Assembly: GCA_002355495.1 (NCBI GenBank)
Contig: AP017424.1
Span: 992,001-1,056,000, forward strand
Direction of reading: 5' to 3'
DNA: 64,000 nucleotides
Source of the DNA: Streptomyces laurentii
GTDB taxonomy: Bacteria; Actinomycetota; Actinomycetes; Streptomycetales; Streptomycetaceae
Below are positions 1 to 64,000 of the stretch, piece by piece. Under the pieces are notes generated by a model that saw nothing but the letters and a program-made list of their open reading frames with translations, had not been told where the DNA came from and did not search any database. A program made the translations under genes and the position numbers. Each line of letters opens with the position of its first letter. Positions within the stretch are counted from its first letter, which is position 1.

Positions 1-132
1 GCGTACGGGCGAGGCGGTCCGCCGCGTGCGGCGCAACCCGAGGGAAGGCGGCGGACGAAGAACATCGCGTGGGTGCTCGCCGTGCTCGGGCCCGCCGCCG
101 TGATCACCGGAGTCGTGCAGCTCGTCGGGTAG
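1..132 (+). CDS. C-terminal end of a small membrane protein (partial)
   Basis: The frame is open from the first base of the window and ends at TAG 130-132, so only the last 43 codons are present. The visible part is a basic, Gly/Pro/Arg-rich stretch followed by a hydrophobic segment of about 20 residues (AWVLAVLGPAAVITGVVQLV) that runs to the C-terminus, consistent with a terminal membrane helix. Nothing identifies a family. It converges on the HEAT-repeat gene, with a strong hairpin between them. Confidence 0.55.
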   Translation, partial: AYGRGGPPRAAQPEGRRRTKNIAWVLAVLGPAAVITGVVQLVG

Positions 133-210
133 TGACCGCACGGAACACCAGGTCGGGGGCGGGCCCGTCCAGGGCCGCGCGAGGTGCCCGCTCCCCGAAC
201 GCCGGACACG

Positions 211-244
211 CGTACGGGGTGACCCCATGGGGCCACCCCGTACG
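211..244. terminator. Bidirectional hairpin terminator
   Basis: A perfect 11-bp stem (211-221 with 234-244) encloses the loop ACCCCATGGGGC. It lies between two convergent genes and has no U-tract, as is usual for Streptomyces. The loop is itself palindromic and recurs in the hairpin at 4601-4633. Confidence 0.75.
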
Positions 245-266
245 ACGGTCGCCGGTGTGCCGGCGC

Positions 267-1688
267 TCAGACCTGGAGGTCGAGATCCGGCCCGATGCGG
301 TTGCGGACCGCCGTCTGCACCTCGGCCTCCTCGGCCGGGTCGGCGGCGAGGCGGCGCAGGCGATCGGCCACGCGCGCGTCACCGGTCTCGGCGTGCAGCG
401 CGGCCAGTTCGCGGGTGGTCTCCTCGCAGTCCCACAGGCACTCGACGGCGAAGCCCGTCGCGAAGCTCGGGTCGGTGGCGGCCAGTGCCGTCGCCGTACG
501 GCCGCGCAGCTGGGAGGAGGCCGTCTCGCGATAGACGTGCCGCAGGACGGCCGCCGCGCAGACGATGCCGAGGCGTCCGGCGCCGTCCACGAGCGGATAG
601 AGCGCGGGCGCGTCGGGGCCCTGGGTACGCACGATCTCTCGCAGGGCGCCGAGGACGCGGGGGGAGTCCTGGGTGCCGCCGCGGCAGGCGAGCGTCCCGG
701 CCGCCGCGGCGCCGAGCGCGTCGGGGCGTCGGATCCACCGTCGCGCGCGGTCGACGGCCGCCTCGCCGGGCATCCGCCGGTACGCGGTGACGGCCGCGTC
801 GGCGACGGCGTGGGAACCGTCGTCGACGGCGCATTCGATGAGGTCGAGGACCCCGGGGTCCTGGGCCTCGGCGAGGTAGTGCAGCGCGGCGCGGCGGGCG
901 CCGTCGGGTCCTCCGGCGGCGGCGTCGAGGAGCGTGGCGCGGTCCTCGGGCGCGGCGACGGCGACCAGGCAGCGGGCGGCGGGCCCGCTCAGGTCCGTAC
1001 CCCGCTCGTGGCCCTCCTGGGCCCAGTCGAGGACGGCGCGCACGCTCCAGCCGGGGCGGGGCCCGGTGGGGCGCAGCTGCCGCTGCCAGCGGTCGAAGGA
1101 GCCCTGCTCGCGGGCGGCCCGGATGCGGGCGCCGACCGTCTCGCGCGGGTCTTCGGCCCACAGCCGCCAGGGGCGGGGCTCGTAGGCGTCGCGGACGGCG
1201 GCGGCGAGCGCGGCCTCGCCCTCCGGGGTGGCCGGGAAGCGGGCGAGGACGGGACCGGCGAGGGTCCGCAGGCCCGCGTCGTCGTCGCGCAGCGCGAGCT
1301 CGTCGAGGGCCCAGGCCCAGCTGGCCCCGCCGGCCGCGTAACGGCGCAGGAGCAGCAGCGCGTCGTGGCGCCCGTAGGAGGCGAGGTGCCCGAGGACGGC
1401 GAGCGCGAGCCCGGTCCGGGACTCCTCGGTGTCGAGCTGGTCCTCGACATCGAAGAGGTGCGCCTCGATCTCCTCCAGACCGCCGTGCAGGTCCAGGTAG
1501 AGCCGTGCGTAATAGAGCGAGCGGTTCTCGACCCGCCAGTCCTGGCGCGGGTCGCCGAGAACGCAGTGGTTCAGGGCCGCGAGGGCCTCGGCACGTGGTG
1601 CGGCGAGCGCGTGGAGGGTGCCGTCGCCGCGGCCCCTCTGCAGCAGACCGAGCAGAGTGCCGCTCGGCGCTATGACTGGATCGAACAT
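267..1688 (-). CDS. HEAT-repeat-containing protein
   Basis: This 473-residue cytoplasmic protein has no signal peptide or membrane segment. It is rich in Ala, Leu and Arg. From about residue 200 onward it shows repeated paired helices of HEAT/PBS-lyase type, for example the runs around ARRAALHYLAEAQDPGVLDL and SHAVADAAVTAYRRMPGEAA. Such alpha-solenoids usually mediate protein-protein contacts; no catalytic motif is visible. The ATG at 1688 has a GAGG-type ribosome site 8 nt upstream. The 241 nt upstream (1689-1929) contain no convincing gene. The function is unknown. The HEAT call rests on repeat pattern only. Confidence 0.7.
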   Translation of the reverse strand: MFDPVIAPSGTLLGLLQRGRGDGTLHALAAPRAEALAALNHCVLGDPRQDWRVENRSLYYARLYLDLHGGLEEIEAHLFDVEDQLDTEESRTGLALAVLGHLASYGRHDALLLLRRYAAGGASWAWALDELALRDDDAGLRTLAGPVLARFPATPEGEAALAAAVRDAYEPRPWRLWAEDPRETVGARIRAAREQGSFDRWQRQLRPTGPRPGWSVRAVLDWAQEGHERGTDLSGPAARCLVAVAAPEDRATLLDAAAGGPDGARRAALHYLAEAQDPGVLDLIECAVDDGSHAVADAAVTAYRRMPGEAAVDRARRWIRRPDALGAAAAGTLACRGGTQDSPRVLGALREIVRTQGPDAPALYPLVDGAGRLGIVCAAAVLRHVYRETASSQLRGRTATALAATDPSFATGFAVECLWDCEETTRELAALHAETGDARVADRLRRLAADPAEEAEVQTAVRNRIGPDLDLQV

Positions 1689-1929
1689 GGAAGACGCCTC
1701 ATATCAAGCTGTCGACACGACCGGGGGGAATCCGTGATGAACCGGGACAGGCTGTTCGCCTAGGCCGCGCGGCAACATGTCGGGCCGTCCGTCGTCCTGT
1801 GCTTGTCAGTGACCATCTTCCTCTGCCTCTCGTCGGTGGCCCCCTGCGGGCCCGACGTCATGATGACCCACCCATTTCGCCACCGCGACCACATTTACCG
1901 CGCCGTCTCACCTGGGGTTCAACCGTCGT

Positions 1930-2328
1930 TCACCGGGATCCGAAGAGTTCCAGGAGTTCGATCTTGCCGAACATCCGTGCGGTATCGAGGGCGGACGGAG
2001 TCCCGGATTCCGGATTCGCCCCGCCGGCGAGGAGCGCGCGGACGACGGCGTCCTCCCCCTTGAAGACGGCGCCGGCGAGCGGGGTCTGACCGCGGTCGTC
2101 GGCCCGGTCGGCGTCGGCACCGCGGGCCGGCAGCACGGCGACGGCCTCCGCGTGCCCGTGGTAGGCGGCGAGCACGACGAGGGAGTCGCCCCGGCCGTTG
2201 GTGAGATCGGCCGGGACGCCCGCGTCGAGACAGGCGGCCAGGGTCGTCGCGTCCCCCACGCGCGCGAGGTCGAAGACCTGGGAGGCCAGTTCGACGACCT
2301 CGGGGTCCGGGGTCTCGTACCCGCTCAT
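1930..2328 (-). CDS. Ankyrin-repeat protein
   Basis: A 132-residue protein made almost entirely of ankyrin repeats. Typical signatures are GDATTLAACLDAGVPADLTN, GDSLVVLAAYHGHAEAVAVL and GQTPLAGAVFKGEDAVVRAL, giving three to four repeats. It is a probable cytoplasmic protein-binding module. Short free-standing ankyrin proteins of this kind are common in Streptomyces. The ATG at 2328 is preceded by AAGGG at a suitable distance. It lies upstream of and co-directional with the HEAT-repeat gene 241 nt away, so the two solenoid proteins may or may not be co-transcribed. Confidence 0.8.
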   Translation of the reverse strand: MSGYETPDPEVVELASQVFDLARVGDATTLAACLDAGVPADLTNGRGDSLVVLAAYHGHAEAVAVLPARGADADRADDRGQTPLAGAVFKGEDAVVRALLAGGANPESGTPSALDTARMFGKIELLELFGSR

Positions 2329-2520
2329 CGTTCACAACCCTTCCTGCTCGGCCCGCGCACGGCAGGCGCGGCCGTACGAGTGAACCGACAGGGTACTGCC
2401 CGCCGGGCGACCCGAGGCGGCATGTGCACGGCAAGGATCACTCCGGACCCGCCGGGAACCCGCCCCTACCTCATCCGGCGCGTTCCGCCACCGCAGGAGG
2501 CCGTCCCGTGCGCCGGGCCG

Positions 2521-2541
2521 GTGAAATCGCGAGCGATTCAC
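2521..2541. promoter_or_regulatory. Imperfect inverted repeat, possible operator
   Basis: GTGAA-A-TCG-CGAG-CGA-TTCAC forms an inverted repeat with one bulged A, 85 nt before the small SpdD-like gene. It is the only clear symmetry in the 297-nt gap 2329-2625. A regulatory role for the spdD/traB-like pair is inference. Confidence 0.35.
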
Positions 2542-2625
2542 CCATTGGCACCTTTAGTCACATAGATACTTCCCGTGAACCTGGAAGGACTGATGGTGAC
2601 TGTCCCCTCAACCAGGAGAAACCTC

Positions 2626-2820
2626 ATGATCCTGTCCATCTCGGGCGTGGTCCTGCTCGGCATCATCTGCTTCCTGTTCTTCAAGAAGGACGGGCTCAAG
2701 GCGTCCCACGCCTTCGTCTGCTCGCTCTTCGGCTTCTACCTCGCGGGCACCGCGATCGCCCCGAGCATCACGGCCGGCGGCCAGAGCCTCGCGAGCCTCC
2801 TGGGCGGCATCAAGTTCTGA
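2626..2820 (+). CDS. Small SpdD-like membrane protein
   Basis: A 64-residue protein with two hydrophobic segments (residues about 2-19 and 27-45), so probably a small inner-membrane protein. The ATG at 2626 is chosen because AGGAG (2614-2618) sits 7 nt upstream; an in-frame ATG 51 nt earlier lacks a ribosome site. Size, two-helix layout and position directly before a TraB/FtsK-like gene resemble the Spd (spread) proteins encoded beside tra genes on Streptomyces conjugative plasmids, and chromosomal copies of this pair are known in the genus. The Spd assignment is inference from context. Confidence 0.65.
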   Translation: MILSISGVVLLGIICFLFFKKDGLKASHAFVCSLFGFYLAGTAIAPSITAGGQSLASLLGGIKF

Positions 2821-2918
2821 CGCCGCCCCTCCCGTCCCCACCCTCCACGTCCCCTCGCCCCTCTCGCCCCTCTCGTCCCCCGCGTCCCTCTCGCCCCCTC
2901 GCATTCCAGGAGTACGAC

Positions 2919-4571
2919 GTGTCCCGGCGACCACTTCCCCGCATCCTGAGCAGCGGCAGCGACCGGATCGCCCGCAGCCGAGAGCTCGCGCGCACGGCCG
3001 CCGACGGCGCCACCGACGTGCTCCAACCGCTGATCACCGTCTCGCGCGGACTGCGGAAACTGGCCGCCGCCGCCCGCGCCCGGTGGGCCGCGACACCCAA
3101 GGAACGGCGCGGTCCCACGCTGCTCGTGGCCGCGGCCTGCCTCCTGGTCGTCGCCTTCCTGCCGTACGGGCCGCTGCTCGCGCTCGCCGCGCTGATGGCC
3201 GCGGCCGCCTGGCAGGGCCGGGAACGCCCGGTGGCGCGGACCGGCCCCGACCCGGCCGAGTCCACCCGGCTCCAGGGGCTCTACGAGGCCCTGGTGCCGT
3301 ATCTGTCGCTCCCCGAGGACCCCGCGCCGCTCTACGCCCACGGCGGCGACTGGACCGCCGTCTTCGCGGACCAGGCCTTCGACGAGGACGGCCGGCTCAC
3401 CCGGCTGCGCCTCGCCTACCCCCCGTACTTCATGGACGGCGAACCCGCCGCACGCGCGCGCGTGGAGCAGGTGCTGCACGCCAAGTCGGGGCGGGGCCGC
3501 GAGTACCTCTTCGACTGGGACGAGGAGGGCAACCGGCTCACGCTGCGGGTGCTGCCCGCCCTGCCCACCACCATCGCCGCCCAGCGGTTCGTCACCGTCC
3601 CGGGCGAGACGGTGCTCGGCTTCACCGACGCCGACGCCGTCCAGCGGACCGTACCCGTGCGCGCCGGGGACGGGGCAGCGGACGCCCCGGCCGTGGTCTG
3701 GCGCACCGGCCCTCACTCCACCGAGCCGCACCTGCTGGCGATCGGCCGCCCCGGCGGCGGCACCACGACCCTGCTGCGCTCGATCGCGCTCCAGGCCCTG
3801 GCCCACGGCGACGTCCTCGTGATCGACGGCGACGGGACGGGCGGGTACGCGTGCCTGACCGGCCGGGACGGGGTCCTCGCCGTCGAGTGCGGGCTCGCCG
3901 GCGCGCTGGCCAGCCTGGAATGGGCCGCGCACGAGACCGAGCGGCGGCTCCTGGTCGCGAACCAGGCCCGGCAGGCCGGATACCCGGCCCCCTCGGACAC
4001 CCGCCGCCCGCTGTGGATCCTGCTCGACCGGCCCGGCGCGCTCGGCGCCCTCGCCGCCGCGGCCGGCCGCCCCGACCCGCAGGAGCTGCTCGACGTGCCC
4101 CTGCGGCACGGACGCGCCGCGCAGGTCACGGTGGTGGTGGCGGAGCAGTACGACAGCGCGGACACGCTGTGCGAGACGGTACGGAGTCAGACCCGGGCGC
4201 GGATCGCGCTCGGGCCGGCCGCGCCGGAGCAGATCGCCGCCGTTCTGGGGGCACCCCCGCACACCACCCCGGTCGCGCATATGCCACCCGGTCGGGGATA
4301 TGCCCGCCTGGGCACCGGCCCCGTCGTCCGCCTGCAGGTGCCCGCGACCCCCGACCCGTACGACGACGCGACCAGCGAGGCGCACTGCCAGGCGGTCCTG
4401 GAACTGCTGCCGCCGCGCCGGAACGAGCCGGCCGGACCGGACACGGCGGCCGCGCCGATGGTGGTGGCGCCGGGACCGTCACCCGAGCCCGACCTGGATC
4501 TGGACGCGGACACCGCGCCGACCCTGCGCAAGACGCCCGGCCTCCCCTCACCGGTCCCGGCGGAAGGCTGA
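2919..4571 (+). CDS. TraB/FtsK-like membrane-anchored ATPase with degenerate Walker A
   Basis: A 550-residue protein starting at GTG 2919 (ribosome site CAGGAGT just upstream). The basic N-terminus is followed by one or two membrane segments at about residues 67-98, then a cytoplasmic P-loop-type domain. The region that should be Walker A reads GRPGGGTTT at 276-284, so Thr282 stands where the invariant Lys of GxxxxGK[ST] belongs. A Walker-B-like stretch, VLVIDGDG, follows, and a second hydrophobic beta strand ends in WILLD. The C-terminal 50 residues are acidic and Pro-rich. The family moves double-stranded DNA at division (FtsK) or in plasmid transfer (TraB). Without the lysine, ATP hydrolysis is doubtful. 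It follows the SpdD-like gene by 98 nt in the same direction. Confidence 0.7.
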   Translation: MSRRPLPRILSSGSDRIARSRELARTAADGATDVLQPLITVSRGLRKLAAAARARWAATPKERRGPTLLVAAACLLVVAFLPYGPLLALAALMAAAAWQGRERPVARTGPDPAESTRLQGLYEALVPYLSLPEDPAPLYAHGGDWTAVFADQAFDEDGRLTRLRLAYPPYFMDGEPAARARVEQVLHAKSGRGREYLFDWDEEGNRLTLRVLPALPTTIAAQRFVTVPGETVLGFTDADAVQRTVPVRAGDGAADAPAVVWRTGPHSTEPHLLAIGRPGGGTTTLLRSIALQALAHGDVLVIDGDGTGGYACLTGRDGVLAVECGLAGALASLEWAAHETERRLLVANQARQAGYPAPSDTRRPLWILLDRPGALGALAAAAGRPDPQELLDVPLRHGRAAQVTVVVAEQYDSADTLCETVRSQTRARIALGPAAPEQIAAVLGAPPHTTPVAHMPPGRGYARLGTGPVVRLQVPATPDPYDDATSEAHCQAVLELLPPRRNEPAGPDTAAAPMVVAPGPSPEPDLDLDADTAPTLRKTPGLPSPVPAEG

Positions 4572-4600
4572 ACCCGGCACCCGGCACCCGGCCGAGACCA

Positions 4601-4633
4601 CGGCGGCGGTGACCCCATGGGGCACCGCCGCCG
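4601..4633. terminator. Bidirectional hairpin terminator
   Basis: A perfect 11-bp stem (4601-4611 with 4623-4633) encloses ACCCCATGGGG. It separates the convergent TraB-like and MocR genes. The loop is the same palindrome found in the hairpin at 211-244 although the stems differ. Confidence 0.8.
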
Positions 4634-4652
4634 TACGTTTCCCAGGCCACTC

Positions 4653-6152
4653 CTAGGCCACGAACGACCGGGGCGACTCCACCCCCGCGCCACCACCGGA
4701 GCCCACCAGCCGGGCCGCGGCGGCCAGCCGGGCGGCCGCCTCCTCGGCGACCGGGCCCGCGACGGTGAACGGAAGCCGCACATACCCCTCGAAGGCGCCG
4801 TCCACGCCGAAGCGCGGCCCGGAGGGGACCCGGATGCCGACCCGCTCACCGACCTCGGCGAGCCGCGAACCGGACAGCCCGCCGGTGCGTACCCACAGCG
4901 TGAGCCCGCCGCTCGGCACCTCGAACTCCCACTCCGGGAGCTCGGCGCGGACGGCGGACACCAGCGCGTCACGGTTCTCGCGGGCCTGGTCGCGACGCAG
5001 GGCCACGGCCTCCTGCCAGCCGCCCGTGCGCATCAGCCAGTTGACGCCCAGCTGTTCCAGGACGGGCGTGCCGAGGTCGGCATAGGCGCGGGCGGCGACC
5101 AGGGACCGGATGACGTCGGGCGAGGCCCGTACCCAGCCGATCCGCATGCCCGCCCAGAAGGCCTTGCTCGCCGAGCCGACGGTCAGCACGGTGGCGCCGG
5201 CCGGGTCGAAGGCGCAGACCCGGCGGGGCATGTCCATGCCCTCGTCCAGGTGCAGCTCGACCATCGTCTCGTCGACCACCAGCACGGTGCCGGCGGAGCG
5301 GGCGGCCTCCACGAGCTGCCGGCGCTGGTCCTCGTCGGCGAGGGCGCCGGTGGGGTTGTGGAAGTCGGCGACGACGTACGCGAGGCGGGGCGCGGCATCG
5401 CGCAGCACCTGACGCCAGCGGGGCAGGTCCCAGCCGCCGAGGCCCTCGGTCATGGCGACGGGCACCAGCCGGGCGCCGGTCTCGCGCATGAGCTGGAGGA
5501 TGTTGGCATAGGACGGGGACTCGACGGCGATCCGCTCGCCGCGGCCCGCGAAGAGATGGCAGATCGCGTCCATGGCGCCCATGGCACCGGTGGTGACCAT
5601 GATCTGTTCGGGCATGGTGGGGATGCCGCGCTCGGTGTAGCGGTCGGCGAGCATCTGGCGCAGCGCGGGGAGTCCGGCCGGGTAGTCGCCGTGGGTGTGG
5701 GCGTACGGCGGCAGCTCCTCCAGGGCACCCTGGATGGCGCGGGTGAGCCAGGGTTCGGGCGCGGGCAGCGCGGCGCAGCCGAGGTCGATCATGGAGCCGA
5801 GGGACTCGGGAGGCAGCGGTTCGAGGCCCCGGGCGGGCAGCGGGTTGCCGGCCGGCACGGCGGTCCAGCTGCCGGCGCCGCGCCGGGACTCCAGGAAGCC
5901 CTCGGTGCGCAGCGCCTCGTAGGCGGCGGCGACCGTGGTGCGGCTGACGGAGAGGGCGACGGCGAGTTCGCGTTCGGCGGGCAGCCGGGCGGCGACCGGG
6001 ACGCGGCCCTCCAGGACGAGCAGCCGGACGCCGTCGGCGAGGGCGCGGTAGGCGGGCGGCTTGCGGGCACCGGGCACGGCGGGCCGGGCCTGCTGGGCCT
6101 GGAGCTGCCGGGCGAGCTGAGCCGGCCCCACAGCCGAAGTCCACTGGGCCAT
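4653..6152 (-). CDS. MocR-family (GntR-HTH/aminotransferase) regulator, YczR type
   Basis: A 499-residue fusion of an N-terminal GntR-type winged helix (about 30-105, with LPAERELAVALSVSRTTVAAAY) and a fold-type-I aminotransferase-like domain (about 150-470). The PLP lysine is visible in VGSASKAFWAG (K330), and the Asn-Pro of NPTG is present. MocR proteins use PLP or an amine as effector, normally without transaminase activity. The ATG at 6152 is chosen over an ATG 26 codons upstream because homologous proteins begin near MAQWTS and GGTGGA lies upstream. It is divergent from a YczE-type membrane gene; this regulator/target pairing is known in Actinobacteria and Firmicutes as YczR/YczE. Three AGTCCAC boxes lie in and around the intergenic region. 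Confidence 0.85.
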   Translation of the reverse strand: MAQWTSAVGPAQLARQLQAQQARPAVPGARKPPAYRALADGVRLLVLEGRVPVAARLPAERELAVALSVSRTTVAAAYEALRTEGFLESRRGAGSWTAVPAGNPLPARGLEPLPPESLGSMIDLGCAALPAPEPWLTRAIQGALEELPPYAHTHGDYPAGLPALRQMLADRYTERGIPTMPEQIMVTTGAMGAMDAICHLFAGRGERIAVESPSYANILQLMRETGARLVPVAMTEGLGGWDLPRWRQVLRDAAPRLAYVVADFHNPTGALADEDQRRQLVEAARSAGTVLVVDETMVELHLDEGMDMPRRVCAFDPAGATVLTVGSASKAFWAGMRIGWVRASPDVIRSLVAARAYADLGTPVLEQLGVNWLMRTGGWQEAVALRRDQARENRDALVSAVRAELPEWEFEVPSGGLTLWVRTGGLSGSRLAEVGERVGIRVPSGPRFGVDGAFEGYVRLPFTVAGPVAEEAAARLAAAARLVGSGGGAGVESPRSFVA

Positions 6153-6230
6153 GGAAATCAGTCCACCTTCCGCGAATTGGCCATGGTTGACGCATGGCCT
6201 CCCGCCACAGAGTGGCATGAGCCAGTCCAC
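6138..6230. promoter_or_regulatory. MocR operator region with three direct AGTCCAC boxes
   Basis: AGTCCAC occurs at 6138-6144, 6160-6166 and 6224-6230, all in the same orientation (GTGGACT on the other strand). This resembles the AGTGG(A/T)CTA-like direct repeats bound by MocR/PdxR regulators. An additional inverted pair, GGCCATG 6179-6185 and CATGGCC 6193-6199, lies between them. Binding by the adjacent MocR protein is inference. Confidence 0.6.
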
Positions 6231-6264
6231 TCACACCACCCAGGTCATCCCAGGGGGCAGTCCC

Positions 6265-6993
6265 TTGTCCATAGCCACCGGCCTCCGCGGCCGCCATATC
6301 CCCCGCAGGCTCGTCCAGCTGTACGCCGGTCTCGGCCTGTACGGCGTCAGCTCGGCGCTGCTCGTGCGCGGCGGGCTCGGCCTGGAGCCCTGGGGCGTGC
6401 TGCACCAGGGCCTCGCCCGGCTGACCGGGCTGAGCATCGGGGTCGTCTCGATCATCGTCGGGGCGGTCGTGCTGCTCCTGTGGATCCCGATGCGGCAGCG
6501 GCCGGGCCTGGGCACGGTCTCCAACGTCTTCGTCATCGGCCTGGCCATGGACGGGACCCTGGCCCTCACCCCGGAGACGGACGGCTGGGTGGCCGGGATC
6601 ACCCTGATGCTGCTCGGCATCGTCCTCAACGGCGCGGCCACCGGCCTGTACATCGCGGCCCGCTTCGGACCCGGCCCGCGCGACGGCCTGATGACCGGGC
6701 TGCACCAGCGGACCGGGCGGTCGATCCGGCTGGTGCGGACGGCGATCGAGGTGGCGGTGGTCGCCACCGGCTTCCTCCTCGGCGGCTCGGTCGGGGTCGG
6801 CACGGTGCTGTACGCGCTGGCGATCGGCCCGCTCGCGCAGCTCTTCCTGCGCCTGTTCGCGATCGCCGAGCGCGACGCCGCGTCCGGGCCGGCATCCGGG
6901 CCCGTGGCCGCGTCCGGGACCCTGGCCGCGTCCGGGACCCTGGCCGGCCCGGCGGGCGCGGCCGCCGAAGCCGCGGGCGTGCCCACCGCCTGA
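6265..6993 (+). CDS. YczE/YitT-family membrane protein
   Basis: About 242 residues with five or so membrane helices, beginning RRLVQLYAGLGLYGVSSALL, the usual YczE N-terminal pattern, and a conserved LGLEPWGVLHQGLA segment. YczE proteins are integral membrane proteins of uncertain function, suspected transporters controlled by YczR. I place the start at TTG 6265 because AGGGGG lies 7 nt upstream and the protein then begins just before the conserved part. ATG 6217 is an in-frame alternative without a good ribosome site, which would put one MocR box inside the coding region. The C-terminal tail is low complexity, with a duplicated AASGTLAASGTLAG encoded by a short tandem repeat at about 6905-6945. 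Confidence 0.75.
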   Translation: MSIATGLRGRHIPRRLVQLYAGLGLYGVSSALLVRGGLGLEPWGVLHQGLARLTGLSIGVVSIIVGAVVLLLWIPMRQRPGLGTVSNVFVIGLAMDGTLALTPETDGWVAGITLMLLGIVLNGAATGLYIAARFGPGPRDGLMTGLHQRTGRSIRLVRTAIEVAVVATGFLLGGSVGVGTVLYALAIGPLAQLFLRLFAIAERDAASGPASGPVAASGTLAASGTLAGPAGAAAEAAGVPTA

Positions 6994-7087
6994 CCCGCCG
7001 CCCGAGACGGCGCCCGCCCCGGGCCGGGCGCGCCGCCCGATCCGCCGCCCGTTCCGGCCCGGTCACCTCGGCGACACCGGAGCGGGC

Positions 7088-7100
7088 CATACTGCGGCGG
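7088..7100 (+). promoter_or_regulatory. Possible -10 element of a leaderless transcript
   Basis: CATACT at 7088-7093 ends 6 nt before the GTG start at 7100, and no ribosome site precedes that start. This arrangement fits leaderless mRNA, which is common in Streptomyces. No clear -35 is present. Confidence 0.35.
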
Positions 7101-7864
7101 TGACTCGCGAACGCCATCCCTTCCTCGACCACCCGGCGCCCCTCCCCTTCGCCCACCGCGGCGGCACGGCGGACGGCCTCGAGAACACGGCGGCCGCCTT
7201 CCGGCGCGCCGCCGCGGCCGGTTACCGCTACTTCGAGACGGATGTGCACACCACCTCCGACGGCCGTCTGGTGGCCTTCCACGACGCGACCCTGGACCGG
7301 GTCACGGACGCCGGGGGCAAGATCCGTGATCTGCCCTGGTCGGCGGTCCGGCAGGCCCGGGTGGCGGGCCGGGAGCCGCTGCCGCTCTTCGCGGACCTGC
7401 TGGAGGAGTTCCCGGAGGCGCGCTGGAACGTGGACCTCAAGACCGAATCGGCGCTGGCCCCGCTCCTGGACCTGATCCGCGCGGCGGACGCCTGGGACCG
7501 GGTGTGTGTGAGTTCGTTCACGGAGGCCCGGGTGGCGCGGGCGCAGCGGCTCGCCGGGCCGCGGCTGGCCACCTCGTACGGCGTGACGGGCGTCCTCGGC
7601 CTGCGGCTGCGCTCGCTCGGCATACCCGCGGCACTGCGGGCCGGGGCGGTCGCCGCCCAGGTGCCGGAGCGGCAGGCGGGCGTCCCGGTGGTGGACCGCC
7701 GGTTCGTGCGCACCGCCCACGCGCGCGGGATCCAGGTGCACGTGTGGACGGTGAACGAACCGGAGCGGATGCACGCCCTCCTGGATCTTGGCGTGGACGG
7801 CATCATGACCGATCATCTTCAGACGTTGCGCGAGGTCCTGACCGACCGGGGTCTGTGGATCTGA
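7100..7864 (+). CDS. Glycerophosphodiester phosphodiesterase
   Basis: A 254-residue GDPD-family TIM-barrel enzyme that hydrolyses glycerophosphodiesters to glycerol-3-phosphate and an alcohol. The catalytic HR pair is in FAHRGG (about residue 20), followed by LENT and the metal-binding FETDVH, then VAFHD, and the late VHVWTVNEPERM and DGIMTDH motifs. No signal peptide is seen, so it is probably cytoplasmic, acting on lipid-derived diesters. The start is GTG 7100, apparently leaderless. A TTG-started transporter gene follows 52 nt downstream in the same direction. Confidence 0.9.
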   Translation: MTRERHPFLDHPAPLPFAHRGGTADGLENTAAAFRRAAAAGYRYFETDVHTTSDGRLVAFHDATLDRVTDAGGKIRDLPWSAVRQARVAGREPLPLFADLLEEFPEARWNVDLKTESALAPLLDLIRAADAWDRVCVSSFTEARVARAQRLAGPRLATSYGVTGVLGLRLRSLGIPAALRAGAVAAQVPERQAGVPVVDRRFVRTAHARGIQVHVWTVNEPERMHALLDLGVDGIMTDHLQTLREVLTDRGLWI

Positions 7865-7916
7865 GCACACGGAATTCCGCCACAGGAGCCACGGGGACGA
7901 GCGAGGGGGCGCGGCC

Positions 7917-9320
7917 TTGACCGACGTCGACACGACCGAACGGCCGGACGGCGAGGCCGCCGATCCCGGCGGTTCCGGCGATCCGGCCGAACGCCGCCGC
8001 GAACAGCGCGGCTGGTACTTCTACGATTTCGCGTGCTCGGTCTACTCGACGAGCGTGGTCACGGTCTTCCTGGGCCCGTATCTGACCTCGGTCGCCAAGG
8101 CGGCGGCCGACGCGGACGGGTTCGTGCACCCGCTGGGCGTGCCGGTGCGGGCGGGTTCGCTGTTCGCGTACGCCGTCTCCGCCTCCATCGTCGTCGCGGT
8201 CCTGGTGATGCCGCTGGTCGGCGCGGCGGCGGACCGTACGGGCCGGAAGAAGCCGCTGCTCGCGGCCTCGGCCTATCTGGGCGCGGCGGCCACGGCGGGG
8301 ATGTTCTTCCTGGAGGGCGAGCGGTATCTGCTGGGCGCGTTCCTGCTGGTCGTGGCGAACGCCTCGCTGTCGGTGTCGATGGCGCTGTACAACGCCTATC
8401 TGCCGCAGATAGCCGGGCCCGACGAGCGGGACGCGGTCTCCTCGCGCGGCTGGGCGTTCGGCTACACCTCGGGCGCGCTGGTGCTCGTGCTCAACCTGGT
8501 CCTGTACTCCGGCCACGACTCCTTCGGCTTGTCCGAGGGCATCGCGATACGCATATGCCTGGCTTCGGCGGGCCTGTGGTGGGGCGCCTTCACCCTGGTG
8601 CCGCTGCGGCGGCTGCGGGACCGCCGGATCGCGCGGACGGCCGGCGACGGCCCGGGAGCGGCCGGCGGGGGCGCGGTGGGCGGTGGCTGGCGGCAGCTCG
8701 CGTCGACCCTGCGCGACATGCGGCGCCATCCGCTGACGCTGGCCTTCCTGCTCGCCTACCTGATCTACAACGACGGCGTGCAGACGGTGATCTCGCAGGC
8801 GTCCGTGTACGGCTCCGAGGAGTTGGGCCTGGATCAGACGACGCTCATCACGGCGGTCCTCCTGGTGCAGGTGCTCGCCGTGGCGGGGGCGCTCGGCATG
8901 GGCCGCCTCGCGCGCGTGTACGGCGCGAAGCGGACGATCCTCGGGTCGCTGGCGGTGTGGACGGTGATCCTGGTGGCCGGCTACTTCCTGCCCGCCGAGG
9001 CCCCGGTGTTCTTCTACTGCCTGGCGGCGGCGATCGGCCTCGTCATGGGCGGCAGCCAGGCGCTGTCGCGGTCGCTGTTCTCGCATCTGGTGCCGCGCGG
9101 CAAGGAGGCGGAGTACTTCTCGGCCTACGAGATGAGCGACCGCGGACTGAGCTGGCTGGGTCCGTTGGTGTTCGGTCTCGCGTATCAGCTGACCGGAAGC
9201 TATCGGGATGCCATCATCTCTTTGGTGATCTTCTTCGGTGTCGGGTCCGTGCTCCTCGCGCGGGTGCCGGTGCGGCGCGCGGTGGAGGCCGCGGGGAACC
9301 CCGTACCGGCCCGGATTTAG
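7917..9320 (+). CDS. MFS transporter of the UMF1/Atg22-like family
   Basis: A 467-residue carrier with 12 predicted membrane helices. The N-terminal RGWYFYDFACSVYSTSVVTVF and the following LVGAAADRTGRKKP loop match the Atg22-like (UMF1) branch of the major facilitator superfamily, whose founding yeast member exports amino acids from the vacuole. The bacterial substrate is unknown. The start is TTG 7917, with GAGGGGG about 8 nt upstream. A long central cytoplasmic loop rich in Gly and Arg separates the two six-helix halves. The stop codon lies inside the likely rbpA upstream promoter. Confidence 0.85.
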   Translation: MTDVDTTERPDGEAADPGGSGDPAERRREQRGWYFYDFACSVYSTSVVTVFLGPYLTSVAKAAADADGFVHPLGVPVRAGSLFAYAVSASIVVAVLVMPLVGAAADRTGRKKPLLAASAYLGAAATAGMFFLEGERYLLGAFLLVVANASLSVSMALYNAYLPQIAGPDERDAVSSRGWAFGYTSGALVLVLNLVLYSGHDSFGLSEGIAIRICLASAGLWWGAFTLVPLRRLRDRRIARTAGDGPGAAGGGAVGGGWRQLASTLRDMRRHPLTLAFLLAYLIYNDGVQTVISQASVYGSEELGLDQTTLITAVLLVQVLAVAGALGMGRLARVYGAKRTILGSLAVWTVILVAGYFLPAEAPVFFYCLAAAIGLVMGGSQALSRSLFSHLVPRGKEAEYFSAYEMSDRGLSWLGPLVFGLAYQLTGSYRDAIISLVIFFGVGSVLLARVPVRRAVEAAGNPVPARI

Positions 9321-9346
9321 ACGTGGAAGTGATTGGGCGGTAGTGT
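9317..9346 (+). promoter_or_regulatory. Candidate housekeeping-type promoter for rbpA
   Basis: TTAGAC (9317-9322), an 18-nt spacer, then TAGTGT (9341-9346) form a good HrdB-type promoter. It overlaps the end of the upstream transporter gene, leaving a leader of about 220 nt before rbpA. Confidence 0.55.
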
Positions 9347-9487
9347 ACGCCTTTGGCCTGCCAGGCGGACCGTTACTGCGTGCTGACTTGGTGAAGACGT
9401 TGAGTGACATCTCCTGCCAGATGTGACAAAACGGGCACTGGTGGGTACAAAAAGGGGCGGCACGACGGGCGACGCATGACCCGGAAC

Positions 9488-9514
9488 GGGAATCTTTACC
9501 GCCGACCGGACGTT
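9488..9514 (+). promoter_or_regulatory. Sigma-R promoter of rbpA
   Basis: GGGAAT (9488-9493), an 18-nt spacer and GTT (9512-9514) match the GGAAT-N18-GTT consensus of sigma-R, the disulfide-stress sigma factor. In S. coelicolor rbpA is a known sigma-R target, which supports the assignment. Confidence 0.85.
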
Positions 9515-9575
9515 GACCGGATGACGACGACAGCGACACCTGTCCTGTGGGCGACAAGCCCGGGAGGCACGATTC

Positions 9576-9950
9576 ATGAGTGAGCGAGCTCTTCGCGGCA
9601 CGCGCCTCGTGGTGACCAGCTACGAGACCGACCGCGGCATCGATCTGGCCCCGCGCCAGGCGGTGGAGTACGCATGCGAGAAGGGGCATCGTTTCGAGAT
9701 GCCGTTCTCGGTCGAGGCGGAGATTCCGCCAGAGTGGGAGTGCAAGGTCTGCGGGATCCAGGCACTCCTGGTAGACGGGGACGGCCCCGAGGAAAAGAAG
9801 GGCAAGCCGGCGCGTACGCACTGGGACATGCTCATGGAGCGGCGCACCCGTGAGGAGCTGGAGGAGGTGCTGGCCGAACGGCTGGCGGTCCTTCGTTCCG
9901 GCGCCATGAACATCGCCGTGCATCCGCGCGACAGCCGGAAGTCCGCCTGA
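9576..9950 (+). CDS. rbpA: RNA polymerase-binding protein RbpA
   Basis: A 124-residue protein matching RbpA over its full length. RbpA is an actinobacterial transcription factor that binds RNA polymerase and the principal sigma factor, stabilises the open complex and contributes to rifampicin tolerance. The zinc-site residues Cys34, His38, Cys56 and Cys59 are all visible (YACEKGH and CKVCG). The sigma-interaction region, RTREELEEVLAERLAVLR, lies near the C-terminus. GGGAGG precedes the ATG at 9576. Expression is probably from the two promoters listed upstream, one of them sigma-R dependent. A 20-bp hairpin terminates the transcript. Confidence 0.97.
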   Translation: MSERALRGTRLVVTSYETDRGIDLAPRQAVEYACEKGHRFEMPFSVEAEIPPEWECKVCGIQALLVDGDGPEEKKGKPARTHWDMLMERRTREELEEVLAERLAVLRSGAMNIAVHPRDSRKSA

Positions 9951-9973
9951 CGGACGCGCACGGTTCAGAGATA

Positions 9974-10016
9974 CGCCGCGGGGCCCGGTACACATCGTGT
10001 ACCGGGCCCCGCGGCG
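9974..10016 (+). terminator. rbpA terminator
   Basis: A perfect 20-bp stem (9974-9993 with 9997-10016) has a 3-nt loop and is followed by TTCT. It lies 24 nt after the rbpA stop. Confidence 0.9.
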
Positions 10017-10082
10017 TTCTCGTACGTCCCGAGAGCCCCGAGCGTCCTCAGCGCCCCGAGACCGTTCCGGGCCCAGGCCGCG

Positions 10083-10107
10083 AAAAAGCCCGGGCCGGAG
10101 CCCGGGC
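10083..10107 (-). terminator. fxsA terminator
   Basis: GCCCGGGC arms (10088-10095 and 10100-10107) enclose CGGA. Read on the minus strand, the hairpin is followed by a run of five T, an intrinsic terminator for the fxsA gene ending at 10135. Confidence 0.8.
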
Positions 10108-10134
10108 GGTGGAACCGGAATCAGGACACCGGCG

Positions 10135-10731
10135 TCAGGGCATCAGAGGCGGGCGCGGCTCCTGGGGCTCACGCGGCCCCTGAGGCCCGTCCTGCCGGAT
10201 GACCTCGCCTGGCACCACCTTGCCGTCCGGACGGTGCATACGGGCCTGCTGGAAGGCGTCCTGGAGGCTTCCGGGGGCGGCGGCGCTCATCCGGCGCTCC
10301 ACGGCCTTCTCCGCGTACCGTCCGACGGCCGTACGGACCTGCGGGACGAGGAGCAGCAGACCGACCGCGTCGGAGACGAGGCCCGGGATCATCAGCAGCA
10401 GGCCGCCGAGCATCAGGAAGCCGTTGCGGTCCTCCGCGCCGGCCCGGTCCGCCTCCGCGGGCGTCTCGCCGCGCCGCGCGGCCTCCTGGGCGCGCTGGAA
10501 GGTGCCGGTGAGGTTGGCGAAGGCACGGCGGCCGGCCCGCTTGATCACCGTGCCGCCGAGCACGGCGCCGCCGACGAGCAGCAGCAGGACGGTGACCCCG
10601 CCCGCCACGTCGGCCACGACGGTCAGCAGCCAGATCTCCAGGACCAGCCAGGCGGCGAGGCCCAGCGGCAGGAATCTGCGCGCGCGGGAACGTCGGGGGG
10701 CGGGGAAGGAGGGCGATGCGCCGGTCGTCAT
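10135..10731 (-). CDS. fxsA: FxsA family membrane protein
   Basis: A 198-residue FxsA-family protein. The family is named for E. coli FxsA, which relieves F-plasmid exclusion of phage T7. The hydrophobic N-terminal half has two helices (about 20-60) and the FLMLGGLLLMIPGLVSD signature follows at about 103-120, with a third helix. The C-terminal 70 residues are polar and Pro/Gln-rich. It lies tail-to-tail with rbpA and is separated from ppm by 134 nt. Confidence 0.88.
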   Translation of the reverse strand: MTTGASPSFPAPRRSRARRFLPLGLAAWLVLEIWLLTVVADVAGGVTVLLLLVGGAVLGGTVIKRAGRRAFANLTGTFQRAQEAARRGETPAEADRAGAEDRNGFLMLGGLLLMIPGLVSDAVGLLLLVPQVRTAVGRYAEKAVERRMSAAAPGSLQDAFQQARMHRPDGKVVPGEVIRQDGPQGPREPQEPRPPLMP

Positions 10732-10865
10732 GCTCCCCAGTGTGCCTGGCGGCCCGTGGGAACGTCGTAAAGGAAAGATCGGCTACGCGCGCGAGGAGCG
10801 CGGCCCGGGGAGCGTGCGCGCCCGAAGGCCCGGCCGCCCGGCCGCTGCTCGTACAACGTCCGGCG

Positions 10866-11645
10866 TCAGGACCGCTTGCGGCCGCCGAGGATGTCGCCGG
10901 CCTTCCGCGCGCGGGCGGACAGGCCCCAGCCGGTGACCCGCCACAGCGCCTCGACGAGGATGTCCTTGCTCATCTTGGAGTCGCCGATCTCCCGCTCCAC
11001 GAAGGTGATCGGCACCTCCACGACATGGAAGCCGGCGGCGACGGCACGGCGGGCCAGGTCGACCTGGAAGCAGTAGCCGGCCGAGGCGACGTCGTCGAGG
11101 CCGAGGCCCTCCAGGGTGCCCCGGCGGAAGGCCCGGTAGCCGCCGGTGACGTCGCGGATCGGGACGTCCAGCATGAGGCGGGAGTAGAGGCTGCCGCCGC
11201 GGGAGATGAACTCGCGGGACTTCGGCCAGTTCACGATCCGGCCGCCGGGCACCCAGCGGGAGCCGAGCACCAGGTCCGCGCCCTTGAGGGCGGTGAGCAG
11301 GCGGGGCAGTTCCTCGGGCTGGTGGGAGCCGTCGGCGTCCATCTCGACGAGGACGTCGTAGCCGTGCTCCATGCCCCAGCGGAAACCGGCCAGGTAGGCG
11401 GCGCCGAGGCCCTCCTTGCCCTTGCGGTGCAGGACCTGGACGTGGTCGTCCTCGGCGGCCAGCTCGTCGGCGATCTTCCCGGTGCCGTCGGGGCTGTTGT
11501 CGTCGGCGACGAGCACGTACGCCTCGGGCACCGCCTCCCGCACGCGCGAGACGATCGGCTTGATGTTCTCCGCCTCGTTGTAGGTGGGGATGATCACCAA
11601 GGTCTTGCCGAGCGGGCCGTAACGCCTCTGGCCACCGTCGTTCAC
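10866..11645 (-). CDS. ppm1: Polyprenol monophosphomannose synthase
   Basis: A 259-residue GT2-family glycosyltransferase that transfers mannose from GDP-mannose to polyprenyl phosphate, making the donor for periplasmic protein O-mannosylation. The N-terminal TLVIIPTYNEAENI and the catalytic DXD in VEMDADGSH are visible, and GGYRAFRR and SAGYCFQVDL match dolichol-phosphate mannose synthases. There is no C-terminal membrane domain or fused Lnt, as in Streptomyces Ppm1. The start is GTG 11645, with GAAGGGG upstream; a longer reading frame to 11786 lacks support. A -10-like TATGGT is found 40-50 nt upstream. In S. coelicolor this gene is needed for phage phiC31 infection and affects antibiotic resistance. 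Confidence 0.92.
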   Translation of the reverse strand: MNDGGQRRYGPLGKTLVIIPTYNEAENIKPIVSRVREAVPEAYVLVADDNSPDGTGKIADELAAEDDHVQVLHRKGKEGLGAAYLAGFRWGMEHGYDVLVEMDADGSHQPEELPRLLTALKGADLVLGSRWVPGGRIVNWPKSREFISRGGSLYSRLMLDVPIRDVTGGYRAFRRGTLEGLGLDDVASAGYCFQVDLARRAVAAGFHVVEVPITFVEREIGDSKMSKDILVEALWRVTGWGLSARARKAGDILGGRKRS

Positions 11646-11980
11646 TACTGCCCCTTCGGGATACCTGCGCGAGCCCCCACCATAGCGAGCCTCGCACAGG
11701 GGGGTACGGACGGGACCGCGGACCGATGCCCTCCGGTCCGGAAAACCCTCCCTCGCCCCAAAGGCCGAGCGGCCTCCGGCGCCCACGGGGAGGGTCCGTC
11801 CGCCGCGGACGTCCGGGGCGGACGCTCGCGGGGGACGCGGAGAACCTACCGCTCCCCGGCGGCCCTCCGCCCTTGACCGCTTGACCTGCGGAGACGAGCG
11901 ATCCCCGAGCCGCCCGCCGAAGATCCGCAGGTCGCGGGCGAGCCCCGGGAGGGGCGGGAGCCGTATGGAACCCCGTTACG
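11646..11980. other. 335-nt intergenic region upstream of ppm1
   Basis: No gene is supported here. The side near ppm1 holds a -10-like TATGGT on the minus strand. The side near the amidohydrolase holds a 9-bp inverted repeat (ACCTGCGGA 11884-11892 and TCCGCAGGT 11924-11932) with a 31-nt loop, possibly a weak terminator for that gene. Confidence 0.4.
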
Positions 11981-13594
11981 TCACTCGTTCGGCCGTACGA
12001 AGACCGTCTGGCCGGAGACGACGGTCCGCAGGCAGACCGGAAGCGCGCTCCCGGGGGTCAGGTCCGGCAGGCCGGGCGTCCCGGAGCGGGGGTCGGTGGA
12101 CCAGCGGGCCACCCGGTCGTCCGGCGCCTGGACGACCAGCTCGCCCGCCCGCCAGATCGCGTAGTCGGCGGGGGCGCCGGGCACCAGGGTGCCGGCGTCG
12201 TCGCGGCCGACCGCGCGCCAGCCGCCGCGGGTGTGCGCGGTGAACGCGGCCCGTACCGAGACCCTGTGCTCGGGCGTGCGGTGGAAGGCGGCGGCGCGCA
12301 CGGTCCCCCACGGGTCGAGCGGGGTGACCGGGCTGTCCGAGCCGAAGGCCAGCGGCACGCCGGCGCGCAGCAGGGCGGCGTACGGGTTGAGGGCGCGGGC
12401 CCGCTCGGCGCCGAGGCGGTCGGCGTACATGCCGTCCTCGCCGCCCCAGTACGCGTCGAAGGCCGGCTGCACGGAGGCGGTCAGGCCCAGCTCGGCGAAG
12501 GCGGCGACCGACTCGGGGGTGAGCATCTCGGCGTGCTCGACGCGGTGCCGGGCGGCGCGGATCCGGGCCAGGCCCAGCTTCTCGGAGGCGGCCCGGACGC
12601 CCTCGACGACGGCGTCGACGGCGGCGTCGCCGATGGCGTGGAAGCCCGCCTGGAGCCCGGACTCGGTGCACGCGACGACATGGGCGGTGACGGCCGCCGC
12701 GTCGAGGTGGGCGACGCCCGCGCTGGAGTGGTCGGCGTACGGCTCGTGCAGGCAGGCGGTGTGCGAGCCGAGCGAGCCGTCGGCGAACAGGTCGCCGGCC
12801 GCGCCGAGGGCGCCGAGGGCACGGGCCCGGTCGATGTCGAGGTCGGCCCAGTAGCCGACGATCCGGGGGCCGGGCTCGCTGCGGGCCAGGTCGAGCAGGC
12901 CGGTGAAGTCGTCCTCGGAGGAGATCTCCGGGCCGCCGCACTCGTGCAGGGTGCCGATGCCGAGCGAGGCGGCGTGGTGCCGGGCGGCGCGCTGCGCCTC
13001 GGTGCGCTGACGCGGGGAGAGCGCGGCGTAGGAGGCGGCCCGGACGGCGTGGTGGGCGGCGCCGGTCAGCGGCTGCTGCCCGTCGTGGAAGCCGTCGAGC
13101 GCGCGGACGCTGGGCACCAGGTCGAGCAGGGCGGTGGTGACGACGGCCGAGTGGACGTCGATACGGGTGAGGTAGAGCGGACGGCCGCCGGTGAGCGCGT
13201 CCAGCTCGGCGCGGGTGAGCGGGCGGCGCTCGGGCCAGCGGGCGGCGTCCCAGCCGTGCCCGATGAGGATGCGGTCCTCGGGGCGCGCCTCGGCGTAGGC
13301 CCGGATCCGCTCCGCGGCGTCGGCGAGCGAGGCGGCGGACGACAGGTCGAGGCCGGTGAGGGCCAGACCGGTCGCGGTGGTGTGCACATGGGCGTCGACG
13401 AACGCGGGGGTGACGAGCGCGCCGTCGAGGTCGACCACCTCGTCCACGCCGGAGGCGAAGGCGTCGGCGGCGCCCTCCGAGCCCACCCAGGCGACGTGCC
13501 CGCGCTCCACCACCATGGCGGTGGCGAAGGGGTCGGCGGGGCTGTGGACTTCTCCACCGCGCAGCAGCACGGTGCGGTCTTCGTACACGCTCAT
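11981..13594 (-). CDS. Amidohydrolase family protein (YtcJ-like)
   Basis: A 537-residue metal-dependent hydrolase of the amidohydrolase superfamily, Amidohydro_3 branch. The metal ligands are in TPAFVDAHVHT near residue 70. Later motifs are the catalytic-region DGSLGSHTACL, the FHAIGD and HRVEHAEML histidines, and the Asp of FGSDSPVTP. Members hydrolyse C-N bonds in cyclic or N-formyl/N-acyl compounds; the substrate here is unknown. There is no signal peptide. It lies 134 nt after, and co-directional with, the Lrp-type regulator gene, which could control it. Confidence 0.85.
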   Translation of the reverse strand: MSVYEDRTVLLRGGEVHSPADPFATAMVVERGHVAWVGSEGAADAFASGVDEVVDLDGALVTPAFVDAHVHTTATGLALTGLDLSSAASLADAAERIRAYAEARPEDRILIGHGWDAARWPERRPLTRAELDALTGGRPLYLTRIDVHSAVVTTALLDLVPSVRALDGFHDGQQPLTGAAHHAVRAASYAALSPRQRTEAQRAARHHAASLGIGTLHECGGPEISSEDDFTGLLDLARSEPGPRIVGYWADLDIDRARALGALGAAGDLFADGSLGSHTACLHEPYADHSSAGVAHLDAAAVTAHVVACTESGLQAGFHAIGDAAVDAVVEGVRAASEKLGLARIRAARHRVEHAEMLTPESVAAFAELGLTASVQPAFDAYWGGEDGMYADRLGAERARALNPYAALLRAGVPLAFGSDSPVTPLDPWGTVRAAAFHRTPEHRVSVRAAFTAHTRGGWRAVGRDDAGTLVPGAPADYAIWRAGELVVQAPDDRVARWSTDPRSGTPGLPDLTPGSALPVCLRTVVSGQTVFVRPNE

Positions 13595-13728
13595 GCGACC
13601 AGGCTAGGACCTGCCGGGACCCGGTTTGTCCGCCGGGCCCCGGTTCGGAGCGGGCCGGCAGCCGTGGTGATCTTGAAACCGGCCCCGCGCCGGCCCCGCG
13701 CCGGCCGGGCGGCGGCCGGGCGGCGGGC

Positions 13729-14169
13729 CTAGATCCGGGGTGGCCGGGCCTCGTACGGGGTGGACAGGACGACGGTGGTCCGGCTGGAGACATGGGCCTG
13801 CGAGCGGATGCGGCCGAGCAGGTGCTCCAGCTCCAGCGGGGTGGCGACGCGCACCTTGAGGATGTAGTTCTCCTCCCCCGCGACGCTGTGGCACGCCTCG
13901 ATCTCGGCGATGTCGGCGAGCCGGTCGGGGGTGTCGTCGGGGGCGCTGGGGTCGAAGGGTTTCACCGAGATGAAGGCGGTGAGCGGCAGGCCGACGGCCT
14001 CCGGGTCGACGACGGCGGCGTAACCGCGGATGACTCCGCGCTGCTCCAGACGGCGGACGCGCTGATGTACGGCCGAGGTGGACAGGCCGGTGGCCTTGCC
14101 CAGGTCGGTGTAGCTCATGCGCCCGTCCTTGACGAGCAACTCGACGATCTGACGATCCAGCTCCTCCAT
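13729..14169 (-). CDS. Lrp/AsnC family transcriptional regulator
   Basis: A 146-residue regulator with an N-terminal HTH (MEELDRQIVELLVKDGRMSY, then GLSTSAVHQRVRRLEQRGVI) and a C-terminal RAM/AsnC ligand-binding domain containing SVAGEENYILKVRVATPLEL. Lrp-type proteins bind amino acids or related small molecules and form octamers on DNA. Targets are not evident; the amidohydrolase downstream and the divergent small conserved gene are candidates. Confidence 0.92.
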   Translation of the reverse strand: MEELDRQIVELLVKDGRMSYTDLGKATGLSTSAVHQRVRRLEQRGVIRGYAAVVDPEAVGLPLTAFISVKPFDPSAPDDTPDRLADIAEIEACHSVAGEENYILKVRVATPLELEHLLGRIRSQAHVSSRTTVVLSTPYEARPPRI

Positions 14170-14393
14170 GCGGTGACCCTAGTGCCCCCGAGGGGACGTG
14201 GGACAGTCGGGGCGGACCTCTATGCGGCAGTTCGCGCCACCCTGAGGCACCTGCGCCGTTCATGTGACGAACGCCACATGTTTTACAGGACCTCGGGCGG
14301 GGGCCTCACGGTTATGCGGCGGGCCGCATGGGAATTGCTTGCTGTGGTCACGGCCGCCAGATCCGGCCGACCCGTTCGAGGGGGAGAGTCTCC

Positions 14394-14762
14394 ATGCAGG
14401 AGCCCGTTGAATCCGTCGACGCGCCCGAAGAGCAGGACGCGTACGACACATTCGAGATGTACCGGGTGATCTGCCCGGATTGCGTGCAGCCGATCGCGCT
14501 GCTCGCGGACGAGGACGTCCTGCCGGAGCACGCGCTCTGCCCGTCCCCGTGGAACCCCTTCGTCCTCACCGTCTGCTCCGGGACGGGGCGGCCCGCCGCC
14601 GACGCCCGGCCGGCGGACGAGACGCTGGAGGTCCAGGAGCAGGACACCGCCCTGCTGCTGACGCTGCCGCAGGGGCTGGACTGGCGGATGCAGCCGTTCT
14701 CGCACGTGGGCGGGCCGGGCTCGCGCCCGATCAAGCCGGCCCAACTGCGCCGCGCGGCCTGA
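14394..14762 (+). CDS. Conserved small Streptomyces protein of unknown function
   Basis: A 122-residue acidic protein starting at ATG 14394 with GAGGGGGA upstream. It has a YRVICPDCVQPIALLADEDVLPEHALCP segment whose three Cys (ICPDC, LCP) could bind a metal, and a conserved-looking end QGLDWRMQPFSHVGGPGSRP. No family with known function is recognised. A GC-rich hairpin follows the stop codon closely. Confidence 0.75.
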   Translation: MQEPVESVDAPEEQDAYDTFEMYRVICPDCVQPIALLADEDVLPEHALCPSPWNPFVLTVCSGTGRPAADARPADETLEVQEQDTALLLTLPQGLDWRMQPFSHVGGPGSRPIKPAQLRRAA

Positions 14763-14767
14763 GACAC

Positions 14768-14789
14768 GTCCGGGGCCGCGGCCCCGGAC
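14768..14789 (+). terminator. Hairpin terminator
   Basis: GTCCGGGGC (14768-14776) and GCCCCGGAC (14781-14789) form a 9-bp stem with a CGCG loop, 5 nt after the stop codon. Confidence 0.7.
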
Positions 14790-14795
14790 CGGGCT

Positions 14796-14824
14796 CGTGC
14801 CGTGCCGTGCCGTGCCGTGCCGTG
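14796..14824. repeat. Pentanucleotide microsatellite (CGTGC)n
   Basis: CGTGC is repeated five times (14796-14820), followed by a partial CGTG. It lies just after a terminator and outside coding sequence, so copy number could vary freely. Confidence 0.9.
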
Positions 14825-15489
14825 GGGGCGGAGTGCCCGGGCAGGGGTGCGGGGTTCGGGACGGCTCAGGGAGCTCGGGGCGCTGATCAGGGCCGGTGCC
14901 GGGGACGCGTCGAACTTCCGCGCTACGGGGTCGGGCGGTGACCGGGGGCCCCGGCGGGACGTTGGGCCGGACATGAGCACGCTGTATACGACACCCAGCG
15001 GATACGGCCGGCACCGGCAGCCGGAGCCGCACTCTGAAGAATCGGTTCGGCGGGAGCTTCCCGCGCCTGCCGTCACAACGTCCCCCGGACCCTCTGCCGC
15101 GGCTGCGCCCGCACCCGCACCCGCCGCCGCGTCGCCGTTGCCACCGCCCGCGCCCCGGCCCGTACCCGCTCCGGCACCCGCCCGGTCGGCGGCTCAGGCA
15201 CCGCCGCCGACCGGGCGGGTGCCGGCACCACCACAGGCACCGCCGCAGCCGCGGCCCGCCCCGGCGGGCACGGCCCCGGCACCGGTTCCGCCGCGGCCGC
15301 AGCCCGGGGGCGCGGTGGCCCCGGCCGCCGTTCAGCCTCCGGCAGCCCTCGCGCAGCCCGCCGATCCGCCGATCTACGCGGCGCTGCTCCAGCTGTGGGC
15401 CGGCCACGGCAGGACCCTGCCGGGCCGGCGCGACCAGGAATGGAGCCGGCTGGCGGCCGGGCCGGTGTGGGCCGACCGCACCGTCCGTG

Positions 15490-16662
<1,173 letters not shown>

Positions 16663-16834
16663 GGGCGGCGCGCTCCTTCCCCGCCGGGCCCGCGCGGGCC
16701 CGGCACCGCACCGATGCTGCCCCGGGGCGGGACGCGCGCGGGGCGGCAGGCGGCGGGGGCGGCGGAGTGTGCCCGTTCGGCGGGTCGAGGGCCGCGCGCC
16801 GAGGGCCCCGGCGTGGCTCACCCGGGGGTGCGAG

Positions 16835-17011
16835 TCACATGAGGCCTGCCCGGGTGACGAACACGGCGAGGAGGACCACCAGGGTCCAGCCGAGAATCCG
16901 CTCCAGGATCCGGGGGCCGTCGTCCTTGGGGCCGCCGGTACGGGCGCCCGCGCGGACCCTGGGCCCGGTACGCCGGTGACCGGGTACGGGCCGGTGTCGG
17001 CCCGTACCCGG
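16835..17011 (-). other. Start-less open frame encoding a small membrane peptide
   Basis: On the minus strand a frame open from 17011 to the TGA at 16835-16837 ends in ILERILGWTLVVLLAVFVTR plus AGLM, a convincing membrane helix preceded by a polar segment with GGPKDDGPR. It contains no usable ATG, GTG or TTG before the helix, and its upstream part runs into a terminator hairpin. It may be a decayed or frameshifted small membrane protein gene, or may start at an unusual codon. Confidence 0.4.
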
Positions 17012-17017
17012 TCACCG
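16974..17017 (-). terminator. Terminator of the OYE reductase gene
   Basis: A perfect 19-bp stem (16974-16992 with 16999-17017) has a 6-nt loop and begins 17 nt after the reductase stop on the minus strand. Confidence 0.85.
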
Positions 17018-17033
17018 CGGGATCGTCGGTACC

Positions 17034-18161
17034 TCAGCTGAGGGACTTCAGCGCGGCCGCGTCGTACGCCTTCAGCTCGTCGGTCCGGCCCGCGAGGACC
17101 TTGGCCGCCCACTCCGGGTCCTGGAGCAGGGCGCGGCCGACGGCGACCATGTCGAACTCGTCGCGCTCCATGCGGTCGAGGAGGTTGTCGAGGCTGCCGA
17201 GCTCGGCGCCCTTGCCCGCGAAGGCGTGGATGAAGTCGCCGTCGAGGCCGACCGAACCGACCGTGATCGCGGGCCGGCCGGTGAGCTTCCGGGCCCAGCC
17301 GGCCAGGTTCAGGTCCGAGCCCTCGAACTCCGGCAGCCAGTAGCGGCGGGTGGAGGCGTGGAAGGCGTCGGCGCCGGCCGCGGCGAGCGGGGCCAGGATC
17401 GCCTCCAGCTCCTGCGGGGTCCCGGCGAGCCGGGCGTCGTACGCCTCCGACTTCCACTGCGAGAAGCGGAAGATCACCGGGAAGGCGGGCGAGACGGCCG
17501 CCCGGACCGCGGCCACGATCTCGGCCGCGAACTTCGTACGGGCCACGGCGTCGCCGCCGTAGGCGTCGGCACGGCGGTTCGTCCGCTCCCACAGGAACTG
17601 GTCGACGAGGTAGCCGTGGGCGCCGTGCAGCTCGACGCCGTCGAAACCGATCCGCTCGGCGGCCGCGGCGGCCTCGGCGAAGGCGCCGATGACGTCGTCC
17701 AGGTCGCCCTGGGTCATCGCCTTGCCGGTGCCCTCGGTGCCGTCGAGGCGGATGCCGGAGGGACCCATGGCGGGAGCGTCGGCGTAGGGGGCCTGGCCCT
17801 GCTCGCGCACCATGCCGATGTGCCACAGCTGCGGCACGATCGTGCCGCCCGCCGCGTGCACGGCCTCGGCGACCTTCGCCCATCCGGCGAGCTGCTCCTC
17901 GCCGTGGAACCGCGGCACGCGGTCGCTCTGCCCGGCCGAGTCGTGGCCGACGTAGGTGCCCTCGGTGACGATCAGGCCCACGCCCGCGGCGGCGCGGCGG
18001 GCGTAGTACGACAGCACGTCGTCGCCGGGAACGCCGCCGGGAGAGAACATGCGCGTCATCGGCGCCATCGCGATGCGGTTCGGAACGGTCAGGCCGTTCA
18101 GGGTGACGGGCCGGGACAGGATCTCGGCCGCGCGGGAGGCGGGGGACGCGGTGACGGTCAC
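17034..18161 (-). CDS. Old yellow enzyme family NADH:flavin oxidoreductase
   Basis: A 375-residue FMN-dependent ene-reductase fold. Visible landmarks are LTVPNRIAMAPMTRMFSPGG near the N-terminus, the substrate-binding ELHGAHGYLVDQFLWERTNRR stretch, and GSVGLDG and MVAVGRALLQDPEWAAK for phosphate binding of FMN. The family reduces activated C=C bonds of electrophilic compounds with NAD(P)H. I choose GTG 18161 because GAGGAG lies 7 nt upstream; an ATG at 18176 is in frame but overlaps that site. It is divergent from a MarR gene with overlapping promoters, the usual arrangement for a MarR-repressed detoxification enzyme. Confidence 0.88.
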   Translation of the reverse strand: MTVTASPASRAAEILSRPVTLNGLTVPNRIAMAPMTRMFSPGGVPGDDVLSYYARRAAAGVGLIVTEGTYVGHDSAGQSDRVPRFHGEEQLAGWAKVAEAVHAAGGTIVPQLWHIGMVREQGQAPYADAPAMGPSGIRLDGTEGTGKAMTQGDLDDVIGAFAEAAAAAERIGFDGVELHGAHGYLVDQFLWERTNRRADAYGGDAVARTKFAAEIVAAVRAAVSPAFPVIFRFSQWKSEAYDARLAGTPQELEAILAPLAAAGADAFHASTRRYWLPEFEGSDLNLAGWARKLTGRPAITVGSVGLDGDFIHAFAGKGAELGSLDNLLDRMERDEFDMVAVGRALLQDPEWAAKVLAGRTDELKAYDAAALKSLS

Positions 18162-18223
18162 AGGGAGGCTCCTCATGGCTACGGGACAACCTTGATGCTT
18201 GAGAACTTCATGCAATGACAAAG

Positions 18224-18270
18224 ACGGTAGAACTCGATATTTGAGATAGTCAAGTTTCATTGGGTAAAGT
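18224..18270. promoter_or_regulatory. Divergent overlapping promoters with shared palindrome (OYE/marR)
   Basis: Plus strand: TTGAGA (18241-18246), 18-nt spacer, TAAAGT (18265-18270), ending 6 nt before the marR ATG, so leaderless. Minus strand: TTGACT (18253-18248), 18-nt spacer, TACCGT (18229-18224). Both -35 boxes are arms of TTGA-N5-TCAA (18241-18253), a likely MarR operator. A dimer bound there would cover both promoters. Confidence 0.75.
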
Positions 18271-18276
18271 GCTCCC

Positions 18277-18714
18277 ATGACAGAAGCTCCCCGCACCGAC
18301 ACGGCCCGGCTCATGGAGCTGCTCTCGGTGTCGCTCGGCGTCTACTACGGCGACTTCACCATCGCGGCGGCGAGTGAGAACCTCACGGCGAGCCAGGGCA
18401 AGGCCCTCACCGTGCTGCGCCGGGGACCCGCCGCGATGCGCGCCCTGGCCGAGACCATGACCTGCGACGCCTCCAACATGACCGGGATCATCGACCGGCT
18501 GGAGAAGCGCGGCCTGGTGCGCCGCGAGGCCAGCCCCTCCGACCGGCGCGTCAAGAACGTCATCCTCACCGCCGAGGGCGAGCGGGTCACCGACGCGATC
18601 CGCGCGAAGATGCACACCACACGGGACGGCCTCGACCGGCTGAGCGACGAGGAGCGGGACCGCCTGTACGTGCTCCTGGAACGCGCCTTCGTCACCCGGC
18701 CCGCCTGCTCCTGA
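18277..18714 (+). CDS. MarR family transcriptional regulator
   Basis: A 145-residue MarR-type winged-helix regulator. The recognition helix region MTCDASNMTGIIDRLEKRGL and the wing RREASPSDRRVKNVILTAEG, with the family's D-x-R, are clear. It probably represses itself and the divergent ene-reductase, sensing an electrophilic or phenolic compound. There is one Cys in the HTH (CDASNMTG) and one next to the C-terminus, which could make it redox or electrophile sensitive. The mRNA appears leaderless. Confidence 0.92.
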   Translation: MTEAPRTDTARLMELLSVSLGVYYGDFTIAAASENLTASQGKALTVLRRGPAAMRALAETMTCDASNMTGIIDRLEKRGLVRREASPSDRRVKNVILTAEGERVTDAIRAKMHTTRDGLDRLSDEERDRLYVLLERAFVTRPACS

Positions 18715-18758
18715 CCCGGAACGTCCCGGCCCGGAACGTCCTGGCCCGGAACGCAAGG
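18715..18758. repeat. Three tandem copies of a 15-bp unit
   Basis: CCCGGAACGTCC(C/T)GG occurs at 18715-18729 and 18730-18744, followed by a diverged third copy to 18758, directly after the marR stop codon. Confidence 0.8.
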
Positions 18759-18835
18759 CCAGAGGGTCGCACCCACGCGCATACGCCGACGCCGCACCCG
18801 ATGAAGCGGGGCGGCGGACGCCCCGGCCCTTCACT

Positions 18836-18868
18836 CCCCTCGCTCTCCCGAGAGCGCGAGGGGGTTTT
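18836..18868 (+). terminator. Terminator downstream of marR
   Basis: CCCCTCG-CTCT pairs with AGAG-CG-CGAGGGG (CG bulge) and is followed by the T-rich tail TTTTCTTATTT. Confidence 0.75.
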
Positions 18869-18880
18869 CTTATTTCTCCA

Positions 18881-19004
18881 CGGATAAACGTCGATTCCTA
18901 TGCGATAGATCACAAAGGACATAGACGGCATGGGTGCCATGCCCGGTATCAACGAATGGACCTCGCCGGGGATTTGCCTGAAACTGCCTGGTGATCAACT
19001 TTGA
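18881..19004 (+). promoter_or_regulatory. Leader module copy 1: Crp-like site plus short upstream ORF
   Basis: An AT-richer stretch is shared almost base for base with 21500-21600. The core ATTCCTATGCGATAGATCAC (18894-18913) has only 2 differences from the second copy. Its reverse strand carries GTGATCTATCGCAT, near the Streptomyces Crp motif GTG-N6-GNCAC. A 24-codon ORF (18930-19004) encodes MGAMPGINEWTSP and so on, similar to the start of the ORF in the second copy. The rest of the 454-nt gap 18715-19168 holds only the repeat and terminator listed. Confidence 0.6.
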
Positions 19005-19168
19005 GTCTGCTGTGGGTACCCGGGGGGACAGTGCAGCCCTCGTCGACCATGCCCGCGGCGTGCTCGTGGAGACCCGGACCTCCCAGTGGCGGCCGGCTCG
19101 GGGCGGTTCTCTTTCGACGCTCCGAGGCGCCGCTGCCCGGTGGATCCCCGAATTCGAGGAATCACTTG

Positions 19169-21292
19169 ATGCCACGCGCCAGACGCGTACGTCTCACCAC
19201 ACTCGCCACCGCGCTCTTCGCGATCCCGGCCGCCGTGTACGCCGCGCCGGCTTCCGCCGTCACGGGCCCGGTCACCGCGGACGCCGGTTACGCCTTCACC
19301 GCCCGCCTGGATCTGGGCGACGGCCAGCGCGCCTGCTCGGCGGCGCTGGTGGCCCCGCAGTGGCTGGCCACCTCCGCCAGCTGCTTCTCCGACAACGGCA
19401 CCGCGCAAGTCGCCGCGGGCAAGCCCAAGTCGAAGACGACGGCCACGATCGGCCGCACCGATCTGACCACCACGACCGGGCAGGTCCGTGAGGTCGTCGA
19501 GCTCGTGCCCCGTGAGGACCGGGACCTGGTCCTGGCACGTCTCGCCTCCCCGACCACCGGGATCACGCCCGTGGCGTTCGCCAGGACCGCGCCCGCCACA
19601 GGAGACGCCCTGACGGTGGCCGGTTTCGGCCGGACCAAGGACGAGTGGTCGCCGCTCAAGCTGCACACCGCCGCCTTCACCGTCGACTCCGTGTCCGGCG
19701 GCACGCTGGCCATGCACGGCACCTCCGCGGCGGACGCCATCTGCGCCGGCGACGCGGGCGGTCCGATCGTCCGGCAGAAGGACGGCAAGACCGAGCTGGT
19801 CGCCGTCAGCAGCCAGTCCTGGCAGGGCGGTTGCTTCGGCGCGGACCCGGCCGAGACCCGTAACAGCGCCGTCTCGACCCGGCTGGACGACGTGGCCTCC
19901 GGCAACACGCTCCCGGCCGGCGGGGTGCTCAAGCCCGGGGACTCCCTGACGGCCGGCATCAACCGCGTGACGATGCAGACCGACGGCAATCTGGTCGTCG
20001 CCCGCGCGGGCACCACCGTCTGGTCCACCAAGACCGGCGGCCACCCGGGCGCGACCGCCCGTCTCGACGCGCAGGGCAACCTCGCCGTCCTCGAAGCGGA
20101 CGGCACCACCGTCCTGTGGGAGACCAAGACCAGCGCGCCCGGCGGCAAGGCCGTCCTGCAGGAGCGCGGCAACTTCGTCGTCCACAACGCCAAGAACGAG
20201 TCGCAGTGGGCCGCCGGCACCACGGTCCGTCACGACTACAACGGCGACGGCCGCAGCGACATGGCCGACTGGTACGACTACGCCGACGGCAGCGACAAGA
20301 TCCACGCCTTCCCGGCCAAGGCCGACGGCGGCTTCGACGCGCCCGTCCACGGCTGGGAGGCGCCCGCCGGCAACTACTACGCCGAGAACATGAAGCGCGT
20401 CACGGGCGACTTCAACGGCGACGGCATCGGCGACGTGGCCAGCCTCTACGGCTACTCCACCGGCGAGGTCGCCCTCCTCACCTGGCTGGGCAAGGGAGAC
20501 GGCTCCTTCGCCGCGCCCCTGCACTCCTGGAAGGTCGCCTCCGGCTGGACCTTCTCTCGTATGACCCCCGTCGCCGGCGACGTCAACGGTGACGGCCGCG
20601 ACGACGTGGCCGTCTGGTACGACTACGCCGACGGCAGCGACAAGATCCACACCTTCCTCTCCAAGACCGACGGCGGCTTCAACAGCCCCTTCGTGGCCTG
20701 GGAGACGCCGGCCGGCAACTACTACCGCGAGAACATGAGGTTCGTCTCCGGCGACTACAACGGCGATGGCCGCGACGACCTCGGCGTCCTCTACGGCTAC
20801 TCCACCGGCGAGGTCAAGCTCATCACCTGGACCGCCAAGCCGGACGGTGGCTTCAACACGCCGGTGGGCGGCTGGAGTTCCGCCACGGGCTGGGAATTCA
20901 AGCGCGCCACCCCCTACTCCGGGGACTTCGACGGCGACGGCCGCGACAACGTGGCCGTCTGGTACGACTACGCCGACGGCAGCGACACGGTCATCGGCTT
21001 CACGCCCAGCGGTACGGACGGCAAGTTCGGCGGCCGCACCGACCTGTGGACCACCCCGGCGGGCAACTACTACCGCGAGAACATGCAGGTGGTGACCGGG
21101 GATTACAACGGTGACGGCCGCGACGACCTGGCCACCTTCTACGGATTCTCCGACGGCTCGGTCAAGACCATCACCTGGACCGCCAAGGCCGGCGGCACCC
21201 TCAACGGCCCGCTGCACAGCTGGCAGGCCGCCACGGGCAACTGGTCCTTCGGCCGCGTCCACATGATCGAGCGCTACAACAACCCGTCCTGA
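19169..21292 (+). CDS. Secreted pseudo-trypsin / bulb-lectin / FG-GAP repeat protein
   Basis: A 707-residue secreted protein starting at ATG 19169 (GAGGA 8 nt upstream). A signal peptide of about 30 residues ends in a cluster of Ala. Residues about 35-245 follow the trypsin fold, but the catalytic His of TAAHC is Ser71 (TSASC) and the nucleophile of GDSGGP is Ala196 (GDAGGP). Only the Asp (D119 in RDLVLARL) remains, so the domain should be proteolytically dead. Residues about 247-353 are a bulb-type lectin domain with QTDGNLVV, DAQGNLAVL and ERGNFVVH motifs. Residues about 356-707 are six FG-GAP/VCBS repeats with DxNGDGxxD calcium loops, alternating WYDYADGSD and YGYSTGEV types as three pairs. 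It is a likely extracellular carbohydrate- or surface-binding protein. It has a leader homologous to that of the nuclease gene downstream. Confidence 0.88.
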   Translation: MPRARRVRLTTLATALFAIPAAVYAAPASAVTGPVTADAGYAFTARLDLGDGQRACSAALVAPQWLATSASCFSDNGTAQVAAGKPKSKTTATIGRTDLTTTTGQVREVVELVPREDRDLVLARLASPTTGITPVAFARTAPATGDALTVAGFGRTKDEWSPLKLHTAAFTVDSVSGGTLAMHGTSAADAICAGDAGGPIVRQKDGKTELVAVSSQSWQGGCFGADPAETRNSAVSTRLDDVASGNTLPAGGVLKPGDSLTAGINRVTMQTDGNLVVARAGTTVWSTKTGGHPGATARLDAQGNLAVLEADGTTVLWETKTSAPGGKAVLQERGNFVVHNAKNESQWAAGTTVRHDYNGDGRSDMADWYDYADGSDKIHAFPAKADGGFDAPVHGWEAPAGNYYAENMKRVTGDFNGDGIGDVASLYGYSTGEVALLTWLGKGDGSFAAPLHSWKVASGWTFSRMTPVAGDVNGDGRDDVAVWYDYADGSDKIHTFLSKTDGGFNSPFVAWETPAGNYYRENMRFVSGDYNGDGRDDLGVLYGYSTGEVKLITWTAKPDGGFNTPVGGWSSATGWEFKRATPYSGDFDGDGRDNVAVWYDYADGSDTVIGFTPSGTDGKFGGRTDLWTTPAGNYYRENMQVVTGDYNGDGRDDLATFYGFSDGSVKTITWTAKAGGTLNGPLHSWQAATGNWSFGRVHMIERYNNPS

Positions 21293-21372
21293 TCTTCCCC
21301 CGCCTCCGCACGGCGCGCCGGTCCGCGTTCCCGTAGCACCGGCCTCGCTCCGGAGGGCGCTGCCGCCTGTAC

Positions 21373-21410
21373 GGCGAGACCGCCGCTTCCCAGGGAGCGG
21401 CGGTCTCGCC
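21373..21410 (+). terminator. Hairpin terminator
   Basis: A perfect 15-bp stem (21373-21387 with 21396-21410) has an 8-nt loop, 80 nt after the pseudo-protease gene. Confidence 0.85.
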
Positions 21411-21496
21411 GCGCCCGGACGCGCCGCCGCACGACGGCCCGTCCGGCACCACCCGGGGGCGGGGAGGCCGAACCGCCGGATCAAGGTCGACCTTTC

Positions 21497-21620
21497 CGAA
21501 ATAAACCAGAATTCCTGTGCAATAGATCACGAAGAGAATGGCCGACATGCACGCTATGTCGACTATCTCCGAATGGATCTCCCGTTGGATTTCCTCAATA
21601 CTTGCCGATGCTCAACTCCC
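21497..21620 (+). promoter_or_regulatory. Leader module copy 2: Crp-like site plus upstream ORF start
   Basis: Homologous to 18881-18985. The core ATTCCTGTGCAATAGATCAC spans 21511-21530. On the reverse strand it gives GTGATCTATTGCAC, close to the Streptomyces Crp motif. The ATG at 21547 begins MHAMSTISEWISRWIS, aligning with the upstream ORF of copy 1 without gaps. It lies about 490 nt ahead of the nuclease start. Confidence 0.6.
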
Positions 21621-21888
21621 CGGCCTCTTACGGACACTCGGCAGGACAGTGCCCTTCGCCGGTCACGCCCTCACCGATTCGAGCGGATCCCCGAAGGAGA
21701 GCAATGCGCCGGCCGGCCCGAATCGCCCTTCCGGTTCGAGCGCGCGCTTTCTCCATTCGAGTCCGAAATCGGCATCTTTCAGGGAAGGCCACCGGGGCAC
21801 CGATTCCCTTTTCCGAGCAATTACCCGAGGCCTCGAATCCGGCGATCTCGCGCCGGTGAGGGTGACGACACCCAGGGCTTCCGGATGA
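21547..21888 (+). other. Open frame in the 720-nt leader of the nuclease gene
   Basis: A 113-codon frame begins with the peptide conserved between the two leaders. After about 30 residues it becomes Ser/Pro-rich sequence with poor codon bias and a TTA codon (21628-21630), so coding is doubtful beyond the start. The DNA is less GC-rich than its surroundings and carries several ATTCGAG/GTTCGAG repeats (about 21676-21760). Apart from this, gap 21293-22012 holds only the terminator and leader module. Confidence 0.35.
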
Positions 21889-22012
21889 TCCTCGCGCGCG
21901 GGCACCCGCCGCGGCACCGCCCTCGCGCCGAAGGATCCGCCGACCACGTCCGGGCGCCGTCCGAGCACCGGATCCTCCCGACGCTTTCCCCACCGCGAAA
22001 GGAACGACGCGT

Positions 22013-23962
22013 ATGCATCCGATACGGCCGATACGCCCCGCACAGAGACGCACCCGCTCGGCCGTCATGGCCCTGCTGACCACGGTGACGCTGGGCCTCG
22101 CCACGCTCGGTACGAGCCCGGCGGCGCAGGCCGCGGAGGAGAAGCCGCGGCAGGTGGCCGGGGCGGCCCCGACCGCCCCGGCGAAGGCCTCGGCTCCCAC
22201 CACCGCGATCAGCTCCTTCCCGAAGACCTCCAAAGAGCGCTGCGAGCCCACGGCCGCGGGTTCGAAGGAGCGTCAGGCGGGCGCCGTCCAGGCGTGTGTG
22301 AGCACGAGGCCCGCCCCGGCGAAGCGCGCCGCGAAGCAGGAAACGACGAAGCCGCAGGGCCTCGCGGCGGCAAGCACGGGCAGCTGTGACATCACCAGCC
22401 CCGGCACCTACTCCTACGAGCGCTTCGAGTACTGCGTGACCGGAGTGAACGTCGTCTACATCCTGCGCGACAGCAACGCCAAGGAGATCGGCCGCGGCAC
22501 GCTGGAGATCTCCGCCGGGGCATCGCTCCAGAAGGCGGCCACGACCTGGAACGAGCAGGTCACCGTCAAGATGACCGCCGCGAGCGGCGACGTCACCGCC
22601 CTCAACGCCAAGTTCCGCTCCTCCTGCGGGTCCGGCTGCACGGCGACGAAGACCGCGCCCTGGTACGGGGGCGACCTGACCCTGGGCCAGTCCCTCACCG
22701 GCACCGTCTCCTACTCCTCGTCCCCCGCGGCGGGCGCCGCCTCCGAGTTCGTCACCTCGTACAAGATGTACGTGACCTCTCCCGGTGCCACGGCGGTCGA
22801 CCCGAACGCCTCCTGGGACAACCCGCGCAAGATCCGCTGCGACAACGCGGTCGGGGGCACCTCGCCGGCGGGCTGCGCCGTCCCCTCCGTCATGCCCGTC
22901 GTGAAGATGCACGCGCAGAGCGCCGACCCCGGCGCCGCCGTCGCCGCCTACCAGTGGGCACAGAAGAACCTCAACGACGCCTGGGGCAAGGGCAAGCCGC
23001 TGACCCGGGCGACGAGCGGCGTGGATGGCCGCTCGGCCAGCACCTGCGGCAATTTCCAGGTGCTGACGGACCTCGTCGACAACGACACCTGCGGCGAGTT
23101 CCCCTTCGCCGAGACGAAGGAGGGGGGAACCAGCGGCGATCAGTGCGTCGAGATGATCTCCAACCTCGGCAACCGCGAGTGGGACGCGTACGTCCTGGGC
23201 AACGCCAAGGAACTGGACAGGTCCCGGCCCTGCGTCCAGGCCCATGTCCCGGCCGCCGACAAGCAGTTCGCGGACGCGCAGCTCACCGAGGGCTTCGCGG
23301 ACCAGCGGGTGATCGACGCCGACCAGTTCGAGGTTGAATTCACCACGCCGAACACCGGCCCGCACGCACGCTGCCTGGACACCACGCCGATGGGTTCGGT
23401 CCCCAACGGTGACGGATGGATCCTGAACACCACCGAGGCGGTCGACCACGTCAACAAGACGACGACCCCGCCCGGCGCGGCCGGAGCCCGACCGACCCGA
23501 GCCGAGGCGTGCATCGGCAAGAAGATCGGGAAGGGATCCTCCGCTCAGGGAGACATCGTCGGGTGGCAGGACGCTCAGCTGTTCAAGCAGGCGAACTCGC
23601 CCACTTCGGGCTCGCTGGCCCGGTGCCACCTGATCCCGAACGTCGTCGGCGGCAAGGGCATCCGGGTCAATCTCGTCCCCTGCTGGCAGGCGGGGATGAA
23701 CACCGGTACACCCAGCATGCGGACCTTCGAGGCCATGGCGGAGACCCTGGTCAAGTCCACCGACCTCAATGTCTTCGGAACGGACGACGCGATCTCCTAT
23801 CAGGTAACGCCCGTTTACACGGACGCCACCAGCACCATCCCGGTGGGAGTCACCATGAGCGCTGATGTCGAGCGGGCGAACGGGGCGGTCGAGCAGCTGT
23901 TCCCCAACGTCTACGTCCCCAACACCCAGGGAGACACCCTGTTGCTCAACCTCGGCAACTGA
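22013..23962 (+). CDS. Secreted protein with NucA/NucB-like and Endonuclease_NS_2-like domains
   Basis: A 649-residue secreted protein starting at ATG 22013 with AAGGAA upstream. A signal peptide with likely cleavage after AQA (about residue 41) is followed by a long beta-rich N-terminal region (to about 330) of unknown fold. Residues about 335-440 resemble the NucA/NucB DNase family around TCGEFPFAETKEGG, but the usual CDEYPF Asp is Gly361. The C-terminal part (about 530-649) matches the DNA/RNA non-specific endonuclease NS_2 pattern: RCHLIP with His539, NLVPC, a FEAMAETLV helix, then YQVTPVYTD and VTMSAD. It is a likely extracellular nuclease for nutrient scavenging or competition; the toxin-like NS_2 fold also occurs in polymorphic toxins. 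It shares a leader module with the pseudo-protease gene. Confidence 0.75.
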   Translation: MHPIRPIRPAQRRTRSAVMALLTTVTLGLATLGTSPAAQAAEEKPRQVAGAAPTAPAKASAPTTAISSFPKTSKERCEPTAAGSKERQAGAVQACVSTRPAPAKRAAKQETTKPQGLAAASTGSCDITSPGTYSYERFEYCVTGVNVVYILRDSNAKEIGRGTLEISAGASLQKAATTWNEQVTVKMTAASGDVTALNAKFRSSCGSGCTATKTAPWYGGDLTLGQSLTGTVSYSSSPAAGAASEFVTSYKMYVTSPGATAVDPNASWDNPRKIRCDNAVGGTSPAGCAVPSVMPVVKMHAQSADPGAAVAAYQWAQKNLNDAWGKGKPLTRATSGVDGRSASTCGNFQVLTDLVDNDTCGEFPFAETKEGGTSGDQCVEMISNLGNREWDAYVLGNAKELDRSRPCVQAHVPAADKQFADAQLTEGFADQRVIDADQFEVEFTTPNTGPHARCLDTTPMGSVPNGDGWILNTTEAVDHVNKTTTPPGAAGARPTRAEACIGKKIGKGSSAQGDIVGWQDAQLFKQANSPTSGSLARCHLIPNVVGGKGIRVNLVPCWQAGMNTGTPSMRTFEAMAETLVKSTDLNVFGTDDAISYQVTPVYTDATSTIPVGVTMSADVERANGAVEQLFPNVYVPNTQGDTLLLNLGN

Positions 23963-24001
23963 GCACACCCGCCTCGTCAGTTCGCGCCATCGGGAGCCGG
24001 C

Positions 24002-24163
24002 ATGAGTTTCACCACCCCACCGCGGCCGCTCGACGTCACCGCGCTCCTTCCTCGGCCGGCCCCGCCGGCGCGCCCGGCGACCCGGCCGCATCCCCGGCCC
24101 GGATCGCCTTCCTGACACCACAGTTCCGCCGGCGGGCCGCCGCTGTGGCCTGACGACCCCGGG
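24002..24163 (+). pseudogene. Remnant of a conserved Streptomyces protein N-terminus
   Basis: The ATG at 24002 (GGGAG 7 nt upstream) opens MSFTTPPRPLDVTALLPRPA, continuing RPHPRPGSPS to an in-frame TGA at 24113. Reading through the stop gives HHSSAGGPPLWPDDPG. Together these match the beginning of a streptomycete protein family I recall as starting T(T)PPRPxDVxALFP...RLHPRPGSP...DSSVGGPLLWPADEPWP. The remainder of the gene is absent and a terminator follows. This fits a decayed, truncated gene. Confidence 0.6.
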
Positions 24164-24190
24164 CCGGTGCCGGCCCGGGGTCGTCAGGCC
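24147..24190. terminator. Bidirectional hairpin terminator
   Basis: A perfect 20-bp stem (24147-24166 with 24171-24190) with a GTGC loop lies between the convergent nuclease and C39 peptidase genes. It overlaps the end of the gene remnant. Confidence 0.9.
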
Positions 24191-24218
24191 GCCGGCGCGG
24201 ACGTGACGCCGCGTCCGT

Positions 24219-25637
24219 TCAGAGCACGCCCAGCGACTCCAGTGCGCGGCGCTGGGAGGGGGTCGGTTTGGCGGGCCAGTAGAGGTAGCAGACCCCGCCC
24301 GAACCGCTTCTGACCTTGCCATTCGCGTCGTACCGCTTCGTCCGCAGCCAGATGTTCTCCCACTCGCGGCGCCGGTAGACGCGGCGGACGGCCACGTCGC
24401 TGGGCGAGGCCGGGTCGTTGGCGATCACGTCGCCGTCGGCGGTGAAGCCGATGACCGTCATCAGGTGGCCCGAGGTGCCGTAACCCGCGCCGGTCAGCTC
24501 CGCCTTGAGGAAGGACTGGGAGGTGATGACCGGGACGCCGGCCCGGATCAGGGTCTCCACGTCGGTGAGCGAGCGCAGCCGGGTCACCACCGCGTTCATG
24601 TCGGTGTACGAGGCGGCGTAGGCGGCGTTGAAGGGCCAGTTACCGCAGCCCTCGTACTGGTGGTCGTAGGTGAACCGGGCGGCATGGCAGACCTGGGGGT
24701 CGGCGTACTCCGGGTTGACCCAGGCCAGGTCCTCGGCGGTGGGGCGGCGGTCCCAGTACTCGATGATCATCTGCGAGGAGGTGGGGCTGCACCAGGCCTC
24801 GCCCCCGTTGTCGTACTCCGGGTACTGGCCGACGTGGATGTTCTGCGAGTAGCGCGGCACGGTCAGTTCGCGGTCGAGACCGGGCGTGGACGCGGGCACC
24901 GTGAACCGGTCGGGGACGTCCGAGGCCATCGCGCCGATCCGCCACACCGTCGGCGTGAGGGTGGTGCCGGGCGTGCGGTAGAGGGTGAGCCGCAGCCGGT
25001 ACGAGACGAGCCGCAGCCCGCTCGCCGGGTCGTCGACCGAGAAGGTGTCCGTCCAGATCGACGCCTTGCCGTCGGTCTGGTCGTCGACCGAGGTACGCCG
25101 GATGTCGGTGTCGCCCGCGGCCCAGCGGCCCATCACGAACCAGGGCGTCTCGGTACCGTCGCCGTACGTGCCGCGCAGCTCCACCTGGAGCCAGGTGCCG
25201 GCCGGGGTGTCGGCGTTCCAGGAGGCGACGAGCTCGGTGGCCGGGACGGTGGAGGTGTGGCGGGGCGAGGTCCAGCTCGCGTACTCCCAGCCGCTCGTCC
25301 GCCCGGTGTGCGGGTCGGTGTACTCGGTGGTGCCCGCCGGGGTGCCGATGACGAGACCGGGGCGGCGGCCGGAGACGGCGCGGGTGCCGGCGGGCGTGCC
25401 GCAGCGCCAGTCGGTGTACGTGTGCCAGAAGCGGTTGTCGACGGCTCCGGCCGCCGGCGGGGCCTGGCCGGCCGTCGTCGTGACGGCCTCGTCGCCGCAG
25501 GTGTCGCCCCCGGCGCCGCACGGTGCGGCAGCGGCGGCGGAGGCGGGGATGGTGCTCGCGGCGGTGGCCGCGACCGTGCCGGCGGCCGTCGCGAGGGCGG
25601 CGGCGAGGACGGTTCTGCGCGGGGTGGCAGGGGGCAT
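24219..25637 (-). CDS. Secreted C39-type cysteine peptidase-like protein
   Basis: A 472-residue secreted protein. The N-terminus TPRRTVLAAALATAAGTVAA resembles a Tat-type signal. A beta-rich region follows (about 60-250, with FWHTYTDWR and repeated WTS/WRIGAM segments). The peptidase C39-like domain (about 260-460) has the presumed catalytic Cys in GGEAWCSPTSSQMI (about 283), His in GTSGHLMTVIGF (about 391) and the third residue in VIANDPASP. The VPRYSQ entry motif of the C39_2 family is present. Substrate unknown; family members cleave peptides or act on cell-wall material. It ends at a shared terminator with the convergent nuclease gene. Confidence 0.82.
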   Translation of the reverse strand: MPPATPRRTVLAAALATAAGTVAATAASTIPASAAAAAPCGAGGDTCGDEAVTTTAGQAPPAAGAVDNRFWHTYTDWRCGTPAGTRAVSGRRPGLVIGTPAGTTEYTDPHTGRTSGWEYASWTSPRHTSTVPATELVASWNADTPAGTWLQVELRGTYGDGTETPWFVMGRWAAGDTDIRRTSVDDQTDGKASIWTDTFSVDDPASGLRLVSYRLRLTLYRTPGTTLTPTVWRIGAMASDVPDRFTVPASTPGLDRELTVPRYSQNIHVGQYPEYDNGGEAWCSPTSSQMIIEYWDRRPTAEDLAWVNPEYADPQVCHAARFTYDHQYEGCGNWPFNAAYAASYTDMNAVVTRLRSLTDVETLIRAGVPVITSQSFLKAELTGAGYGTSGHLMTVIGFTADGDVIANDPASPSDVAVRRVYRRREWENIWLRTKRYDANGKVRSGSGGVCYLYWPAKPTPSQRRALESLGVL

Positions 25638-25843
25638 GGGCGGTGACCCTCCAGTCGGTGGTGGCGAAGGGACGGGCTGCGGGCCCCACTATCGCGGCTC
25701 GCGGACGGCTTCTGCCAGCGATTCGACCGGCGCCGCGCGAGCAATATTGGTCTGTGCCACTGGCGGACCGGGCCGCGCTGACCTGCGGACGGACGCGCCG
25801 GGCCGCGGCGGGGCGCCGGGATCGACTCGCCTACCCTGGGGCC

Positions 25844-26500
25844 ATGGACGCTCTCGACCGCCTCGCCGCGGAACTCCTCCGGCTGCCGCCCTCCTGCGGT
25901 CCGGTGCGGCTGGTCGCGATCGACGGCCACGCGGGCTCCGGGAAGTCGACGCTCGCCGGGCGGCTCGCCACCGCACTCGACACCCTCCATACAGGCACCG
26001 CCACCGGGCCCGCGCCCGTGCTCCATCTCGACGACCTCGCCACCCACGACGAGCCCTTCGCGTGGACGGACCGGATGCTGCGCCAGGTGATCGGCCCGCT
26101 CTCCCGGGGCGAGTACGCGCACTACGCCCCGTACGACTGGGACCGGCGCCGCTTCGGCCCGCTCCGGCCGCTCCCGCCGGCACCCGTGGTCCTGGTGGAG
26201 GGCGTGGGGGCCGGGCGGCGGGTGCTGCGCCCGTATCTGGCGCGGCTGCTGTGGATGGAGCGCGGCCCCGAGGAGTCCTGGGTCCGCGGCCGGCACCGGG
26301 ACGGGCATGAGCTCGCCGATTTCTGGGACGGCTGGACCGTGGCGGAGACTCGCCATTTCACCGAGGACCCTTCACGGCCGTTCGCCGACGCCCTGGTACG
26401 GGAGTGCGGAGAGGGTTACGTGCGGCTGCCCGGGCCTTCTGTGGCAGCAGGCGCGCACCAGACCATCACGTACCGTGACGGCTCCCCGGCCGCAAACTGA
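25844..26500 (+). CDS. P-loop kinase of the uridine kinase-like family
   Basis: A 218-residue cytoplasmic nucleoside/nucleotide kinase-like protein. Walker A is intact in AIDGHAGSGKSTLAGRLA, the DLDD-like acceptor site appears as VLHLDDLA, and YDWDRRRFGP and VVLVEGVGAGRRVL match the uridine kinase/phosphoribulokinase superfamily. The substrate is not predictable. The ATG at 25844 lies 6 nt after TACCCT (25832-25837), so the transcript may be leaderless. Confidence 0.85.
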   Translation: MDALDRLAAELLRLPPSCGPVRLVAIDGHAGSGKSTLAGRLATALDTLHTGTATGPAPVLHLDDLATHDEPFAWTDRMLRQVIGPLSRGEYAHYAPYDWDRRRFGPLRPLPPAPVVLVEGVGAGRRVLRPYLARLLWMERGPEESWVRGRHRDGHELADFWDGWTVAETRHFTEDPSRPFADALVRECGEGYVRLPGPSVAAGAHQTITYRDGSPAAN

Positions 26501-26539
26501 GCCGGCCGGATTCCGCTTGCGCGAGTGCCTCAACTCGGC

Positions 26540-26569
26540 TTGACCCAAGGGGCGTACAGGTCTTACGTT
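26540..26569 (+). promoter_or_regulatory. Strong housekeeping-type promoter
   Basis: TTGACC (26540-26545), 18-nt spacer, TACGTT (26564-26569). It is one of the best -35/-10 pairs in the window. It fires into a short structured region rather than directly into a gene. Confidence 0.75.
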
Positions 26570-26574
26570 CTCAA

Positions 26575-26640
26575 TGTGCGGCTCTCCGGAGCCGCCGCGG
26601 ACGCGAAGCCCCCGGTTGTTCCCCCGTGATCGGGGGCTTC
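26575..26640 (+). ncRNA. Candidate short structured RNA or attenuator
   Basis: Starting about 6 nt after the -10, the transcript would form GCGGCTC-TCCG-GAGCCGC (26579-26596), a 7-bp stem capped by a UCCG tetraloop. A second hairpin follows: GAAGCCCCCG (26605-26614) pairing with CGGGGGCTTC (26631-26640). The second is terminator-like. It could be a free small RNA or a leader/attenuator for the AAA+ ATPase gene at 26840. Apart from this and the promoter, the 339-nt gap 26501-26839 has nothing recognisable. Confidence 0.55.
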
Positions 26641-26839
26641 GTTCCGCCTCCCGATCTCACCGTCCGTAATCATCGGTGAACCGGCCGCCGCCACGTCGGA
26701 ATCGAGCCGAACGGCCCCTGGCGGATCCCCCTGATCGAGGGGATCGCCTCCTTCTCCCTCTTCACACGCCCTCCACGCCGGTACGATGCCCCTCGGTGTG
26801 GTCAATTCCCGTCCACGTGAAGACGGTTGTGGGGGACCG

Positions 26840-28759
26840 ATGGATTTCGGCACACAGGGCGCGCATGCCCCCGCCGAACTCGCCTGGCTGCGCGGAGTCG
26901 ACGCTTACACCATGGGCGCGTATCCGCAGGCCGAGGAGGAGTTCCGGACGGCGGTACGCGTCGACCCCGGCATGGCGGACGGCTGGCTCGGCCTGCACGC
27001 GCTGCGGGTCGACACCACGACCGCCCTGCTGCGGATGTTCCGCCACCGGGAACGGTTCGGCGAACAGCGGGCACGGCACCGGCGGAACCTCAACTCCTGG
27101 TACTGGCTGGGCTGGTGGGTGCAGCCGGTCCTGGAGACCCCGCGCGACCTGCTGCTCGCGCACGCCTCGCACTGGCTCGACGGCCGCCATGTGGCCGAGC
27201 TGGACCGGGCGTTGGCGGGGCTGCCGCCGGTCGACACCGACTTACACGTGCGCTTCCTGCACGCCTGCCGGGCGTATCTCGTCAAGGACTGGGACCAGTT
27301 GGTCCGGCACACCGAGCCGCTGGTGGACGATCCCTTCCTCGGCATCGAGGCGGGCCTGTTCGGTGGCATGGCCCGGGTCCGCCTGGAGATGTACGGGCAG
27401 GCCGAGCCGATGCTGGCGGCCGCGCTCATGCGCTGCCGCAGCGAACAGCCACAGCGCAAGGAGCTCCGCTACTGGCTGGCCCGGGCACACGAGGGCACCG
27501 GCCGGACGGCCGCCGCGCTCCCCCTCTACCGGGCCGTGCACCGGATCGACCCGGCCTTCATGGACACCACGGCACGGCTCGCCGCGATCGCCGAGTACGA
27601 CGGTTTCGAGGGGCCGGACGATCCCGGGCTGAGCGCGCCCCTGTACGGCGGGATCGGCCAGGACATACCGGCCGCCGTCGACACGGAGGCGGTGGCCGGG
27701 TTCGACCCGGAGGTGCCGGCCGGGGACGGGCTGCTGGTCAGCACCGAGGCCGTGCCCCCGTTCGTGCCGTCCGTTCCGCCGGAACCGCCGGAGCCCCCGG
27801 AGTTCGTCCGGCAGAAGGCGGCGGTGCCCCGCCAGCCGGTGCCGCCCCGCTTCCCCGCGAGCCCGACCGACCCGGAGCTGCTCGCGGACGCGCTGGAGCA
27901 GTTGGAGCGGATGGTCGGCATGGAGCCGGTCAAGCGGCAGGTGAAGGCGCTGTCGGCGCAGCTGGAGATGGCCCGGCTGCGCGCCGGGCAGGGGCTGCCC
28001 GTCCAGCCACCGAAGCGGCACTTCGTCTTCTCGGGCCCGTCCGGCACCGGCAAGACCACCGTCGCCCGCATCCTCGGCCGGGTGTTCTACGCGCTCGGGC
28101 TGCTCGGCGGCGACCACCTCGTGGAGGCCCAGCGCGCCGATCTGGTCGGCGAGTACCTGGGCCAGACCGCCGTGAAGGCGAACGAACTGATCGACTCGGC
28201 GATCGGCGGGGTGCTGTTCGTCGACGAGGCGTACGCGCTCTCCAACACCGGCTACAGCAAGGGCGACGCGTACGGCGACGAGGCGCTCCAGGTGCTGCTC
28301 AAGCGCGCCGAGGACAACCGCGACCATCTGGTGGTGATCCTGGCCGGCTACCCCGAGGGCATGGACCGGCTGCTGGCCGCCAACCCCGGGCTCTCCTCGC
28401 GCTTCACGACCCGGGTCGACTTCCCCTCGTACCGCCCGCTCGAACTCACCGAGATCGGCCGGGTGCTCGCGGCGGCCAACGGCGACGGCTGGGACGAGGA
28501 GGCGCTGGACGAGCTGCGCTCGATCAGCGGGCACGTGGTCGAGCAGGGCTGGATCGACGAGCTGGGCAACGGGCGGTTCCTGCGCACCCTGTACGAGAAG
28601 TCCTGCGCGTACCGCGATCTGCGGCTGTCCGGCTTCGCCCGCACCCCGTCCCGCGAGGATCTGGCGACGCTGCGGCTGCCCGATCTGATGCAGGCGTACG
28701 GCGAGGTCCTGTCGGGCCGCGGCCCGACGGCCCGGGGCCCACAGGAACCGGGCCTCTGA
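26840..28759 (+). CDS. EccA/CbbX-like AAA+ ATPase with N-terminal TPR region
   Basis: A 639-residue protein with EccA architecture: an N-terminal alpha-solenoid of TPR type (about 10-265), a Pro-rich linker (about 300-350), and a CbbX-type AAA+ domain. Walker A is GPSGTGKT (399-406, Lys405) and Walker B is VLFVDEAYAL (Asp462, Glu463). YGDEALQVLLKRAEDNRDHL and the SSRF arginine-finger region follow. EccA proteins are cytoplasmic ATPases of type VII secretion, but no other ESX gene lies nearby, so this copy is an orphan or serves another assembly. Leu135 is encoded by TTA (27242-27244), implying dependence on the bldA tRNA. The start is ATG 26840 with a GGGGG-rich site. Confidence 0.85.
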   Translation: MDFGTQGAHAPAELAWLRGVDAYTMGAYPQAEEEFRTAVRVDPGMADGWLGLHALRVDTTTALLRMFRHRERFGEQRARHRRNLNSWYWLGWWVQPVLETPRDLLLAHASHWLDGRHVAELDRALAGLPPVDTDLHVRFLHACRAYLVKDWDQLVRHTEPLVDDPFLGIEAGLFGGMARVRLEMYGQAEPMLAAALMRCRSEQPQRKELRYWLARAHEGTGRTAAALPLYRAVHRIDPAFMDTTARLAAIAEYDGFEGPDDPGLSAPLYGGIGQDIPAAVDTEAVAGFDPEVPAGDGLLVSTEAVPPFVPSVPPEPPEPPEFVRQKAAVPRQPVPPRFPASPTDPELLADALEQLERMVGMEPVKRQVKALSAQLEMARLRAGQGLPVQPPKRHFVFSGPSGTGKTTVARILGRVFYALGLLGGDHLVEAQRADLVGEYLGQTAVKANELIDSAIGGVLFVDEAYALSNTGYSKGDAYGDEALQVLLKRAEDNRDHLVVILAGYPEGMDRLLAANPGLSSRFTTRVDFPSYRPLELTEIGRVLAAANGDGWDEEALDELRSISGHVVEQGWIDELGNGRFLRTLYEKSCAYRDLRLSGFARTPSREDLATLRLPDLMQAYGEVLSGRGPTARGPQEPGL

Positions 28760-28785
28760 GTCCCGTACGGCTCCCCCGGATGTAC

Positions 28786-28821
28786 GGGAGCCGCCCGGGA
28801 TCCAGGTCCCGGGCGGCTCCC
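28786..28821 (+). terminator. Hairpin terminator
   Basis: A 15-bp stem (28786-28800 with 28807-28821) has a 6-nt loop. Its left arm can alternatively pair with CGGCTCCC at about 28768-28775, so two hairpins compete. Confidence 0.8.
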
Positions 28822-28840
28822 GCTGACGACGGGCGTCGGC

Positions 28841-29917
28841 TCAGCTCGCCAGGGCCTGCGCCGTCCGCGGGTCCGGGTGCGACGCGGGCGCCACGACCCG
28901 GTGGGCGGGGTCGCGGACCTCGCCGACCAGCATCTCCAGGACGTCCTCCAGGGCGACCAGGCCGAGCACCCGGCCGGAGGCGTCCGCGACCTGCGCGAGG
29001 TGCGTGGCGGCCCGGCGCATCACGGTGAGCGCGTCGTCCAGCGGCAGCTCCGGCCGGAGCGTGGCCAGCGGGCGCCACACCTGCTGGGGCAGCGCGCGCT
29101 CCCGGTCCTCCAGGTCGAGGACGTCCTTCACGTGCACGAAGCCCATGAGGGTGCCCCGGCCCTCGGCGCGCACCGGGAAGCGGGAGTAGCCGGTCCGTAC
29201 GGTCAGCTCCTCGATCTCGCGCGGGGTGGCCGACGGGGAGACCGTGACGAGCGCGGCCGCCGGTATGAGGACGTCCGTGACCGGGCGGGTGCCCAGTTCC
29301 AGGGCGTCCTCCAGACGCTCCTGCTCGGCCGGGTCGAGCAGTCCGGCCTGGCCGGCGTCCTCGACGAGCCGGCCGAGCTGCGTGCTGGTGAAGACGGCCT
29401 CCACCTCGTCCTTCGGCTCGACCTTGAAGGCCCGCAGGACCAGCGCGGCGCAGGCGCCGAGGGCGGCGGTGACGGGCCGGCAGACCCGGGCGAAGGCGAC
29501 CAGGCCGGGGCCGAGGAGCAGGGCGGTGCGCTCGGGGTCGGCCATGGCCAGGTTCTTCGGCACCATCTCACCGATGACCAGGTGCAGGACGACCACCACG
29601 GCCAGCGCGATCACATAGCCGAGGGGGTGGATCAGGCCCTCGGGGACGTGGACGGCGTGGAAGACGGGTTCGAGCAGCCGGGCCACGGTCGGCTCGGCGA
29701 CCGCGCCGAGCGTCAGGGAGGCGACGGTGATACCGAACTGGGCGGCGGCCATCATCTGCGGCAGGTGCTCCAGGCCGTGGAGGACCTGGCGGGCGCGGGC
29801 GCCGCCGAGCGGTTCGATCTGGCTGCGGCGGACGGAGACGAGCGCGAACTCGGCGCCGACGAAGAAGCCGTTGGCGAGGACCAGCAGGACGGCGAAGAGC
29901 AGGGGCAGGAGACTCAT
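28841..29917 (-). CDS. Hemolysin C/CorC-type CBS-domain membrane transporter
   Basis: A 358-residue CNNM/CorC-family protein: an N-terminal DUF21 membrane domain with about four helices (LFAVLLVLANGFFVGAEFAL, IALAVVVVLHLVIGEMVPKN) and a cytoplasmic CBS pair (about 200-325, FPVRAEGRGTLMGFVHVKDV and LGLVALEDVLEMLVGEVRD). The C-terminal CorC_HlyC domain of its partner is missing here. The family is linked to Mg2+/Co2+ efflux. The ATG overlaps the upstream gene's stop as ATGA, indicating translational coupling. Confidence 0.88.
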   Translation of the reverse strand: MSLLPLLFAVLLVLANGFFVGAEFALVSVRRSQIEPLGGARARQVLHGLEHLPQMMAAAQFGITVASLTLGAVAEPTVARLLEPVFHAVHVPEGLIHPLGYVIALAVVVVLHLVIGEMVPKNLAMADPERTALLLGPGLVAFARVCRPVTAALGACAALVLRAFKVEPKDEVEAVFTSTQLGRLVEDAGQAGLLDPAEQERLEDALELGTRPVTDVLIPAAALVTVSPSATPREIEELTVRTGYSRFPVRAEGRGTLMGFVHVKDVLDLEDRERALPQQVWRPLATLRPELPLDDALTVMRRAATHLAQVADASGRVLGLVALEDVLEMLVGEVRDPAHRVVAPASHPDPRTAQALAS

Positions 29918-31254
29918 CGGACCGCCTCCGCGGCGACGGGCACCGGGGCGATGCGCATGAGGCGCACGCGTTCGGCGCGGTAGCGGTCGACCTGGCGGAC
30001 CGAGAGCCGCCAGCCGGGCAGCTCGGCGCGGTCGCCGGGGGCGGGGATGCGGCCGAGCAGGTCGGCGACGAGCCCGGCGACCGTCTCGTACGGGCCGTCG
30101 GGCACGTCGAGTCCTATCCGGCGCAGGGTGTGCACCCGGCAGGAGCCGTCGGCCTCCCAGATCTGGGAGCCGTCGTCGGTGGGCACGGGCGCGAGCTCGG
30201 GCCGCGCGTCGGCGGCGGTGTCGTGCTCGTCGCGGACCTCGCCGACGAGTTCCTCGACGATGTCCTCCAGGGTGACGACGCCGGCGGTGCCGCCGTACTC
30301 GTCGACGACGACCGCGATGGGCTGCTCGCGGCGGAGCCGTTCGAGCAGGGCCTGGACGGGCAGCGACTCGGGGACGAGCAGCGGCGGGACGGCGATCCGG
30401 CCGACCGGGACCCGGTGCCGCTCCTTCGGTACGACCGCGAGGGCGTCCTTGAGGTGGACCATGCCGACGATCTCGTCGATCCGCTCGCGGTAGACCGGGA
30501 AGCGGGACAGACCGGTGGCCCGGGTGAGGTTGAGCACGTCGGCCGCGGTCGCGTCGGACTGCAGGGCGCTCACCTTCACGCGCGGGGTCATGACCTGGTC
30601 GGCGGTGAGGCCGCCGAGGGTCAGGGTCCGGACGAAGAGGTCGGCGGTGTCCTGTTCGAGGGCGCCGGCCTGGGCCGAGTGGCGGGCGAGGGAGACCAGC
30701 TCCCGCGGGGTGCGGACCGAGTCGAGCTCGTCGGCCGGTTCGACGCCGAAGAGCCGGACGAGCCGGTTGGCCACGGTGTTCAGCGCGGAGATCACCGGAC
30801 GGAACAGGCTGGAGAAGACGTGTTGCGGGCCGGCGACGAAGCGCGCGACCTGCAGCGGCCGGGAGACCGCCCAGTTCTTCGGCACGAGTTCGCCGACGAC
30901 CATCTGTACGGCGGAGGCGAGCAGCATGCCGATCAGGACGGCGATGCCGGAGACGGCGCCGTCCGGGAGGCCGGTGGCGCTCAGCGGTCCGTCGAGCAGC
31001 CCGGCGATCGCGGGCTCGGCGAGCATGCCGGTGACGAGCGAGGTGATGGTGATGCCGAGCTGGGTGCCGGAAAGCTGGAAGGACAGCTCGCGCAGCGCCG
31101 TGACGACGGTGCGGGCGCGGCGGTCGCCTTCGGCGGCGGCGCGCTCTGCGTCCGCCCGTTCCACGGTGACGAGGCCGAACTCGGCGGCCACGAAGAAGCC
31201 GTTGGCGAGGATCAGGAGGAAAGCTGCGAGGAGCAGCAGGAGAGAGACGATCAT
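29914..31254 (-). CDS. Hemolysin C/CorC-type CBS-domain membrane transporter
   Basis: A 446-residue full-length CNNM/CorC protein: DUF21 membrane domain (ILANGFFVAAEFGLVTVERA, VGELVPKNWAVSRP), CBS pair (VMTPRVKVSALQSD, GTAGVVTLEDIVEELVGEV) and C-terminal CorC_HlyC domain (about 350-430). It probably acts as a divalent-cation exporter or regulator at the membrane. It forms a two-gene operon with the shorter paralogue, overlapping by 4 nt. The two may work as a heteromer, as paired genes of this family are common in Actinobacteria. Confidence 0.9.
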   Translation of the reverse strand: MIVSLLLLLAAFLLILANGFFVAAEFGLVTVERADAERAAAEGDRRARTVVTALRELSFQLSGTQLGITITSLVTGMLAEPAIAGLLDGPLSATGLPDGAVSGIAVLIGMLLASAVQMVVGELVPKNWAVSRPLQVARFVAGPQHVFSSLFRPVISALNTVANRLVRLFGVEPADELDSVRTPRELVSLARHSAQAGALEQDTADLFVRTLTLGGLTADQVMTPRVKVSALQSDATAADVLNLTRATGLSRFPVYRERIDEIVGMVHLKDALAVVPKERHRVPVGRIAVPPLLVPESLPVQALLERLRREQPIAVVVDEYGGTAGVVTLEDIVEELVGEVRDEHDTAADARPELAPVPTDDGSQIWEADGSCRVHTLRRIGLDVPDGPYETVAGLVADLLGRIPAPGDRAELPGWRLSVRQVDRYRAERVRLMRIAPVPVAAEAVR

Positions 31255-31569
31255 GCCGCCGCCTCGGACGAGGGGGCGGCGCAGGTACTACCGGACGATC
31301 CGTCCATTGCCGGAGGGAGTCACTCCTCGGGTCGAAGGTCTGCCTCGCGGGCCGCCGGCGGGCGGCCCTGCACACGCGAGACGGTGGCGCCGCTCGGCAC
31401 CACCGCCATCAAGAGTAGTCACGTGCGGGCCGTCCCGGGCAGGGGGTCGGCCCCGGATGGGGGACGGATCAGGGTCCGGTACGGGGTCGGCTCGGGGTCT
31501 CCCCCGGTCCGCGCGCCCCCTCGTCGGCCCCTGTGCGCGCCTCCGACCGCCCCGGGTCCCGAGGCCGGA
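31255..31569. other. 315-nt intergenic region
   Basis: It lies between the CBS-transporter operon start (31254) and the end of the PH-domain gene (31570), all on the minus strand. No gene, strong hairpin or consensus promoter is evident. TAGTAC near 31287 on the minus strand is a weak -10 candidate for the transporter operon. The rest is GC-rich, with scattered CGGGGTC repeats around 31470-31500. Confidence 0.4.
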
Positions 31570-32022
31570 TCAGGCGCCTTCGCGCCCGGTGCCCCGGCTG
31601 TCGGCGAGGGCCCGCAGAGCCCTCGCGTCCTCTATGGCCCGGCCCTTGGCGATGCCGGGCTGGATGCCGAGCACCGGCAGGCTGGTGCCGTCGCTCAGGT
31701 CGAGGAACACCCACGGGTCGCCGGGGCGCAGGTTGACCCGCAGGATCTCGGCCCAGGCGAGCCGGCGGACCCGGGTGATGTTCACCACGGTCACGCCGTC
31801 GTCGTCGGCGACGACCTTGGGACGGCTGAGCATGACCAGGACACCCGCGAAGAGTGCGGCGACGAACACGAAGCTCATCCGCTCCCCCGGCGACAGCGAA
31901 TCCAGCATCAGGCCGACGGCGCTGATGACGACGAACATCGCCACCCCACTCGTCAGCAGGACGACCCGGGTGCGGGCCGGCCGGAAGGTGACCGGAAGGG
32001 CGGGTGCGCTGGTGTCGGACAT
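31570..32022 (-). CDS. PH-domain membrane protein
   Basis: A 150-residue protein with two hydrophobic helices (about 20-62: VVLLTSGVAMFVVISAVGLM and MSFVFVAALFAGVLVML) followed by a bacterial PH-like domain (DGVTVVNITRVRRLAWAEILRVNL and WVFLDLSDG). Proteins of this type are conserved in Streptomyces next to hisG; function unknown. It is the last gene of the rib-his run, 81 nt after hisG. Confidence 0.8.
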   Translation of the reverse strand: MSDTSAPALPVTFRPARTRVVLLTSGVAMFVVISAVGLMLDSLSPGERMSFVFVAALFAGVLVMLSRPKVVADDDGVTVVNITRVRRLAWAEILRVNLRPGDPWVFLDLSDGTSLPVLGIQPGIAKGRAIEDARALRALADSRGTGREGA

Positions 32023-32103
32023 GCGGGTGTTCCGGCTTTCGGTACGGGGTGGCGTGAGGACGTCGGCGTGAAGTCGTCGGCGCGGGGTGGCCCCCGGCGC
32101 GGC

Positions 32104-32952
32104 TCAGAGCCGGCAGGCGTGGATGGCCGTGGTGAGGATGGCGCGGGCGCCCAGCTCGTACAGGTCGTCCATGACCTTCTGCGCCTCGCGGGACGGCACC
32201 ATCGCGCGGACGGCGACCCAGCCCTCGTTGTGCAGCGGGGAGACGGTCGGGGACTCCAGGCCGGGGGTGAGGGCGACGGCCTGCTCCAGGTGCTCGGCGC
32301 GGCAGTCGTAGTCCATCATCACGTAGCTGCGGGCGACCAGGACGCCCTGGAGGCGGCGCAGGAACTGCTGCACCTTGGGGTCGTCGGTGGGGGCGCCGGC
32401 GCGGCGGACGACGACGGCCTCGGAGGTGAGGATCGGCTCGCCGATGACCTCCAGGCCGGCGTTGCGCAGGCTCGTGCCGGTCTCGACGACGTCCGCGATG
32501 ATCTGGGCGACACCCAGCTGGATCGCGGTCTCGACCGCGCCGTCGAGGTGGACGACGGCAGCGTCGATGCCCTGTTCGGCGAGGTGCTTGCCGACGATGC
32601 CCTCGTAGGAGGTCGCGATCGTCATGCCGTGGAAGTCCTTGGGACCGGTCGCGGTGCCCGGGCGGGTGGCGTAGCGGAAGGTGGAGCGGCCGAAGTTCAG
32701 CGGCAGGATCTCCTCGGCGTTGGCTCCGGAGTCCAGGAGCAGGTCGCGGCCGGTGATGCCGATGTCGAGCCGGCCGGACGCCACGTAGATCGCGATGTCC
32801 TTGGGGCGGAGGTAGAAGAACTCCACCTCGTTGTCGGGGTCGACGGTGACGAGTTCCTTGGACTCCTTGCGCTGCCGGTAGCCCGCCTCATGGAGCATCT
32901 CCATCGCAGGTCCGGAGAGGGAACCCTTGTTGGGGACGGCGATGCGCAGCAT
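32104..32952 (-). CDS. hisG: ATP phosphoribosyltransferase (long form)
   Basis: A 282-residue HisG, the first enzyme of histidine biosynthesis, joining ATP and PRPP. It begins MLRIAVPNKGSLSGPAMEML, and the PRPP-binding region with ADVVETGTSLRNAGLEVI is clear. The length and the C-terminal domain (about 205-282, ending YELGARAILTTAIHACRL) show the long, histidine-inhibited form that needs no HisZ. It lies 89 nt after hisE in the same direction and probably shares its transcript. Confidence 0.96.
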   Translation of the reverse strand: MLRIAVPNKGSLSGPAMEMLHEAGYRQRKESKELVTVDPDNEVEFFYLRPKDIAIYVASGRLDIGITGRDLLLDSGANAEEILPLNFGRSTFRYATRPGTATGPKDFHGMTIATSYEGIVGKHLAEQGIDAAVVHLDGAVETAIQLGVAQIIADVVETGTSLRNAGLEVIGEPILTSEAVVVRRAGAPTDDPKVQQFLRRLQGVLVARSYVMMDYDCRAEHLEQAVALTPGLESPTVSPLHNEGWVAVRAMVPSREAQKVMDDLYELGARAILTTAIHACRL

Positions 32953-33041
32953 GGGGTGGGCTTCCTTTGCCTCAGAGGTCGTACGTCGTGCGGGGTGGGG
33001 TGGTTCCGGTCCGGCGGCCCCTTCGGGGAGGGGCGGCGGGA

Positions 33042-33314
33042 TCAGAGATGGGCGTAGACGTCGTCGAGCGAGATCCCGCGGGCGACCATCATCACCTGGA
33101 CGTGGTACAGCAGCTGCGAGATCTCCTCGGCGGCGGCTTCGTTGCCCTCGTACTCGGCGGCCATCCAGACCTCGGCGGCCTCCTCGACGACCTTCTTGCC
33201 GATGGCGTGGACGCCCTTGCCGACCAGTTCCGCGGTACGGGAGGTCGCCGGGTCGCCGGTCTCGGCCTTGCTCTTGAGCTCGGTGAAGAGCTCTTCGAAG
33301 GTTTTGTTCGCCAT
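33042..33314 (-). CDS. hisE: Phosphoribosyl-ATP pyrophosphatase
   Basis: A 90-residue MazG-fold enzyme hydrolysing phosphoribosyl-ATP to phosphoribosyl-AMP, the second step of histidine synthesis. The acidic metal-binding helix [20 protein letters not shown] and the [18 protein letters not shown] helix are diagnostic. It is a stand-alone HisE rather than a HisIE fusion. It starts 34 nt after ribH and directly precedes hisG. Confidence 0.96.
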
Positions 33315-33348
33315 GATGTCCTAAGGGTACGGGGTACGACGGCGCGCC

Positions 33349-33834
33349 TCAGCGCCAGGGTTCGCTCACCGTGCGCAGCGCGGTCGCGGTGGCGACGGCG
33401 GCGGTCACGGCCTCGTGGCCCTTGTCCTCGTGGGACCCTTCCAGGCCGGCCCGGTCCAGGGCCTGCTCCTCGGTGTCACAGGTCAGGACGCCGAATCCGA
33501 CGGGTACGCCGGTCTCGACGGCGACCTGGGTCAGGCCGTTGGTGACGCCCTGGCACACGTACTCGAAGTGCGGCGTGCCGCCGCGGATGACGACGCCGAG
33601 TGCCACGACCGCATCGTAGCCGCGCCCGGCGAGCACCTTGGCCACGACGGGGAGTTCGAAGCTGCCCGGGACGCGGAGCAGGGTGGGCTCCTCGATGCCG
33701 AGTTCGGTGAGGGCGCGCAGGGCGCCGTCGACGAGGCCGTCCATGATCTTCTCGTGCCACTGGGCCGCGACGACCGCGACCCGCAGGTCACCGCAGTTCT
33801 TCACGCTGAGGACGGGTGCGCCCTTGCCGCTCAT
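33349..33834 (-). CDS. ribH: 6,7-dimethyl-8-ribityllumazine synthase
   Basis: A 161-residue lumazine synthase, which condenses the ribityl-aminouracil with dihydroxybutanone phosphate. Visible are [16 protein letters not shown], the substrate loop [12 protein letters not shown], and [20 protein letters not shown] with the catalytic His. [16 protein letters not shown] is the phosphate-binding end. The start at ATG 33834 gives the normal family length. It lies 77 nt after ribBA. Confidence 0.97.
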
Positions 33835-33911
33835 GTCTCTCCTTGCCGGGTTGTGCCGTGTGATGCGGTGCCCCGCCCCTCGCCGTTCGTGAAAGGGGCG
33901 GGGTGCCGGGG

Positions 33912-35239
<1,328 letters not shown>

Positions 35240-35243
<4 letters not shown>

Positions 35244-35878
35244 GCGTGGGCTCCTTCCAGGGCGGGGACGGTCCGCGACCGGAGCCACCAGTCGCGCATG
35301 CCCCAGACGACGAGGGCGAAGTAGACGACGTAGACCAGGCCGGAGAAGGCGAGGCCGCTGTGGAAGGCGAGCGGGACGCCGACGAGGTCGACGAGGAGCC
35401 AGGCGAACCAGAACTCGATCAGGCCACGGGCCTGGGCGACCATCGCGACGAGGGTGCCGACGAAGATGTACGCGTCGGCCCACGGGCTCCAGGAAAGCGA
35501 CGGGTAGAGGGTGAACAGGCCGCCGACGGCGAGGGTGCCGAGGGCCGCGCCCGCCAGCAGCAGCCCGCGCTCCTTCCAGGTGGCGAAGCGGACGGCGAGG
35601 GAGCCGTCCTGGGCCTGCTGCTTGCCGCGGTTCCACTGCCACCAGCCCCAGGCGGCGACGCCGATGACGAGGAGCTGCTTGCCGACGCCGCCGGACAGGT
35701 GGGCGGAGGCGTAGGCGCCGACGAGGACGATGCCGGAGAGCAGCTGGGCGGGCCAGGTGAGGATGGAGCGGCGCCAGCCGAGGGCGAGGGCCAGCAGACC
35801 GATCGTGTTGCCGATCATGTCGGACCACAGGATGTGCTGGCCGAAGACGACGAACGCCTCGGAGTTGAGCCAGTTCAC
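35240..35878 (-). CDS. ribM: Riboflavin transporter of the PnuC family
   Basis: A 212-residue PnuC-fold membrane protein with about seven helices. Landmarks are [50 protein letters not shown] and [18 protein letters not shown]. Within a Streptomyces rib operon this gene is the riboflavin uptake carrier RibM (also PnuX), rather than a nicotinamide riboside carrier; the rib context and riboswitch support that. It overlaps ribE (GTGA at its start) and ribBA (4 nt at its end). Confidence 0.9.
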
Positions 35879-36483
35879 TTGACGTTCTCCTGTGCGTTCG
35901 GGCCGAGCAGCCGCTCGACGTACTTGGCGATGACGTCCACCTCGAGGTTGACCGGGTCGCCGGGCTGCTTGATGCCGAGCGTGGTCAGGGCGAGGGTGGT
36001 GGGGATGAGGCTGATGGTGAAGCGGTCGTCGCCGGCCTCGACGACGGTGAGGCTGACGCCGTCGACCGTGATGGAGCCCTTGTCGACGACGTAGCGGGCG
36101 AGCGGGGCGGGCAGGCCGACGGTGACGACCTCCCAGTGCTCGGAGGGCTCGCGCTTCAGGATCGTCCCGGTGCCGTCCACGTGGCCCTGGACGATGTGGC
36201 CGCCGAGACGTCCGCCGACGGCCATGGGCCGCTCCAGGTTGACCCGGGAGCCGGGCTCCAGGGCGCCGAGGGAGGAGCGCTTGAGGGTCTCGGCCATCAC
36301 GTCGGCGGTGAACTCGCCGTCGGCGGTCTCCACGACCGTGAGGCAGACGCCGTTGACGGCGATCGAGTCGCCGTGCCGGGCGCCCTCGGTGACCAGGGGG
36401 CCGCGCAGTCGGAAGCGGGAGGCGTCGGTCAGCTGCTCGACGGCGACGACCTCGCCAAGTTCTTCGACGATTCCGGTGAACAC
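35875..36483 (-). CDS. ribE: Riboflavin synthase, alpha subunit
   Basis: A 202-residue riboflavin synthase that dismutates two lumazine molecules. It consists of two similar lumazine-binding barrels (about 1-97 and 98-195). The first begins [12 protein letters not shown] and has [13 protein letters not shown]; the second has [15 protein letters not shown]. The C-terminal helix for trimerisation is present. It lies 2 nt after ribD and overlaps ribM. Some Streptomyces papers call this gene ribB. Confidence 0.96.
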
Positions 36484-36485
36484 GG

Positions 36486-37589
36486 TCAGGCTCCCTTGGG
36501 GGTCGGGACGGCAGAGGCGGTGGGAACGGCGGTGATACGGAGATCGGATCCCACGCGCGCGGTGTCGGTGACGTCGAGGCGCAACGCGCGCGTGATCGTG
36601 TTGATTCCGGCGTCGGCGAGGGCGGCGGGGCCCGCGCCGAGGAGGACCGGGGCGAGATAGCCGACGACCTGGTCGACGGCGCCCGCGGCGACGAAGGAGC
36701 CCGCGAGGGTGGGGCCGCCTTCGAGGAGGACGGAGCGGACACCGCGCGCGTACAGCCCGGAAAGCAGCTCGTCGACGCCGATGCGGCCGTCACGCAGGGG
36801 CAGCCGGAGCAGCTCGACGCCGGGCAGGTGCCGGGTGTCGGCGTCCTCGCCGACGACCAGCAGCGTGGGCGCGGCGTCGTCGAGGATCCGGGCGGTGGGC
36901 AGCACGCCGGCGCGGGTGTCGAGGGCGACCCGCAGCGGCTGGGCGGCGCCCTCGATGCCGCGGACGGCGAGGTGCGGGTCGTCGGCGCGGAGCGTGCCGC
37001 CGCCGACCACGACCGCGTCGGCCTCGGCGCGCAGCCGGTGGACCTCGGCGCGGGACGCGGCGGAGGTGATCCAGCGGGAGCTGCCGTCGGCGGCGGCGAT
37101 CCGGCCGTCGAGGGTGGCGGCGTACTTCCAGCGGACGAAGGGGCGGCCGTGGCGTACGGCGGTGAGCCAGGCCAGGTTGCCGGCCTCGGCCTCGTCCTCC
37201 AGGAGCCCCTGCCCGACCTCGGTCCCGGCCGCGCGCAGGGTGTCGGCACCGCCGGTGGCCTCGCGGTTCGGGTCCCCGACCGCGTACACGACCCGGGCGA
37301 TCCCGGCCTCGATCAGGGCCTGGGCGCAGGGGCCGGTGCGACCGGTGTGGTTGCAGGGTTCGAGGGTGACGTACGCGGTGCCGCCGCGGGCCGCGGAACC
37401 GGCCGCGGCGAGGGCGTGGACCTCGGCGTGCGGGCCGCCGGCGCGCTGGTGCCAGCCCTCGCCGACCGGGTGGCCGGACGCGTCGGTGACGACACAGCCG
37501 ACGACGGGGTTGGGGCTGGTGAAGCCGAGACCGCGGGCGGCGAGCGCGATCGCACGTCGCATGGCGGTGATGTCGGCCTGGGTGGCCAC
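36486..37589 (-). CDS. ribD: Bifunctional deaminase/reductase of riboflavin synthesis
   Basis: A 367-residue enzyme. The N-terminal cytidine-deaminase-like domain (about 1-145) carries the zinc motifs HAEVHAL and PCNHTGRTGPC. The C-terminal reductase domain (about 147-360) has KYAATLDGRIA and SVLLEGGPTLAGSF for NADPH and substrate. The start is GTG 37589, with AGGAGGA just upstream. It is the first gene of the rib-his run, with a leader of about 190 nt between the FMN riboswitch and the start codon. Confidence 0.96.
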   Translation of the reverse strand: MATQADITAMRRAIALAARGLGFTSPNPVVGCVVTDASGHPVGEGWHQRAGGPHAEVHALAAAGSAARGGTAYVTLEPCNHTGRTGPCAQALIEAGIARVVYAVGDPNREATGGADTLRAAGTEVGQGLLEDEAEAGNLAWLTAVRHGRPFVRWKYAATLDGRIAAADGSSRWITSAASRAEVHRLRAEADAVVVGGGTLRADDPHLAVRGIEGAAQPLRVALDTRAGVLPTARILDDAAPTLLVVGEDADTRHLPGVELLRLPLRDGRIGVDELLSGLYARGVRSVLLEGGPTLAGSFVAAGAVDQVVGYLAPVLLGAGPAALADAGINTITRALRLDVTDTARVGSDLRITAVPTASAVPTPKGA

Positions 37590-37751
37590 CGGGTCCTCCT
37601 GCCTCTTCGGGCACGGACTCCGGGGCCTGTCGATGACGACAGAAAAGCGGAAACGACTCCTCGCGCAGGGTGCGCCGAAGGCCGGATCCTCTGGTACGCC
37701 ACGTGGACCCGCCGAAGCGGGTACGGCGACCAGCGGACGTACGGCCGGCAC

Positions 37752-37768
37752 ACCCCTGGAAGAGGGGT
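37752..37768 (-). terminator. Hairpin between FMN aptamer and ribD (possible attenuator)
   Basis: ACCCCT (37752-37757) and AGGGGT (37763-37768) form a short stem just downstream of the aptamer. It could be part of the expression platform, but there is no U-tract and the stem is only 6 bp. Confidence 0.4.
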
Positions 37769-37777
37769 CACCCGCCG

Positions 37778-37905
37778 CGCACTGCCTCCCATCCGGACTT
37801 TCACCGTCGGTCCAGGAATCTCACCTGGTCAACCGGCCGCTGGCTGCGGACGGGTCGCGGACTATAACCGCCGGTTCGGAATTACACCGACCCCGGAGTG
37901 CGCTG
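37778..37905 (-). ncRNA. FMN riboswitch (RFN element)
   Basis: Read on the minus strand the region contains the conserved RFN segments in order: GGGGTCGGTGTAATTCCGAA, CCGGCGGTTATAGTCCGCGA, CCGGTTGACCAGGTGAGATT, CCTGGACCGACGGTGAAAGT and CCGGATGGGAGGCAGTG. It would repress the rib transcript when FMN is abundant. It sits at the head of ribD-ribE-ribM-ribBA-ribH-hisE-hisG. Confidence 0.95.
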
Positions 37906-38055
37906 CTGCTGATACAGGCCCAGTCTGCCACGGCCCGCAAGGGGACCGACCCCCCGGGTGTCCGCCTGTGGCCCGACTCACATATCGAGCGGATCGCCGA
38001 CCGTCGTCGACCGTCGCCGCCCGCCGTCACCCGGCACCGCCCGGCCTTACGCCTT

Positions 38056-38097
38056 TGGTCCAGACCTATTGACGCACTGGTCTAGTCCTCTTAATCT
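38056..38097 (+). promoter_or_regulatory. Chitinase promoter with 12-bp direct repeats
   Basis: TGGTCCAGACCT (38056-38067) and TGGTCTAGTCCT (38078-38089) flank the -35 TTGACG (38069-38074). After a 17-nt spacer comes the -10 TAATCT (38092-38097). This is the classic Streptomyces chitinase promoter layout, and the repeats also resemble DasR (N-acetylglucosamine repressor) sites. Induction by chitin oligomers is expected. Confidence 0.9.
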
Positions 38098-38206
38098 CCG
38101 TGTCACCTCCGAGGTACGGACCAGCGGTGTGCGCACTCCGCGGGCCCCACACGACCCACCCCCCTTGTTCGTTGTGTTCGCCCGACCTCCCCTGGAGGAA
38201 CCGATC

Positions 38207-40573
38207 GTGCTCTCCCCCACGAAGAAGAGGGCCTCGCTGCTCACTTCCGGCGCGGCCGTCGCCGGACTGCTGATCAGCTCCCTCGCCTCGGGCGGCGTCT
38301 CGTACGCCGCCGACAACGAGTCCTGCCGCCCCGACGGCCTGTACAAGACGCCCGGCGTCGACGTCCCCTACTGCTCGGTCTACGACACCGAGGGCCGCGA
38401 GAAGATGGGCGCCGACCACCAGCGCCGCGTCATCGGCTACTTCACCGGCTGGCGCACCGGCAAGAACGGCGAGCCCGCCTATCTGGCCTCCGACATCCCG
38501 TGGGACAAGGTCACCCACCTCAACTATGCCTTCGGCCACGTCGGCGGCGACAACAAACTGTCCGTGGGCACCGACGGCCCCGACAACGCGGCCACCGGGA
38601 TGACCTGGCCCGGTGTCGCGGGCGCCGAGATGGACCCCGCGTACCCCTACAAGGGGCACTTCAACCTGCTCAACAAGTTCAAGAAGCAGCACCCGAACGT
38701 GAAGACCCTGATCTCCGTGGGCGGCTGGGCCGAGACCGGCGGCTACTTCGACGACAGCGGCAAGCGGGTCGACTCCGGCGGCTTCTACTCGATGGCCACC
38801 AACGCCGACGGCTCGGTCAACCAGGCCGGCATCGACACCTTCGCGAACTCCGCCGTCGACTTCATCCGGAAGTACGGCTTCAACGGCGTCGACATCGACT
38901 ACGAGTACCCGACGACGATGAAGGACTCGGGCAACCCGCTCGACTGGCAGCTCTCCAACGCGCGCCGCGCGGGCCTCGTCCAGGGCTACGCGGTCCTGAT
39001 GAAGTCGCTGCGCGAGAAGCTCGACCGGGCCGGCGCCACCGACGGCAAGCACTACATGCTGACCGTCGCCGCGCCCTCCTCCGGCTATCTGCTGCGCGGC
39101 ATGGAGACGTTCCAGATGCAGAAGTACCTGGACTACGTCAACATCATGTCCTACGACCTGCACGGCGCCTGGAACGAGTACGTCGGCCCGAACGCCTCGC
39201 TCTTCGACGACGGCAAGGACGCCGAGCTCGCCGCCGCCAACGTCTACGGCTCGGCGCAGTACGGCTCCCTCGGCTACCTCAACACCGACTGGGCCTACCA
39301 CTACTTCCGCGGCTCGATGCCGTCCGGCCGGATCAACATCGGCCTGCCGTACTACACCCGCGGCTTCAAGAACGTGCAGGGCGGCACCGACGGTCTGTGG
39401 GGCAAGGCCGCCACGACCGGCTGTCCGGCCGGCTCCGGCCTGACCAAGTGCGGCATCGACAACCTGTGGCACGACAAGGACACCGCGGGCAAGGAGTCGC
39501 CCGCCGGCTCCAACCCGATGTGGCACGCCAAGAACCTGGAGAAGGGGATCGTCGGCGACTACGTCACCCGCTACGGCTTCCCCGCCGACACCAAGCTGAC
39601 CGGCGCCTACGCCCGTATGTACGACGCGACGCTGGTCGCCCCGTGGCTGTGGAACGCCGACAAGAAGGTCTTCCTCTCCACCGAGGACGAGCAGTCGGTG
39701 GGCGCCAAGGCCGACTACGTCGTCGACCGCGGCATCGGCGGCACGATGGTGTGGGAGCTGGCCGGCGACTACGGCTGGAACGCGGCCAAGGGTCAGTACG
39801 AGCCGGGCTCGACGCTCACCTCGCTGATGTACGACAAGTTCAAGGCGGCCGCCCCGTACGGCGCGAAGAAGGCGGGCACGACGCTGCCCACCCAGGCCGT
39901 CGACGTGGGCTTGGAGTTCACCGACTTCAAGCTGGGCGACTCCAACTACCCGATCACCCCGAAGCTGCGGATCACCAACAACACGGCGACGGCGCTGCCG
40001 GGCGGCACGGAGTTCCAGTTCGACTACGGCACGTCGGCGCCGAACAACGCCTCCGACCAGTCGGGCTTCGGGACGAAGGTGATCGCCAGCGGTCACACGG
40101 GCAGCAACGTGGGCGGCCTGAAGGGCGACTTCCAGCGGGTGTCGCTGAAGCTCCCGGCGTGGCAGTCGCTCGCCCCGGGCGCGACGGTGGACCTGTCGTT
40201 CAACTACTACCTGCCGGTGTCGACCCCGTCGAACTGGACCGTGACCATCGGCGGGACGGCGTACGCGCTCACCGGGGACCTGGCGCGCGGCACGACGACG
40301 GTGGAGCCGGGGACGACGACCCCGCCGACCACGCCTCCCACCACTCCGCCGACCACTCCCCCGACGACCCCGCCCACCACGCCTCCGACGACGCCGCCGA
40401 CCACCCCGCCCACGGGCTGCGCCGCCCCGGCGTACACGGCCGGCTCCGTCTACAACGCGGGCCAGACCGTGTCCCACAAGGGCCACGGCTGGAAGGCCAA
40501 GTGGTGGACCCAGAACGAGGAGCCGGGCACGACCGGCGACTGGGGCGTCTGGCAGGACCTCGGCGCCTGCTGA
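38207..40573 (+). CDS. Secreted GH18 chitinase with C-terminal chitin-binding domain
   Basis: A 788-residue chitinase starting at GTG 38207 (GGAGG 8 nt upstream). Residues 1-31 are a signal peptide ending in SYAA. The GH18 barrel (about 55-545) has SVGGWAETGGYF and the catalytic GVDIDYEYP (Asp229, Asp231, Glu233), then IMSYDLHGAW and MVWELAGDY. A beta-sandwich domain follows (about 560-695), then a (TTPP)-type linker of about 30 residues (about 704-734) encoded by a degenerate CCGACCACTCC repeat. Last is a CBM5/12 chitin-binding module (YTAGSVYNAGQTVSHKGHGW, KAKWWTQNEEPG, DLGAC). It hydrolyses chitin outside the cell. Its promoter has the chi direct repeats. Confidence 0.96.
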   Translation: MLSPTKKRASLLTSGAAVAGLLISSLASGGVSYAADNESCRPDGLYKTPGVDVPYCSVYDTEGREKMGADHQRRVIGYFTGWRTGKNGEPAYLASDIPWDKVTHLNYAFGHVGGDNKLSVGTDGPDNAATGMTWPGVAGAEMDPAYPYKGHFNLLNKFKKQHPNVKTLISVGGWAETGGYFDDSGKRVDSGGFYSMATNADGSVNQAGIDTFANSAVDFIRKYGFNGVDIDYEYPTTMKDSGNPLDWQLSNARRAGLVQGYAVLMKSLREKLDRAGATDGKHYMLTVAAPSSGYLLRGMETFQMQKYLDYVNIMSYDLHGAWNEYVGPNASLFDDGKDAELAAANVYGSAQYGSLGYLNTDWAYHYFRGSMPSGRINIGLPYYTRGFKNVQGGTDGLWGKAATTGCPAGSGLTKCGIDNLWHDKDTAGKESPAGSNPMWHAKNLEKGIVGDYVTRYGFPADTKLTGAYARMYDATLVAPWLWNADKKVFLSTEDEQSVGAKADYVVDRGIGGTMVWELAGDYGWNAAKGQYEPGSTLTSLMYDKFKAAAPYGAKKAGTTLPTQAVDVGLEFTDFKLGDSNYPITPKLRITNNTATALPGGTEFQFDYGTSAPNNASDQSGFGTKVIASGHTGSNVGGLKGDFQRVSLKLPAWQSLAPGATVDLSFNYYLPVSTPSNWTVTIGGTAYALTGDLARGTTTVEPGTTTPPTTPPTTPPTTPPTTPPTTPPTTPPTTPPTGCAAPAYTAGSVYNAGQTVSHKGHGWKAKWWTQNEEPGTTGDWGVWQDLGAC

Positions 40574-40656
40574 CCGTCCGCTGACGGAACACACCTGAGA
40601 CCCCCGGCGGCGGTTTCCCACGGCCCTTGCCGTCGCCGGGCCCCCTCTCCGCCCCG

Positions 40657-40698
40657 CGTCCGCGCCGCGCCCCTCCATCCCGGGGCGCGGCGCGGACG
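40657..40698. terminator. Bidirectional hairpin terminator
   Basis: A perfect 17-bp stem (40657-40673 with 40682-40698) has an 8-nt loop and lies between the convergent chitinase and ROK genes. A weaker hairpin (CCCGGCG about 40604 with CGCCGGG about 40634) precedes it. Confidence 0.85.
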
Positions 40699-40710
40699 TG
40701 TCGTATCCGG

Positions 40711-40875
40711 GTGTCCGGGTTACGGGTGTCCGGATCACGGGTGTCCGGGTTACGGGTGTCCGGGTTACGGGTGTCCGGGTTACGGGTGTCCGGGTTACGG
40801 GTGTCCGGGTTACGGGTGTCCGGGTTACGGGTGTCCGGGTTACGGGTGTCCGGGTTACGGGTGTCCGGGTTACGG
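40711..40875. repeat. 11-copy 15-bp minisatellite
   Basis: GTGTCCGGGTTACGG is repeated 11 times head to tail (40711-40875). Only copy 2 (40726-40740) differs, with GATCA in place of GTTA. The last copy contains the TAA stop codon of the ROK regulator gene (40870-40872 on the minus strand). Confidence 0.97.
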
Positions 40876-42036
40876 GAAGAGGGCGTCCTGAGCCGCGTCG
40901 CGGGCGGTGAGGAGGGCGCCACGCAGGATCGCGGTGTCGCCGAGCGTGGTGGCGCGGACCTCGGTGCGCAACGGGGAGAGCGTGGCGAGGCGGGCCTCGA
41001 CCCGGGCGGCCAGGGCCGGGCCGCCGCGGTGGCCGGTCTCGCCGGCGAGGATCACGCAGCCGGGGTCGAGGACGGCGGCGACCGAGGCGGCGCCGAGGGC
41101 GAGCCGGCCGGCGAGTGCGTCGAGGAAGGCCGGATGCGCCGACTCCAGCGCGGTGGCCGGGTCCAGGCCGTGGGTACGGGCCAGGGCGTCGATGGACGCG
41201 GCGCAGGCCAGTTCGTCGAACCCGCCGTCGCAGCCGTGGGCCGAGGGCAGCCCGGAGGTGCCCGGCACCGGCAGGAAGCCGATCTCGCCCGCGCCTCCGG
41301 AGGCGCCGCGGCGCAGCCGTCCGTCGAGGACGACGGCGGCGCCGATGCCCTGGCCGAGCCAGAGCAGGACGAAGGTGTCCCGGCCGCCGGCCTGCCCCAC
41401 GCCCTCGCCGCCGTTCTCGCCCCGGGCCGCGCCTTCGCGGAGTTCGGCGACGGCGGCCAGGTTGACCTCGTTCTCCACCAGGACGGTGGCGGGCAGCCGC
41501 TGCTGGAGCGTGGCGATCAGCAGCCGGTGCCATTCGGGGAGCTTGGCGGTGTCCCGCAGTTGGCGGGTGGCCGGGTCGATGAGGCCGGGCGCGCCGACGG
41601 CGACGCTGTGCAGCCGGGCGGCGCCGGCCGCGCGGGCGGTGCGTTCGAGGAGTGCCACGGCCTGTTCGGCGGCGGGTCCGGGGGCGGCTCCGGCACCGTC
41701 GCCGATGGGCAGGGTCGCCTCGGCGAGCGTGGTGCCCAGCAGGTCGGAGACGACGACGGAGACGGAACGCGTGCGGACGTCGAGCGCGGCGAGGTGGGCC
41801 CGGTCGGCCACGATCCCGTACAGCCGGGCGTTGGGGCCGCGGCGCTGGGCTCCGGTCTCGCCGACGATGTGCACGAGGCCGCCGCTCTGCAGCCGCTCCA
41901 CGAGGTCGGCGACGGTGGGGCGGGAGAGCCCGGTGAGCGTCTTCAGCTGGGTCGCCGTCAACGGGCCCGCGTCCTGGAGCAGACGCAGGGCGAGCCGGTC
42001 GTTGAGGGCCCGGGCGGTGCTCGGGGATGCGGCCAT
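40870..42036 (-). CDS. ROK family transcriptional regulator
   Basis: A 388-residue protein. The N-terminal winged helix (about 8-70, LTATQLKTLTGLSRPTVADL, then VERLQSGGLVHIVG) is fused to a ROK sugar-kinase-like domain (GAPGLIDPATRQLRD, VLVENEVNLAAVAELREG, LGQGIGAAVVLDGRLRRGAS, GEIGFLPV). The zinc CXCGXXGC motif is missing (HGCDGGFDEL remains), so sugar binding may differ. It probably represses the divergent MFS gene. Its stop codon is provided by a minisatellite copy, so repeat changes could alter its C-terminus. Confidence 0.88.
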   Translation of the reverse strand: MAASPSTARALNDRLALRLLQDAGPLTATQLKTLTGLSRPTVADLVERLQSGGLVHIVGETGAQRRGPNARLYGIVADRAHLAALDVRTRSVSVVVSDLLGTTLAEATLPIGDGAGAAPGPAAEQAVALLERTARAAGAARLHSVAVGAPGLIDPATRQLRDTAKLPEWHRLLIATLQQRLPATVLVENEVNLAAVAELREGAARGENGGEGVGQAGGRDTFVLLWLGQGIGAAVVLDGRLRRGASGGAGEIGFLPVPGTSGLPSAHGCDGGFDELACAASIDALARTHGLDPATALESAHPAFLDALAGRLALGAASVAAVLDPGCVILAGETGHRGGPALAARVEARLATLSPLRTEVRATTLGDTAILRGALLTARDAAQDALFP

Positions 42037-42088
42037 GCGGTGATCCTCTCAGATGCCCGCGCGGGTCCGGCGCTCCCGCACTTCTATT

Positions 42089-42109
42089 TATCAGGCAGGG
42101 TTCCTGATA
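42089..42109. promoter_or_regulatory. Perfect palindromic operator between ROK and MFS genes
   Basis: TATCAGG-N7-CCTGATA (42089-42095 and 42103-42109) lies in the only AT-rich part of the 189-nt divergent intergenic region. TAGTTT (42108-42113) is a -10-like element for the MFS gene overlapping the right arm. It is likely the ROK regulator's binding site. Confidence 0.75.
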
Positions 42110-42225
42110 GTTTACGCGACGCGGAGTCGGCGTGGACTCGGCGCGGGGCCCGGCACGAGTTCGGCGCGCGCCGCGCCTCGCGCTGCGCACACTCGTATCC
42201 AGGGGTTCCAGGGAGGGACGGACCG

Positions 42226-43431
42226 ATGGCGGACAGGATCGGCATCACACCAGGACTGCGGCGGGCCAGGTACGCGATCGCCGCCGTCTTCTGCGTCCAC
42301 GGCGCGGTCACCGGCAGTTTCGCGACCCGGATCCCCTGGATCCAGGAGCACGCGGACGTCGGCGCCGGCCAGCTCGGGCTCGCGCTCGCCTTTCCCGCGA
42401 TCGGCGCCTCGCTCGCGATGCCGCTGGCCGGCGCGATCAGCCACCGGCTCGGCGCCCGAACGGCCCTGCGCGGACTGCTCGCGTTGTGGACGCTCGCCCT
42501 GACGCTGCCCTCGCTCGCGCCCAACGTCTACACGCTGTGCGCCGCGCTCCTCGTCTTCGGCGCCACCGCCGGCATGTCCGACGTCGCCATGAACGCGCTC
42601 GGCGTGGAGACCGAGACCCGGCTCGGCCGCTCGATCATGTCCGGCTTGCACGGTATGTGGAGCGCGGGCGCGCTGATCGGCTCGGCCGCCGGCACGCTCG
42701 CCGCGCACCTCGGCGCGGACGCCCGGCTGCACCATCTGATGGCCGCGCTGATCCTCACCGCGCTCGGCCTGGTGTGCTGCCAGGGCGTGCTCGACCTGCG
42801 CAGCTCGCCCGAGGAGGAGGCCCCGCCGCGTTTCGCGCTGCCGCCGAAGTCCGCGCTGATCATCGGCGCCGTCGGGTTCTGCGCGGTGTTCGCGGAGGGG
42901 GCGAGCATGGACTGGTCGGCCGTCTACCTCAAGGGCGAGCTGGGCACCTCCGCCGGCCTGGCGGCCGCCTCCACCACCGCCTTCGCCCTCACCATGGCCG
43001 TGGCCCGGCTGGCCGGCGACCGGATCGTGGACCGGTTCGGCGCGGTGCGTACGGTACGGGTCGGGGGTCTGGTCGCCACCGTCGGCGGGGTACTCGTGGT
43101 GGCCGCCTCGCACGCCGCCCTGGCGATGGCCGGATTCGGACTGATCGGGCTCGGGGTCGCGGTCGTCGTCCCGCTCGCCTTCGCCGCCGCCGGGCGCAGC
43201 GGCCCGAACCCGAGCCAGGCGATAGCGGGCGTGGCGACCATCACGTACACCTCGGGGCTCATCGCCCCGTCGGCGATCGGCGGGATCGCCGACGCGACCA
43301 GTCTCGTCGTCTCGTTCTCGCTGGTCACCCTGCTCGCGTTCGGTCTGGTGCTCGGTGCGGGAGTACTCCGGACCCGGGCCCGCGAGGCCGCCGGAGGGGC
43401 CCCGTCGCGGGCCTCGGAGCAGGTCCGCTGA
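42226..43431 (+). CDS. MFS transporter
   Basis: A 401-residue carrier with 12 predicted helices. It has ATRIPWIQEHADVGAGQLGL near the N-terminus, a HRLGARTALRG loop, and MSDVAMNALGVETE and SGLHGMWSAGALIGS. This pattern is typical of a YbjJ/FucP-like MFS branch common in Streptomyces; substrate unknown, possibly a sugar or drug. GGGAGG precedes ATG 42226. It is divergent from the ROK regulator, which suggests sugar-linked control. Confidence 0.88.
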   Translation: MADRIGITPGLRRARYAIAAVFCVHGAVTGSFATRIPWIQEHADVGAGQLGLALAFPAIGASLAMPLAGAISHRLGARTALRGLLALWTLALTLPSLAPNVYTLCAALLVFGATAGMSDVAMNALGVETETRLGRSIMSGLHGMWSAGALIGSAAGTLAAHLGADARLHHLMAALILTALGLVCCQGVLDLRSSPEEEAPPRFALPPKSALIIGAVGFCAVFAEGASMDWSAVYLKGELGTSAGLAAASTTAFALTMAVARLAGDRIVDRFGAVRTVRVGGLVATVGGVLVVAASHAALAMAGFGLIGLGVAVVVPLAFAAAGRSGPNPSQAIAGVATITYTSGLIAPSAIGGIADATSLVVSFSLVTLLAFGLVLGAGVLRTRAREAAGGAPSRASEQVR

Positions 43432-43573
43432 CGGGCAGGATCACCGGGTCGGGGAACCGCCGTACTCACTGGTCGGTCGGGCGTGCCGTGCGGCATTACC
43501 ATATGGCTGATCTTTTTCGGTCCCGACACGGCGGGGCCGGCCGTCACCGGACCCTGAGAACTGGAGCGACCAC

Positions 43574-44968
43574 ATGAGCCTCGGCGTGCGCTGGACCCTG
43601 CACGGCGACGGGAAGACACCCGCTCCCGGGGCCGTCGTCCGGCCGGACGAACGGCTGACCTGGCCGCGGACGATCGGACTCGGCGCCCAGCACGTGGTCG
43701 CGATGTTCGGCGCGTCCTTCGTCGCTCCCGTCCTCATGGGGCTGGACCCGAACCTCGCGATCATGATGTCCGGTGTCTCCACCGTGATCTTCCTGCTCGC
43801 GACCCGCGGCACCGTCCCCTCGTACCTGGGCTGCTCGCTCTCCTTCGTGGGTGTCGCCGCCGCGATCCGGGCCTCCGGCGGCACCAGCGCCACCGTGACC
43901 GGCGCCGTGTTCGTGGTCGGCGCGGCGCTGTTCCTCGCGGGCCTCGCGGTGAAGAAGTTCGGCGCGCGGATCATCCACGCGGCCATGCCGCCGATCGTCA
44001 CCGGCGCCGTCGTCATGCTGATCGGCTTCAACCTGGCGCCGGTCACCGCGTCCACGTACTGGCCGCAGGACCAGTGGACGGCCCTGCTCACGATGCTGTT
44101 CACCGGACTCGCGGTGGTCTGCCTGCGCGGTTTCTGGTCGCGTATCGCGATCTTCCTCGGCCTGATCTTCGGTTACGGCATCTCGTGGCTGTCCGACCTG
44201 GTCTTCGGCAAGATCCACTCGGTGTCCGCGAGCGGCCAGGTCACCGACCACTGGCGGCTGGACCTCTCCGGTGTCTCCAAGGCCGACTGGTTCGGTCTGC
44301 CGTCCCTGCACGGCCCCACCTTCGAGTGGTCCGCGATCCTCGTCGCGCTGCCCGTCGTCATCGCGCTCATCGCGGAGAACGCCGGACACGTCAAGGCCGT
44401 CGGCGAGATGACCGGGGACCCGCTGGACGACAAGCTCGGCACCGCCATCGCCGCCGACGGCGTCGGCTCCATGCTGTCCACCGCCGTGGGCGGCCCGCCG
44501 AACACCACGTACTCCGAGAACATCGGCGTCATGGCCGCCACCCGGGTCTACTCCACCGCCGCCTACTGGGCCGCGGCCGGCTTCGCGCTGCTGTTCGGTC
44601 TGTGCCCGAAGTTCGGCGCGGTCGTCGCCGCCATCCCCGGCGGTGTCCTCGGCGGCATCACCGTGATCCTCTACGGCATGATCGGCCTGCTCGGCGCCCA
44701 GATCTGGATCAACGCCAAGGTCGACCTGCGCAACCCGCTCAACCTGGTGCCCGCCGCGGCCGGCATCATCATCGGCGTCGGCGGCGTGAAGCTGACCTTC
44801 ACCGACACCTTCGAGCTGGGCGGCATCGCGCTCGGCACCCTGGTCGTCATCACCGGCTACCACGTGCTGCGCGCCTTCGCCCCGGCCCACATGAAGCAGC
44901 AGGAGCCGCTGCTCGACTCCGGTACCAGCTCGTACGAGAGCGGCGGCGAGGACGCGTCGAAGAACTGA
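43574..44968 (+). CDS. NCS2 family nucleobase permease (uracil/xanthine type)
   Basis: A 464-residue NCS2 symporter with 12-14 helices. The family signatures QHVVAMFGASFVAPVLMG, ENAGHVKAVGEMTGDPLDD and VGGPPNTTYSENIGVMAATR are present. The QH motif and the NTTYSENIGV stretch point to the uracil permease (UraA) side of the family. It imports a pyrimidine or purine base with protons. It starts at ATG 43574 with CTGGAGCG upstream and ends before a hairpin with a TTTT tail. Confidence 0.9.
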   Translation: MSLGVRWTLHGDGKTPAPGAVVRPDERLTWPRTIGLGAQHVVAMFGASFVAPVLMGLDPNLAIMMSGVSTVIFLLATRGTVPSYLGCSLSFVGVAAAIRASGGTSATVTGAVFVVGAALFLAGLAVKKFGARIIHAAMPPIVTGAVVMLIGFNLAPVTASTYWPQDQWTALLTMLFTGLAVVCLRGFWSRIAIFLGLIFGYGISWLSDLVFGKIHSVSASGQVTDHWRLDLSGVSKADWFGLPSLHGPTFEWSAILVALPVVIALIAENAGHVKAVGEMTGDPLDDKLGTAIAADGVGSMLSTAVGGPPNTTYSENIGVMAATRVYSTAAYWAAAGFALLFGLCPKFGAVVAAIPGGVLGGITVILYGMIGLLGAQIWINAKVDLRNPLNLVPAAAGIIIGVGGVKLTFTDTFELGGIALGTLVVITGYHVLRAFAPAHMKQQEPLLDSGTSSYESGGEDASKN

Positions 44969-44988
44969 CGGATTCGTCCGATCCGGGG

Positions 44989-45025
44989 AAGCCGGGCCTG
45001 TGGAGTTCCCTCCCGGGCCCGGCTT
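44989..45025 (+). terminator. Terminator of the NCS2 permease gene
   Basis: AAGCCGGGCC (44989-44998) pairs with GGCCCGGCTT (45016-45025), followed by TT and G. It is one of the few terminators here with a U-tract. Confidence 0.85.
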
Positions 45026-45041
45026 TTGCGAATCTGCCCTC

Positions 45042-45827
45042 ATGGCGCAGACCCGGCAGTCCTCCCCGCAGTCCCCCGAGCGGCTCACCCGGCCGCCCGA
45101 CGCCGAGCCGTCGGCCGGCCCGGCGGACGGGTGGGACGCCGGGCCGATCGGACCGTTCCTCGCGGTCGACCCCGTGGTGGACCGGCTGCGGGCGCTGCGC
45201 ACGGCCTGGAGCCCGGCCGACGGGGTGGCCGTGTTCAACCGGGTCTATCTGACCGTCACCGAGGAGATCGGCCGGGCCATCGAGGCGGGCGCCTTCGCCG
45301 ACCGGAAGGCCGCCACCACCCTCGACGTACGGTTCGCGGAGCGCTATCTCGCGGCCGTCGACGCCGTCGCGGCGGACGTCGCGCCCCCCGCCTGCTGGCG
45401 GCCGCTGTTCGACTACCGGCGCCATCCCGGGGTCCTGCCGCTCCAGTTCGCGCTCGCCGGGATCAACGCGCACATCGGGCACGACCTGGCGCTCGCGGTC
45501 GTCGACACCAGCCGGGCCCTGGACTGTACGCCCGCCGACCTGGAGGACGAGTTCGACCGGGTCGGCGACGTCCTCGCCCTCATGGAGGAGCGGGTACGGG
45601 AAGAGCTGATGCCGGGCCCGGACCTGCTGGAGGTCACGGACCCGCTCACCCATCTGCTCGGCTGCTGGAGCCTGGAGCGGGCCCGCGACGGGGCCTGGCT
45701 CGCGGCCCGGTCGCTGTGGCAGATCCGCCGGCTGCCCGCGCTGGCCGAGGAGTTCGCCGAGCGCCTCGACCGGTCGGTGGGCCTGGTGGGGCGGATGCTG
45801 CTCACGCCGCTCGCCCGGCGGCCCTGA
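45042..45827 (+). CDS. DUF5995 family protein
   Basis: A 261-residue soluble protein with an all-alpha pattern. The conserved core FNRVYLTVTEEIGRAIEAGAF, FAERYLAAVDAVAAD and the His-rich LQFALAGINAHIGHDLALAV identify the uncharacterised DUF5995 family. The His and Asp residues in that core could bind a metal, but no activity is known. The N-terminal 40 residues are Pro/Ser-rich. The ATG at 45042 lacks a ribosome site; GAATCT 7 nt upstream could be the -10 of a leaderless transcript. It converges on the amine oxidase gene. Confidence 0.8.
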   Translation: MAQTRQSSPQSPERLTRPPDAEPSAGPADGWDAGPIGPFLAVDPVVDRLRALRTAWSPADGVAVFNRVYLTVTEEIGRAIEAGAFADRKAATTLDVRFAERYLAAVDAVAADVAPPACWRPLFDYRRHPGVLPLQFALAGINAHIGHDLALAVVDTSRALDCTPADLEDEFDRVGDVLALMEERVREELMPGPDLLEVTDPLTHLLGCWSLERARDGAWLAARSLWQIRRLPALAEEFAERLDRSVGLVGRMLLTPLARRP

Positions 45828-45862
45828 CCCGCCCCTTCGTCCGCTCCGGGCCCGAGCGCCGG

Positions 45863-47560
45863 TCAGTCCTCCGGCAGCTCGACCGGGGCGATCTCGTCGT
45901 ACAGGTCGCCCGGTCCCGGGTTGGACGCGTCGGTCGTCCCGCCGAAGTGGTGCATCACGCCCCACACCGCGTTGAGCGCCGTCTGCACCGCGCCCTCGGC
46001 CCAGCCGGCCGTCCACGAGATGTCGTCGCCGGCCAGGAATATGCCCCGCATGTCCTCGGGCAGCCGGTCCTGCATGAAGTGCGTGAACAGACGGCGCTGG
46101 TAGCGGTAGTGGCCCGGCAGGTTGGCCTTGAAGGCGCCCATGAAGTAGGGCTCGTTCTCCCAGGAGACCGTGACCGGGTTGCCGATGATGTGCGACCGGA
46201 TGTCGACATCCGGGTAGATCTCGCCGAGCGACTTCAGCATGACCTCCATCCGCTCGGCGGCGGACAGCGGCAGCCACTTCAGGCTGTCGTCGCACCACGT
46301 GTACGACAGGCATATGACAGCCGGCTTGTCCGGGCCGTCGTCCAGCAGGTACGTCCCCCGGGTCATCCGGTCCGTGAGGGTCATCGACATGACGTCCCGC
46401 CCGGTCTTCTCGTCCTTGTCCAGCCAGAACGGCCGGTCGACCGGCACGAAGAGCTTGGAGCTCTCCATGTAGTGGGTGCGCTCGATCGCGGTCCAGTGGT
46501 CGATCGGGAAGAGCGAGTCGTCGCAGGCGATCTTGGACAGCAGCATCCAGGACTGGGCGGTGAAGATCGCCGCGCGGTACGTACGGATGTCGCCGGACGC
46601 GTCGGTGACGGTGATCCGGTTGCCGGCGGCGCGGTTCAGCCGGGTGACGGCCGGCCGCGGCTCGCCGTCCTCGTGCAGGGAGCGCAGGGAGGTGCCCGGC
46701 GTCCAGTGCGTGATCTTCTCCGGCTCGCGCTCCCACAGCCGCAGCGGCAGCTGCTGCGAGCCGCCGACGATGCCGCGGTGGTGGTCGTCGGCCTCGGTGT
46801 AGACGACCCGCAGGATCTCCAGGATGGAGTTGGGGAAGTCGGTGTCCCAGCCGCCGGTGCCGAAGCCGACCTGGCCGAAGATCTCGCGGTGCCGGAAGGA
46901 CTTGAACGCCTCGGACTCGCAGAGGAAGCCGTAGAAGGTCTGGTTGTCGAGCTTCTCGACGAGCCGGGCCCAGATCTCGCGGATGCGCGGCACGTCGCGC
47001 TCGCGCAGGGCGCGGTTCATGTCGGAGAAGTCGGCGCCCTCCTCCAGGCAGTCGTTCCACGCCCGGGCGACGTCCCGGTAGACCTGCGGCAGGTCGTCGA
47101 TGGTCTCGGCGTAGTGCGACTCGCCCTTGAGGTCGACGACGGTCGAGCGGGTGGCCTCGGCCAGCGGGTTCGGGAACGGCGTGGTCGTCAGGCCCACCAG
47201 GTCGATGTAGTGCTGGAGCGCCGTGGAGGAGGGCGGGAAGCGCATCGCGCCCATCTCGGCGCTCAGGCCCTCGGTCTCCGGCCCCTCGAATCCGACGGTG
47301 CGCAGTCGGCCGCCGATCCGGTCCGCCTCGTAGACGACGGGCTTGAGGCCCATCTTCATCAGCTCGTACGCGGCGATGATCCCCGACAGACCGCCGCCGA
47401 TCACGGCGACCTCGGCGCCGAGCTCGGTCGCCGGGATCTGGCCGAGGCCCGCCGGGTGGGCCAGGAAGTCGTCGTAGGCGTACGGGAAGTCCGGGCCGAA
47501 CATGGTGATCGGCGGCTGGCCGTCGGTGTGCTGGACGGCGGTGGGCACCGTGGACGTCAT
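45863..47560 (-). CDS. FAD-dependent amine oxidase / amino-acid monooxygenase family protein
   Basis: A 565-residue flavoprotein of the monoamine oxidase family. The dinucleotide-binding VAVIGGGLSGIIAAYELMKM starts at about residue 51, followed by YEADRIGGRLRT and the substrate-domain GAMRFPPSSTALQHYIDLVG. The FAD-contact end FLAGDDISWTAGWAEGAVQTAL is clear. Overall it is closest to bacterial L-amino-acid oxidases and tryptophan 2-monooxygenase-like enzymes. Downstream of a nitrilase-fold gene in the same direction (144-nt gap), it could convert an amino acid to an amide that the nitrilase hydrolyses. The ATG at 47560 has AAGGAGT upstream. Confidence 0.85.
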   Translation of the reverse strand: MTSTVPTAVQHTDGQPPITMFGPDFPYAYDDFLAHPAGLGQIPATELGAEVAVIGGGLSGIIAAYELMKMGLKPVVYEADRIGGRLRTVGFEGPETEGLSAEMGAMRFPPSSTALQHYIDLVGLTTTPFPNPLAEATRSTVVDLKGESHYAETIDDLPQVYRDVARAWNDCLEEGADFSDMNRALRERDVPRIREIWARLVEKLDNQTFYGFLCESEAFKSFRHREIFGQVGFGTGGWDTDFPNSILEILRVVYTEADDHHRGIVGGSQQLPLRLWEREPEKITHWTPGTSLRSLHEDGEPRPAVTRLNRAAGNRITVTDASGDIRTYRAAIFTAQSWMLLSKIACDDSLFPIDHWTAIERTHYMESSKLFVPVDRPFWLDKDEKTGRDVMSMTLTDRMTRGTYLLDDGPDKPAVICLSYTWCDDSLKWLPLSAAERMEVMLKSLGEIYPDVDIRSHIIGNPVTVSWENEPYFMGAFKANLPGHYRYQRRLFTHFMQDRLPEDMRGIFLAGDDISWTAGWAEGAVQTALNAVWGVMHHFGGTTDASNPGPGDLYDEIAPVELPED

Positions 47561-47704
47561 GGGGTACGGACTCCTTGCACGGATACGGGTGAGGCAGGTG
47601 AGGGGAAGCGGGGGCGCGCGGCGGGACGCGCGGGGAGGCTCGGGCGCGGGGTGAAGATCCGGCTCGGGCGCGGGCCGGGGCCGAGGTCGGGAGATCCGGC
47701 CGGT

Positions 47705-48517
47705 TCAGGCTTCGGTGAGGGCGCCGTACAGGCCGGGACGGCGGTCGCGCAGATACGGGTTCTCCGCGCGGGAGGCCGCCAGGAACGCGGGGTCGACGTC
47801 GCCGAACACCAGCTCCTCGCCCCGGCCCGCGCGGGCCCGGGCGGTGCCGTCGGGCCCGGCGAGCGTGGACAGGCCGACGAACTCGAAGTCGCCCTCGGGG
47901 CCGGTCCGGTTGGCGTACGCGAGGTAGAGCTGGTTCTCGAAGGCCCGCACGGGCACGACGGCCTCGGGGACGATCTCGGCCGGGTGCATGAGGGCGGTCG
48001 GGACCAGCAGCAGGTCGGTGCCGGCCAGCGCGTGCGCCCGGACGTTCTCGGGGAACTCGACGTCGTAACAGATGATCAGGCCGACCGTCAGGCCGCCGAC
48101 GACGGCCTGGACGACGCTCGCGTCACCGGGGGTGAACCACCTCCGCTCGCCCTCGCCGAAGAGGTGGGTCTTGCGGTAGTGCGCGAGGGGCGCGCCGTCG
48201 GAGCCGAAGAGCTGGGCCGCGTTGTAGAGGACGCCGGGCCGTTCGGGGTCGCGCTCGGGGTAGCCGTAGCCGACGGCCAGCCCGTGGCGGGCGGCGATCG
48301 CGGCGACCGCGCGGGCGGACGGGCCGTCGGCGGTCTCGGCCAGCCGGGTCACGGCGTCGCCGATCGCGTAGCCGGTGAGGAAGAGTTCGGGCGCGAGCAG
48401 CAGTCCGGCACCGGCCTGGGCCGCGCGGGCCGCGGCCTCGTCGAGGACCGTGAGGTTGGCGGCCACGTCGCCGGGCTCGCCGGAGCTCTGGAGCAGGGCC
48501 GTGCGCAGCGCGGGCAT
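47705..48517 (-). CDS. Carbon-nitrogen hydrolase (nitrilase superfamily amidase)
   Basis: A 270-residue CN-hydrolase. The catalytic triad is visible: Glu44 (LAPELFLTGY), Lys116 (HYRKTHLFGEGE) and Cys150 (ICYDVEFPENVR). The fold and ICYD context suggest an amidase rather than a true nitrilase. Its partner gene downstream encodes an FAD amine oxidase/monooxygenase; oxidase plus amidase is the layout of the indole-3-acetamide route and related amino-acid degradation. The ATG at 48517 gives normal family length. TTGCG repeats lie 110-170 nt upstream. Confidence 0.9.
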   Translation of the reverse strand: MPALRTALLQSSGEPGDVAANLTVLDEAAARAAQAGAGLLLAPELFLTGYAIGDAVTRLAETADGPSARAVAAIAARHGLAVGYGYPERDPERPGVLYNAAQLFGSDGAPLAHYRKTHLFGEGERRWFTPGDASVVQAVVGGLTVGLIICYDVEFPENVRAHALAGTDLLLVPTALMHPAEIVPEAVVPVRAFENQLYLAYANRTGPEGDFEFVGLSTLAGPDGTARARAGRGEELVFGDVDPAFLAASRAENPYLRDRRPGLYGALTEA

Positions 48518-48851
48518 GGGCGGTCCTCGCAGGTCGGGGGCAGGGTCGACCGCACGCGAAAGCGCGGGGTCGCCAGGGAGGTTGCCAAGAACGGTACGTT
48601 TCCGCGTTCGGCCGCGACAAGGCGCGTCCGTTGCGGACCGACCGCCGAACCGTTGCGCGATCTTCGGCCCTGACGGCGATTCGTTGCGTCGGGCCGGACC
48701 GGCCGGCTCCGCCCCTGGCAGGACCCCTCCCCCGCCGTACGGGGGAGAGCGGCACCGTCCCCCGGCGCGATGCCCGGACGGGGGGCGACGCGGAAGAGTG
48801 AGGGCATCCGGTCGAGGGGGCCGGACGGTCTGCCGAGAGGACCACGAGGCC
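48518..48851. promoter_or_regulatory. Divergent regulatory region with three CGTTGCG boxes
   Basis: This 334-nt gap lies between the nitrilase-fold gene (minus) and a secreted protein gene (plus). It contains CGTTGCG at 48629-48635, 48651-48657 and 48682-48688, and a small palindrome AACG-GTA-CGTT at 48590-48600. Similar TTGCG-containing boxes occur upstream of the amino-acid permease (51845-51884), which is cotranscribed with an Lrp gene. No gene is seen in the gap. Confidence 0.5.
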
Positions 48852-49424
48852 ATGAACCGCCGTACGAAGATCGCCGCCGTCGCCGCCGCCCTGCTCCTCA
48901 CCGCGGGCGCCGCGGGGTCGGCCGCCGCGACCGGCACCGGGCCGGGCGAGGAGCCCGGCGCCCGGGAGGCCGCGGCCCTGACCGGGACGGCGAAGCTCTA
49001 CCGCCCGGCCGGGGACGACATCACGTTCTCCTTCGACGCCCACCTGGCCGCGCCGGACACCATGAATCCGCAGGCGGCGACGGGCACGTTCCGCTTCAGC
49101 CACTACGTCCAGGGCAAGGGCGGATACGCGGTGGCGACGGTGGACTGCCTGGTCACGGGCGGCCCGGTGGCCGTGGTGACCGGGCGGGTGGTGGAGACCG
49201 ACGTGAAGGCGTTCAAGGGCGCCCGGGTCGGGGTCTCGGTGCTGGACGACGGCACGAACGACCGGCTGGGCTACAGCTGGATGACCCAGGACCCGAAGAA
49301 GGGCAACGTACCTCCGTGCCAGTCGGCGCCGCCGTTCGAGCAGGTGCTGGCGGGTACGGGTGATTTCCGGGTGCTGCCATGGATACCGGAGTACCCGGGT
49401 TCCGAGGCCGTGTCCGGAAAGTAG
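48852..49424 (+). CDS. Secreted protein of unknown function
   Basis: A 190-residue exported protein. The signal peptide MNRRTKIAAVAAALLLTAGA is followed by Ala-rich sequence cleaved near residue 26. The mature part has a beta-rich pattern (GDDITFSFDAHLAAPD, TGTFRFSHYVQGKGGYAVAT) with two Cys (VDCLV and PPCQ) that could form a disulfide, and resembles small Streptomyces lipoprotein-like exported proteins of unknown role. The final codons and the TAG stop lie in the left end of a MITE-like inverted-repeat element (49405-49576), so the native C-terminus may have been replaced. Confidence 0.7.
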   Translation: MNRRTKIAAVAAALLLTAGAAGSAAATGTGPGEEPGAREAAALTGTAKLYRPAGDDITFSFDAHLAAPDTMNPQAATGTFRFSHYVQGKGGYAVATVDCLVTGGPVAVVTGRVVETDVKAFKGARVGVSVLDDGTNDRLGYSWMTQDPKKGNVPPCQSAPPFEQVLAGTGDFRVLPWIPEYPGSEAVSGK

Positions 49425-49576
49425 CGCCGTCCGCCCGGAAGGCAGGGCCCGCGGCGTCTGGTGCGCTGCGCTCGCTTCGCTCGCTCCGTCTCGGCGCTTC
49501 CTTCGTCCTTCGGATGCCGAGCCGCGACCGCAAGGCGGAGGATCGCCCTGGGGGAGAGACTTTCCGGACACGGCCT
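49405..49576. mobile_element. MITE-like element with 18-bp terminal inverted repeats
   Basis: Perfect 18-bp inverted repeats AGGCCGTGTCCGGAAAGT (49405-49422) and ACTTTCCGGACACGGCCT (49559-49576) bound 172 bp with no supported ORF. The interior includes a GCTGCGCTCGCTTCGCTCGC stretch. Ends containing GTGTCCGGAAAGT resemble those I recall for Streptomyces IS elements, so this could be a non-autonomous derivative. No clear target-site duplication is visible. Confidence 0.55.
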
Positions 49577-49698
49577 GAAGACCGCCCCACGGGGGTGGGC
49601 GGGCGAGGGCGGCGGTGCGGGAACCACGGCCCGCACCGCCTCGTATCGCCTGGCCTCGTTCCGCCGGAAGACCCCGGCGGAGGACCCCGGTCGCGGGC

Positions 49699-50163
49699 TT
49701 ACGAGGAGGACGAGGGCGAGCCCGAGGAGAAGCGCCGCAGCAGCGGCGAGAGCACCAGGACGGACTTGGTGCGCTCCACGAAGGGCTCGCCCGCGATGCG
49801 CTCCAGGACGCGCTCGAAGTGGCGCATGTCGGAGGCGAAGACCTGGACGAGGGCGTCGGCGTCACCGGTGACGGTCGACGCGGACGCCACTTCCGGGTAC
49901 CGCTCCAGGCCGCGCCGGATGTCCTCCGGCGAGGTGTTGTGGCGGCAGAAGATCTCGACGAACCCCTCGGTCTCCCAGCCGAGCGCCGCCGGGTCCACCC
50001 GTACGGTGAAGCCGGTGATGGCGCCCTCGGCCCGGAGCCGGTCCACGCGCCGCTTGACGGCGGGGGCGGAGAGGCCGACCAGCGAGCCGATGTCGGCGAA
50101 GCTGCGCCGGGCGTCTTCGGCGAGGGCGTGGACGATGCGTTCGTCGAGGTCGTTGAGTCGCAC
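49699..50163 (-). CDS. Lrp/AsnC family transcriptional regulator
   Basis: A 154-residue regulator starting at GTG 50163 (10 nt after the permease stop). The HTH region is LNDLDERIVHALAEDARRSF, then GLSAPAVKRRVDRLRAEGAI; the ligand domain contains VASASTVTGDADALVQVFAS. The end is a Ser-rich tail. It is encoded in an operon behind a cationic amino-acid permease and 1.2 kb from the nitrilase/amine-oxidase pair. It probably senses an amino acid and controls these genes; TTGCG boxes upstream of both transcription units are candidate sites. Confidence 0.92.
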   Translation of the reverse strand: MRLNDLDERIVHALAEDARRSFADIGSLVGLSAPAVKRRVDRLRAEGAITGFTVRVDPAALGWETEGFVEIFCRHNTSPEDIRRGLERYPEVASASTVTGDADALVQVFASDMRHFERVLERIAGEPFVERTKSVLVLSPLLRRFSSGSPSSSS

Positions 50164-50173
50164 TACGGGTGGA

Positions 50174-51652
50174 TCACTTCTCTGCGGATGCTGTGGCCAG
50201 TTTCGAGCGGCGGATGCCGTACAGGAAGTAGAACACGAGGCCGACGGCCATCCAGACACCGAAGTACGCCCAGGTGATCAGGTCCAGCATGTACATGCTG
50301 TACGCACAGCAGGCGAAGCCGAGCACCGGGAAGAGCGGACCGAACGGCACCTTGAAGGTGCGGTCCATGTCCTTGCGGGTGTAGCGGAGCACCACGACGG
50401 CGATGTTGACCAGACAGAACGCGAAGAGCGTGCCGATGCTGGTGGCGTTGACCAGCTCGCCGAGCGGGACGGCGGCGGCGAGGACGCCGCAGAAGAGCGA
50501 GACGATCAGGGTGTTGGTGCGCGGGGCGCCGCTCTTCGGCTCGACCTTGCCGAACACCTTCGGCATGAGGCCGTCGCGGGACATCGCGAAGAGGATGCGG
50601 GTCTGGCCGTAGAGCACGGTCAGCACGACGCTGGCGATGGAGACGACGGCGCCGGCGGCGAGCACCGTGCCCCAGACGTCCTGGCCGGTCACGTCGTCCA
50701 TGATCGCGGCCAGCGAGGCCTCCGAGCCCTCGAACTTCCTCCAGTCCCAGGCGCCGATGGCGACGGCGGCGACGAGCACGTAGAGGGCGGTGACGATGAC
50801 CAGCGAGAGCATGATCGCGCGGGGCAGGTCGCGCTTGGGGTTCTTCGCCTCCTCGCCGGCCGTGGAGGCGGCGTCGAAGCCGATGTACGAGAAGAACAGG
50901 ACGGCCCCGGCGGCGCCGACGCTCTTGGCACCGAGCGGCATGAAGTCGGAGTAGTTGCCGGACTTGAAGCCCATGAAACCGATCGCGCAGAAAAGCGCCA
51001 GCGAGGCGAACTTCACCCACACCATGATCATGTTGGCCCGGGCGGACTCCCGGACGCCGCCGAGCAGGAACAGCATGGCGAGCACGACGACGATCAGGGC
51101 GGGCAGGTTGAACACACCGCCGTCACCGGGCGGCGCGGAGAGCGCCGCGGGGAGGGTGACACCGATCGTGCCGTCGAGCAGCTCGTTGAGGTAGTCACCC
51201 CAGCCGACGGCCACGGCGGCGACCGACACGCCGTACTCCAGGAGCAGGCACCAGCCGCAGATCCAGGCGATGAATTCGCCCAGCGTTGCGTACGCGTACG
51301 AGTACGAGGACCCGGCCACCGGGATCGTACCGGCGAGTTCCGCGTACGACAGCGCCGAGAAGAGCGCGGTGAGTCCGGCGAAGACGAAGGCGATGGTGAC
51401 CGCGGGGCCGGCCTTGGGAACGGCCTCGCCGAGCACCACGAAGATGCCGGTGCCGAGCGTCGCACCGATGCTGATCATGGTCAGCTGCCACATCGAGAGC
51501 GAGCGCCGCAGCGAGCCGCCGTCACCCTGGCCACCCTCCGCGACCAGGCGTTCCACCGGCTTGCGCCGGACGAGGAAGGACAGCGACGGGGGGATGCGGC
51601 TGGGCCGGGCGTCGGTGTCCGCGGCCGCTGGGGCTGCGCCGTGGTCGAGCAC
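50174..51652 (-). CDS. APC-family amino-acid permease (cationic amino-acid type)
   Basis: A 492-residue permease with 12 or more helices. It has the N-terminal LVRRKPVERLVAEGGQGDGG region and helix 1 SIGATLGTGIFVVLGEAVPK, with the unwound GTGIF motif of APC carriers, then AELAGTIPVAGSSYSYAYAT. The CAT-family C-terminal RTFKVPFGPLFPVLGFACCA is present. It imports basic or other amino acids. The start is GTG 51652 with AAGGAG 8 nt upstream. The Lrp gene follows after 10 nt, so both are one operon. Confidence 0.9.
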   Translation of the reverse strand: MLDHGAAPAAADTDARPSRIPPSLSFLVRRKPVERLVAEGGQGDGGSLRRSLSMWQLTMISIGATLGTGIFVVLGEAVPKAGPAVTIAFVFAGLTALFSALSYAELAGTIPVAGSSYSYAYATLGEFIAWICGWCLLLEYGVSVAAVAVGWGDYLNELLDGTIGVTLPAALSAPPGDGGVFNLPALIVVVLAMLFLLGGVRESARANMIMVWVKFASLALFCAIGFMGFKSGNYSDFMPLGAKSVGAAGAVLFFSYIGFDAASTAGEEAKNPKRDLPRAIMLSLVIVTALYVLVAAVAIGAWDWRKFEGSEASLAAIMDDVTGQDVWGTVLAAGAVVSIASVVLTVLYGQTRILFAMSRDGLMPKVFGKVEPKSGAPRTNTLIVSLFCGVLAAAVPLGELVNATSIGTLFAFCLVNIAVVVLRYTRKDMDRTFKVPFGPLFPVLGFACCAYSMYMLDLITWAYFGVWMAVGLVFYFLYGIRRSKLATASAEK

Positions 51653-51960
51653 TGCGGGGGCTCCTTCTCACTGCCTGTCGACGAGGCGGAGACCCGCGGC
51701 GGTACGTGGGCATGCCGAGACAGCCCACGGGAAAGGGGGAAGACCGCCGAGCAGACGGTCACCGTCACTCCTGGTACGAGGGATGAGCCTAAGCCCTCGC
51801 ACTTCGTGACCGTGACGCAGGGTTCTTGCGAAGGGCCGTTCGATCATTGCGCGCGTGCCACGCAGACGGGGAAACATTGCGCGCCGTTGCATGAATCGAT
51901 ATATCGGGGGCATGGCGGGCAGCCCGCGTACATGCCCTCTCCGGGGATGTTCCGGGTACG

Positions 51961-52051
51961 GGGAGGGGGTGTCGGGAGGGGGTGTCGGGAGGGGGTGTCG
52001 GGAGGGGGTGTCGGGAGGGGGTGTCGGGAGGGGGTGTCGGGAGGGGGTGTC
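51961..52051. repeat. 7-copy 13-bp G-rich minisatellite
   Basis: GGGAGGGGGTGTC is repeated seven times without change (51961-52051). The plus strand has two G-runs per unit, so several G-quadruplexes could form. It lies downstream of guaB1. Confidence 0.97.
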
Positions 52052-52108
52052 GGGATGCGGGATTCAGGGGGCGGATCGGAGCCGGGGTTCCGGGTGCCGG
52101 GTCCGGGT

Positions 52109-52156
52109 GCGCCGGGTGCCGGGTGCGCCGGGTGCCGGGTGCGCCGGGTGCCGGGT
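52109..52156. repeat. 3-copy 16-bp minisatellite
   Basis: GCGCCGGGTGCCGGGT occurs three times in tandem (52109-52156), preceded by partial units with CCGGGTGCCGGGTCCGGGT from about 52090. Confidence 0.92.
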
Positions 52157-52167
52157 CCGGATACGGC

Positions 52168-52202
52168 CGTGGGCCCCGGGAGACATGCTCCCGAGGCCCA
52201 CG
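52168..52202 (-). terminator. guaB1 terminator
   Basis: A 15-bp stem with one mismatch (52168-52182 and 52188-52202) has a 5-nt loop and begins 38 nt after the guaB1 stop. Confidence 0.75.
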
Positions 52203-52240
52203 GTCCGGTCTGCCGATACGTTTCACCGGCGACGGCGAGG

Positions 52241-53788
<1,548 letters not shown>

Positions 53789-54208
53789 TCATCCGAGGCT
53801 CGCGGAGGGCCTTTCGTCGGATCCTCCGAGGGTGGCCGGGAGGTCACCGAGGGAGAGGAGGACCGTGAGACGGGTGGGGCGTTCGGCAACGGAAGTGGCG
53901 AAGACGTCCTGGGCGGTCCGCCACTCGGCCGGCCGCGCCTCGGCATAGGCCTGCCAGCCGGTGACGACAAGGGCGACACGGCCGGACAGGTCGGTCAGGC
54001 TCTCGGCGAGGGCGTCCCAGTTGCGGCCGAACCACGCGGGCAGCGCGAGGGCGGCGGCGCAGCGGTCCATGAAGGCGGCCTTGTCGGTGACGCCGTGCAG
54101 GTCGAGGACGACGGGGCGGCCGAGGGCACCGAGGCCGGGGGCCCGGGAGGTACGCGGTTCGCCGGGGTCATGGGGGGTACGGGGGTCATGGGGCTCGCGG
54201 GGGCTCAT
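53789..54208 (-). CDS. Barstar-like ribonuclease inhibitor
   Basis: A 139-residue protein. After a Pro-rich N-terminus of about 28 residues comes a barstar fold: PVVLDLHGVTDKAAFMDRCA, LPAWFGRNWDALAESLTDL and VALVVTGW. The WFGRNWDAL helix with its Asp is the family hallmark that plugs the RNase active site. It overlaps the upstream RNase gene by 4 nt (ATGA), the classical toxin-inhibitor layout. It should stay in the cytoplasm, with no signal peptide. Confidence 0.9.
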   Translation of the reverse strand: MSPREPHDPRTPHDPGEPRTSRAPGLGALGRPVVLDLHGVTDKAAFMDRCAAALALPAWFGRNWDALAESLTDLSGRVALVVTGWQAYAEARPAEWRTAQDVFATSVAERPTRLTVLLSLGDLPATLGGSDERPSASLG

Positions 54209-54681
54209 TCGGTGATCACCTCCCGGAAGCTCGCGTAGTGATCGTCCGTGTAGAAGAACCCGCCGTCCCGCCCGGTGACGATCCGCCGGGCCCCGCGGTC
54301 GTGCGCGCCCGGCGTCTTGACCGTGTACTCGTGGTAGTAGCCGCGCTCGTGCCGCGGCAGGACGCGCTCGAAGTTCGAGAAGACGGCGCCGTCCTTGGCG
54401 TACGGATAGGGCCCGCCGTCCCGGATCAGCCGGATCGTCCGGCGCGCCTCGGGCGGCAGGTCCGCCTCGCGGACGGTCGGGAGGGCCGAGTGGGCCGAGG
54501 GCGCGCTCGTGGCCCTCGCGGTGGCGGTGGCGTCACCGGTCGGACCCGGGGTGGCGACCGCGGTGGTACGGGCGGGGGCGGGACTGCCGGTGACCGTACC
54601 CGTACCGCCGGAGCAGCCCGTCAGAAACAGCGCGAGCCCGGCCAGAAGGCCGAGCCCGAGCCGGGCATATCGCATGATCAT
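54205..54681 (-). CDS. Lipoprotein ribonuclease of the RNase Sa/barnase family
   Basis: A 158-residue protein. The signal peptide ends in a lipobox LTGC (Cys23), so the enzyme is predicted to be lipid-anchored outside the membrane. A Thr/Ala/Pro linker (about 25-65) leads to a guanyl-specific RNase domain (about 70-158). It closely follows RNase Sa: LPPEARRTIRLI, GPYPYAKDGAVFSNFERVLP, YYHEYTV with catalytic Glu118, RGARRIVTG with Arg129/Arg133, and DDHYASF with His148. The cysteine pair that forms the RNase Sa disulfide is absent. It overlaps its barstar gene by 4 nt. A second in-frame ATG lies two codons downstream. Confidence 0.9.
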   Translation of the reverse strand: MIMRYARLGLGLLAGLALFLTGCSGGTGTVTGSPAPARTTAVATPGPTGDATATARATSAPSAHSALPTVREADLPPEARRTIRLIRDGGPYPYAKDGAVFSNFERVLPRHERGYYHEYTVKTPGAHDRGARRIVTGRDGGFFYTDDHYASFREVITE

Positions 54682-54765
54682 GCCCTGATGCTGTCACGGC
54701 GCGGCCGGAGCCGCCGCCAGGTCGGCGCGCGCTGCGGGACACCGCCCCGGGGCGCGCGCCGGTTC

Positions 54766-55815
54766 TCAGATGCCGTCCGGGTCCGCCCGGTCGAGCGCCG
54801 GGCGCGGGCCCGGGCTGAACTCGGTGAGCAGGTAGTCCGCCGCCGAGCGGTCGGTCACCAGGCTGGTGACCAGGCCGGAGCGGAGCACCGCGCCGATGGC
54901 CGCGGCCTTGCGCTGGCCGCCCGCGATGGCGACGACCTCGGGAATCCGGCGCAGCCGGTCCGCCTCGACGGTGATGCACCGCTCCCCCAGGTCGCGGCCG
55001 ACCCGGCGGCCCTCCGCGTCGAAGAGGTGCGCCGACATCTCGGCGGCGACGCCCAGCGAGGCGTAGTGCGCGCGCTCCGCGTCGGAGAGCATGTCGTGGA
55101 CGGTGGAGATGCCCGGCTCCCAGGAGCCGATCGACACACAGGCGACCGTCACCTTGTCGAAGTAGTCGAAGGCCCGTGCGATGCCGGTCTGGCTGCGCAG
55201 CGCCGCGGCGGTCGCCGGGTCGGGCAGCAGCATCGGCGCGTAGATGGGGTGCGCCTCGCCGCCGGAGACCTGGGCGGCCCGCCGGACCGCCTCGACCGAG
55301 CCGCGCTCGGCGGTGCCCGCGTCGTACACGCCGGTGAGCTGGACGACGGTACAGGGCGGCAGCCGGTCGAGGGCGGCGGCCATGTGGATGGTGGACCGGC
55401 CCCAGGCCAGGCCCAGCACGTCGCCCTCGGTGACCAGCTCGCCGAGCAGGTCGGCCGCGACCTCGCCGAGGTTCTCCGGGTCGGGCGATTCGTCCTCGCC
55501 CTCCGCCGGGGACTCGACGACGACCGCGTGGCGCAGGCCGTAGCGGGCGCGGAGCGCGTCGGAGCGCTCGGCGTCCAGCTCGGCCGGCACGCGGATCTCG
55601 ATGCGTACGAGATCGCGCTCCAGGGCGGTCTCCAGGACCCGGGCCACCTTGAAGCGGCTCACGCCGAACTCCTCGGCGATCTGGATCTTGGACTTGCCCT
55701 CCAGGTAGAAGCGGCGGGCCATGGCCGCCGCCTGCACGAGCTCCGCGGGGCCCATCCGCAGGGCTGACCGTCCCGCCGGCATTCCCGCCACCGCGATCTC
55801 CTCACTGCTGTTCAC
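54766..55815 (-). CDS. SorC/DeoR-family sugar-binding transcriptional regulator
   Basis: A 349-residue regulator with an N-terminal HTH (about 25-70: AAMARRFYLEGKSKIQIAEE, FGVSRFKVARVLETA) and a C-terminal sugar-phosphate-binding domain of the SorC type. The latter has VLGLAWGRSTIHMA, QLTGVYDAG, ACVSIGSWE and VVAIAGGQRKAAAIGAVLRS. Such proteins sense phosphorylated sugars and control carbon catabolism. The next gene on this strand is rpe, upstream by 317 nt, so a pentose-phosphate link is possible. Confidence 0.9.
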   Translation of the reverse strand: MNSSEEIAVAGMPAGRSALRMGPAELVQAAAMARRFYLEGKSKIQIAEEFGVSRFKVARVLETALERDLVRIEIRVPAELDAERSDALRARYGLRHAVVVESPAEGEDESPDPENLGEVAADLLGELVTEGDVLGLAWGRSTIHMAAALDRLPPCTVVQLTGVYDAGTAERGSVEAVRRAAQVSGGEAHPIYAPMLLPDPATAAALRSQTGIARAFDYFDKVTVACVSIGSWEPGISTVHDMLSDAERAHYASLGVAAEMSAHLFDAEGRRVGRDLGERCITVEADRLRRIPEVVAIAGGQRKAAAIGAVLRSGLVTSLVTDRSAADYLLTEFSPGPRPALDRADPDGI

Positions 55816-56132
55816 GTACCGCTGCCGCGCTTCATGTGCTGCTGTGGTGCTGGTGTGTGCTGTCTGTGTCTACTGCTGCTGTGCCGTGCTGTGGTTCTGC
55901 TGATGCCGCTGTACTGCCGATTACTGCCGATTACTGCCGATTACTGCCGAGTGTGTACGGCGTGCCGCTCGTCCGCCGCCGGTGTCGCCGCCCGCTCCCG
56001 ACGGCGGCGAGGCCGGCCCCGCCGCTGGTCACCCCCGGGGCCCACCTTCATCCTGTCAGATCCGACGGGCCCGGAACGGACGTGTCCGCGGTCCGACGGC
56101 CCCCGTTCACGTACCGGTGGCGCGGTGGCGGC
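55816..56132. other. 317-nt intergenic region upstream of the SorC gene
   Basis: Next to the SorC start is a low-complexity tract of CTG/TGCTG-rich sequence (55834-55910), then a 10-bp tandem repeat (55911-55950). The remainder up to rpe (56133) is GC-rich without a clear gene or hairpin. The CTG-rich tract is untypical of the surrounding DNA. Confidence 0.5.
55911..55950. repeat. 4-copy 10-bp tandem repeat
   Basis: TTACTGCCGA is repeated three times after one GTACTGCCGA copy (55911-55950), about 100 nt upstream of the SorC-type regulator start. Confidence 0.95.
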
Positions 56133-56816
56133 TCAGTGGCCACACGCCCAGGCCGCCGTGGCGGTGACGGTGTCCGCCTTGGCCCGCAGGGAGCGGACCG
56201 CGGCGGCCGGGTCGGCCGCCCCGTACACCGCGGAACCGGCGACGAAGACGTCCGCGCCGGCCTCCGCGCATCGCTCGATGGTGGACTCGGAGACACCGCC
56301 GTCGACTTGGAGCCAGAGCTCCAGGTCGTGCTTGGAGATCAGCTCACGGGTGCGGCGGATCTTCGGCAGCATGATGTCCAGGAACGCCTGGCCGCCGAAG
56401 CCCGGCTCGACCGTCATGATCAGGAGCATGTCCAGCTCCGGCAGCAGGTCCTCGTACGGCTCGATGGGCGTGCCCGGCTTGAGCGCCATCGACGCCCGGG
56501 CGCCCTGGGCGCGGATCTCGCGGGCCAGCCGGACGGGCGCGGCCGCCGCCTCCACGTGGAAGGTGACGGAGCCGGCCCCGGCCTCCACGTACTGGGGCGC
56601 CCAGCGGTCCGGGTCCTCGATCATCAGGTGAAGGTCGAGGGGGGTGTCGGTCGCCCGGCTCAGCGACTCGACGATCGGCACGCCCAGCGTGAGGTTGGGG
56701 ACGAAGTGGTTGTCCATCACGTCGACGTGCAGCCAGTCGGCACCGTCGACCGCCTTCGCCTCCTCGGCGAGCCGGGCGAAGTCCGCGGACAGAATGCTGG
56801 GATTGATCTGCGCCAT
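56133..56816 (-). CDS. rpe: Ribulose-phosphate 3-epimerase
   Basis: A 227-residue TIM-barrel epimerase that interconverts ribulose-5-phosphate and xylulose-5-phosphate in the pentose phosphate pathway. Diagnostic segments are [32 protein letters not shown] (metal/acid-base Asp), [23 protein letters not shown] and [10 protein letters not shown]. It lies about 190 nt downstream of rsmB on the same strand. Confidence 0.97.
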
Positions 56817-56958
56817 GGGCCAAGCCTGCCATGTTCTCGGGGACTTCTTGGCCGCGCTGTCCGAGTGTGGCCATCCGAGAGCGGGACGTATTGGTACAGA
56901 CCAGTCGGAAACGCCGCCCCCGAGGTCGAACGGATGTCGGGGGAGCGGCGCTGCCGCT

Positions 56959-56988
56959 CGCTTTCGGACCGGCGCCGGTCCGAAAGCG
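56959..56988 (-). terminator. Hairpin downstream of rsmB
   Basis: A perfect 30-bp palindrome (arms 56959-56973 and 56974-56988) lies 19 nt after the rsmB stop on the minus strand. It would end rsmB transcription before rpe. Confidence 0.85.
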
Positions 56989-57007
56989 GGCGGATGTCAG
57001 GCGGACA

Positions 57008-58477
57008 TCAGGCGGTACGGCGGATCAGCGCCAGGTACATGGCGTCCGTGCCGTGCCGGTGCGGCCACAGCTGAACGTCCGGTCCGTCGCCGAGGTCCGG
57101 GACCCCGGGGAACAGCGGGCGGGCGTCGATCAGCTCGGCGCCGCCCACCTTCTTCAGGACGTCGTCGACGACCACCCGGGTCTCGGCCAGATGCGGCGAG
57201 CAGGTCGCGTAACCGACCACGCCTCCGACGCGGACCGCGCGCAGCGCCTCGGTGAGCAGCCCGCGCTGCAGCGGGGCGAAGCCGTCGAGGTCGGACAGGC
57301 GACGGCGCCAGCGGGCCTCGGGGCGGCGGCGCAGGGCGCCGAGCCCGGAGCACGGCACGTCCATGAGGACCCGGTCGAAAGAACCCTCGCGCCACGGCGG
57401 GCGGGTGCCGTCGGCGGCGATGACCTGGTACGGGCCGGGGTTGCCGGCCAGGGCGCGCTCGACCAGACGCGCGCGGTGCGGCTGCTTCTCGGAGGCCAGC
57501 AGGGCGGCGCCGCGCCCGGCGGCGAGGGCGCCGAGCAGGGCCGCCTTGCCGCCGGGGCCGGCGCAGCCGTCGAGCCATCGGGTGTCGGGGCCGTCCAGGG
57601 GCGCGTTGGCCAGGGCGATCGCGACGAGCTGGCTGCCCTCGTCCTGGACGCCGGCCCGGCCGTCCCGTACCGCCTCGACGGCACCGGGTTCGCCGCCCTC
57701 GGCGAGCCGCACGGCGTACGGCGACCAGCGGCCGGGCTCGGTCTCGACGGCCTCGGCCAGCTCTTCGACGGTGGTTCGGCCGGGGCGGGCGACGAGGGTG
57801 ACCTCGGGCCGCTCGTTGTCGGCCGCCAGCAGCTCCTCGATGCCGGCCCGGCCGCCGCCGAGCGCGTCCCACAGCGCCGAGACCACCCAGCGCGGGTGCG
57901 AGTGGACGACGGCCAGGTGCTCCTCGGCGTCGTCCTCGTACGGCGGCGCGACCCGCTCCACCCAGGTGTCGAGGTCGTCCCGGGCGATCTTGCGCAGGAC
58001 GGCGTTCACGAACTTGGCGCGCCCGTCGCCGAGCACCACCCGGGCGAGCTCGACGGTCGCGGACACGGCGGCGTGGCTGGGAATGCGGGTCCCGAGCAGC
58101 TGGTGGGCGCCGAGCGACAGCACGTCGAGCACCGGCGGGTCGACCTCGCGCAGCGGCCGGTCGACACAGGCCGCGATGATCGCGTCGTAGGTGCCCTGGC
58201 GGCGCAGCGTGCCGTAGACGAGCTCGGTGGCGAGCGCGGCGTCCCGCCCGTCGAAGCCCTCGTTCTTCTCCCGGGCCTTCTTCAGCAGGGGCGGCAGGAC
58301 GAGGTTGGCGTACGCGTCGCGCTCGTCCACGGCCCGCAGCGCCTCGAAGGCGAGGATCCGCACCGGGTCCTTCTGCGGCCGGCGGTGCGGCCGGGGGGCC
58401 TTGCCGCCCTTGCCTCCCTTGCCGCTCTGGGGGGACTTGGTGGTCGGGGGCGTGGCGCGACGTGCCTGCTCGCTCAA
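57008..58477 (-). CDS. rsmB: 16S rRNA m5C methyltransferase RsmB
   Basis: A 489-residue SAM-dependent methyltransferase that modifies C967 of 16S rRNA. A Lys/Gly/Pro-rich N-terminal tail (about 1-38) precedes a NusB-like domain (about 40-170: AFEALRAVDERDAYANLVLP) and the catalytic Rossmann domain. The SAM motif is WLDGCAGPGGKAALL. The two catalytic cysteines are in MDVPCSGLG and YATCSPH. A perfect 12-bp tandem repeat lies 17 nt before the ATG. Confidence 0.95.
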   Translation of the reverse strand: MSEQARRATPPTTKSPQSGKGGKGGKAPRPHRRPQKDPVRILAFEALRAVDERDAYANLVLPPLLKKAREKNEGFDGRDAALATELVYGTLRRQGTYDAIIAACVDRPLREVDPPVLDVLSLGAHQLLGTRIPSHAAVSATVELARVVLGDGRAKFVNAVLRKIARDDLDTWVERVAPPYEDDAEEHLAVVHSHPRWVVSALWDALGGGRAGIEELLAADNERPEVTLVARPGRTTVEELAEAVETEPGRWSPYAVRLAEGGEPGAVEAVRDGRAGVQDEGSQLVAIALANAPLDGPDTRWLDGCAGPGGKAALLGALAAGRGAALLASEKQPHRARLVERALAGNPGPYQVIAADGTRPPWREGSFDRVLMDVPCSGLGALRRRPEARWRRRLSDLDGFAPLQRGLLTEALRAVRVGGVVGYATCSPHLAETRVVVDDVLKKVGGAELIDARPLFPGVPDLGDGPDVQLWPHRHGTDAMYLALIRRTA

Positions 58478-58494
58478 AGGTGCTCCGCGTGAGA

Positions 58495-58518
58495 AATGAC
58501 GTACTGAATGACGTACTG
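58495..58518. repeat. Perfect 12-bp tandem duplication before rsmB
   Basis: AATGACGTACTG occurs at 58495-58506 and again at 58507-58518, starting 17 nt upstream of the rsmB ATG. Position suggests an operator or promoter-proximal duplication. Confidence 0.9.
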
Positions 58519-58529
58519 AGAGGGTGCCA

Positions 58530-58560
58530 AGAGGGCCGGACGCCCGGCGTCCGGCCCTCT
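58530..58560 (-). terminator. Hairpin terminator upstream of rsmB
   Basis: A perfect 14-bp stem (58530-58543 with 58547-58560) with a CCG loop lies about 100 nt after the small hypothetical gene on the minus strand and would separate it from rsmB. Confidence 0.85.
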
Positions 58561-58657
58561 CAGCGTAGCTCCAGGGAGCCCAGTACCAGGCGTACAGGGG
58601 GTACCGCCGCCGGACCGCGAGGCGTGCGAGGGCCGTGCCGTCCCGGTGATCCGGCCG

Positions 58658-59020
58658 TCACCCGGCTCGCACGCTCCGCCGGAACGTCCCCTGCCGCACC
58701 GCCCACGCCTCGGCGGCGATCAGGCAGGAGACCGGCTCCGTGCCGCCGCCGTCCGCCTCGAAGGCGACGAGCACCGGCGGTTCCCCGCCGACGAGGCGGG
58801 CGGTCTCCGCCCGCTCGCCGGGGGTCGGCTCGCGGAACTCCGGGTCGCCGAAGGCCATCGGGCAGCGGACGTAGACGGTGTCCGTGAAGACGACCTCGAG
58901 GCCGTGGTGGTACGTCAGGTCGTGGCCGGCGACCAGGGTGAGCCGGCTGCCGTCGTAGTGCCGTACCTCCCAGTCCCACCAGGACCCTTCGGGAAGCGGG
59001 AGCGCGGTCCCGGCCGTCAG
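58658..59020 (-). CDS. Conserved hypothetical protein, apparent CTG start
   Basis: A 120-residue soluble protein with [58 protein letters not shown] and [20 protein letters not shown]. It has a conserved beta-rich look of unknown function. No ATG, GTG or TTG precedes the conserved part in this frame. CTG at 59020-59018 overlaps the fmt stop codon as CTGA, the same 4-nt geometry as the usual ATGA/GTGA couplings, and is the best start candidate. Alternatively it starts in the fmt gene or at the internal Met of CPMAF. Confidence 0.6.
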
Positions 59021-59949
59021 GCGCCCACCCGCTCGCCGGGCGCGATGCGGACGCCGCGCGCCCAGTCCGCCGCCTTCATCGGCTTCTTGCCCTGCGGCTG
59101 GACCCACAGCAGTTCGACGGCGTGCGACCCGGTGCCGACGTACACGTTGTTCTTGCCTGCGGCCAGTTCGCCGGGGGCGAGGTCGGTGCGGTCGGTGACC
59201 AGGGCGGCCTGGACGAGCTTCAGGCGCTCGCCGCGGAACAGGGTCCACGCGCCGGGCGCGGGGGTGCAGCCGCGGACGACGCGGTCGACGCGCAGCGCCG
59301 GGGCGGCGAAGTCCACCTGGGCGTCCTCGACCTGGATCTTCGGGGCGAGGGTGATGCCGTCGGCGGGCTGCGGCACGGCCTTGAGGGAACCGTCCTCGAT
59401 GCCGTCCATGGTCGCGGTGAGCAGCCCGGCGCCCGCGAAAGCGAGCCGGGTGAGCAGGTCGCCGCTGGTGTCGGTGGAGCGGATGTCCTCGGTGACGACC
59501 CCGTACACCGGGCCGGAGTCCAGCCCCTCCTCGATCTGGAAGGTGGAGGCGCCGGTCACCTCGTCCCCGGCCATCAGCGCGTGCTGTACGGGCGCGGCGC
59601 CGCGCCACGCGGGCAGCAGCGAGAAGTGCAGGTTCACCCAGCCGCGGGCGGGGATGTCGAGGGCGACCCGCGGCAGCAGCGCGCCGTACGCGACGACCGG
59701 ACAGCAGTCCGGCGCGATCTCACGCAGCCGTGCGAGGAAGTCCTCGTCGCGCGGCCGGCGCGGCTTCAGCACCTCGATGCCGGCCTCCTCGGCCCGCTCG
59801 GCGACGGGGCTGGCGACGAGCCGGCGCCCGCGCCCGGCGGGGGCGTCGGGGCGGGTGATCACGGCGGCCACCTCGTGCCGCCCGGAGGCGAGCAGGGCGT
59901 CCAGGGCGGGTACGGCGACCTCGGGGGTGCCGGCGAAGACGAGCTTCAC
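59017..59949 (-). CDS. fmt: Methionyl-tRNA formyltransferase
   Basis: A 310-residue enzyme that formylates initiator Met-tRNA using 10-formyl-tetrahydrofolate. The N-terminal [19 protein letters not shown] and the folate/catalytic [17 protein letters not shown] (Asn-His-Asp type catalysis with the SLLP motif) are clear, and the C-terminal OB domain spans about 205-310. The start is GTG 59949. Its stop overlaps the CTG of the next gene. It sits in the conserved priA-fmt-rsmB-rpe order. Confidence 0.96.
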
Positions 59950-60238
59950 GCGGGAAAACCTCGCATCTTGGGGCGTGAACGGGCAGCGCACCAGTCTAGA
60001 GGTGTCCCCCTGCGGCTGGAGGTGTCCCCTCCCCACGCCTCCCCTGGGCCTCGACCGGACCTCGACCGGGAGCGCTCGGGGGGCGTACGCGCAGACGAGC
60101 GCTGTGCGCACGTACCTGCACGCCCCCGCAGCGTGACCCAAGTCCAGGCGGCGCGTTGGTCAAGAGAGATTGACCAACGCGGGTCGCCTCTCCTCCAGCG
60201 GCCCGTCTCCTTTCCACGCCGGTTCGAGAGGCTCATCC

Positions 60239-60760
60239 ATGGCCGACCACGCAACCCATGACGCCCAGGCCCGGGCCAGTCTGCACCTGCTCGTGCGGGA
60301 CATCGAGCGCGTACGGCGGCAGGTGGACGCACTGCGCACGCTCACGGCCCAGCTGGGCAATGTCTACCGCCCGCGCCGCTCCGCCCCGTCGACGGGCTTC
60401 GTCGTCTACGGGCGCGCGCCCGCCCCGACCGTCCGTCTCGCGCAGGAACTGCGGGACAGCGTCGAGACCCTGGTGACGGCGGCGGTGGACTTCGACCGCT
60501 CGCTCGGGTTCTCGTGGGACGCGGTGGGCTCCGCGCTCGGGGTCACCAAGCAGGCGGTGCACCGCCGTTACGGGTCCCGCCGCACCCCGCAGCCGGGTGC
60601 CGCCCTCGACCAGACCCGGCCGCCGGAGCCTGGGGCGCCGGTCCGTCCGCTGCCGGTCGTCCCGTCGGCCCGTCCCATGCCGCCGCAGCCCGCGCCGGGC
60701 GGCCACGGCCTGCGCGAGGAGCAGCGCCCGCCCGCCTTCCCGGCCCCGCGCAACGGCTGA
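60239..60760 (+). CDS. Small HTH-containing Streptomyces protein
   Basis: A 173-residue protein starting at ATG 60239 with GAGAGG 8 nt upstream. An N-terminal helical part ([20 protein letters not shown]) is followed by a helix-turn-helix-like segment [20 protein letters not shown], continuing [11 protein letters not shown] (about 83-113). A Pro-rich tail ends the protein. It is conserved near fmt/priA in streptomycetes as far as I recall, with unknown targets. It lies convergent to priA and divergent from fmt; the 289 nt before it show no other gene. Confidence 0.75.
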
Positions 60761-60848
60761 CCGCCGTGGCACAGGGGGCGCACGAACGGCGCTCCGGACC
60801 CCAGGGGCGGGAAGGCCGACGGCCGGGGCCGGGCGCGGCCGGCGCCCG

Positions 60849-63002
60849 CTAGCCGATGTCGGGCGGGTCGACGCGCACCCGCACTGGTTCCCCGCCACCG
60901 CGGGCGAGACGGGACGCCTGGGCCCGCTTCAGGGCGGTGGCCAGCGCGGCCCCGCTGCCCGGCGGGACGCGGACGAGCGCGCGCTCCCACTGTTCGCCGG
61001 GCGGAGTGTCGCCGGGGCGGCGCGGGCCGCCGGGCCGGGTGACGGGCAGCGGTACGGGCCCCAGGATCTCGGCGTCGGGCGGCAGTTCGGCGCCGTCGAG
61101 GAAGGCCGCGAGGGCCTCGGGCAGACCGGCCACCGACGCCATCCGGGACACGGGCGGGAAGCCCAGCTCGGCGCGTTCGGCGAGTTCGCGCTGGGCGTGC
61201 CCGACGGGGTCCCAGCGCACCAGCGCCTGCACGGGCCGCAGCGTCGGCTCGGCGACGACCACCACGGTGCCGCCGTCGCCCTGACCCCGTACCAGCGCCG
61301 CCGCGTCGATCCAGCGGCGCAGCGCCTCCTCACCGGCCCGCAGGTCGGGGCGGCCGAGCATGGCCCAGCCGTCGAGGAGCAGGGCCGCCGCGTAGCCGCC
61401 GTCGGCGACGGGCTCGGCGCCCGGGGTGCTCACCACCAGCGCGGGACGGCCCGGCACCCGGTCCAGGACATGATCGCGGCCGGAGGTCCGTACGGGCACG
61501 GCGGGAAACGCCCGCCCCAGCTCCTCGGCCGTACGCCGGGCTCCCACGATCTGCGCGCGCAGCCGGGTCGCGCCGCACGCCTCGCAATGCCAGTCGGGCG
61601 CGCCCCTGCCGCACCAGCCGCAGCGCAGTTCCTGCTGTTCAGGGGCCTCCAGGGGACCGGAGCAGTGGCGGCAGCGGGCAGGGGTGCGGCAGCGCTCGCA
61701 GGCCAGTCGCGGGACGTATCCGCGGCGCGGCACCTGGACGAGCACGGGCCCCGTCTTCAGCCCCTCCCGGACCACCTGCCAGGCCACGGTGGGCAGCCGG
61801 GCGGCGCGGGCGGCCTCGTCGCGCGCGAGGTCGGTGTCGCCGACGGTACGGACGAGGGGCGCGGCGGCCCGGACCTGGTCGCGGCCGGCCAGCAGGGGCC
61901 GGGCCCAGCCGGACTCGACGAGCTGGGCGGCCTCGACGGTGCAGCTCGTCGAACCGAGCAGGAAGGCGCAGTGGTCGTGGGCGGCGCGCAGCAGCAGCAC
62001 CTCGCGCGCGTGGGGCTGGGGGGCGTGCAGCTCGCTGTGGCTGGAGTCGCCGTCGTCCCAGATGACGACGAGGCCGAGGTCCCGTACGGGCGCGAACATG
62101 GCGGCCCGGGTGCCGACGACGGCCCGGACCGCGCCGCGACTGACGGTGAGCCACTGCGCGTACCGCTTCTCGGGCCCGGCCTCGGCGGTCAGCAGGGCGT
62201 GCCGCCCCTCGCCGAGCAGACCGGTCAGGGCCGCGTCGACACGGGTGGCGGCGCGGCCGTCGGGGACGACGACGAGGGCGCCGCGCCCGGAGGCGAGGGT
62301 GGCGGCGACGGCGCGGGCGATCTCCTCGGCCCAGTGCGGTCCGGGCAGCGCGTTCCACACGGCACGGGGCGCGCCGCCGCCCGCCAGCGACTCCAGGAAC
62401 GCGGGCCCGCGCTCGTACCGCGCCCAGCTGCCCGCAGGGGGCGCGGGGGGCGGCGGCAGCGGCGCGGGCGAGGGCCGTTTCTCGGCGCTCGCGTTGCGCG
62501 GCGGGACGGCGAGCTGGAGCACGTCGGCGAGGCTGCCCGCGTAACGGTCGGCGACCGCCCGGGCGAGGCCGAGCAGTTCGGGCCCGAGCACCGGCTCGGG
62601 TGAGACGACGTCGGCGAGCGCGGCGAGCGGCCCGGAGTAGTCGGACTCGGCGCGCCGCTCGATCAGGAACCCGTCGATGAGCCGCCCGCCCTCGCGCCGC
62701 CCCCCGCGCACCTTGTGCGCCCCGGCCCCGAACCGGACCCGGACCCGCACCCCGGGGCGCGCGGCCTCGTCCAGCTCCTCGGGCACGGCGTAGTCGAAGA
62801 ACTGGTCGAGGTGGAGCACACCCTTGTTCACCACGACCCGCGCCACCGGCAGCTCCTTCGCGAGCGCGGCCCCCCGCCAGGTCCGCGGCTTGGCCCGCGG
62901 CACCTTCGCCGTCCGCACGGTCTCCCGGATGAGCGCGAGCTGCTCGGGCTCCGCCGCCTCACCGGCCCCGGGCCCCTCGGACTTCTCGTTCTCGCTGCTC
63001 AC
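60849..63002 (-). CDS. priA: Primosomal protein N' (actinobacterial, helicase-degenerate PriA)
   Basis: A 717-residue PriA homologue. The N-terminal DNA-binding domain (about 45-185: VARVVVNKGVLHLDQFFDYA, VRVRFGAGAHKVRG) and the zinc-binding region with eight cysteines (CERCRTPARCRHC and CGWCG, WHCEACG) are present. The Walker A GxGKT of E. coli PriA is absent (ASGRGALVVVPDGRAA at that place) and the DEAH box reads VVIWDDGDSSH, so helicase activity is unlikely, as noted for actinobacterial PriA. It presumably still marks stalled forks for DnaB reloading. The start is GTG 63002, overlapping a tiny ATGAGGCTGTGA frame. Confidence 0.9.
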   Translation of the reverse strand: MSSENEKSEGPGAGEAAEPEQLALIRETVRTAKVPRAKPRTWRGAALAKELPVARVVVNKGVLHLDQFFDYAVPEELDEAARPGVRVRVRFGAGAHKVRGGRREGGRLIDGFLIERRAESDYSGPLAALADVVSPEPVLGPELLGLARAVADRYAGSLADVLQLAVPPRNASAEKRPSPAPLPPPPAPPAGSWARYERGPAFLESLAGGGAPRAVWNALPGPHWAEEIARAVAATLASGRGALVVVPDGRAATRVDAALTGLLGEGRHALLTAEAGPEKRYAQWLTVSRGAVRAVVGTRAAMFAPVRDLGLVVIWDDGDSSHSELHAPQPHAREVLLLRAAHDHCAFLLGSTSCTVEAAQLVESGWARPLLAGRDQVRAAAPLVRTVGDTDLARDEAARAARLPTVAWQVVREGLKTGPVLVQVPRRGYVPRLACERCRTPARCRHCSGPLEAPEQQELRCGWCGRGAPDWHCEACGATRLRAQIVGARRTAEELGRAFPAVPVRTSGRDHVLDRVPGRPALVVSTPGAEPVADGGYAAALLLDGWAMLGRPDLRAGEEALRRWIDAAALVRGQGDGGTVVVVAEPTLRPVQALVRWDPVGHAQRELAERAELGFPPVSRMASVAGLPEALAAFLDGAELPPDAEILGPVPLPVTRPGGPRRPGDTPPGEQWERALVRVPPGSGAALATALKRAQASRLARGGGEPVRVRVDPPDIG

Positions 63003-63182
63003 AGCCTCATACCTACCAGACGCCTCGGACACCCGGGCGGGTGCGGGATCAGCCAGGGCTGGCCGAATCGGCGCTCTGTCGGGCGCTCCCGCGCGAGTGG
63101 AAACGTGAAACAGCAGTGATCGTCTTGTTGCCGCCTCGCCGTCGGCTCCAGGCTGGCACACGGTACGAGGAGGGGAGCGCAC

Positions 63183-64000
63183 ATGGAATCGTGGGTGAGG
63201 TTCGGTCCCGAGCTGCGGCGTCGGCGGCTGGAGGCCGGGATGACGCTGGACGGCCTGGCGGCACGCGCGCACTACAGCAAGGCGCAGCTGAGCAAGGTGG
63301 AGACGGGGCGGCAGCGGCCGACGCCCGAGCTGGCGCGGTTGTGCGACGGCGCCGTCGGCGCGGGCGGCGAACTGGCCGCGCTGGTGCCGGCCGGGAGCGG
63401 TGCTGTGCGGCCGAGCCGACGGCTGGTGGTGACGGCCGGAGCGGCCTCCGCTCTCGCGCTGGGCGCTCCGTCGGCCGCTGCCGCGCAGGGACCGGGCACG
63501 GCTCCGGCACGGAGCGTCGCGGACACGGCCGTCCCGGAGGCGGCGGACGCGGTCGGCGGGCAGCTCCTCGACGGTGTGCAGGCGCTGTTCGATCAGTTCC
63601 GCAGGCTCGGGCAGACCGCCCCGGCCGCCGCCGTCCTGCCGGGGATCGCCGCGCAGACCCGGTCGCTGCCCGCCCTGGCGCTCGGCTCGGGTGCGCGTAC
63701 GGCACGCGGGTTGTACGTCCTGGCCTCCCGGTACGCCGAGTTCACCGGCTGGATGGCCCAGGAGAGCGGCGACGACACGGCGGCTCTGGCCTGGACCGAC
63801 CACGCCGTCGGGCTCGCCGAGGCCGCCGGAGACCGTGATCTCGCCGCGTACGCGCTCGTCCGCCGGGCTCTGATCGCCCTCTACGCCGGTGACGCCCGGG
63901 CCACCGTCGATCTCGTCCAGGCCGCCCAGAAGAGCCGGCTGCCCGCCCGCATCCGCGGGCTCGCGGCCCAGCGCGAGGCCCAGGGACACGCGCTGGCGGG
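63183..64000 (+). CDS. XRE-family HTH protein with internal hydrophobic segment (partial)
   Basis: Starts at ATG 63183 with a strong GAGGAGGGG site and runs off the window after 272 codons. The N-terminal XRE helix-turn-helix (about 5-62: FGPELRRRRLEAGMTLDGLA, HYSKAQLSKVETGRQRP) is followed by a Tat-like basic/hydrophobic stretch SRRLVVTAGAASALALGAPS (about 80-100), then an alpha-helical region of TPR character. In Streptomyces such HTH-plus-solenoid proteins are common pathway-specific or signalling regulators. The hydrophobic segment suggests membrane association. It is divergent from priA with 180 nt between. Confidence 0.8.
   Translation, partial: MESWVRFGPELRRRRLEAGMTLDGLAARAHYSKAQLSKVETGRQRPTPELARLCDGAVGAGGELAALVPAGSGAVRPSRRLVVTAGAASALALGAPSAAAAQGPGTAPARSVADTAVPEAADAVGGQLLDGVQALFDQFRRLGQTAPAAAVLPGIAAQTRSLPALALGSGARTARGLYVLASRYAEFTGWMAQESGDDTAALAWTDHAVGLAEAAGDRDLAAYALVRRALIALYAGDARATVDLVQAAQKSRLPARIRGLAAQREAQGHALA

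Follow-up and report, generated by a model that had tools for sequence, protein, structure and literature searches.

In Streptomyces, the AT-rich DNA that follows the end of a preceding gene is the expected place of a promoter and transcript start, and duplication of the promoter regions of neighboring genes is a general phenomenon. The AT-rich control regions of acquired genes may also be bound by Lsr2, for whose targets in Streptomyces AT-rich 20-mers and AT-rich cores have been described (PMC6584129). Two further motifs relevant to such regions, GTG(N)6GNCAC for Streptomyces Crp and GTG(N)8CAC for GlxR, are quoted in PMC10033298.

The DNA analyzed here (the window, whose numbering is used throughout) comprises 64,000 nucleotides, positions 992001-1056000 of an 8.03-Mb single-contig genome. 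It contains a locus that resembles the duplicated promoter regions of neighboring genes, in that a local upstream segment occurs twice, in the same orientation and each time before a gene. It differs from them in that the downstream genes are non-homologous and the copies, old by their 33% difference, are unknown elsewhere in the genomes searched. With the Lsr2-bound regions (PMC6584129) it shares AT-rich 20-mers and cores, a location upstream of accessory genes and a genome that encodes Lsr2; however, Lsr2 does not need homologous sequence, and the leaders described here are candidate targets by sequence. The resemblance to Crp/GlxR sites is uneven: copy 2 has the GlxR form GTG-N8-CAC, whereas copy 1 is without its first half.

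Homologous segments upstream of two unrelated genes

Gene A (19169..21292, + strand) encodes a secreted trypsin-fold pseudo-protease with B-lectin and FG-GAP repeats, and gene B (22013..23962, + strand) a secreted protein with an Endonuclea_NS_2 nuclease domain and orthologues in other genomes. Both point rightward, and each is preceded by a long region without recognizable protein coding. The preliminary description had reported a gapless alignment of 18894-18985 with 21511-21602, with two differences in the first 20 nt; both statements hold (63 identities in 92 positions; exactly two differing positions), and the ungapped match proves to be longer than first claimed. Copy 1 spans 18884..19000 (+ strand), 169-285 nt upstream of the start of gene A, and copy 2 spans 21501..21617 (+ strand), 396-512 nt upstream of that of gene B, with 79 of 117 positions identical. 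This ungapped core scores 42, whereas no shuffle exceeded 15; for local alignment of the whole leaders the score is 51, and 500 shuffles averaged 14.2 and reached at most 22. A weak gapped continuation of copy 1 (19003..19100, + strand; counterpart at about 21618-21720) has a local score of 17, which is barely significant (shuffle p 0.002-0.01). The flanks before 18884/21501 show no significant match (shuffle p 0.22), and neither do those after about 19110 in the same kind of test.

The encoded proteins are indeed unrelated, gene A combining trypsin, B-lectin and FG-GAP domains and gene B having Endonuclea_NS_2, and the homology is limited to the upstream segment, whose position fits a promoter or 5' leader. 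These observations support the original contention that the control region was duplicated and not the genes. By its divergence the duplication of this shared stretch appears old. The copies differ by 38 substitutions and no indel in 117 nt, while the next approximately 100 nt contain several indels; a gapless stretch beside a gapped tail would fit a constraint on spacing.

Position, base composition and a proposed duplicated promoter

The MarR gene is followed by a hairpin resembling an intrinsic terminator (18835..18864, + strand; T-rich tail, -21.9 kcal/mol for a folded stretch of 58 nt), and copy 1 lies directly after it; copy 2 begins about 90 nt after a strong hairpin that follows gene A (21373..21410, + strand; -45.4 kcal/mol for a folded stretch of 56 nt). 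Thus, 15-90 nt separate each copy from the hairpin at the end of the preceding gene, and the distance to a start codon downstream is 169-512 nt. Of the four spots in the window with the lowest GC content, two are the copies (0.51 and 0.46 versus 0.73 GC) and another is the intergenic region 18137-18329, between the OYE-type and MarR genes.

The explanation that we favor, and to which we give an even chance, is that of a locally duplicated AT-rich promoter/5'-leader segment inside an accessory cassette. An AT-rich promoter together with the start of its 5' leader would have been duplicated long ago within a cassette of secreted-protein genes, such that genes A and B would each be transcribed from their own copy of the same control region. 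By inference, each copy would contain a transcription start, both would still be active on their genes, and the two would respond to a common input. In favor of this proposal, the homology is far above chance and restricted to the upstream segment; each copy is placed between the hairpin of the preceding gene and a start codon; both have kept a very low GC content; indels are absent from the 117 nt and present in the adjoining stretch; and the genes sit in a variable slot, with homologues elsewhere having other upstream DNA. Against it, a consensus scan of 18700-22100 recovered no recognizable sigma-70 promoter, and a 24-nt core within the module shows no significant excess of conservation over the remainder. 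This core has 21 matches and gives a Fisher p of 0.02 when the split is hand-picked; in a scan allowing for that choice, an equally good 24-nt window arises in 28% of random mismatch placements (p=0.28).

If the copies are active promoters, they would represent a small and clear case of regulatory rewiring in which a promoter was copied instead of a gene, within a cassette that encodes accessory secreted proteins. The duplicated segment reveals no new regulon or regulatory mechanism.

Genomic context and distribution

Among five loci with gene B orthologues, a homologue of gene A is found within about 5 kb in four, and in the fifth the contig ends too early; A and B are therefore parts of a single, loose accessory cassette. 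Nearby in the gene A/gene B loci elsewhere are also an ALF-repeat protein and an uncharacterized downstream gene. The recurring cluster (L005, L006, L008 and L009) contains a pseudo-trypsin gene, a small secreted protein, an ALF-repeat protein, an Endonuclea_NS_2 nuclease and, right after the nuclease, an uncharacterized gene without a Pfam match, which possibly encodes its immunity protein. In our window the gene that comes after gene B in other Streptomyces survives as a pseudogene remnant at 24002..24166 (+ strand; 71% identity over 56 aa, with an internal stop). The 720-nt gap between A and B contains copy 2 and no ALF gene; compared with the ALF-repeat gene located before gene B in other species, of which it might be a relic, it yielded no match.

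Beyond this remnant lies a C39 peptidase gene (24219-25637) with matches in 385 of 393 genomes, and on the other side an acyl-CoA dehydrogenase gene (start near 16650, end 15490). In two genomes (G408 and G293) these two genes adjoin each other and the slot is empty, and in another (G335) one large RHS/SpvB/PT-HINT gene fills it. Comparison of gene order thus shows the A/B pair to occupy a variable slot (15490-25637; L078, L079 and L086) bordered by two conserved genes, those for the C39 peptidase and the acyl-CoA dehydrogenase.

The 8.03-Mb genome contains exactly two copies of the module, both by the 24-nt pattern (up to 3 mismatches) and by a 121-position profile. When 393 genomes of the genus were searched, the only further site recovered by the pattern had 3 mismatches (L004) and was located before a gene of another kind; the profile gave 10 weak matches where about 20 are expected by chance, the best of them (L097 and others) with E values of 0.002-0.05. 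Nothing above chance was recovered from 60 relatives or from plasmid and phage collections; viral contigs gave eight exact 17-mer matches, for which a rough chance estimate is about 20. The earlier suggestion that the module controls an extracellular regulon finds no support here, since the genome has just two copies and the 393 genomes yielded none above chance. The sample, approximately 390 genomes from a larger genus, apparently lacks a very close relative (best identity at the neighboring core gene 86%), so a sister species may carry the module.

Orthologous regions without the alignment had been named beforehand as an observation that would refute the original interpretation, and such regions are what was found for both genes. 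Local alignment to both copies detected no module at five Streptomyces/actinobacterial loci with gene B orthologues (51-70% identity) or at the gene A homologues fetched. A profile search of both strands of 34 loci gave the same result, as did the regions upstream of the gene A paralogues in the genome of the window. The DNA upstream of the orthologues of both genes is unrelated.

Alternative explanations

The main rival, which we regard as a tentative possibility of some weight, is that the segments are non-functional remnants: a stretch would have been duplicated locally, perhaps as part of a larger unit that has since had its genes exchanged for others, and the upstream pieces would simply not have decayed yet. 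Identity between the copies is uniform along the segment at 67%, and no feature stands out. The differing sites have a higher GC content (0.66 in copy 1 and 0.50 in copy 2) than the identical sites (0.44), as drift towards the genomic GC content predicts, and the cassette holds another decaying piece in the pseudogene at 24002-24166. Decay of this kind fits less well with 117 nt free of indels beside a gapped tail, or with the very low GC content retained by both copies where a promoter is expected. Uniform identity of this degree is what a decaying duplicate would show too, which counts, as does the absence of the module from the relatives searched, against the promoter explanation; two sequences cannot separate constraint from decay.

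It is also conceivable, though rather unlikely, that the shared part matters as AT-rich DNA on which the nucleoid protein Lsr2, a silencer of acquired genes, would nucleate; this would be compatible with the copies being promoters. Both leaders fall in the top 1-2% of the window's 500-nt windows for the AT-rich 20-mers and cores described as target features (PMC6584129), the genome encodes two Lsr2 proteins, and the cassette is accessory. However, in a genome of 73% GC an equally high score would be expected of any AT-rich promoter, and since Lsr2 needs no homologous sequences it does not explain the homology. Distinctly speculative, and to our minds improbable, is the idea that the 120-nt leader, specific to this lineage and with a 5' hairpin, serves as a portable regulatory cassette, copied to put the unrelated secreted nuclease under the regulator of the pseudo-protease gene, or the reverse.

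The proposal that a conserved leader peptide or an RNA element (an attenuator or riboswitch-like structure) controls both genes appears very unlikely. The peptides of the two short ORFs are as first stated, namely MGAMPGINEWTSPGICLKLPGDQL at 18930..19004 (+ strand) and, in copy 2, a frame with an in-frame ATG at 21538, which makes it a 116-aa ORF starting MADMHAMSTISEWISR (21538..21888, + strand), and both frames are open through M.AM..I.EW. Yet the mismatches in this frame are spread over the codon positions (7/10/8), 13 of the 16 changed codons are non-synonymous, and the amino acid identity of 11/24 is that predicted from nucleotide identity (null 9.2 +/- 1.6, p 0.20), leaving the short ORFs with no sign of coding constraint. 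The frames of the two copies part by an indel at about 19001. GC3 of the 116-aa frame is 0.66, against 0.95 in gene A and 0.92 in gene B, and with no Pfam match and no homologue above chance this ORF is probably not a gene. A search of 349 genomes for a homologous peptide returned only chance-level matches, and none is present upstream of the gene A/B homologues in other genomes. A conserved peptide, as earlier envisaged, is thus not borne out.

As for an RNA element, a faint hint survives in a small predicted hairpin of copy 1 (GGCATGG-GTG-CCATGCC; 18927..18943, + strand) and its counterpart in copy 2, CGACATGCACGCTATGTCG (21543..21561, + strand), in which one pair is changed on both sides. 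All six pairs of this 6-bp hairpin are kept through three changes (p about 0.09), and in the two sequences available 2 of 22 predicted pairs are changed on both sides. Its arms contain the CATG...ATG that had been read as two Met codons of the ORFs. In contrast, the leaders fold no better than shuffled sequences (z-scores -1.45 and -0.47) and neither matches an Rfam family. The window's single Rfam match is an FMN riboswitch elsewhere (37775-37905, - strand), well above threshold.

Control of both genes by Crp through a GTG-N6-GNCAC-like site is the least probable of these proposals and can be set aside as the cause of the homology. A near-match in both leaders had originally been noted, and the site does fall in the best-matching stretch (TATGCGATAGATCACA at 18899..18914 and TGTGCAATAGATCACG at 21516..21531, both + strand); copy 2 fits the GlxR form GTG-N8-CAC as it is quoted in PMC10033298, and the genome encodes Crp-type HTH proteins. 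However, these are chance-level matches to 5 and 6 of the 7 specified bases, respectively, copy 1 being the weaker, the core shows no excess conservation, and such matches are as frequent as in shuffles (8 versus 8.0; window-wide, with up to one mismatch, 358 versus 354 expected).

The gene A family

Gene A is a member of a widespread Streptomyces family of trypsin-fold proteins without a full catalytic triad. In the 33 homologues compared, the histidine position is occupied by Ser, Ala or another residue in all but one, the serine of the GDSGGP motif is replaced by Ala or Thr in all but three, and the catalytic His and Ser are found together in none. The combination of an inactive protease fold with FG-GAP and lectin parts suggests that members of this family have a binding role.
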